From the NCBI GenBank assembly GCA_945897555.1, contig CAMDGF010000013.1, positions 1 to 45,459 on the forward strand: a stretch of 45,459 nucleotides of DNA. Reading direction: 5' to 3'. The notes beneath the pieces are model-generated. The model did no database searches, was not told the DNA's origin, and saw only the letters and a program-made list of their open reading frames with translations. This document shows positions 1 to 45,459 of the stretch, piece after piece. The translations under genes were made by a program, and so were the position numbers. Every line of letters starts with the position of its first letter. The first letter of the stretch is position 1. The DNA comes from Klebsiella pneumoniae. GTDB taxonomy: Bacteria; Pseudomonadota; Gammaproteobacteria; Burkholderiales; UBA3065.

Positions 1-11
1 ACCACCCGCCG

Positions 12-737
12 CTAGCAGGCCAGCAGCCGCCCGTCCGCCAGCACCAGTCGCCGGCCGGCCTGCGCCGCCAAGCGCTCGTCATGGGTGACGATGACGAACG
101 CGGTAGGGTTCGCTGCGGCAAGTTCGAGCATAAGCCCGAACACCTGCCCTGCCGTGCCGCGGTCGAGGTTGCCGGTGGGCTCGTCGGCCAGCACGCAGCG
201 CGGCTGGGTGATGAGCGCCCTCACCACGGCGGCCCGCTGCCGCTCGCCACCCGAGAGTTCGCCCGGGCGATGCTCGAGGCGGGCAGCCAGCCCGACCCGC
301 CGCAGCCATTCGGCGGCCTCGGCCAGGGCAGCGTCGCGGTCCATACGCCGCAGCAGCAGCGGCATGGCGACGTTCTCCTGCGCGGTGAACTCGGGCAACA
401 GGTGGTGGAACTGGTAGACGAAACCGAGGTGGCGATTGCGCAGCGCGCAACGCTCCGCCTCCTCGAGGGCGGCGACATCACGACCACACCACAGCACACG
501 CCCGGCGCTCGGCGGCTCGAGACCGCCCAGCAGGTGCAGCAGGGTGCTCTTGCCGGCACCCGAGGCACCGACGATGGCGATGTGCTCGCCGGCGTCGATG
601 CGCACATCCACGCCCGAGAGGACCGCCGTCTCGGTGGCGCCCCGGCCGAAGTGCTTGGCCAGCCCTTCGCCAGCGACCACCGGCACAGACGGCTCGGCGA
701 CGCTCGACGGCGCTCCAGCCGCAGCCGTCTCACTCAT
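12..737 (-). CDS. lolD: Lipoprotein-releasing ABC transporter ATPase LolD
   Basis: This is the cytoplasmic ATPase of the Lol system, which extracts outer-membrane lipoproteins from the inner membrane and hands them to LolA. The 241-residue product has the full ABC cassette: Walker [10 protein letters not shown], signature [15 protein letters not shown], Walker [13 protein letters not shown] and the H-loop VTHD. The LSGGERQR...DEPTGNLD pattern is typical of the LolD/MacB/FtsE branch. I start at the ATG whose first bases overlap the lolC stop by 8 bp (ATGAGTGA), implying translational coupling. An in-frame extension into lolC would be meaningless sequence. The gene is complete, with its TAG stop 11 bases from the window edge, so whether a lolE follows cannot be seen. 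Confidence 0.95.
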
Positions 738-1977
738 AGCGCAGCGCCTCCGCAGGCTGGGTGGCGGCCGCCCGCGAGCTCGGGTAGAGCGTGGCCAGCA
801 GTGAGAGCAGCAAGGACATACCGCCCACCCGCAACATGTCCTCGACATGCGGGTCCGACGGCAGGTCGGTGATGTAGTAGACGCCGCTGGCGAGGAACTT
901 GAAACCGAGCGCGTTCTCGATGGCCGGCAAGAGGGTGTCGATGTTGTAGGCCACCAGCGCCCCAAAGCCGACGCCGAGCAAGGTGCCGATGAGCCCGGTC
1001 ACAAGACCCTGCACCAGAAAGACGCTGCGGATGCTCGCCGGGGTGGCTCCAAGCGTGCGCAAGATGGCGATGTCGGCGCGCTTCTCGTTGACCGCCATCA
1101 CCAGCGAGCTGACCAGATTGAACGCCGCCACCGCAATGATCAGGGTGAGGATGATGAACATCATGCGCTTCTCGGTCTGCACCGCAGCGAACCAGTTGCG
1201 ATTCTGCGACGGCCAGTCCACCGGATAGACATCGGGCGGCAATTGCGCAGCCAATGCCTGTGCCACCTCGGTGGCCCGGTGCAGGTCGGCCAGTTTGAGG
1301 CGGACCCCGCTCACGCCCTCGCCCATCCGGTAGAGCAGCTGCGCGTCGCGCAGGTGGATCAGCGCAAGACCGCTGTCGAACTCGGCGTGGCCCATCGAAA
1401 AGATGCCGCTCACGGTGAACTGCTTGAGGCGCGGGATCATGCCGGCCGCCGTGATCTGCCCCTGCGGGATGATCAGCGTCACCTTGTCGCCCGCACGCAC
1501 GCCCAAGGCACGCGCCAGTTCCTGACCAAGCACCACATTGAAACGCTCGGCTTCCAGCGTCTGCAGCGCGCCAGAGCGCATGTTGTCACCGATCCCGGAC
1601 ACCGCCGTCTCGGCCTCGGGCAGGACGCCGCGCACCGCCGCCCCCTGCACCGCGCTGCCGCGGCTCAACAGCGCCTGACCCGCCACAAAGGGAGCTGTGG
1701 CGCGCACCTCAGGATGCTGCCGCGCGGCCCGCTCGACACCCTGCCATTCGGCAAGCCGATTGTCGGGCCCGACCAGTTCGATGTGGGCAAGCACGCCGAG
1801 CATGCGGTCGCGTACCTCCTTCTGGAAGCCGTTCATCACCGACAGGACGATGATCAGCGCAGCCACACCGAGCGCGATGCCGCACATCGAAACACCCGAG
1901 ATGAATGAGACAAAGCCTGAGCGGCCGCGCGAACGCGTGTAGCGGTAGGCGATGAACAGTTCAACGGGCAATCGCAT
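730..1977 (-). CDS. lolC: Lipoprotein-releasing ABC transporter permease LolC/LolE family
   Basis: This is the 415-residue inner-membrane permease partner of LolD. It has an N-terminal membrane segment around residues 26-46 ([20 protein letters not shown]), a large periplasmic MacB-PCD-like domain, and a C-terminal FtsX-like core with three membrane segments, including the [20 protein letters not shown] helix and the following [14 protein letters not shown] coupling region. The opening [17 protein letters not shown] is characteristic of LolC/E proteins, and this fixed the start; more upstream ATGs only add unrelated residues. It is transcribed ahead of lolD with overlapping ends. Only one permease gene is visible. 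It could work with a LolE encoded outside the window or as a LolF-type homodimer. Confidence 0.93.
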
Positions 1978-2059
1978 GGTGGGCGCCATGCTACACGGCG
2001 TGGTCCGCGCGCGGCCTGCACTTGCCATCGATACGGCCGGCTGCGACTACACTGCGCGC

Positions 2060-2974
2060 ATGTCACCAAGCGCCCCCAGATCGGCTTCGGCCAGCGCCGC
2101 CGCCACGCTGCTGATCGCCACGCCCGATCCGCAGGCGCTGCTCGCCGACTGCCCCCTGCTCGGCCTACGTTTGGCGCGGGCAGATGCCAGCGAAGAGGCT
2201 TTTCTGGCCATCGAAGACTGGTTGCTTGCCATCCATGGCGTGGCGGCCGATGCCGAGCCCGCACTCGCCGCGGCCGCTGCCGGGCTGATCGGCCGCGGCC
2301 ACGGCTGGCTGCGCGTCGATGCGCTGACGCTGGTGGTGAGCCGCGATCGCCTGATCGCGCTGCCGCAGGCAGCTGGCGATGCCAGCGATGCCGCCCGACT
2401 GATCGACGCGCTGCTGCCGCAGTTGCCATGCATCGGCGTGGCCCATGCGCTGGGTGAGGCTCGCCTCGTCGACCTCGATGCGCCGACCGACGCGCGGCTG
2501 GCACCCGCATGGCGCACTGCAAACCGGCCGCTCGATAGCCACCTGCCGGACGGTCCCCGCGGCCCCGACTGGCGGCGCTGGCTCACCGAGGCACAGATGC
2601 TGCTGCACGAGCACCCGCTCAACAGCGACCGCGAATCACGCGGGCTGCGTCCGCTCAACGCCTTGTGGCTCTCGGGCGGCGCATCCGTGGCGATGCAACC
2701 CGTCCACCGCGCCGTTGGCCTGCACGGTCAGCATGCCCTGGCCAGGACACTGCCGGTCGCCGTCGAAGCCGCGACCCACAAGGCCGCGATCACGGTCTGG
2801 CTGCACCAGCCGGGCGAGCAGCCGCCTGCAACGGTGCTGAGCGCCTTGCGTCGGGGCAGCTTCCGGCTGGACATCCTCGCGCCTTCGTTGCGGCAAAATT
2901 ACCTGCGCCAACCGTGGCACGCGCTGCGCGTCTGGCGTCAGCCGCTGCGCGCTCTGGTCGCCGCCCACCCGTGA
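2060..2974 (+). CDS. RpfE-type regulatory/hypothetical protein (PIRSF015283-like)
   Basis: This 304-residue protein is of unproven function. Its C-terminal half contains the pattern EAQMLLHEHPLNSDRESRGL followed by PLNALWLSGG. I recognise this as the hallmark of the family labelled 'regulatory protein, RpfE type', which is found mainly in betaproteobacteria and xanthomonads and sometimes labelled as a phosphoglycerate-mutase-like protein. No signal peptide or membrane segment is apparent. The region just after the start is alanine/serine-rich and poorly conserved. It diverges from lolC with about 80 bp between starts. I chose the ATG at 2060 because the earlier in-frame ATG lies inside lolC. 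Family membership is fairly secure, but the function is not known to me. Confidence 0.75.
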   Translation: MSPSAPRSASASAAATLLIATPDPQALLADCPLLGLRLARADASEEAFLAIEDWLLAIHGVAADAEPALAAAAAGLIGRGHGWLRVDALTLVVSRDRLIALPQAAGDASDAARLIDALLPQLPCIGVAHALGEARLVDLDAPTDARLAPAWRTANRPLDSHLPDGPRGPDWRRWLTEAQMLLHEHPLNSDRESRGLRPLNALWLSGGASVAMQPVHRAVGLHGQHALARTLPVAVEAATHKAAITVWLHQPGEQPPATVLSALRRGSFRLDILAPSLRQNYLRQPWHALRVWRQPLRALVAAHP

Positions 2975-3041
2975 GCCATCAAGCAGTCGCGCGCCCGTGC
3001 GCCACGCCCCCAGGCGCGCCGATGTCATGGCAGCTGCCCAC

Positions 3042-3785
3042 ATGAACCCTGCCACCCGCCGCGAGGCCATGCATCGGCTCGCCGCCATCATGCCGGCCCC
3101 CACCACCGAGCTCGAATACGATTCGGTGTTCCAGCTGCTGGTCGCGGTGATCCTGTCGGCGCAGGCCACCGATGTGAGCGTGAACGCCGCCACGGCTAAG
3201 CTCTACCCGGTCGCCGGCACGCCACAGGCCATCCTCGCGCTGGGGGTGGAAGGTCTCATTCCCTACATCCAGACGATCGGCCTGTTCCGCAGCAAAGCCA
3301 AGAACGTGATCGAGACCTGCCGCATCCTCCTCGAGCAGCATGGCGGCGAGGTGCCGCGCGACCGCGAAGCGCTGCAAGCGCTGCCGGGCGTCGGCCGCAA
3401 GACCGCTAATGTGGTGCTCAACACCGCCTTTGGCGAGCCGACCATCGCTGTCGACACGCATGTCTTCCGCGTCGGCAATCGCACCGGGCTCGGCAAGGGC
3501 AAGACGCCGCTGGCGGTGGAACTGGCACTGCTCAAGAACATCCCCGCCGAGTACAAGGTCGACGCCCACCACTGGCTGATCCTGCATGGCCGTTACACCT
3601 GTCAGGCGCGCAAACCCAAGTGCTACGAGTGCGTTCTGGCGGACCTCTGCGACTATCGTTACAAGACCCCGCCACCCGGCGATGACAGCGGCCGAGCCGA
3701 CCAAGCGGCGCGCAAGCCAGTGGCAGGTCGACAGCACGGCAGCGAGCCCGCATCGACCAAACCATCGCCGGCGAATGAGGTCTGA
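3042..3785 (+). CDS. nth: Endonuclease III (DNA glycosylase/AP lyase)
   Basis: This is a base-excision repair enzyme that removes oxidised pyrimidines and cleaves the abasic site. Alignment by eye to E. coli Nth is nearly colinear. The helix-hairpin-helix LPGVGRKTANVVL carries the catalytic Lys120, and Asp138 lies in VDTHVFRVGNR. The [4Fe-4S] ligands are Cys187, Cys194, Cys197 and Cys203, with C-X6-C-X2-C-X5-C spacing. The start at 3042 (MNPATRREAM) matches the E. coli N-terminus; an upstream ATG in frame at 2997 would add 15 residues. At 247 residues it is about 35 longer than E. coli Nth because of a charged, probably disordered C-terminal tail. It lies 7 bp ahead of the DUF1841 gene and is likely co-transcribed with it. 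Confidence 0.96.
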   Translation: MNPATRREAMHRLAAIMPAPTTELEYDSVFQLLVAVILSAQATDVSVNAATAKLYPVAGTPQAILALGVEGLIPYIQTIGLFRSKAKNVIETCRILLEQHGGEVPRDREALQALPGVGRKTANVVLNTAFGEPTIAVDTHVFRVGNRTGLGKGKTPLAVELALLKNIPAEYKVDAHHWLILHGRYTCQARKPKCYECVLADLCDYRYKTPPPGDDSGRADQAARKPVAGRQHGSEPASTKPSPANEV

Positions 3786-3791
3786 ACGCTC

Positions 3792-4217
3792 ATGTTCCAG
3801 CCCACCCGCGATGACGTCCGTAGTTTCATGTTCGAGACCTGGCGCAAGTATCGCGCCGGTACCGGACTGAGCGGTGCCGAGACCACGCTGCTGCCGATCA
3901 TCCTCGAGCATCCCGAGTACCACGCCGTGCTCGAGGATCCGGATACCTACGCCGTACGCACCTGGCACCCGGAGGACGGCGAGACCAACCCGTTCATGCA
4001 CCTCTCCTTCCACCTTGCGCTGGCCGAACAGCTGGCCATCGACCAGCCGCCAGGCATCCGCGCCGCCTGGACCGCGCTGGCGGAGAGGACGGGCGACCCG
4101 CACGAGGCGAGCCATGTCGCGCTCGACTGTCTGCTCGAGCAGCTGTGGAAGACGCAACGCCACGGTTCACCGTTCGACGTAGCCGCCTACCTCGAGTCGG
4201 TGCGACAACGCCTCTAG
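3792..4217 (+). CDS. DUF1841 family protein
   Basis: This is a 141-residue soluble protein of unknown function. It matches the DUF1841 family in its opening (MFQPTRDDVRSFMFETWRKY), in the HPEYHAVLEDP segment, and in the conserved NPFMHLSFHLALAEQLAIDQ block, whose histidines suggest a metal or ligand site (inference). It has no signal peptide or membrane segment. It follows nth by 6 bp, a pairing that suggests co-transcription rather than a shared function. Confidence 0.85.
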   Translation: MFQPTRDDVRSFMFETWRKYRAGTGLSGAETTLLPIILEHPEYHAVLEDPDTYAVRTWHPEDGETNPFMHLSFHLALAEQLAIDQPPGIRAAWTALAERTGDPHEASHVALDCLLEQLWKTQRHGSPFDVAAYLESVRQRL

Positions 4218-4279
4218 CCAACCGCTGCGCCGTCCACGGCGCCCCACACCTTCTTCTGCAAAGGCAAGCTGCCAACACC

Positions 4280-4840
4280 ATGAGTGATCGACTCACCCAC
4301 ATCACCACCCGCACCGGCGACGGCGGCGAGACCGGCCTCGCAGACGGGTCCCGCGTCGCCAAGACCGACCCCCGTATCCACGCGCTCGGCGACGTCGACG
4401 AACTCAACAGCCAACTCGGCGTGTTGCTGCTCCACGACATGCCCGAAGACGTCCGACGCCTGCTCGGCCAGATCCAGAACGACCTCTTCGACCTCGGCAG
4501 TGAACTGGCCATCCCGGGTTCAAGCCTGCTCAAGCCCGAGCACGTGGGCCGCCTTGACGCCGCGATCGCTGCCTACAACGCCCTGCTTCCCCCACTCCGT
4601 GAGTTCGTCCTGCCCGGAGGCAGTCCGGCCGCAGCGCACTGTCATGTGGCCCGCACGGTCTGCCGGCGTGCTGAGCGCTCGCTCGTGGCACTCGACCGGG
4701 CCAGCATCACCACAGACCACCCACGCCTCTACCTCAACCGCCTGTCGGACCTTCTGTTCATCGTGTCGCGCTGCCTCAACAAGATGGCAGACGTGGCAGA
4801 CGTGACGTGGACACCGGCGATCAAATCACCGACCGGATGA
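4280..4840 (+). CDS. PduO-type ATP:cob(I)alamin adenosyltransferase
   Basis: This enzyme transfers the adenosyl group of ATP to cob(I)alamin or a corrinoid precursor to make coenzyme B12. The 186-residue product shows the N-terminal ATP-binding motif TRTGDGGETGLADGSRV (residues 10-26), the core VCRRAERSL with the conserved arginines and glutamate, and the C-terminal YLNRLSDLLFIVSR, all characteristic of the PduO/MMAB family rather than CobA/BtuR. I start at the ATG at 4280 because family members begin a few residues before the TRTGD motif; the frame is open further upstream but overlaps the DUF1841 gene. No other cobalamin gene is nearby, so the local context does not identify the B12-dependent pathway served. 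Confidence 0.92.
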   Translation: MSDRLTHITTRTGDGGETGLADGSRVAKTDPRIHALGDVDELNSQLGVLLLHDMPEDVRRLLGQIQNDLFDLGSELAIPGSSLLKPEHVGRLDAAIAAYNALLPPLREFVLPGGSPAAAHCHVARTVCRRAERSLVALDRASITTDHPRLYLNRLSDLLFIVSRCLNKMADVADVTWTPAIKSPTG

Positions 4841-5005
4841 TGCTGCGCCCGGCCGAGGGGCTGGTGCTGCTGCGCCTGGCTGGCGCCAAAGCTCTACATC
4901 GAGAGCGATTCGCAGTATGCTGTACGCTGTAGCGTCGGGTGCGATGTTGCTGCGACTTGACGGATCGGCCGCAGCGGCCGTGACCTTGCATCAGAGGGGG
5001 CAGTT

Positions 5006-5401
5006 ATGCGTGTCGAATTCAGTGGTGTACAGCCGGCCGATGCCGGCCGCCGACAAGAGCCCGCGGGTGTGGCGCCCGCCGAGGAATCCCGCAAGCGCGC
5101 GGTGGAAGCGCAGCCGCAGCGTGAGGACGGCCCGCGCGCCGAAGCCAGCGCCCGGGTGAACCTGTCCGCGGAAGCCAAGAAGAAACTGGCCGAGGAAGAC
5201 TCTGGCGCTCGCGCCGAGATCCGCAAGGCCGCGGACGAAAAAGGTCCGGTGGCGAAGTTGCTGGAAACGCAAAAGGAGCGCGTCTCGCAAGCCGGTCGTG
5301 ACGATGGCGTACGCCCACCGCCCACCCGCCCGAGCGCCGACGATCAGGCTTCGATCCGCGCCGCGCAGCAGCGTCTGGCGTCTGCCGGGCTCACCGCCTA
5401 A
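5006..5401 (+). CDS. Small charged hypothetical protein
   Basis: This is a 131-residue protein I do not recognise. It is rich in Ala, Arg, Glu and Gln. It has no signal peptide, membrane segment or cysteine, and looks helical to disordered; the segment NLSAEAKKKLAEED around residue 52 is strongly charged. A good Shine-Dalgarno (AGAGGGGG) lies 8 bp before the ATG, and a strong terminator begins about 38 bp after the stop. Both support a real, separately expressed gene. A 165-bp spacer separates it from the cobalamin adenosyltransferase gene. Confidence 0.6.
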   Translation: MRVEFSGVQPADAGRRQEPAGVAPAEESRKRAVEAQPQREDGPRAEASARVNLSAEAKKKLAEEDSGARAEIRKAADEKGPVAKLLETQKERVSQAGRDDGVRPPPTRPSADDQASIRAAQQRLASAGLTA

Positions 5402-5438
5402 GAAGGCTCTCGCGGCGGTTTCGGCCGCTCGCCGCCAC

Positions 5439-5472
5439 AACAAAAAGCCCCGCTCCAGCGGGGCTTTTTGTT
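5439..5472. terminator. Bidirectional rho-independent terminator
   Basis: This is a perfect inverted repeat with 16-base arms (5439-5454 and 5457-5472) and a 2-base centre. The GC core AGCCCCGCT/AGCGGGGCT is flanked by AAAAA on one side and TTTTT on the other, so each strand ends its stem in a T run. It sits between the convergent genes at 5006-5401 (+) and nrdB (-) and should terminate both. Confidence 0.93.
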
Positions 5473-5504
5473 TCCAGGCGCATCAGACGCCTGATGCAGC
5501 CAGA

Positions 5505-6683
5505 TCAGTCCCAGTTCAGCGCACCGCCCGTCTGATACTCGGTCACGCGCGTCTCGAAGAAATTCTTCTCTTTCTTGAGGTCGATCATCTCGCTCATCCA
5601 CGGGAACGGGTTCTCCGCGCCGGGGAAGAGCTCGTCGAGGCCGATCTGGCGGCAACGGCGATTGCAGATGAAGCGCAGGTATTCCTTGAACATCGGCGCA
5701 TTGAGACCAAGCACGCCGCGCGGCATGGTCGCCTCAGCGTAGGCGTATTCCAGATCCACCGCCTTCTTGAACAGCGCCACCAACTCTTGGCGGAACTCCG
5801 GCGTCCACAGGTGCGGATTCTCCAGCTTGATGGTGTTGACCAGGTCGACCCCAAAATTGCAGTGCATCGACTCGTCGCGCAGGATGTACTGGTACTGTTC
5901 AGCGGCGCCGGTCATCTTGTTCTGCCGGCCCAGCGCAAGGATCTGCACAAAGCCGACATAGAAGAAGATGCCCTCCATGATGCAGCTGAAGACGATCAAG
6001 CTCTTCAGCAACTTCTGATCGTTCTCGAGCGTGCCGGTGGTGAACTCGGGGTCGGTCAGCGTCTCGATGAAGGGGATGAGGAACTCGTCCTTGTCGCGGA
6101 TGCTCGCGACCTCCTGATACGCGTTGAAGATCTCGCCCTCATCCAGGCCGAGGCTCTCGACGATGTACTGGTAGGCGTGGGTGTGGATCGCCTCCTCGAA
6201 GGCCTGACGCAGCAGGAACTGGCGGCACTCCGGCGCAGTGATGTGGCGATAGGTGCCGAGCACGATGTTGTTGGCGGCCAGCGAGTCGGCGGTGACAAAG
6301 AAGCCGAGGTTGCGCTTGACGATGAGGCGCTCGTCCTCGGTGAGCCCATTCGGGTCTTTCCAGAGAGCGATGTCGCGCGACATCTGCACCTCTTGCGGCA
6401 TCCAGTGGTTGGCGCAGCCAGCCAGATACTTCTCCCACGCCCACTTGTACTTGAACGGCACCAACTGGTTGACATCGGTGCTGCCATTGATCACGCGCTT
6501 GTCGGCGGCGTTGACGCGACGCACCGCTCCCGCCTCGCCATCGGCGTGCAGGCCCACCGGCTCCGCGAGGTCGCCGCGCGTGGGCGTGGCGCCCGCGAAC
6601 GGGTCGGCGAAGGCACCCTGAGGCAGCCGTGGCTGCAGCGGCAGCTGCGTGTTGGCGGAGAGGTCGTCTTCAAAACTCAGCAT
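5505..6683 (-). CDS. nrdB: Ribonucleoside-diphosphate reductase class Ia, beta subunit
   Basis: This is the radical-generating small subunit of aerobic ribonucleotide reductase. The 392-residue product carries the di-iron and tyrosyl-radical residues: Asp133 (TADSL), Glu164 and His167 in EEAIHTHAY with the radical Tyr171, a glutamate in [10 protein letters not shown], and Glu/His in [10 protein letters not shown]. The C-terminal tail ending [10 protein letters not shown] is the segment that docks to NrdA. The start at 6683 (MLSFEDDL) has a strong upstream AGGAG. The gene lies 32 bp behind nrdA and is certainly co-transcribed with it under the NrdR-type operator. The first 60 or so residues form a poorly conserved extension before the core. 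Confidence 0.97.
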
Positions 6684-6715
6684 CTGGATGTCTCCTGGGG
6701 TCGCTGTGGCCGGCC

Positions 6716-9580
<2,865 letters not shown>

Positions 9581-9643
9581 GTGCTCCCCCTTTGGATTGT
9601 GGCGCCCTCGCGCTGCGAAGGGCTAAAGGCAGGTTTCTCCAAA

Positions 9644-9659
9644 ACACTACATCTTGTGC
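9644..9659 (-). promoter_or_regulatory. NrdR box 1 upstream of nrdA
   Basis: The 16-mer here reads ACACTACATCTTGTGC on the plus strand and GCACAAGATGTAGTGT in nrdA's orientation. It matches the NrdR operator consensus acaCwAtATaTwgtgt at nearly every position. It lies 64 bp upstream of the nrdA ATG. NrdR is the ATP/dATP-sensing repressor of ribonucleotide reductase genes, and this site pairs with a second, weaker box 16 bp further upstream. Confidence 0.78.
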
Positions 9660-9675
9660 CAGAGATACCGCCCGG

Positions 9676-9691
9676 CCACTAATGCTAGGGG
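9676..9691 (-). promoter_or_regulatory. NrdR box 2, overlapping a putative -10
   Basis: This is a degenerate partner of box 1: CCCCTAGCATTAGTGG in nrdA's orientation keeps the conserved C-w-A and T-w-gtg halves (about 9 of 16 positions). Start-to-start spacing from box 1 is 32 bp, three helical turns, as expected for tandem NrdR sites. It overlaps a plausible -10, TAGCAT (9687-9682), which is 17 bp from TTGCAT (9710-9705). Confidence 0.6.
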
Positions 9692-9913
9692 TTGGGTGCT
9701 TGCCATGCAAGCGCTTTTTGCAGCCGCTGGCGGGGTCGGCTGTGCACCCCCTGTGGGCAGCTTGTGAAGTCCCTCACGCCGCCTGTGGTTGCACCGCAAC
9801 AACAGCCGCGGCACTCCCGCACAACATCGCAGCTGCAGCGCAACAAGCTTGGTGCACCAAGGATCAAGCGACCGATCTGCCGCCCTGTGGATGGTTCACC
9901 GACCGCGCGACGC
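9692..9913. other. Non-coding remainder of the ampD-nrdA intergenic region
   Basis: The spacer between the ampD stop and the nrdA start is 333 bp. Apart from the NrdR-type operator and putative promoter in its nrdA-proximal part, I see no gene, tRNA, terminator or clear repeat. Several TGTG-containing words occur between 9740 and 9900, but none is a convincing DnaA box. Confidence 0.5.
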
Positions 9914-10453
9914 TCAGGCCGAGTGCTTGATCGCGGTCAGTCGGCCCCAGTCGAAACAAGGCCCGGGGTCGCTCTTGCGGCCCGGCGCGATGTCGCTGTG
10001 CCCCGCAGCCGCACGCAGCGGCAGCGCCGCCACCAACTGCGCAGCGAGGTGTTCGAGCGCTGCGTACTGCGCTTCGGTGAAAGGCCGATCGTCGGTGCCC
10101 TCGAGTTCGATGCCCACCGAGAAGTCGTTGCATCGCTCGCGGCCCAGCCAGCTCGAAGCCCCGGCATGCCAAGCGCGCTCAAAGACCGATACGCACTGGG
10201 TGATGCCGCCGCAGCGCTCGACGACAAAGTGCGCCGAGACGCGCAGGCTCTCGATCTCGCGATAGAACGGGTGCTTGCCGGCATCGAGCCGGTTGCCGAA
10301 CAGGGCAAAGATGTCGCCGCTGCCGAACTCGCCCGGCGGCAGGCTGATGTTGTGGATGACCAGCAGCTCCGTCGCCACCGACGGCCGGGCGTCGCGGTTG
10401 GGTGAGGGCTCGTGGCGCACGCCCAGCAGCCAGCCCGCGCGGTCAAAGGCCAT
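9914..10453 (-). CDS. ampD: 1,6-anhydro-N-acetylmuramyl-L-alanine amidase AmpD
   Basis: This cytoplasmic zinc amidase cleaves the peptide from 1,6-anhydro-MurNAc-peptides during cell-wall recycling. By removing the inducer it keeps AmpR-controlled beta-lactamases low where these exist. The 179-residue product keeps the zinc ligands His34 (VIHNISLPPGEFG), His152 and Asp162 (GHSDIAPGRKSDPGP), plus the substrate-loop motif RERCNDFSVGIELEG. Length and both ends match E. coli AmpD. The PP0621-type gene lies 51 bp upstream on the same strand, so the two are probably one transcript. Confidence 0.95.
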   Translation of the reverse strand: MAFDRAGWLLGVRHEPSPNRDARPSVATELLVIHNISLPPGEFGSGDIFALFGNRLDAGKHPFYREIESLRVSAHFVVERCGGITQCVSVFERAWHAGASSWLGRERCNDFSVGIELEGTDDRPFTEAQYAALEHLAAQLVAALPLRAAAGHSDIAPGRKSDPGPCFDWGRLTAIKHSA

Positions 10454-10504
10454 ACTGAAGGCTCGCGGCAGGCCGGGACACCGCGACAGGCGCCGCGGCC
10501 AGCC

Positions 10505-10768
10505 TCAGTAGCCGGCTGCCGCGCGGTGCTCCTCGCAGCAGAAGGCATGTTTGTCGACGAGCACCGCCGCCGACTGCGGCACGTGCGTGTTGCAGTACTC
10601 GCAACGGATCATGGTCTCGCCGGAGCGGCCTGCACCGGGCCGCGCTGCGCCCTCGCCCGACGACGTCCCTGGCCGGTCGTCCGCCCCCGAACCGGTCGAC
10701 GAGCGGCCACGGGCGAACCACCAGAGGCCACCGACAGCCAACGCGATGAGCAAGAGCAGTTTGAGCAT
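10505..10768 (-). CDS. PP0621 family protein (TM helix plus CxxC domain)
   Basis: This is an 87-residue protein with an N-terminal membrane helix (MLKLLLLIALAVGGLWWFARG), a short Ser/Gly/Asp-rich linker, and a C-terminal mini-domain. That domain has MIRCEYCNTHVP (CxxC) followed by HAFCCEEHRAAAGY, which reads as a small zinc-ribbon-like fold. The architecture and the position next to ampD match the uncharacterised PP0621 family of beta- and gammaproteobacteria. Function is unknown. A membrane-anchored zinc-ribbon protein facing the cytoplasm is the likely topology (inference). Confidence 0.8.
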   Translation of the reverse strand: MLKLLLLIALAVGGLWWFARGRSSTGSGADDRPGTSSGEGAARPGAGRSGETMIRCEYCNTHVPQSAAVLVDKHAFCCEEHRAAAGY

Positions 10769-10850
10769 ATCGGAGGGCCCCGCTGGCCGGATGGCTAAAG
10801 TGTCGTCACAGTCTAGGCCAACCGTTCGTAGCGGCGCGACACCGTGAGGG

Positions 10851-10929
<79 letters not shown>

Positions 10930-10990
10930 AAGTAACCGGATTTCCGACCATTCTGCCACTGCGACGCCGGCTGGCCGGCACACCACCGGG

Positions 10991-11959
10991 TCAGCGATCC
11001 CGGTCAGCAGCAAAGACCGTCAAAGATAGCAGAACTTCGCGGTCGGGTGAAGGCTCGAGCGCCTCGAGCGCGCCGCGCGCGAGCCCCAGCTCGGCCTCGG
11101 CGACGGCGCGTGCGTAGTCGAGCGCCCCGGTGCGGCGGATGGCGGCGAGCACCGCTTCGATGTCAGCACAGCCGCCCTCCTCGATCGCTTGGCGGACCCG
11201 CGCGGCCTCTGCGGCGTTACCGTGACGGATGACGTGGATCAGCGGCAGCGTCGGCTTGCCCTCGGCGAGGTCGTCGCCGACGTTCTTGCCGGTACTCGAG
11301 GGCTCACCGGAATAGTCGAGGATGTCGTCGACCAGCTGGAAGGCGGTACCCAGGTGCATGCCATAGGCCGCCATCGCCGACTCGCGCGCCGCATCGGCGC
11401 CACCGAGCACTGCGCCCAGACGCGTCGAGGCCTCGAACAGCTTGGCCGTCTTGTAGCGGATGACGCGCAGGTAGGCGGCCTCGTCGATGTCCGGGTCGTT
11501 GCAGTTCATGAGCTGCAGCACCTCGCCCTCGGCGATGGTGTTGGTGGCGTCGGCCAGCACCTCCATCACGCGCATGCTTCCGATGCCGACCATCATCTGG
11601 AACGCGCGGCTGTAGAGGAAATCGCCGACCAGCACCGCCGGCGCATTGCCAAAGGCGGCGTTGGCGGTCTCGCGGCCGCGGCGCAGCGCGGATTCGTCCA
11701 CCACATCGTCGTGCAGCAACGTGGCGGTATGGATGAACTCGATGATCGCCGCCAGTTCGTGGACGCGGGCATCGGTCACGCCATGGGCGCGACTGGACAA
11801 CACCACCAACGCCGGGCGCAGGCGCTTGCCGCCGGCTGAGATGATGTAATCGGCGACCTGGCTGACCAGCGCCACCTCGGAGTGCAGCCGCTCGCGGATG
11901 ACGCGGTCTACAGCAGCCATGTCGGCTGCCAGATGCTGCTGGATGAGGGGTAGCGCCAC
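10991..11959 (-). CDS. ispB: Octaprenyl diphosphate synthase (trans-polyprenyl synthase)
   Basis: This enzyme elongates FPP with IPP units to the C40 side-chain precursor of ubiquinone. The 322-residue product has the first aspartate-rich motif [15 protein letters not shown] (DDVVD at 84-88), the second in [10 protein letters not shown], and the GGKRLRPAL substrate motif. Chain length C40 is inferred from the family and its usual position upstream of, and divergent from, rplU. I chose the GTG start at 11959 because it has AGGA about 8 bp upstream and yields the conserved [15 protein letters not shown]-terminus; the more upstream ATG only adds residues unlike the family. Confidence 0.93.
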
Positions 11960-12019
11960 GCCGTGTCCTGCCGATGGGGAGGCGCCGAGTCTAGCCCAGC
12001 AGAGCGCCACTTTCAGCCT

Positions 12020-12048
12020 TTACCAAACAAGCGGGTGCTTGGTATGAT
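12020..12048 (+). promoter_or_regulatory. Sigma-70 promoter of rplU-rpmA
   Basis: The -35 element TTACCA (12020-12025) and -10 element TATGAT (12043-12048) are separated by 17 bp, with an extended -10 TGG immediately upstream. It lies about 75 bp ahead of the rplU start in the ispB-rplU divergent spacer. Confidence 0.7.
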
Positions 12049-12060
12049 TACGGGTTTACC

Positions 12061-12093
12061 GGACCCGCCGGCGCACGGTGTGCCAGTGGGTCC
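12061..12093 (+). promoter_or_regulatory. Structured 5' leader hairpin of rplU
   Basis: GGACCC (12061-12066) pairs with GGGTCC (12088-12093), and an inner stem is formed by GGCGC/GTGCC (12070-12084). The hairpin sits between the putative transcription start and the AAGGAG ribosome site of rplU. Leader structures of ribosomal protein operons often mediate autoregulation; that role here is inference. Confidence 0.4.
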
Positions 12094-12124
12094 GAGAAAA
12101 GAGCCCGAAACAAGGAGCCTACAC

Positions 12125-12439
12125 ATGTATGCAGTGATCAAGACGGGTGGTAAGCAGTACCGCGTCGAGCCCGGCGCCAAGTTGCGCGTGGAGACGCTGG
12201 AGGCCGAGGCAGGCGCCAGCATCCAGCTCGATCAGGTGCTGATGATCGGTGACGGTGACAAGGTATCGGTGGGCACGCCGCTGTTGGCCGGCGCATCGGT
12301 CAAGGCCACCGTGGTCTCACACGGCCGCGGCGAGAAGATCCGCATCTTCAAGATGCGTCGCCGCAAGCACTACCAGAAGCGCATGGGTCACCGCCAGAAC
12401 TACACCGAACTGCTGATCGACAGCATCTCGGCCAAGTAA
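12125..12439 (+). CDS. rplU: 50S ribosomal protein L21
   Basis: This 104-residue ribosomal protein binds 23S rRNA next to L20. The start [20 protein letters not shown] and the tail [20 protein letters not shown] with [10 protein letters not shown] are diagnostic of bacterial L21. A strong AAGGAG precedes the ATG by 8 bp. It is followed 13 bp later by rpmA, the universal L21-L27 pair. The upstream promoter with extended -10 and a leader hairpin likely drive both. Confidence 0.99.
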
Positions 12440-12452
12440 GGGAGAACAGGCA

Positions 12453-15053
<2,601 letters not shown>

Positions 15054-15059
15054 GCGCCG

Positions 15060-15075
15060 GTGGCGGGCCCGCCAC
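15060..15075. repeat. Perfect 16-bp palindrome between proB and the ABC operon
   Basis: GTGGCGGGCCCGCCAC is its own reverse complement and lies in the 39-bp gap between the convergent proB and ABC-ATPase genes. It can form a GC hairpin but has no T run on either side, so at best it is a weak or rho-assisted terminator. Confidence 0.5.
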
Positions 15076-15092
15076 AGCCTGTTGATGAGCGC

Positions 15093-17144
15093 CTAGAGGT
15101 CAGCGGCGAGCGCCGGCTTGATCGGCGCCGCCACGTAAGCACCACCGGTCTGCACCACGTGGTGACAACTCACCGCACGTCCGTCGGCGATCACCGCGCC
15201 TGGGAAAACCTCCCGGCAGGTGCGGTCGGCGTAGCTGCAGCGCGGGTTGAAATGGCATCCGGCCGGCGGGTCGGCCGGTGACGGCAACTCGCCGCCAAGC
15301 ACGATGCGCTGGGCCTGTCGCTCGGTATCGACGCGCGGGATGGCCGACAGCAGCGCTTGCGTGTAAGGGTGTTGCGGGCGCTTGAGCACCAACTTGGCCT
15401 CGCCCTGCTCGACGATGCGTCCCAGATACATCACCGCCACCTCGTGCGCGAGGTATTCCACCACCGAGAGGTTGTGCGAGATGAGCAGGTAGGCCACGCC
15501 GAGTTCGTCCTGCAGGTCCTTGAGCAGATTGAGGATCTGCGCCTGCACCGAGACGTCCAGCGCAGACGTGGGCTCATCGCAGACGATCAGGCGCGGCTCC
15601 ACCGCCAGCGCACGGGCGATGGCGATGCGCTGGCGCTGCCCGCCGCTGAACTCGTGCGGAAAACGCCAGCGCGCCGCCGCCGGCAGGCCGACCTGATCGA
15701 GCAGGCGGTCGACGCGCTTGAGCCGGTCCGCCGCGCCGCTGCCGACGCCGAGCGCCGCCATGCCCTCCATGAGGATGTCGGCCACCCGCATGCGTGGGTC
15801 GAGCGAAGCGTATGGATCCTGGAAGACGATCTGCACCTGGTTGCGGCGCGAGCGCAGCGCCTCACCCTGCAGACCAGACCAGTCGCGGCCCTGGAAGCTG
15901 ATCTCGCCACCGGTGAGCGTGTTGAGGCGGACGATGGCCTTGCCGACCGTGGTTTTGCCGCAGCCCGACTCGCCCACCAGCGCCAGCGTGCGGCCCGGCG
16001 GGATGCTCAGGCTCACACCATCGACCGCCTTGACCGCCCCCACCTGCCGGCGCAGCAGGCCGGCGCGGATCGGGAAGTGCACGCGGATGTCGTGTAATTG
16101 CAGCAAGGGCGGCAGCGCTGGTGCGTCGGGCGAATCATCGTGGCTGCTTGCGCGCAGGGCCTCAGGCAACGGCGCGAGGGTGTCGGCCCAAGGGCAGCGT
16201 ACGCCATCCCGGGTCACCCCAGACCAGCCGGGTGCCTGGCTGCGGCACGCCTCCTGCGCCCAGCTGCAGCGCGGTGCAAAGCGGCAGCCGGCGATGCCGC
16301 CATCGAGCGGCGGCACCTGACCGGGTATGGTGGCGAGGCGCTGGTTGGGGCCGGTGACCTCGGGCAGCGCGGTGAGCAGCAAGCGCGTGTAAGGATGACG
16401 CGGCTGGCGCAGCACCTGCGCGCAGGTGCCGCTCTCCACCACTTGGCCGGCGTACATCACCGCCACGTGGTGCGCCATGTTGGCGACCACCCCAAGATCG
16501 TGCGTGATGAGCAGCAGCGACATGCCGCGCTCGGCCTGCAGACGCTTGAGCAGGTCGAGCACCTGCGCCTGGATGGTCACATCCAGCGCCGTGGTGGGCT
16601 CGTCGGCGATCAGCAGTTCGGGCTCGCCGGCCAGCGCCATGGCGATCATGACGCGCTGCTTCATGCCACCGGAAAGCTGGAACGGGTACTCGTTGATGCG
16701 CCGCAGCGGATCGGCGATGCCGACCGACTGCAGCAGTTCGATGGTGCGCGCTGCGGCAGCTTCGGCCGACAAGCCGAGGTGGCCCGTGAGCACCTCCCCG
16801 ATCTGCGCGCCGATGGTCATCACCGGGTTGAGCGAGAGCATCGGCTCCTGGAAGATCATGGCCATGCGCCGGCCGCGCAGTTCGCGCATCAGCGACTCAG
16901 GCCGGGCGAGGATGTCCTCGCCGTCGAGCCGCACCGACCCGCTGGCGATGGCACCGACGTCCGGCAGCAGGCGCATCAGCGCCAGCGCGGTCATCGACTT
17001 GCCGCAGCCCGACTCACCGAGCAGGGCGAAGGTCTCGCCACGGCCGATGTCGAGGTCGACGCCGGAGACCACGCGCAGCGGGCGTCCGGCCAGATGCAGG
17101 TCGACCGCCAGATCGCGGACGGTGAGGACCGGCTCGCGGCTCAT
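15093..17144 (-). CDS. Oligopeptide-type ABC importer, fused double ATPase (YejF/OppDF-like)
   Basis: This single 683-residue protein carries both nucleotide-binding domains of a peptide-type importer. Domain 1 has Walker A GESGCGKS (43-50), signature LSGGMKQR and Walker [13 protein letters not shown]. Domain 2 has GESGCGKT (391-398), FSGGQRQR and [12 protein letters not shown]. Each ends in the oligopeptide-transporter C-terminal module with a cysteine cluster (C287-X5-C293-X6-C300 and C317; C630-X5-C636-X6-C643 and C660), a pattern compatible with an Fe-S site as reported for some Opp/Dpp ATPases (inference here). Both ATP sites look complete. The ATG at 17144 overlaps the stop of the upstream permease by 4 bp. 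Substrate cannot be read from the sequence; di- or oligopeptides, possibly murein-derived, are the family default. Confidence 0.92.
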
Positions 17145-18592
17145 GCCACCCCCCTCACCCGCGTACGCGGATCGAGTGCGTCGCGCACGGCATCGGCAAA
17201 CAGGTTGGCCGCCAGCACCAGCACGAACATGAAGACGAAGGCCGCCGCCAGCGCCCACCAGACCATCGGCTCGCGTGCCATCTCCAGCCGGGCCGAGTTG
17301 ATCATGGTGCCAAAGCTGATCATCGACGGATCGACGCCGACGCCAACATAGCTCAGCACTGCCTCAGCCAGCACCAGCCCGGAGAAATCCATGACCATGG
17401 CGATGAGGACGATGTGCATGACGTTGGGCAGGACGTGGCGGCCGAGGATGCTCCAACTCGACACACCGAAGGCCTGCGCCGCTTGCACGTATTCGAGCTC
17501 GCGCAGCTTGAGCGTCTCGCCGCGCAGCAGGCGCGCCAGGCCGGTCCAGCTGGTGATGCCAAGGATCAGGCAGAGGAACAGCAAGCGGAAGTCTGCGCGC
17601 GCGGTGACGGTCTCGAACGATTCCGGATGGGTGTCCATGTAGACCTGCGTCATCAGCACGGCGGCTGCGATGAGCAGCACACCGGGAATGGAATTGAGCG
17701 TGGTGTAGATGTACTGGATGACATCGTCGATCCAGCCACGGAAGTAGCCGGCGGCGATGCCCAGCACCACACCGATGGGCAGCGTGACCAGCGTGGTGAG
17801 CGTGCCGATGACCAGTGCCGTACGGATGCTCTTGAGGATCTGGTAGAGCACGTCTTGGCCGACCTTGTCGGTGCCGAACACGTGGTAGCCGCTGGCCAGA
17901 CCGGCCAGCATGCCACCCAGCGCGGCCACCGCGACCAGCGTCCAGGCGGCGCAATGCACCGCATCGTGGCCATTGCCGGCGAGCCAGCCGAACAGGCGAT
18001 CGAGCGCACGGCGCGGCGACGACACGAGCGCCAGCAGGGCCAGCGCGCCGAGACCCACTGCCAGACCAGCGGCCGCGCCCTGCAGCGCGCGCATCGCCAT
18101 GTCGGCGCCGACGCCCTGGCTGTCGTCGGCCAGGTGCGCCCCGCCGTAACGCAGACGCGGGTAGTCGCGCTGCGTGCCTTCATCGCCCTCGATGGCGGTC
18201 TTGTTGAAGGCCCGCGTGGCCAGCGGCGCTGAATAGGTGGTCTCGACCTGCGACGGCAGCGGATCGAGCAGCAGGTCGAGCACGCTGCGCAGCTCGACGG
18301 CATAGCGCGTCTCGGCCGGGGCTGCAGCGCTGCCAGCGCCAGGCTGGGTGGCGGCCGCCACCGGCTCGTCGGGTAAGGCCGGCCGGTAGTGCAAAGAGTC
18401 GAGCAGGCCGATGGTGGCGAACACCGCGAGCAGAGTGGCCGAGACCATGCCGGCGCGCGACATGGCGACCTTGCGCCAAGGCGCGGCAAGGTGCTCATGG
18501 CGGCGGATCTGCCAGACCACGAGCCACATCGCGGCGACCAGCACGAACAGCAGCAGGTCGGTCCAGAGGAAGGCGGGCTTGAACGGCAGCAC
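17141..18592 (-). CDS. Oligopeptide-type ABC importer permease, enlarged OppC/DppC-like
   Basis: This 483-residue inner-membrane permease is far longer than the usual 300 of OppC/DppC. The C-terminal part is canonical: FGTDKVGQDVLYQ (239-251), several membrane helices, and the EAA-type coupling loop LRELEYVQAAQAFGVSSWSI. Ahead of it lies an extra region: membrane helix about 11-29, helix about 49-67, a hydrophilic segment about 68-165, and helices about 171-191 and 216-236. Residues 151-190 (HLADDSQGVGADM...) look like a degraded copy of the FGTDKVGQDVL region. The start is GTG at 18592, 5 bp after the stop of the other permease. The C-terminus overlaps the ATPase gene by 4 bp. Confidence 0.88.
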   Translation of the reverse strand: MLPFKPAFLWTDLLLFVLVAAMWLVVWQIRRHEHLAAPWRKVAMSRAGMVSATLLAVFATIGLLDSLHYRPALPDEPVAAATQPGAGSAAAPAETRYAVELRSVLDLLLDPLPSQVETTYSAPLATRAFNKTAIEGDEGTQRDYPRLRYGGAHLADDSQGVGADMAMRALQGAAAGLAVGLGALALLALVSSPRRALDRLFGWLAGNGHDAVHCAAWTLVAVAALGGMLAGLASGYHVFGTDKVGQDVLYQILKSIRTALVIGTLTTLVTLPIGVVLGIAAGYFRGWIDDVIQYIYTTLNSIPGVLLIAAAVLMTQVYMDTHPESFETVTARADFRLLFLCLILGITSWTGLARLLRGETLKLRELEYVQAAQAFGVSSWSILGRHVLPNVMHIVLIAMVMDFSGLVLAEAVLSYVGVGVDPSMISFGTMINSARLEMAREPMVWWALAAAFVFMFVLVLAANLFADAVRDALDPRTRVRGVA

Positions 18593-18597
18593 GGGCG

Positions 18598-19575
18598 CTA
18601 CTCCAACCGGACCCGGGGGTCAGCCCAGGTGTATGAGATGTCGGTGAGTACCAGGCCGATGATGTAGAGCACCGAGCCGAGGAAGACCATCGAGCGGACC
18701 ACGCCGAAATCCTGGTGGTTGATGGCGTCGATGGTGTAGCTGCCAAGCCCCGGAATACCAAAGAAGCTCTCGGTGAGCAGGCTGCCCATGAACAGCAAGG
18801 GGATGGCCGCCACCGATGCGGTGAGGATGGGGATGAGGCCGTTGCGCAGCACATGGCGGAACAGCACCTGCAGCTCGGAGAGCCCCTTGGCGCGCGCCGT
18901 GCGCACGTACTCGCGGTTGATCTCCTCGAGGAACAGCGTGCGATACCAGCGCGCCCCGGCGCCGATACCGCTCACCACGCCGATGATCACCGGCAGCATG
19001 AGGAAGCGCAGCGCATCGAGCCCGCCGGCGTAACCCGAGATCGGCACCAGGCTCCAGAGTTTGGCCACGAGGTACTGCCCCGCGATGATGTAGAACAGCG
19101 CGGAGATGGACATCAGCGCCACGCACAGCACCACACCGCTGGTGTCCACGTAGGTGGCGCGAAAGAACACCATGAGGAGCGCCACCGAGATCATGGTGAC
19201 CAGCCCGACGACGAACACCGGCACGGCGATGGCGAGGCTCGGCCCCGCACGGCTGCGAATCTCGCTGGCGATGTCGCGGCCGTCGTCGGCCTGCCCGAAA
19301 TCGAACGCGAACATGGCCGCCGACTTTTCCACAAAGATGGTCTCGGTGAACTTGCGCGGGCCATCCTTCTGCGCGTTGTAGACCAGCGGCTTGTCGTAGC
19401 CGCGTTCAGCCTTCCAGCGTTCGATGGCCTCGGGCGTGACGCGCTTCATGCCCAACGCCATGCGTGCCATGTCGTCGGGCGTGTTGACAACAAAGAACAA
19501 GGCAAAGGTGATGAGGTTGACGCCAATGAGGATGGGGATGGCGTAGAGCAGTCGGCGGATGATGTAGCTGATCAC
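18598..19575 (-). CDS. Oligopeptide-type ABC importer permease, OppB/DppB-like
   Basis: This 325-residue inner-membrane permease starts [24 protein letters not shown], the standard first helix of DppB/OppB proteins. A periplasmic loop of about 70 residues follows, then five further helices. The coupling loop reads INREYVRTARAKGLSELQVL, with the conserved EAA-like ARAKGL motif, and the C-terminus is SYTWADPRVRLE. The start codon is GTG, overlapping the stop of the binding-protein gene by 4 bp (GTGA). Together with the next gene it forms the heterodimeric channel. Confidence 0.93.
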   Translation of the reverse strand: MISYIIRRLLYAIPILIGVNLITFALFFVVNTPDDMARMALGMKRVTPEAIERWKAERGYDKPLVYNAQKDGPRKFTETIFVEKSAAMFAFDFGQADDGRDIASEIRSRAGPSLAIAVPVFVVGLVTMISVALLMVFFRATYVDTSGVVLCVALMSISALFYIIAGQYLVAKLWSLVPISGYAGGLDALRFLMLPVIIGVVSGIGAGARWYRTLFLEEINREYVRTARAKGLSELQVLFRHVLRNGLIPILTASVAAIPLLFMGSLLTESFFGIPGLGSYTIDAINHQDFGVVRSMVFLGSVLYIIGLVLTDISYTWADPRVRLE

Positions 19576-21818
19576 GTGGCACCCCCGCTGACATCTGCCG
19601 TAGCGCTGCTGCGACCCTCGACGCCACGCGCCGTCTCCTTACGCCGCCAAGCCTGCCAGGCCGGGGTGAGCACCACACCCAGCAGCAGGATGACCAGCAG
19701 CAGCGGCCACAGCACCGGCGTATTCCAGTCGGCGCGGGCCGCCTCGCGGCGCTGCACGTCCAGGCGCTGGTACTTGAGGCCGTTGCGTGCCATCTGGTTG
19801 GGCTTGATATTGGCGAGCCAGCCATGCACCAGGCTGTAGCGCTTCGGGTGCATGCCCCAGATCCACGGCGCATCCACGCGCAGGATCTGCACCGCCTCAT
19901 CGATCAGCGCCTGGCGCTCGGGGCCGTTGGGCATGTTCTTCATCTGCTCGAACAGGCGGTCAAACGCGGGGTTGGCGTAGTTGGTGGAATTCTCGCCGCC
20001 ATGCTTGGCACGACTCTGCGGCCCGTACAGCAAGAACAGGAAGTTCTCCGGGTCCGGATAGTCGGCGTTCCAGCCCCACTCGAAGATCTGCGCGTTGCCC
20101 TTGCGGATCTTCTCCTGGAAGCGGTTGTAGTCGGTGCCGCGCACCACCAGCTGGATATTGAGTCGGGCGAGCTGCTTGCGCATCCAGTCCATCTCGGCCT
20201 TGTCGTCGGCGCCACGCGTCACTGCGTCGAAGTAGAGCACCAGTGGCTGGCCGGTGCTGGCATCCCTGCCGTTCGGGTAGCCGGCCTCGGCGAGCAGCTT
20301 GCGGGCCGCATCGATGGGCTTGCGCTGCGGCTTGCCATCGACCCAGTCGTAGACCAGCGGGTTGACCCCCGCCTCGCCGCTGCGATAGCCCCAGATGCCG
20401 GGTGCGATAGGCCCCATGGCCGGAATGCCGCGGCCGTTGGCAAAGATGGCGATGTTCTCTTCGAAGTCGATGGCGATGCTCAGGGCCTGCCGCAGCTTGC
20501 GCGCACGCTCCGAATCGCCCCCGACCACCGGGTCGAGCATGTTGAAGCCGATGTAGTTGATCGACGCCGACAACGCCGTCTCCAGACGGATGCCCTTGGC
20601 CGCCATGTCCTCGGAGATCACCGACTCGCCGCCGGCAGCCGACTTGACCGCCTGGTCGAAGTTGTCCGAGCTGATGCCCGAGGAGTCGTACCAGCCCTGC
20701 AGGAACTTGTTCCAGTAGGGGATCGACTCGCGCTCGCGGCTGAAGACCACGGTGTCGATGAAGGGCATGGTCTTGCCGGCGTCCCGCAGCAGGCCACGCG
20801 CAGCATCGCCGGCCTCGCCGTCGGCGGGATAGGGCTCGCCGGGGTGGTTGGGGTTGCGACGCAACACCATGCGCCGATTGGGATCGTTCTCGGCCAGATA
20901 GTAGGGGCCGGTGCCGATCGGGTACCAGTCGAGGCTGATATTGCGTTCGGCAAAGCCCGGCTGGCTGTAGAAGGCGTCGGCCTCCCACGGGATGGGCGCA
21001 AAGAATGGCATCGCCAGCCAATAGACGAACTGCGGATACTTGCCTTTGACGCGCACCCGGTAGGTCTGCGCATCCACCACTTCGGCGCCAGCCAGCGCGT
21101 GCTTGCGCAGGTCGAGAAAGCCTTCCCCGCTCTGCTTGGCATCCTCGGCCTTGAGCCGCTTGCCGAGGTCGCCGAGGCCGACGATGTACTCGGCCATCAG
21201 GCCATAGATGGGCGAGTGCACGCGCGGGTGAGCGAGCCGCTTGATCTGGTAGACATAATCCTCGGCACGCAGAGGCCGGGTGCCGGTCTCCGGCAGGTCA
21301 TAGATGCTGCCCACGGCATCGCGGCGGCTCGACGGTATCTGGTGGTACAGATAAGCCCCCGTGCTGTCACGCGCCAGCGCCGGGTGGGGCTGGTAACGAC
21401 GGTCGTCGCGGATGCGGATGGTGTAAACGCTCTGCGCCACCAGTTCGTCGGGCGCGTCGTCGGGCAGCAGGCCACCGTATTGGTCGAGATAGACCGGCCG
21501 CGGCACCTCGGTGGCGGTGAGCGGCATCAGTTCGTAGGGCCGTCGGAAGTAGTGGTACTGCACCGGCGGCTCATAGATCTGCGCGTTGAAGGTGGCCTCG
21601 TTCTCGCTGTACGACTGCGCCGGGTCAAGGTGCTTGGGCCGCTCGACGAAAGCAGTGTAGAGGATGGCCTTGCCCGACTCGGCCGCCGGGTAGGGGTTGT
21701 TCCATGGTTGCGAGCAGCCCGCCAGCAGGCCTGCGACGAGGCCGGCTGCCATAGCCGCACGCAGGCCGGAGGCTGACCGGGCAAGGGCCTGAAGAGGGGC
21801 TCGGCTATACTCGCGCAT
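19572..21818 (-). CDS. ABC importer solute-binding lipoprotein (SBP family 5) with C-terminal membrane helix
   Basis: This is a 748-residue extracytoplasmic binding protein. A signal sequence ends in the lipobox LLAGCS (Cys35), so the N-terminus should be lipidated. The core is a family-5 peptide-binding fold, with [24 protein letters not shown]-like sequence and [16 protein letters not shown]. It is larger than DppA/OppA (about 540), with added segments in the N-terminal lobe. Unusually, a hydrophobic helix [14 protein letters not shown] sits about 40 residues from the end, followed by WRRKE and a polar tail, so the C-terminus appears membrane-anchored too. I start at the ATG at 21818; an in-frame ATG at 21833 is possible. 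The gene leads the operon and is divergent from fabI, with 29 bp between starts. Confidence 0.87.
21806..21811 (+). promoter_or_regulatory. Putative -10 of fabI
   Basis: TATACT lies 37 bp before the fabI ATG, inside the first codons of the divergent binding-protein gene. I see no good -35 at 16-18 bp, so this is only a candidate. If used, the two divergent transcription units overlap at their 5' ends. Confidence 0.35.
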
Positions 21819-21847
21819 TCTCGTTTTTGTCATGGATGGAGTCGGGA

Positions 21848-22627
21848 ATGCCATTTTTAGCCGGCAAACGCCTGCTTGTGACCGGGATGCTGTCGAACCG
21901 TTCAATCGCCTACGGCATCGCTGCTGCGGCGCACCGCGAGGGCGCCGAACTGGCCTTCACCTGCCAGGGCGAGCGCGTCCGTGAGCGTACCGTGGATCTG
22001 GCCCGCGCCTTCGGCGCCGCCGACCGCGTGTTCGACTGCGATGTCGCCTCCGATGCGCAGATCGACACGCTATTCACCGACCTGCGCGGCCATTGGGACA
22101 GTCTCGACGGGCTGGTCCACGCCATCGCCTTTGCCCCGCGCGAGGCGCTGGCCGGCGACTACCTCGACAATGCCAGCCGCGAGGCCTTCCGCGTGGCGCA
22201 CGACATCAGCGCCTACAGCCTGACCGCGCTGGCCAAGGCTGCACTGCCGCTGATGCAGGGCCGCGCCGGCTCGATCCTCACACTCTCCTACCTGGGCGCA
22301 GAGCGCGCCATCCCCAACTACAACGTGATGGGCGTAGCCAAGGCAGCGCTGGAGGCCAACGTGCGCTACCTCGCCGCAAGCCTTGGCCCGCGAGGCATCC
22401 GCGTCAACGCCATCTCGGCCGGGCCGATCAAGACGCTGGCTGCGGCGGGCATCGGCGGCTTTGGCAAGATCCTCGCGGCAGTGGAGCAGACCGCGCCGCT
22501 GCGTCGCAATGTGACCATCGAGGATGTGGGCAACGCCAGCGCGTTCTACCTCTCCGACCTCGCAGCCGGCATCACCGGCGAGGTGACCTACGTCGACGCC
22601 GGCTACAACATCGTCGGCATGGCCTGA
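21848..22627 (+). CDS. fabI: Enoyl-[acyl-carrier-protein] reductase (NADH) FabI
   Basis: This is the last reduction of each fatty-acid elongation cycle and the target of triclosan and isoniazid-type inhibitors. The 259-residue product has the atypical FabI cofactor motif [13 protein letters not shown] near residue 13 and the catalytic pair in [20 protein letters not shown] (two tyrosines and a Lys, Y-X6-K spacing). [14 protein letters not shown] follows. The ATG at 21848 follows GGAGTCGGGA; an upstream in-frame start would overlap the divergent gene's leader. Length equals E. coli FabI. It stands alone, facing the end of ppiD. Confidence 0.97.
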
Positions 22628-22768
22628 AAACTGCTGCGGGGGCCGGCTGCTTCGTTGCCCGGTGCTCGCTCCCTCGCCGACCAGAGGGGTGTGTCTCGGT
22701 CGCTGCGTCCGGGGTGTCTCGCATCCGGCCCCCTCGCGACGTTTTCAGACGCAGCCCACCTCCCGGCT

Positions 22769-24661
22769 TCAGTTGGCGGGCTTCTCCACGGCGGCGGAGC
22801 GGATGTCCACCTTGGCCGACGCGCGCAGCGCGGCCAGATAGATCTTCTGCTCCTCCTCGGCCATCATCCGGTTGGCGTCGTCGGAGTAGCGCTTGCGTTC
22901 AACAGGATCCGACACCGCGGGCGGTGCCACGCGGTTGATGCGGAACATGGCATAGCCCTGCCCGGGGATCTCCACCGCGGCATAGGATGGCAGCGGCGCG
23001 GTCTTGGCACGAAACACCAGTTGCATGGCAGGCAGCGGCAGACCCGTGGGCTTCTTGCGGCTCACCGTGAGATTGGCGCCCCACTTCACCGGCACATCCT
23101 TGCCGGCGGCGAGGTCGGCCATGATGCGCTTGCCTTCCGCGATGGCAAGGTCGGCTGCCTTGCGACGCTTGATGCGCTCCTCGATGTCGGAGCTGACGGT
23201 CTCGAAGGGCAGGATGCTCGATGGCGTGCTGGCGACCACACGACCCGCCACCAGCTGCTTGCCAGAGAGTTCGACCACCTCGGTATTGCGCTTGTTGGGC
23301 AAGGCATCCTCGAACAGGGCGGCGAGGAACTTGGCGTTGCCAAGCAGCGGGTCGCGCGGGTTGCCTTGGCGCGTCACGCCGTCGGCGCTCTGCACCTGTA
23401 CGCCGAGCCTCTCTGCGGCGCCGGCCAAGCTGTCGCTCTGCTCGTAGACGGCGTCGGCGAAGGCCTCGGCCCGCTCGGCAAAGAGCTTGCCGGAACGCTG
23501 CTTGCGCAGTTCCGCCTCGATCTGCGGCCGCGCCTGCGCGAGGCTGCCAGCGCTGCCGCCCTCGATGCCGGTGAGCTTGATGATGTGATAGCCGAAATCG
23601 GTCTCGACCACGCCGGAGACCTCGCCGACCTTGAGCGCGAAGGTGGCGTCTTCGAACGGCTGCACCATGGTGCCGCGGCCGAACAGGCCCAGGTCGCCAT
23701 TCTGCTCGGCCGAACCCGGATCGCTGGAATTGGCCTTGGCCAGCGTGCCGAAGTCCTTGCCGGCCTTGACCTCGGCCAGCAGCTTTTCTGCGCGCGCGCG
23801 CGCCGCCGACCGGGTCTTGGCATCGGCAGCCTTGTCGACGCCGATGAGGATGTGCGAAGCGCGACGCTGCTCGGCGGTGCCGAACTTGCCCGCGTTCGCC
23901 TTGTAAAAGGCCTCGATGTCGGCCTCGGGAATGACGATCCCTTCGCCGACCGCGTCGGCGTCGAGCAGCACGTACTCGATCTTGAGACGCGCCGGAACCT
24001 CGAAATCCTTGGGGTTCTTGTCGAAGTACTGTTTGACCTCTTCGGCCGTGACGACGACGCTCTTGAGGTACTGGTCGGGGCTGATCAGCGCCTGCTGCAC
24101 GTCGCGCTCCTGCTCGCCAAGGTCGGCAGCGCGATCCACCACCACCTGCGGCATCCACTGCACGCGCTGGAACAGGCCATTGTTCTGTTCACCAACGATC
24201 TGCGACCGCACCTGTTCCTGAAAGGTGGCCGGCGTGAAACCCTGCTGGCGCAACAGCGTGTCGTAGGTCTTGACGTCGAAAGCGCCGTCTTTCTGGAAAG
24301 CCGGGATCTTGCGGATGATGTCAGCCAGACGCTCGTCGGGCACCGTCATGCCGACATTCACAGCCGTGCCGATGAGCAGTTGCCGGTTGATCATGTCCTC
24401 GAGCACAGCCAGGCGGAACTTGCTCGAATCGGCCACTGCCGGGTCGAAGCGCTCGCCCATCTGCTCCCGCAAAGCCTCGCGCTGATCGGCCAGTTGCTGC
24501 TGGAAATCGCGCTCGGCGATGCTGACACCGCCCACCGTGGCCACCGCATCGCCACTGCCGCCCGTGAAATAGGACTCGAGGCCCCAGACAGCGAAGGGCA
24601 GGATGAGCAGGCCAAGGATGACTTGGGCGACGCGACGGTTGTTGCGAAAGTAATCGAACAT
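22769..24661 (-). CDS. ppiD: Periplasmic chaperone / peptidyl-prolyl isomerase PpiD
   Basis: This inner-membrane-anchored chaperone at the Sec exit helps fold outer-membrane and periplasmic proteins. The 630-residue product has one N-terminal helix (about 11-32, VAQVILGLLILPFAVWGLES), a SurA-N-like domain, and a parvulin domain beginning RRASHILIG and ending GYHIIKLTGI (about 260-360). A long C-terminal chaperone region follows. The start MFDYFRNNRRVAQ is typical. It closes the tig-clpPX-lon-hupB block, as in E. coli, but is separated from hupB by two tRNAs and a terminator, so it needs its own promoter in 24662-24758; I could not identify one with confidence. Confidence 0.95.
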   Translation of the reverse strand: MFDYFRNNRRVAQVILGLLILPFAVWGLESYFTGGSGDAVATVGGVSIAERDFQQQLADQREALREQMGERFDPAVADSSKFRLAVLEDMINRQLLIGTAVNVGMTVPDERLADIIRKIPAFQKDGAFDVKTYDTLLRQQGFTPATFQEQVRSQIVGEQNNGLFQRVQWMPQVVVDRAADLGEQERDVQQALISPDQYLKSVVVTAEEVKQYFDKNPKDFEVPARLKIEYVLLDADAVGEGIVIPEADIEAFYKANAGKFGTAEQRRASHILIGVDKAADAKTRSAARARAEKLLAEVKAGKDFGTLAKANSSDPGSAEQNGDLGLFGRGTMVQPFEDATFALKVGEVSGVVETDFGYHIIKLTGIEGGSAGSLAQARPQIEAELRKQRSGKLFAERAEAFADAVYEQSDSLAGAAERLGVQVQSADGVTRQGNPRDPLLGNAKFLAALFEDALPNKRNTEVVELSGKQLVAGRVVASTPSSILPFETVSSDIEERIKRRKAADLAIAEGKRIMADLAAGKDVPVKWGANLTVSRKKPTGLPLPAMQLVFRAKTAPLPSYAAVEIPGQGYAMFRINRVAPPAVSDPVERKRYSDDANRMMAEEEQKIYLAALRASAKVDIRSAAVEKPAN

Positions 24662-24758
24662 AAGGATGGAATGAGCGGAACGATGGAGGCAGGACGCCGC
24701 AACTTCACTGAGAGCGCAATCACGGCGAAAAGTGCCGAGAGGCTGCCAGCTGGGCACG

Positions 24759-24787
24759 AAAAAGGGGGCGAATATGCATTCGCCCCC
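24759..24787 (-). terminator. Rho-independent terminator after tRNA-Asp
   Basis: On the minus strand GGGGGCGAA (24787-24779), loop TGCATA, TTCGCCCCC (24772-24764) and TTTTT form a textbook terminator 11 bp after the tRNA-Asp CCA. It ends the hupB-tRNA-Val-tRNA-Asp transcript before ppiD. Confidence 0.93.
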
Positions 24788-24798
24788 GTCTTCAGAGT

Positions 24799-24875
24799 TG
24801 GCGGAGTGGACGGGACTCGAACCCGCGACCCCCGGCGTGACAGGCCGGTATTCTAACCAACTGAACTACCACTCC
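24799..24875 (-). tRNA. tRNA-Asp (anticodon GTC)
   Basis: The gene is 77 nt with encoded CCA. The acceptor arms GGAGTGG/CCACTCC, the anticodon loop CTGTCAC on a CCGGC/GCCGG stem, and the T-arm GCGGGTTCGAGTCCCGT are all intact. It lies 37 bp downstream of tRNA-Val. Confidence 0.97.
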
Positions 24876-24912
24876 CTAAAGCTGGATTCCGGGCCTCAAG
24901 GAGACTTGAAGC

Positions 24913-24988
24913 TGGTGGGTGCTAACGGGATCGAACCGCTGACATTCGCCTTGTAAGGGCGACGCTCTACCAGCTGAGCTAAGCACCC
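24913..24988 (-). tRNA. tRNA-Val (anticodon TAC)
   Basis: The gene is 76 nt with encoded CCA. The acceptor arms are GGGTGCT/AGCACCC, the anticodon loop is CTTACAA on a TCGCC/GGCGA stem, and the T-arm is CAGCGGTTCGATCCCGTT. Its 5' end is only 10 bp after the hupB stop codon, so it is almost certainly processed from the hupB transcript. Confidence 0.97.
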
Positions 24989-24998
24989 GGAAAGCCCC

Positions 24999-25271
24999 TT
25001 AGTTTACACCATCCTTAAGGGCCTTGCCCGGGCGGAACTTGGGCACCCGGGAGGCCTTGATCGCGATCTCGGCACCGGTGCGGGGGTTGCGGCCGGTGCG
25101 GGCTGCGCGGGTCGAGGCGTAGAAGGTACCGAAGCCGACCAGGCTCACGGTGTCGTCGCTCTTGAGCGCCTTGGTCACCGAGGCAACCACGGCATCGAGG
25201 GCGCGGCCAGCAGCAGCCTTGGAGATGTCTGCCTCGGCAGCGATGGCATCGATCAGGTCAGATTTGTTCAA
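24999..25271 (-). CDS. hupB: DNA-binding protein HU (beta-type)
   Basis: This 90-residue nucleoid protein bends DNA as a dimer. The sequence ([20 protein letters not shown], then LVGFGTF and the beta-arm [12 protein letters not shown], ending [12 protein letters not shown]) aligns end to end with E. coli HU-beta. The start codon is TTG at 25271, not ATG. It is fixed by the conserved N-terminus, by AAGGGGA 8 bp upstream, and by the absence of a better start. A near-consensus sigma-70 promoter lies upstream in the lon-hupB gap. tRNA-Val follows 10 bp after the stop. Confidence 0.97.
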
Positions 25272-25342
25272 CTGGGTCCCCTTGTGTATCTGGTTTGTTG
25301 GTCACGGGTGCATCCGCTGCGGTGTTGCGAGCGCCCCCTGTC

Positions 25343-25372
25343 TGTATATCAAGTCGCAAAAAGCTGTGTCAA
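25343..25372 (-). promoter_or_regulatory. Sigma-70 promoter of hupB
   Basis: On the minus strand a perfect -35 TTGACA (25372-25367), an 18-bp spacer and the -10 TATACA (25348-25343) with an extended TGA just before it form the best promoter in the window. It sits between the lon stop and the hupB start, giving a leader of about 65 nt. Confidence 0.82.
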
Positions 25373-25411
25373 CCGCGCCAATGCGTGTTGCGACGAACTG
25401 GCGGGCGTTTT

Positions 25412-27826
<2,415 letters not shown>

Positions 27827-27879
27827 GGGATGGTCCTCGGTTGCGGGGCGCGCGCCCTTACAGCGCAGCGTACTGCTTC

Positions 27880-27903
27880 AGGTGGGGGCACTCAAGCGGA
27901 AAC

Positions 27904-27908
<5 letters not shown>
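27880..27908 (-). promoter_or_regulatory. Putative sigma-32 (heat-shock) promoter of lon
   Basis: On the minus strand CTTGAGT (27908-27902), a 14-bp spacer and CCCCACCT (27887-27880) resemble the sigma-32 consensus CTTGAAA-N11-16-CCCCATnT (about 5 of 7 and 6 of 7). The -35 overlaps the clpX stop codon. Transcription would start about 47 bp before lon. E. coli lon also has a heat-shock promoter in this position. Confidence 0.5.
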
Positions 27909-29166
<1,258 letters not shown>

Positions 29167-29263
29167 GGCGTAACCGTACCACCAGTTGGGCCATCCTGAA
29201 CAGGAGAATGCCGGCGGGGCAGGCTGCCGCGCTCCGGACCTGGCCGTATGCCATGGCGAACGC

Positions 29264-29910
<647 letters not shown>

Positions 29911-29914
<4 letters not shown>

Positions 29915-31221
29915 TGGGCGATGTCCATGAGTTCTTCGAAGCTGATCTTGGCGGTCTTGGTCTTGGCCTGGCCGAGCACCCACTCGACCACCTCGTCCTC
30001 GAGCACCACCGCTTGCACTTCTTGCAGGCGGCGCGGGTCGGCGTAGTACCACTGCACCATCTCGGCCGGGTTCTCGTAGTTCATCGCCTGCTGCACCACC
30101 AGGTCACGCACTTTTTGCGGCGACGGCTGCAGCTGGTTGATGCGAGCGATCTCGCCCACCAGCAAGCCGAGCTTGACGCGCGCTTCGGCCTCCTCGACGA
30201 ACAGCTCGGGCGCCATCGGCACGTCCTTGGCATTGGGGATGCCCTTGGATTCGAGGTCGGCGCGGGTGATCTGGATGAGGCGGCGGATCTCGCTGTCGAG
30301 CAGCGACTTGGGCAGATCGATGTCGGGCACGTCGCGCAGCTTCTCCATGACCGCATTCTTGGCCTTGGACTGCAAACGACGAGCCACTTCGCGCTCGACA
30401 TTGGCGCGCAACTCGGTGCGCAGCTCGTCGAGGTCGCCGCTCTCCACGCCCAGCGCCTTGGCAAAATCGGCATCGACCTTGGGCAGCTGCGGGCCCTCGA
30501 CCAGCTTGACGGTGACCTTGAACTGCGCGGTCTTGCCAGCGATGTCAGTGGCGCGATAGTCGGCCGGGAAGGTGAGGTCGAATTCGGCCGCATCCTTGGC
30601 CGACTTGCCAGTGACGGCGGCTTCGAAGTCGGGGAGCATCTGGCCGGCGCCGAGCACGAACGGGAAATCGGTGCCCTGGCCACCCGGCATCGGCGCGCCG
30701 TCGAGCGTCGATTCGAAATCCACGGTCACGCGATCGTCGGCCTTGGCGGCGCGCTTGGCGGCCTTGTAGGTGACGCGCTGCTTGCGCAGGATGTCGAGGG
30801 TGGCGTCGACGTGCTTCTCCGTCACCTCGAGCGCGTGGCGTTCGAATGCCCACTTGGCGATGTCGCCCAGCTGGATCTCGGGATAGACCTCAAAGTGCGC
30901 GTCGAACAGCAGGTTGGTCTGGCCGTCGCCCTCCTTGGGCTCGAACTGCGGCATGCCGGCCACGCGCAGCTGGTGCACGTTGGTGGTCTGGGCGAAGGCG
31001 TCGCGCAGCTGATCGCCGACCACCTCCTGACGGACCTGCTGGCCGAACTTCGCATCGACCAGTTTGACCGGGGCCTTGCCCTTGCGGAAACCCTTGAGGT
31101 CGGCGGTGCGAGCGATCTCGCTCAGGCGGCGTTGCGCCTCGGCTTCGATGCCGGCGAGGGGGATGGCGAGGCTGGCCTTGCGCTTGAGGCCGGCGACGGT
31201 TTCGATGGTGGTGGCTGCCAT
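29911..31221 (-). CDS. tig: Trigger factor (ribosome-associated chaperone)
   Basis: This chaperone meets nascent chains at the ribosomal exit tunnel. The 436-residue product has the ribosome-binding signature GFRKGKAP around residue 45, an FKBP-type isomerase domain (about 155-240, with [10 protein letters not shown] and [13 protein letters not shown]), and a long alpha-helical C-terminal body. The start at 31221 (MAATTIETV) was chosen because upstream residues are unlike the family and precede the predicted promoter's start site. A sigma-70-like promoter lies 50-80 bp upstream. It is coupled to clpP by an ATGA overlap. Confidence 0.97.
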
Positions 31222-31272
31222 ATCTGTGTTCGGATCGGAGGCCGCAAGGGCCTTTATTGGGAAGAACCGCAT

Positions 31273-31301
31273 AGTATAGCCAAGCCTCGGCCTGACCATA
31301 A
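31273..31301 (-). promoter_or_regulatory. Sigma-70-like promoter of tig
   Basis: The minus-strand -10 element TATACT (31278-31273) and a weak -35, TTATGG (31301-31296), are separated by 17 bp. The predicted start site is about 45 bp before the tig ATG, and a run of eight Gs (plus strand) lies just upstream. Confidence 0.5.
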
Positions 31302-31362
31302 GGCCGGATCGGGGGGGGCGGGTTCACCGCGCCTGCCAAGCTGCAACAGCGGATGGCCAAGT

Positions 31363-31449
31363 TGGTGCGACCGAGAGGACTCGAACCTCCACAGGGTTGC
31401 CCCCGACAGGACCTAAACCTGTTGCGTCTACCAATTTCGCCACGGTCGC
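31363..31449 (-). tRNA. tRNA-Leu (anticodon TAG)
   Basis: The gene is 87 nt with encoded CCA. The acceptor arms are GCGACCG/CGGTCGC and the anticodon loop is TTTAGGT on an ACAGG/CCTGT stem. A long variable arm (CGGGGGCAACCCTG region) and the T-arm GAGGTTCGAGTCCTC follow. It lies upstream of tig on the same strand. Confidence 0.97.
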
Positions 31450-31570
31450 GTGGCCCCACGGCGCGGTCAAGCCGGCTGGGGGCGGCAGGTTGCGAAGTGT
31501 AATGCAGGCGTCGCGGATATCATGGCGGTCCGATGACCAGCGGCCTTGCGCCCGACCGCCCCACGCCCGC

Positions 31571-32422
31571 ATGCAGGTCGACCATTACGAGAACTTCCCG
31601 GTGGCGTCCATCGCCTTGCCGCTGCGGTATCGCGAGCCGGTGCGCTGGGTCTACCACTTTGCGCGGACGGCAGATGACTTTGCCGATGAGGGCGACGCAC
31701 CGGCTGCGGAGCGCCTGGCAGCGCTGGGCGAATACCGCGCCCTGTTGGCCGCGGTGGCCCACGGCCAGACGCCCGACCACCCCATCCTCGGGCCGCTGGC
31801 AGGCGTGATCCGACGCCATGACATCCCGCTGGAGTTGTTCACCGATCTGCTCAGCGCCTTCGAGCAGGACGTCACGGTGACGCGCTACGCCACCTACGCC
31901 GAGCTCGCCGATTACTGCCGCCGGTCGGCCAACCCGGTCGGACGCATCCTGCTGCACATCTTCGGCCAGGCGACGCCACGCAACCTCGCCTGGTCTGACG
32001 GCATCTGCACCGCGCTGCAGCTCATCAACTTCTGGCAGGACGTGGCGGTGGACTGGCGCAAGGGCCGCGTCTACATCCCGCAGGAGGACCTGGCCCGCTT
32101 TGCTGTGAGCGAGTCGCAGATCGACGCCGGGCATGCCGATGGCCACTGGCAGGCGCTGATGCAGTTCGAGGTGCAGCGCGCATGGCGCATCCTCCAGGCC
32201 GGCGCCCCGCTCGGGCTGGCGCTGCCCGGACGGCTCGGCCTCGAGATCCGGCTCATCGTGCTCGGTGGCGAAACGGTGCTGCGCAAGATCCACACCGCGC
32301 GCGGCGACGTGCTCGCGCAGCGTCCTGTGGTGGCTTGGCACGACATGCTGCGGGTGCTGCCGCGCGCCCTGCTACCGCGCCTGGCTGGCCGCGTGGTGCG
32401 CGAGCTCGAGGCGCAGCGGTGA
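31571..32422 (+). CDS. hpnC: Squalene synthase-like HpnC (hydroxysqualene synthase)
   Basis: In the bacterial HpnCDE route this enzyme converts presqualene diphosphate to hydroxysqualene. The 283-residue product has a trans-isoprenyl synthase fold: the opening DHYENFPVASIALPLRYREP, the first aspartate motif ADDFADEGD (34-42), and the second in QLINFWQDVAVDWRKGRVYIP (150-170). I chose the ATG at 31571 because HpnC proteins begin right before the HYENFPVAS motif; the open frame extends upstream into the tRNA-Leu region without family similarity. It is the first gene of hpnC-hpnD-hpnE. Confidence 0.93.
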   Translation: MQVDHYENFPVASIALPLRYREPVRWVYHFARTADDFADEGDAPAAERLAALGEYRALLAAVAHGQTPDHPILGPLAGVIRRHDIPLELFTDLLSAFEQDVTVTRYATYAELADYCRRSANPVGRILLHIFGQATPRNLAWSDGICTALQLINFWQDVAVDWRKGRVYIPQEDLARFAVSESQIDAGHADGHWQALMQFEVQRAWRILQAGAPLGLALPGRLGLEIRLIVLGGETVLRKIHTARGDVLAQRPVVAWHDMLRVLPRALLPRLAGRVVRELEAQR

Positions 32423-32480
32423 AACGCGGCGCGGGTCGGCCAGTGATACCTCGCCAGCGGGCTCTGCAAAGGGCAGCAAC

Positions 32481-33320
32481 ATGACCCCCGACGACTACTG
32501 CGCCGACGTCTGCCGGCGCGCCGGCTCCAGCTTCACGCTGAGCTTCCGCCTGCTGCCGGCGCCAAGACGCCGCGCCATGACGGCGCTCTATGCCTTCTGC
32601 CGGGCGGTGGACGATGTGGTGGACGACATCCGCGACCCGGTGCCGGCCTACACCGTGCTGGCCTGGTGGCGCGATGAGATCGGCCGGCTGTACGCTGGCA
32701 CACCTCGCCACCCGGTCACGCAAGCCCTGCTGCCGGCGGTGGACGCGTTCGCCCTGCCGCAGGCCCACTTCGAGACCATCCTCGACGGCATGGCGATGGA
32801 CCTGCAGCACGCTGGCTTTGCCGACTTCGAGTCGCTGCGGGTGTACTGCTACCGCGTGGCGGGGGTGGTGGGCCTGCTGTCGGCGCGCATCTTTGGCTAC
32901 ACCGACGCGGGCACCGAGGTCTACGCCGAGAGGCTCGGCCTCGCCCTGCAACTCACCAACATCATCCGCGATGTGGGGGAGGACGCCATGCGAGGCCGCA
33001 TCTACCTGCCCGCCGATGAGATGCGTGCCCACGGCGTGTTGCCCGATGACGTGCTGATGCGGCGCGAGACGCCAGCCTTTTTGGCTCTCATGGGTGAGCA
33101 GGTGGCACGGGCCCGAGCCAGCTTTGCGGAGGCACTGGCCGCCCTGCCGGCGCGCGACCGCCGCGCACAGCGGCCGGGGCTGATGATGGCTGCCGCCTAC
33201 CGCGCCCTGCTCGAGGAGATCGCCGCCGGCGGCTGCCACGTGCTGCGGGAGAAGACCAGCCTGCCGCCGCTGCGCAAGGCGCTGATCGGCTTGCGGGTGG
33301 CGATCACCGGGCGGGTGTAG
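32481..33320 (+). CDS. hpnD: Presqualene diphosphate synthase HpnD
   Basis: This enzyme condenses two farnesyl diphosphates to presqualene diphosphate. The 279-residue product has AFCRAVDDVVDDI (38-50) and LTNIIRDVGEDAMRGRIYLP (158-177), the two magnesium-binding aspartate motifs, and the conserved GSSFTLSFRLLP start region. It lies 58 bp after hpnC; the ATG at 32481 fits the family N-terminus. The TAG stop is followed by a 95-bp stretch before the best hpnE start. Confidence 0.94.
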   Translation: MTPDDYCADVCRRAGSSFTLSFRLLPAPRRRAMTALYAFCRAVDDVVDDIRDPVPAYTVLAWWRDEIGRLYAGTPRHPVTQALLPAVDAFALPQAHFETILDGMAMDLQHAGFADFESLRVYCYRVAGVVGLLSARIFGYTDAGTEVYAERLGLALQLTNIIRDVGEDAMRGRIYLPADEMRAHGVLPDDVLMRRETPAFLALMGEQVARARASFAEALAALPARDRRAQRPGLMMAAAYRALLEEIAAGGCHVLREKTSLPPLRKALIGLRVAITGRV

Positions 33321-33367
33321 TGGTGGGCCCAGCCGCCGGGACCGGTGCACACGCCCCGCTGCGCGAA

Positions 33368-33423
33368 GGCGACATGGACGCCGCGACCGGCCCCAGGGAC
33401 CGGCCTGCCACGTCCATGTCGCC
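33368..33423 (+). repeat. Inverted repeat enclosing both candidate hpnE start codons
   Basis: Perfect 13-base arms GGCGACATGGACG (33368-33380) and CGTCCATGTCGCC (33411-33423) flank a 30-base GC-rich loop that itself holds two direct copies of GACCGGCC (33385-33392 and 33398-33405). Beyond a 3-base bulge the arms continue (GCTGCGC / GCGCAG). Each arm contains one in-frame hpnE ATG (33374 and 33416). Confidence 0.75.
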
Positions 33424-35014
33424 GCGCAGTGGCGGGCAGCGCGCAGTGGCCATCATCGGCGCCGGCTGGGCCGGCTTGGCCTGTGGGGTGGCGCTGGTGC
33501 AGGCTGGCTGCAAAGTGACGGTCTTTGAGGCAGCCAAGGTGCCCGGCGGCCGCGCGCGCAGTGTCGCGGGCGGCGATGCGCTCGGCACCCTCGACAATGG
33601 CCAGCACGTGCTCATCGGCCCCTACCGCGAGACTTTCGCGCTGATGGCCCGCATCGGCGTGGACCGCCGGCGGGTGCTGCGCCGGCTGCCGCTCGCCGTG
33701 CACGGCACCGATGGCTTGCGCCTGCACGTCCCGGCGTGGCCGCTCGGGCTCGGCGGGCTGGTGGGCGTGCTGGGTGCGCGAGGGCTGGGGCTGGGCGGGC
33801 GCCGCGCGCTGCTGCGCGTGGCGCGCGGCGTGCCAGCACTGGTGTCTGCGCCGCAAGGGGCGGCGCCCGACTGCAGCGTAGCGGATTGGCTGCACGCACT
33901 GCAGCAGCCGCCCGAACTGGTGCGCCGGCTGTGGGCGCCGCTGTGCGTGGCGGCGCTGAACACGCCGGCGGAGCGCGCATCGGCACAGGTGTTTGCGCGG
34001 GTGCTGCACGACGGGCTGCTGGCAGCGGGCGCGGCCGCCAGCATCGAGGTGCCGTCGCGGCCGCTGGGCGAGTTGCTGCCGGAGCCGGCGGTGGCGTGGC
34101 TGCACGGGCAAGGCGCCGAGGTGCGGCTGGGGTGCCGGGTCACCGGGCTGACTCGGTCGGTCGAGACCGACGTGGCGACCGATACAGGCACGCCAGACGG
34201 CGCCAGCACCGCGCTTGGTACGGGCGCGGCGGACGGCGCCCTGGGCGTGGTCGCCGTGGCCGTGCCAAGAGATGATGAATCCGCTGAAACGACGCACGCC
34301 AAATGGACGCTCCACACCACCGGCGGCAAGGCTGGCCCCTTCGACGCGGTGGTGGTGGCGGTTGCACCACACCAGGCCGCCGGCCTCCTCGCCGGCCATG
34401 CAAACGATGCCACCCTGCGCCTGCTTGGCGATCTCGAGTACGAGGCGATCGCAACGGTCCATCTGCGATTCGCAACGCCGCTGCCAAGCAACGCAGGGAT
34501 GCTCACGCTGCTTCAGCCCGACACGCCGCAGAGCTCCGGCGAGCCACCGACTGCGAACACGCCTCACGGCGCCCCCGGCGAGTGGCTGGTCGACCATGGC
34601 GATGGGCGGGCGAGTGTGGTCATCAGCGCGTGGCGGCGCACCACCCTCCCACACACCCCCGCGCGCAGCGACGGGGCCTCCGGCGACAGCCTTTGCAGCG
34701 ACCCGGCTGATGCCGAACAAGCCACCGCAGACCCGCTCGCAGCCGAGGTCGAGGCGCAACTGCGCCGGCTGATCCCCGGTCTGCCCGCAGTGACCGCCAG
34801 CAAGACCCTCATCGAGAAACGCGCCACCTTTGCCTGCACACCCGGCCTGCAGCGCCCGGGCCACGACACCGGCGCGCCCGGTCTGTGGCTGGCCGGCGAC
34901 TACACCGCGGGCCCCTACCCCGCCACCCTCGAAGGCGCAGTGCGCAGCGGGATAGAATGCGCGCGCCAACTGGTCGTCACACTGCCCACGTACCCTTTGC
35001 AAAACCAGCCATGA
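33416..35014 (+). CDS. hpnE: Hydroxysqualene dehydroxylase HpnE (FAD amine-oxidase-like)
   Basis: This flavoenzyme reduces hydroxysqualene to squalene, completing the HpnCDE pathway that feeds hopanoid (or other triterpene) synthesis. The 532-residue product has the FAD-binding VAIIGAGWAGLACGVAL (11-27), GGRARS, and a C-terminal FAD motif GLWLAGDYTAGPYPATLEGA. It is about 100 residues longer than usual. The excess lies in three Thr/Asp/Ala/Pro-rich, low-complexity inserts near residues 247-300, 367-388 and 411-440. Start is uncertain: 33416 fits the family, 33374 (ATG) adds 14 residues, and GTG at 33320 would abut hpnD. The stop overlaps the SDR start by 4 bp. Confidence 0.88.
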   Translation: MSPRSGGQRAVAIIGAGWAGLACGVALVQAGCKVTVFEAAKVPGGRARSVAGGDALGTLDNGQHVLIGPYRETFALMARIGVDRRRVLRRLPLAVHGTDGLRLHVPAWPLGLGGLVGVLGARGLGLGGRRALLRVARGVPALVSAPQGAAPDCSVADWLHALQQPPELVRRLWAPLCVAALNTPAERASAQVFARVLHDGLLAAGAAASIEVPSRPLGELLPEPAVAWLHGQGAEVRLGCRVTGLTRSVETDVATDTGTPDGASTALGTGAADGALGVVAVAVPRDDESAETTHAKWTLHTTGGKAGPFDAVVVAVAPHQAAGLLAGHANDATLRLLGDLEYEAIATVHLRFATPLPSNAGMLTLLQPDTPQSSGEPPTANTPHGAPGEWLVDHGDGRASVVISAWRRTTLPHTPARSDGASGDSLCSDPADAEQATADPLAAEVEAQLRRLIPGLPAVTASKTLIEKRATFACTPGLQRPGHDTGAPGLWLAGDYTAGPYPATLEGAVRSGIECARQLVVTLPTYPLQNQP

Positions 35015-35763
35015 CCACCTCCCAGCGCCCCAACCTCAGCGACCGCGTCGTGCTCGTCACCGGAGCCGGATCGGGCTTCGGCCGAGCCTGCGCGCTCGAT
35101 CTTGCCGCAGCCGGCGCCACCACCGTGCTGCTCGGCCGCAAGACGCACGCGCTCGAGGAGACCTACGACGCCATCGTCGCCGCCGGCGCGCCGCAGCCTT
35201 CGATCATCCCCTTCGATCTGGCGCGCGCCGACGAGACCGGCTTCGAGCGCATCGCCGAAGGCATCCGCGAGCAGCTCGGCCGGCTCGATGGCATGGTCCA
35301 TGCGGCAGCGCAGTTCCGCACGCTCATGCCCATGGCGCAGCAGGACCTCGACACCTGGCACACGTTGCTGCGCGTCGACCTCATGGCGCCGGCGCTGCTC
35401 ACGCGTGCCTGCGACGCGTTGTTGCAGGCCTCGCCCTCGGCCACGGTGGTGTTTGTGAGCGATACCCACGGCGCCCGCCCGACCGCCTTCTGGGGTGCCT
35501 ACGGTGTGGCCAAGGCCGGCCTCATCGCGCTGGCCGAGAGCTGGGACGACGAGTGGGCGCACCGCGGCACGCACCGCGCACACGCAGTGGTGCCCGGCCC
35601 GATGCGCACGCCCATCCGCCTCAAGAGCCACTCTGCCGGCGACCTGCTCGGCGCTGGCCAGGCGCTGCCTGAGCCGGAGGCGCTGGCGCCGGGCGTCAGC
35701 GCCCTGTTCGGCCGCAACGACGGCATGCGTCCGCCGGTGTTGGTCGAGCTGCAGCCGGCTTGA
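35011..35763 (+). CDS. SDR family oxidoreductase (YciK-like)
   Basis: This is a 250-residue classical short-chain dehydrogenase. It has the cofactor motif VTGAGSGFGRACALDLA (16-32), an HAAAQF substitute for the usual NNAG, a serine region VFVSDTHGARPT, and the catalytic YGVAKAG (Y-X3-K). Overall resemblance is to E. coli YciK, whose substrate is unsettled. It is coupled to hpnE by ATGA overlap, which could mean co-expression with squalene synthesis or just compact packing. Immediate downstream sequence (35764-35949) shows no gene. Confidence 0.85.
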   Translation: MTTSQRPNLSDRVVLVTGAGSGFGRACALDLAAAGATTVLLGRKTHALEETYDAIVAAGAPQPSIIPFDLARADETGFERIAEGIREQLGRLDGMVHAAAQFRTLMPMAQQDLDTWHTLLRVDLMAPALLTRACDALLQASPSATVVFVSDTHGARPTAFWGAYGVAKAGLIALAESWDDEWAHRGTHRAHAVVPGPMRTPIRLKSHSAGDLLGAGQALPEPEALAPGVSALFGRNDGMRPPVLVELQPA

Positions 35764-35814
35764 GCGCCGCGCGAGCCAGGCCGCACAAGCTTCGTCGCAC
35801 CGCCCGGACCCTGA

Positions 35815-36900
<1,086 letters not shown>

Positions 36901-36958
36901 GCCCTCGGCCAGCCCCCGACGCACCGGCACGCGAGCACATTGGCAGCGCAACGCGACC

Positions 36959-37615
36959 ATGGCCAAGCCACCCGCCGACAACGTCTTTGCGCAGGCCCTG
37001 TTGGGGGTCAAGCGCAGCATCGAAAACCAGGCCCGCGAGCGTGAGGAGGCGGCCAAGCGCGCCGCCGCCGCTGCGCGTGCCCGCGACGCCGGCCGCGACC
37101 TGTTCCGCAAGGCGGTGGCCGATGTCACGCCGCTGCCGCCGAGCGACCGCGCAGAGCCACCACGCCCCATGGTGCCGGCCTGGCCGGCGCAGACCGTGGC
37201 CGACGAGCAGCAGGTGCTGGCCGAGAGCCTGTCCGACTACGAACCGGAGGACCTCGAGACCGGCGAGGAGCTGCTGTTCTCGCGGCCCGGCGTGACCGCC
37301 GCTGCGCTGCGCAAGCTCAAGCGCGGGCACTGGGTGATCCAGGCGCAGCTCGACCTGCACGGCCTGACACGCGAGATGGCGCGGCTCGAGTTGGCGGGCT
37401 TCCTGACACGCTGCCGGCAGGCCGGCTTCCGCTGCGTGCGCATCATCCACGGCAAGGGCTTGCGCTCGCCCAACAAGGAGCCGGTGCTCAAGGGCAAGGT
37501 GCGCAGCTGGCTGATGCAGCGCGACGAGGTGCTGGCGTTCTGCCAGGCGCCGAATGTGGAAGGTGGCGGCGGCGCGGCGCTGGTGCTGCTCAAGTCGGCG
37601 GCGGATGTCGCCTGA
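36959..37615 (+). CDS. Smr-domain protein (Smr/MutS2 C-terminal type)
   Basis: This 218-residue protein has an Ala/Arg/Glu-rich helical N-terminus (about residues 15-50) and a C-terminal Smr domain. The domain shows LDLHGLTREMA (131-141), the HGKG motif at 164-167, LKGKVRSWL and a GGGGAALVLLK end. Stand-alone Smr proteins are nucleases or RNA-associated factors; the exact role of this one is not known. It lies downstream of trxB on the same strand and is convergent with thiS, with 22 bp between. Confidence 0.9.
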   Translation: MAKPPADNVFAQALLGVKRSIENQAREREEAAKRAAAAARARDAGRDLFRKAVADVTPLPPSDRAEPPRPMVPAWPAQTVADEQQVLAESLSDYEPEDLETGEELLFSRPGVTAAALRKLKRGHWVIQAQLDLHGLTREMARLELAGFLTRCRQAGFRCVRIIHGKGLRSPNKEPVLKGKVRSWLMQRDEVLAFCQAPNVEGGGGAALVLLKSAADVA

Positions 37616-37637
37616 CCGCGCTGCGGCCGCTCGCCGA

Positions 37638-37841
37638 CTAACCGCCCCCCACTGCGCCAACGATCTCCAGCCGGTCACCGTCCTCCAGGCGCGACTCGCC
37701 CCAGCGGCTGCGTGGCACGATGGCGCCGTTGCGCTCCACGGCGATGCGCTTGCCGGCGAGCGCGAGCGCCTCCACCAGCGTGGCCACGGTGGCGCCGGCC
37801 GCGCACTCGCGCGACGCGCCGTTGACAGAGATGTGGATCAT
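37638..37841 (-). CDS. thiS: Sulfur carrier protein ThiS
   Basis: This is a 67-residue ubiquitin-like carrier that delivers sulfur, as a C-terminal thiocarboxylate, to thiazole synthase ThiG. It begins MIHISVNGASREC, contains GKRIAVERNGAIVPRSRW, and ends in the required Gly-Gly (VGAVGGG). The ATG at 37841 is chosen because any longer start would run through the opposite-strand tRNA-Gly. Unusually, no thiG follows; the next gene downstream is the convergent Smr gene. Its promoter region is shared back-to-back with tRNA-Gly. Confidence 0.92.
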   Translation of the reverse strand: MIHISVNGASRECAAGATVATLVEALALAGKRIAVERNGAIVPRSRWGESRLEDGDRLEIVGAVGGG

Positions 37842-37865
37842 GAGACGGTTTAGAATGCGCCCTGC

Positions 37866-37939
37866 GCGGGTGTAGTTCAATGGTAGAACTTCTGCTTCCC
37901 AAGCAGATAGCGTGGGTTCGATTCCCATCACCCGCTCCA
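37866..37939 (+). tRNA. tRNA-Gly (anticodon CCC)
   Basis: The gene is 74 nt with encoded CCA. The acceptor arms are GCGGGTG/CACCCGC, the D-arm AGTTCAATGGTAGAACT, the anticodon loop TTCCCAA on a TCTGC/GCAGA stem, and the T-arm GTGGGTTCGATTCCCAT. A plausible -10, TAGAAT, lies at 37851-37856; a TTGACA at 37822 is 23 bp from it, longer than the usual spacing. The AsmA-family gene starts 8 bases after the CCA. Confidence 0.97.
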
Positions 37940-37946
37940 GAACACA

Positions 37947-39776
37947 TTGACCGCTCGCCCTCTACTCCGCTACCTCCTGCTCGGCCTCGCCGGGCTTTTG
38001 GCTGTGCTCGTTGCGCTGGCCGGCTACATCGCCGCCACCTTTAACCCGAACGACTACAAGGACGAGATCGCCGAGCTGATCAAACGCAACAAGGATCGCG
38101 AGTTGCGTGTTGCGGGCGACATCCGGCTCTCGTTCTGGCCCGACCTCGCCGCCGATGTGGCCGGGCTGAGCCTCTCGGAGCAAGGTGGCAGCACAACGTT
38201 CGTCACGGTGGAACGGCTGCGTGCCTCGGTGAAGGTGATGCCACTGCTCGGCGGCCACGTGGTGGTCAACGGCATCGACGTCAGTGGCGTGCAGGCCAAC
38301 CTGCGCCGGGACGCAAAGGGGCGCTTCAACTTTGCCGACCTCATGGCCCCGTCGGCAGAGAAGAGCGAGAAGGTCGAGTTCGACATCGCCAGCCTCCGCG
38401 TGCGCAGCAGCCGCATCGACTACAGCGACGCCGGCGGCACCCGCCTTACCCTCGACAACATCGACGTGCAGACCGGCGCGATCAGCGATTCGTCGGCACG
38501 CAGCGTGCAGATCGCCGCGCGGCTGGCCGACCCTACGCGACCGATGCAGGTCAAGGCCAAGCTGGCGCAGGCCGACTTTGGCGAAGCCCTGAGCGGTCAG
38601 GGAGTCGAGCTGCAGGTGCGGGTGGACGGCGTCGGGACCCAGCTGGACATGCGCGCCAGCATGGACCGGCTCGAGCAGAAGGGCGATGTGCTGCAGAGCT
38701 CGCCCGTGCAGGCCACGGTGAGCGGCAAGGTGGCCGGCAGTAGCGTCGACCTCAAGCTCACCACGCCGCTGCGCATGGACCTGCCGCGCAAGCTGCTCAG
38801 CCTGCCCGATGGGGTGCTGGAGTTTGCCGCCAAGCAGCAGCTGGTGGACGTCACCGGCACCCTCAAGGGCCCGGCCGACCTCATGCTGGGTAGCCAGACA
38901 CTGCGGCTGCCAAGTTTCGCGCTGGACCTCACCGCGAGCAGCCCCAAGTTGGCCGGCGGGCCGGTGCCGGTCAAGCTGGCCGGCGACCTGAGCATCGGCA
39001 TCGCCGCGCGCAACGCCGAGCTGCGCTTCGACGGGCTGGTGGATGGCCACGCGCTCACGGGCACGGTGGGCGCCGAGGCGGCGGGCATCCCTGCCCTGCG
39101 CGGCGACCTCAAGGCGCTGGACGTGGACATCGCGCGGGTGATCGCGCGCTTCAGCGACTCCGATCTGCTCGCCGGCAGCGGCACCCTCGACCTGCGTGTG
39201 ACGACGCGCGGCAGCACCGCCGCTGCGCTCACTCAAGCGCTCAATGGTGAGGGCGCGGTGTCGCTGCGCGACGGCGCCATCAAGGGCCTCGACCTCAACA
39301 GCAGCCTGCGTGAGGTGCGTGCCGGCGTGCGCCGCGCGCTCGGCAAGGAGACCGGCACCACGGTCAAGACCAAGAAGACCGACTTCTCGGCCATGACTGC
39401 CAGCTTCCAGATCCGCGACGGCGTGCTCGACAACCGCGACCTTGCGCTCAAGAGCCCGCTGCTGCGGGTGGCGGGTGCGGGCAGCATCGACCTGGTCAAG
39501 GGCGAACTCGACTACGGCGTGAAGGCGAGCGTGGTGGCGAGCCGCGAGGGCCAAGGTGGTGCGGAGCGCGCCGATCTGGCCGGCGTCACCGTGCCGGTCA
39601 AGCTCTACGGGCCGCTGGCCGCGCCGCAGTACAGCATCGACTTTGCCGCCATGCTCACGCCGGAGAACCTGCAGAAGGCGTTAAGCGACCCCAAGGCAGC
39701 CAAGGACGCAGCAAAGGACACCTTGCGCGATGTGAAGGAGCAGGTGAAAGGGCTCAAGAATCTTCTGGGGCGCTGA
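37947..39776 (+). CDS. AsmA family protein
   Basis: This large envelope protein is of the AsmA/TamB-like repeating-beta-groove type, linked to lipid transport and outer-membrane biogenesis. The 609-residue product has a single N-terminal membrane helix (about 6-30, LRYLLLGLAGLLAVLVALAGYI) followed by the typical FNPNDYKDEIAELIKRNKDREL and LSFWPDLAADVAGLSLSE. A long beta-rich body follows, with the conserved C-terminal AsmA section (SGTLDLRVTTRG...LNGEGAVSLRDGAIKGLDL). The apparent start is TTG at 37947, 8 bases after tRNA-Gly, with no Shine-Dalgarno upstream except inside the tRNA. The 3' end overlaps the convergent flippase-like gene by 23 bp. Confidence 0.9.
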   Translation: MTARPLLRYLLLGLAGLLAVLVALAGYIAATFNPNDYKDEIAELIKRNKDRELRVAGDIRLSFWPDLAADVAGLSLSEQGGSTTFVTVERLRASVKVMPLLGGHVVVNGIDVSGVQANLRRDAKGRFNFADLMAPSAEKSEKVEFDIASLRVRSSRIDYSDAGGTRLTLDNIDVQTGAISDSSARSVQIAARLADPTRPMQVKAKLAQADFGEALSGQGVELQVRVDGVGTQLDMRASMDRLEQKGDVLQSSPVQATVSGKVAGSSVDLKLTTPLRMDLPRKLLSLPDGVLEFAAKQQLVDVTGTLKGPADLMLGSQTLRLPSFALDLTASSPKLAGGPVPVKLAGDLSIGIAARNAELRFDGLVDGHALTGTVGAEAAGIPALRGDLKALDVDIARVIARFSDSDLLAGSGTLDLRVTTRGSTAAALTQALNGEGAVSLRDGAIKGLDLNSSLREVRAGVRRALGKETGTTVKTKKTDFSAMTASFQIRDGVLDNRDLALKSPLLRVAGAGSIDLVKGELDYGVKASVVASREGQGGAERADLAGVTVPVKLYGPLAAPQYSIDFAAMLTPENLQKALSDPKAAKDAAKDTLRDVKEQVKGLKNLLGR

Positions 39777-41214
39777 GGTCCTTTGAGGACTGCTCGGTTT
39801 CCGCAGAGCGCTGTTTGTTGCAACCCGACGTGTTCAAGAGCGGCGTGCCTCTACCTGATGCGGCTCGACCCGATGCGGCTGAATCCGACACGGCTGTGAC
39901 CGGTGTTGTGAAACACAGCATCAGCGAGCCGGCATACGCCAGGTAGGTGAGCGCGTAGAGCACGCCGACGCCGGCCAGATTGCCGGTCGGCACCAGCCAC
40001 ACCAGCGCAGCAAAGAGCGGCAGCGAGGCGAACTCGGTGAGCACCACCGCCAGCGTGCGCCGGCTGGCCATGAGGCCGAACAGAAAGATCCATGAGAAGG
40101 CGCGCACCGCCTCGCCGAACAAGAAGCCCGCCGCCACCGCCGGCGTCACGGCAAACCGCGCGTCGAACATGAGCGTGGCGAGCGGCGCTTGCCACCACCA
40201 CACCGCCAGCAGACACAGCCAGGCCGGCACCACGATGCGCAGACCGTCGCGCAGCAGCATGCGCGCCGGCGGCGGTTGGCCGGCGCGCGACCAGCGCGGC
40301 AGCAGCCACAGGGCCATGAGGCCAGCGGCCACGCTGCCCACCCATGCGCCCATGCGCCACAGGCCCTGCATGGCGGCCACCGCCTCCCAGCCATGCTGTG
40401 CGGCCACGCTGCTGCGCGCCAGCATCTGCCCGACCGGGGTGAGCACGCCGATGGCCACGCCCATCCACAAGAAGCGCGCCAACTCAGCGCGGTGCGCGCG
40501 CGACCAGTGCCGCCAGTCGGGTGTGGCCACGTGCGGCCGCACGCCCACCCAGACCAGCGCCAGCAGCGCCGCCACCAGCAGGGTCCGGCTGGCGGCGAGC
40601 CACAGCGGCAGGTCGCTTGGCGGGGCTAGCAAGCCAGCCAGCAGGCTGGCGATGGTCAGGCCGAGGGTGACGACAAAGGCGGCGGCCAGATGGCCACGCG
40701 CCGTCCACAGCGCGGTGAGCTGCATCTGGCCGATGCCCAGCCAGGCACCGGCCAGCGTGACCGCCGCCAGCAGCGCCGGGTCGGCCAACGCATCGAGCGA
40801 GCCGACCATCCAGCCCGCCACTGGCAGACCGGGCACGCCGGCGAGCAGCGCCACCGGCAGCGTGACTGCCAGCCCCATGAGCACCGACAGCCACAGCCAG
40901 CGCATCTGCAGGGCATGGTCGCCAGCTGGCGCCGCAAGCACCACCAGCCCCTGTGTGAGCCCGGCGCCGACCACACCGGCCACCAGTTCGCTGAGCGACT
41001 GCAGCTGCGACCACTGCGCCATGGCCACCGCGCCGAGGCGCACGGTGAGCAGCTTGTCGAGGGCAGCGATACCGGCGAGCCCAGCCAGCGTGATGGCCAG
41101 CGACCAGAGCACCGGCGTACGGGAGGCCGTGGCGGGGCTGCGCGTTGCCGCGGCGGCCTCGAGCGGAGGGGGCGCGGCCGGAGCGGTGGGCGGGGCGGCG
41201 TGGTGGGCACTCAT
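39754..41214 (-). CDS. Polysaccharide flippase-like membrane protein (Wzx/MOP superfamily-like)
   Basis: This is a 486-residue polytopic membrane protein with about a dozen hydrophobic helices. The first helical segment, LWSLAITLAGLAGIAALDKLL, and the QLQSLSELVAGVVGAGLTQGL region resemble O-antigen/ECA translocases (WzxE-like), which flip undecaprenyl-linked glycans. A proline/alanine-rich N-terminal stretch of about 30 residues precedes the first helix. The hydrophilic C-terminus carries a 5-residue repeat (see the repeat at 39857-39901). The ATG at 41214 was chosen over an upstream one, which runs to the divergent crcB leader. Assignment rests on general resemblance; it could be another lipid exporter. 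Confidence 0.65.
   Translation of the reverse strand: MSAHHAAPPTAPAAPPPLEAAAATRSPATASRTPVLWSLAITLAGLAGIAALDKLLTVRLGAVAMAQWSQLQSLSELVAGVVGAGLTQGLVVLAAPAGDHALQMRWLWLSVLMGLAVTLPVALLAGVPGLPVAGWMVGSLDALADPALLAAVTLAGAWLGIGQMQLTALWTARGHLAAAFVVTLGLTIASLLAGLLAPPSDLPLWLAASRTLLVAALLALVWVGVRPHVATPDWRHWSRAHRAELARFLWMGVAIGVLTPVGQMLARSSVAAQHGWEAVAAMQGLWRMGAWVGSVAAGLMALWLLPRWSRAGQPPPARMLLRDGLRIVVPAWLCLLAVWWWQAPLATLMFDARFAVTPAVAAGFLFGEAVRAFSWIFLFGLMASRRTLAVVLTEFASLPLFAALVWLVPTGNLAGVGVLYALTYLAYAGSLMLCFTTPVTAVSDSAASGRAASGRGTPLLNTSGCNKQRSAETEQSSKDLSAPEDS
39857..39901. repeat. Three degenerate 15-bp tandem repeats inside the flippase-like gene
   Basis: The units GATGCGGCTCGACCC, GATGCGGCTGAATCC and GACACGGCTGTGACC stand head to tail. 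They encode the C-terminal run VSDSAASGRAASGR, so their 15-bp length preserves the reading frame. Confidence 0.7.
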
Positions 41215-41288
41215 GCGCGGCACGTTACACTGCGGCCACGCCAGCGCGCCGCCGAAGGGCGCAAGGCACTTGCCCAACACCCGTCGCG

Positions 41289-41678
41289 ATGCCCACACCC
41301 GCCCTGCTCGCCAACCCCTGGATCGCCATTGCGCTCGGCGCGGTGCTCGGCGCGTGGGGCCGCTACGGCCTCTCGCTGTGGCTCAACGGCCGCCACGCCT
41401 GGCTGCCGCTAGGCACGCTGGCCGCCAACCTGCTCGGCGGGCTGGCCATCGGGCTGCTGCTCGGGCTGATCGAGCGCGGCGCGCTGGACCCGGCCTGGCG
41501 GCCATTCGCCATCACCGGCCTGCTCGGCGCGCTCACCACCTTCAGTGCCTTCTCGGCGGAGGTGACGGCACTGCTCACGGGCGGCGCCGTGCTGCAGGGC
41601 ATCACGCTGGCGGCCGTGCACCTGGCCGGGTCGCTGCTACTCACGGGCGTCGGGCTGTGGCTCGCACGGGCGCTTTGA
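41289..41678 (+). CDS. crcB: Fluoride exporter Fluc/CrcB
   Basis: This is a 129-residue dual-topology fluoride channel subunit with four membrane helices. The family signatures are present: GAVLGAWGRYGLSLWLN near the start, GTLAANLLGGLAIGLL, and GLLGALTTFSAFSAEV, which contains the conserved Thr-Thr-Phe-Ser pore residues. The start at 41289 gives the standard length. I saw no fluoride riboswitch in the 74-bp gap to the divergent flippase-like gene. Confidence 0.95.
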   Translation: MPTPALLANPWIAIALGAVLGAWGRYGLSLWLNGRHAWLPLGTLAANLLGGLAIGLLLGLIERGALDPAWRPFAITGLLGALTTFSAFSAEVTALLTGGAVLQGITLAAVHLAGSLLLTGVGLWLARAL

Positions 41679-41717
41679 ATCCACCGGGTCTGGCGGGCGG
41701 GGCTTGCCGTCGGGACA

Positions 41718-41748
41718 CTCTTCTCGGGGCCTTCGCCCCTGCGAAGAG
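41718..41748 (+). other. Hairpin after crcB without T run
   Basis: The outer stem CTCTTC/GAAGAG (41718-41723, 41743-41748) encloses an inner stem GGGGC-CTTC-GCCCC (41726-41739). It lies 39 bp after the crcB stop. The following CTTGG has no T tract, so it is not a clear intrinsic terminator, though it may stabilise the crcB mRNA 3' end. Confidence 0.5.
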
Positions 41749-41819
41749 CTTGGCCCGCCGCGCCTCGCCAGCGACGGTCAGCGCAACGCAGCACCGCAAA
41801 CCTCAACTGGCAGCCCCCG

Positions 41820-41884
41820 TCGGGTGTCCTTTTCGAAGCGACCTTCGAGCGCAGCGAGCGGGAGCGAGAACAAGTGACACCCGA
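41820..41884. repeat. Intergenic repeat element, copy A
   Basis: It is bounded by the inverted repeat TCGGGTGTC (41820-41828) and GACACCCGA (41876-41884). Inside are GCGACCTT (41838-41845) and GGGAGCGAGAA (41860-41870), followed by AGTGACACCCGAG. Copy B at about 41971-42022 has the same words in the same order. Confidence 0.55.
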
Positions 41885-41970
41885 GGTAGTGGGCTGCCTG
41901 CCACCTTCGCCGCAAATAGTGAGCCGCCTCGGCCACCAGCAACCGTCAACAGCGGGCCACCGCAGGGGAG

Positions 41971-42022
41971 GCTCTTCGCTGCGACCTTGCTAAGCACTGG
42001 GAGCGAGAAGAGTCGACCCGAG
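41971..42022. repeat. Intergenic repeat element, copy B
   Basis: It contains GCGACCTT (41981-41988) and GGGAGCGAGAA (41999-42009), then GAGTCGACCCGAG, in the same order as copy A but 4 bp more compact. CTCTTCGCT (41972-41980) and AGCGAGAAGAG (42002-42012) are near-complementary, so this copy can also fold. Confidence 0.5.
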
Positions 42023-42047
42023 AAGGGCCCGCGCCCATCAAAACCCC

Positions 42048-42815
42048 ATGCCGCTTGACGCCCTGAGCTGGGCCGACCAGGCCATCCTGCTGCTGGCGGC
42101 GTTCGTCGCCAACTGGTTCTCGGCGCTGGCCGGAGGCGGCGCCGGGCTGCTGCAGTTCCCGGTGCTGATCTTCCTCGGCCTGCCGTTCGCGCTGGCGCTG
42201 GCCACGCACAAGATCGCCACGGTTGCCCTTGGATTGGGCTCGACGCTGCGCCACCTGCAGGGCGAGAGCCTCGAGCGCAAGCTCTCCATCGTGCTGCTGA
42301 CGGCCGGCGTACCGGGCGTGGTGCTGGGCGCGCGCTACATCCTCGACGTGCCGGGCGACATCGCGCAGCAGGCACTCGGCGTGCTCACCATCGGCATGGG
42401 GCTCTACAGCATCGCCAAGCCGCAACTGGGCCTGACTGCCGAGCCGCGCAACCGGAGTGGCATGCCGCTGCTCATCGGCGCACTCGGCATCTTTGTCATC
42501 GGCATCCTCAACGGCTCGCTGTCCAGTGGCTCCGGGCTGGTGCTCACGTTGTGGCAGGTCAAGTGGTTCGGGCTCGACTACAAGCGTGCCACGGCCCACA
42601 CCCTGGCGCTGTGCGGGCTGGTGTGGAACGGCACCGGCGCGCTGGTGCTCGGCGTCATCGGCGAGGTGGCGTGGGCGTGGATCCCGGCGTTGCTGGCGGG
42701 CGCATTTGTGGGCGGCTACCTGGGCAGCCATTACGCCATCGGCAAGAGCAACGCCTGGGTCAAGCGCGTGTTCGAGGTGGTGACGCTGGCGGTGGGGGTC
42801 AAGCTGCTGGTGTGA
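42048..42815 (+). CDS. TSUP family transporter (TauE/SafE, YfcA-like)
   Basis: This is a 255-residue membrane permease with about eight helices. The family features are visible: NWFSALAGGGAGLLQFPVLIFLGLP in the first repeat, HKIATVALGLGSTLRH, and the second-repeat counterpart NGSLSSGSGLVLTLW. TSUP proteins export or import sulfite, organosulfonates and related anions; the substrate here is unknown. No sulfur-metabolism gene is adjacent. It ends 3 bp from the convergent kdsA stop. Confidence 0.88.
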   Translation: MPLDALSWADQAILLLAAFVANWFSALAGGGAGLLQFPVLIFLGLPFALALATHKIATVALGLGSTLRHLQGESLERKLSIVLLTAGVPGVVLGARYILDVPGDIAQQALGVLTIGMGLYSIAKPQLGLTAEPRNRSGMPLLIGALGIFVIGILNGSLSSGSGLVLTLWQVKWFGLDYKRATAHTLALCGLVWNGTGALVLGVIGEVAWAWIPALLAGAFVGGYLGSHYAIGKSNAWVKRVFEVVTLAVGVKLLV

Positions 42816-42818
42816 GCG

Positions 42819-45459
<2,641 letters not shown>

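Follow-up and report, generated by a model that had tools for sequence, protein, structure and literature searches.

A predicted tandem NrdR operator at the candidate promoter of nrdAB, and the inequality of its two boxes among related bacteria

NrdR operators in described systems

Tandem NrdR boxes lying about 31-32 bp apart are a published arrangement (PMC2892513): the nrdAB, nrdHIEF and nrdDG promoters of Salmonella and E. coli are reported to carry two boxes at that distance, as does the locus analysed here. Binding is reported to be best when the boxes are separated by an integer number of helical turns, with linkers of 14-17 or 24-27 bp (PMC12051234), and the dATP/ATP tetramer of NrdR is described as kinking DNA at the AT bases of each box (PMC9110341). 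E. coli nrdAB is a less straightforward case: the pair that includes the -10-region box is reported to be bound poorly (Kd above 6000 nM), the working partner box is downstream, and box 2, with AG at its centre, still binds well (PMC12176259); at the present locus, in contrast, no downstream partner is seen. The nrdAB promoter of P. aeruginosa resembles the present one in having two NrdR boxes, with box1 overlapping the -10 element; mutation of its box2 is reported to resemble deletion of nrdR, and three RNR classes are placed under NrdR in that organism, whereas a single RNR was found here (PMC4409342). NrdR regulons have been predicted for 186 genomes in 20 proteobacterial taxonomic groups, with nrdR reported never to be autoregulated (PMC5343134); nothing essential separates the locus described below from those regulons, and its genome has no other site with 2 mismatches or fewer to the consensus, that is, no sign by this measure of further NrdR targets or of nrdR autoregulation. 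The tandem layout of the boxes, their phasing and the overlap with a -10 are thus all already on record, and the locus described below is of an ordinary type, with a small peculiarity that runs through the lineage.

The boxes, the candidate promoter and their genomic setting

The window (the whole stretch of DNA that was analysed, 45,459 nucleotides) comes from a 1.8-Mb draft genome in 52 contigs that is 98.5% complete. Its minus strand carries nrdA (6716-9580), which encodes a class I ribonucleotide reductase large subunit of 954 aa with an ATP-cone (NF005544, 1768.5 bits; PF02867, PF03477, PF00317), and nrdB, the small subunit gene (5505-6683; NF005550, 686.3 bits), whose likely ATG at 6683, placed from the reading frame, is 32 bp from the nrdA stop codon. 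Upstream, on the same strand, ampD ends at 9914, leaving a gap of 333 bp before nrdA. (A 772-codon open frame on the plus strand opposite nrdA, at 7364-9682, is probably a by-product of high GC.) Profile searches of the draft genome returned a single hit to the RNR barrel family PF02867, nrdA itself, and no match to the anaerobic NrdD family PF13597; no RNR operon besides nrdAB was detected in the draft, the absence of a second RNR being less than certain.

Is the regulator present? The original prediction had made this one of its checks, and an intact nrdR was found, encoding 147 aa with Zn-ribbon and ATP-cone domains both above their cut-offs; the frame beside it we take, by eye, to be ribD-like. 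Among PDB entries, 5 different NrdR sequences match the protein, the best at E 1.1e-47. If the numbering is assumed to be the same, the residues named for S. coelicolor NrdR (PMC9110341) are in place at D15, R17, arginines 26-29 and R37, with Q for R at position 12.

The boxes were scored against the NrdR consensus acaCWAtATaTWGtgt at 14 positions, positions 7 and 10 being left unscored. The nrdA-proximal, strong box (9644-9659; GCACAAGATGTAGTGT on the minus strand, ACACTACATCTTGTGC on the plus strand) matches 13 of the 14 and has the central AT; the nrdA-distal, weaker box (9676-9691; CCCCTAGCATTAGTGG on the minus strand, CCACTAATGCTAGGGG on the plus strand) matches 9 of 14, and its central step is CA instead of the AT that is usual, though not defining, in an NrdR operator. 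C4 and G13, the conserved GC pairs, are kept in both. Box starts are 32 bp apart, as are box centres, and the 16-bp linker (9660-9675) falls within the 14-17 bp range; the pair lies on the minus strand, 64-111 bp upstream of the nrdA start at 9580. That a near-consensus 16-mer has a weaker partner exactly 32 bp away at this place before nrdA had been read directly from the letters, and it stands.

A candidate -10 hexamer, TAGCAT (9682-9687, minus strand), occupies positions 5-10 of the distal, weaker box, and a candidate -35 hexamer, TTGCAT (9705-9710, minus strand), is 17 bp from it; the pair sits in the candidate promoter region of the RNR operon. The proposed overlap of the weaker box with TTGCAT-17-TAGCAT is present, then, but the promoter half of the proposal fares less well: the fit to consensus is poor (TTGCAT 3/6, TAGCAT 4/6), which counts against the operator reading, and a sigma-70 consensus scan of 9560-9930 found no promoter.

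Farther upstream, about 40-50 bp beyond the -35, the minus strand has the motif TGCCCACAG (9751-9759) with CACA words alongside. It is common to 4 of the 5 genus genomes described below, and its sequence resembles a diverged DnaA box; the pattern T[TG][AT]TNCACA has no site in a 6-kb stretch around dnaA in L121, so that there is no standard box with which to compare it. E. coli nrdA is reported to be under DnaA (PMC2892513).

The two boxes very probably constitute a tandem NrdR operator that is predicted to repress nrdAB. At high dATP, NrdR carrying dATP plus ATP (or ADP) would form a tetramer whose two Zn-ribbon pairs would contact the two boxes, which lie three helical turns from each other. 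Because the upstream box would coincide with the -10 region and its downstream partner with the predicted transcript at approximately +16 to +32, bound NrdR would exclude or block RNA polymerase and nrdAB would be repressed. The dATP-responsiveness of this scheme is carried over by analogy from the published NrdR mechanism, and we infer NrdR binding, promoter use, the start site and co-transcription of nrdAB. Control of nrdA and nrdB together is a reasonable expectation, since nrdB begins so soon after the nrdA stop. Regulation of nrdA by NrdR had entered the original prediction as an inference; the presence of nrdR and the conservation and phasing of the boxes now lend it support.

Conservation and phasing of the box pair

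How much of this might be chance? The core tandem CWAN4TWG-N22-CWAN4TWG matches once in the window and in 0 of 100 shuffles, and also once in the entire 1.8-Mb genome; a backward-read control pattern likewise matches once in the genome, so the rarity of the tandem core is not in itself decisive. The single 16-mer ACACWANATNTWGTGT has 9 genomic sites at up to 3 mismatches (40 for its backward control); the strong box is 1 mismatch from the full consensus, and the remaining 8 sites have 3 each. What sets the tandem apart from chance is that it lies within the 333 bp leading up to nrdA and that it is conserved.

Within the genus (5 genomes of the family, all of one genus, the window's included, and all with nrdA) both boxes, their 32-bp distance and a TTGC-TAGSAT promoter are kept in all 4 congeners, which answers favorably the original prediction's worry that the boxes might be poorly conserved in close relatives; TTGC, TAGSAT, the 17-bp promoter spacer and the 16-bp length of the linker are identical in 5/5. 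When the five upstream regions are aligned, invariant columns number 11/16 in the proximal box and 13/16 in the distal box (24/32 together) and 4/6 in the candidate -35; outside they number 3/16 in the linker, 2/13 between the -35 and the distal box, 5/51 in the leader and 8/150 upstream. The boxes are islands of conservation.

The phased pair extends beyond the genus. A related set of 112 nrdA upstream regions (the window's among them) was assembled from 80 named loci, the best 80 of 587 by NrdA similarity and nearly all named Betaproteobacteria, and 32 regions from family and order searches; its sequences are not independent. The best pair in each region was chosen by consensus score with the partner distance left free between 16 and 60 bp, and three single-base shuffles of each region served as the null. 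(A technical note: choosing the best pair by consensus score inflates counts at the scored positions.) The best pair is 30-32 bp apart in 102 of the 112 regions, as against 5% in shuffles; distances of 30, 31 and 32 bp account for 6, 61 and 35 regions, and joint pair scores run from 17 to 25, compared with 14 to 21 in shuffles. The ten regions whose best pair is off this distance are counted against the operator reading; among them, L018 has only 63 bp upstream, and several, L006 and L013 for example, still have a lower-scoring pair at 31-32 bp.

Anchoring on a strong box with a score of at least 12, which 97 of the 112 regions have, leads to the same spacing: both half-sites of a partner are found at -32, -31 and -30 from the strong box in 29, 32 and 5 of the 97 loci; every other offset between -70 and 70 has them in fewer than 3 loci.

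The window was also searched, 20-52 bp downstream of the strong box, for a third box like that of E. coli nrdAB; none was found, the best candidate matching 7/14. Across the related set, partners on the downstream side with a score of at least 9 are scattered, with at most 3 loci at any one offset (44 and 52), and paired half-sites form no peak downstream of the strong box. L006 and L013 have a further NrdR-like box, GCACAACATGTGGTGC (11/14), on the downstream side of the strong box and 52 bp, or about five turns, away from it; both score best with this box and have the 32-bp pair as well.

Two boxes, one box, or none

The possibility that demands most attention is that only the strong box is an NrdR site, the weaker "box" being simply a -10 region that happens to resemble a half-site. 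The distal match is indeed weak and lacks the central AT at which NrdR kinks DNA (PMC9110341), a weakness that also has to be counted against the tandem operator itself, and precedents exist: box 0 of E. coli nrdAB (PMC12176259), and the NrdR2 box of Salmonella nrdHIEF, which overlaps the -10 and was judged not to be involved (PMC2892513). Against this, the -10-overlapping NrdR1 box of Salmonella nrdAB (its first nucleotides overlap the -10) is reported to raise expression when mutated, if less than deletion of nrdR does (PMC2892513), two boxes are reported to be necessary for NrdR (PMC12051234), and the strong box in the window has no alternative partner in the 20-52 bp downstream of it. C4 and G13 are both present in 94 of 97 distinct distal boxes, at positions, it should be said, that were scored in choosing the pairs.

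A search free of any box criterion also bears on this point. The promoter pattern TTG-N3-N16/17-TANNNT occurs 20-45 bp before the strong box in 67 of the 97 anchored loci; in these promoter-only finds the -10 is preceded by C in 66/67 and followed by TNG in 65/67, whereas the same pattern elsewhere in the same loci has the C in 51 of 246 cases and the TNG in 9 of 246. The flanking C and TNG are the outer parts of the NrdR core, and a -10 element needs neither. From its sequence, then, the distal element seems not to be a -10 alone, and the single-box explanation is judged improbable.

Two further alternatives have far less to recommend them. The boxes might be a chance resemblance with no regulatory role, since a tandem core this loose can turn up about once per genome, as the backward control does; location, phasing and a conservation in congeners above that of the surrounding sequence make this a barely credible proposition. 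NrdR might, on the other hand, bind here and chiefly activate, or act in some way other than repression: a lone NrdR box at topA of P. aeruginosa has been linked to activation, and nrdJ expression in that species was lower in an nrdR mutant under one condition (PMC4409342). The reported rule for tandem RNR sites is nevertheless repression (PMC12176259, PMC12051234, PMC9110341, PMC2892513), and the boxes here lie over the candidate -10 and the early transcribed region, so that predominant activation has hardly any likelihood. The same P. aeruginosa work reports no significant NrdR-dependent change with hydroxyurea (PMC4409342), a point that is counted against the operator reading. The tandem operator is retained as by far the best explanation.

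A possible asymmetric operator in the lineage

The two boxes are not equivalent across the related set. Among 97 distinct pairs, TANNNT stands at positions 5-10 of 75 distal boxes and 2 proximal ones; the -10-like words at that register are TAGAAT (35), TATACT (20), TACAAT (10) and others, and TTG precedes them by 17 bp in 39 of the 75 pairs and by 16 bp in 25. Candidates of the form TTG-16..18-TANNNT have their -10 in the distal box in 65/97 pairs and in the proximal box in 16/97. The central AT, conversely, is found in 1 distal and 93 proximal boxes, while C4 and G13 are jointly kept in the proximal box as often as in the distal (94/97, these positions being part of the pair-choosing score).

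Why might the distal AT be missing? At register 5-10 the -10 consensus would call for A at position 9 where NrdR would call for T, and all 75 distal boxes that carry TANNNT at this register have A or C at position 9, a shortage of T that runs counter to the scoring bias. The central AT is missing from every one of these 75; it is also missing from 21 of the 22 distal boxes lacking TANNNT, which tells against the -10 as sole cause, and the -10 as cause of the missing AT is accordingly unproven. It is put forward tentatively, on the strength of these counts and at somewhat less than even likelihood, that the NrdR operator in this lineage is systematically asymmetric, the distal box meeting the demands of RNA polymerase and NrdR halfway and the proximal box staying canonical.

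A subgroup that includes Aquabacterium, Hydrogenophaga, Roseateles and others (L034, L036, L045, L046, L048, L054, L060, L061, L062, L064, L065, L074, L078, L080) has a distal box without TANNNT, its outer parts mostly palindromic and its centre GC-rich; in L034, L045 and L048 the word TTATAGT is found 9 bp upstream of the distal box.

Other orders of the class (the best 40 of 65 matching genomes; two of the stretches end at contig ends) offer a comparison. An accepted pair was found in 27 of the 40 regions and 13 were dropped, at a threshold score of 20 that 3 of 40 shuffled regions also reach. Here the central AT is present in the distal box of all 27 accepted pairs and in the proximal box of 14, and TTG-TANNNT candidates are concentrated at register 7 in the distal box (8) and register 9 in the proximal box (11): in these orders a candidate -10 either falls in a register compatible with AT or belongs to the proximal box. 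The Fisher values calculated are descriptive only, the sequences not being independent.

The asymmetry bears on how such operators are sought. The published box-pair expression (PMC12051234) was applied with core spacers of 20-23 (that is, 14-17 bp linkers), on either strand, over the 500 bases before the start of the tblastn match, a point that in some cases differs from the start codon; so limited, it found a pair in 47 of the 112 regions, missed 65, and matched 0 of the 5 genus genomes, the window included. No description of the box asymmetry was found in such open-access literature as could be consulted, in part, on NrdR.

For the organism, the predicted tandem operator puts the sole RNR operon detected, in a lineage not yet characterised, under a known repressor that senses dNTPs. 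If the asymmetry reading is true, the box that overlaps the polymerase site would be the weaker and tunable NrdR contact, and searches demanding two canonical boxes would miss many true operators: a patterned departure of one box from the consensus means that predictions built on two canonical boxes would undercount NrdR operators. The distal boxes of this lineage may also serve as a natural test case for the NrdR-DNA structure with its kink at the central AT.
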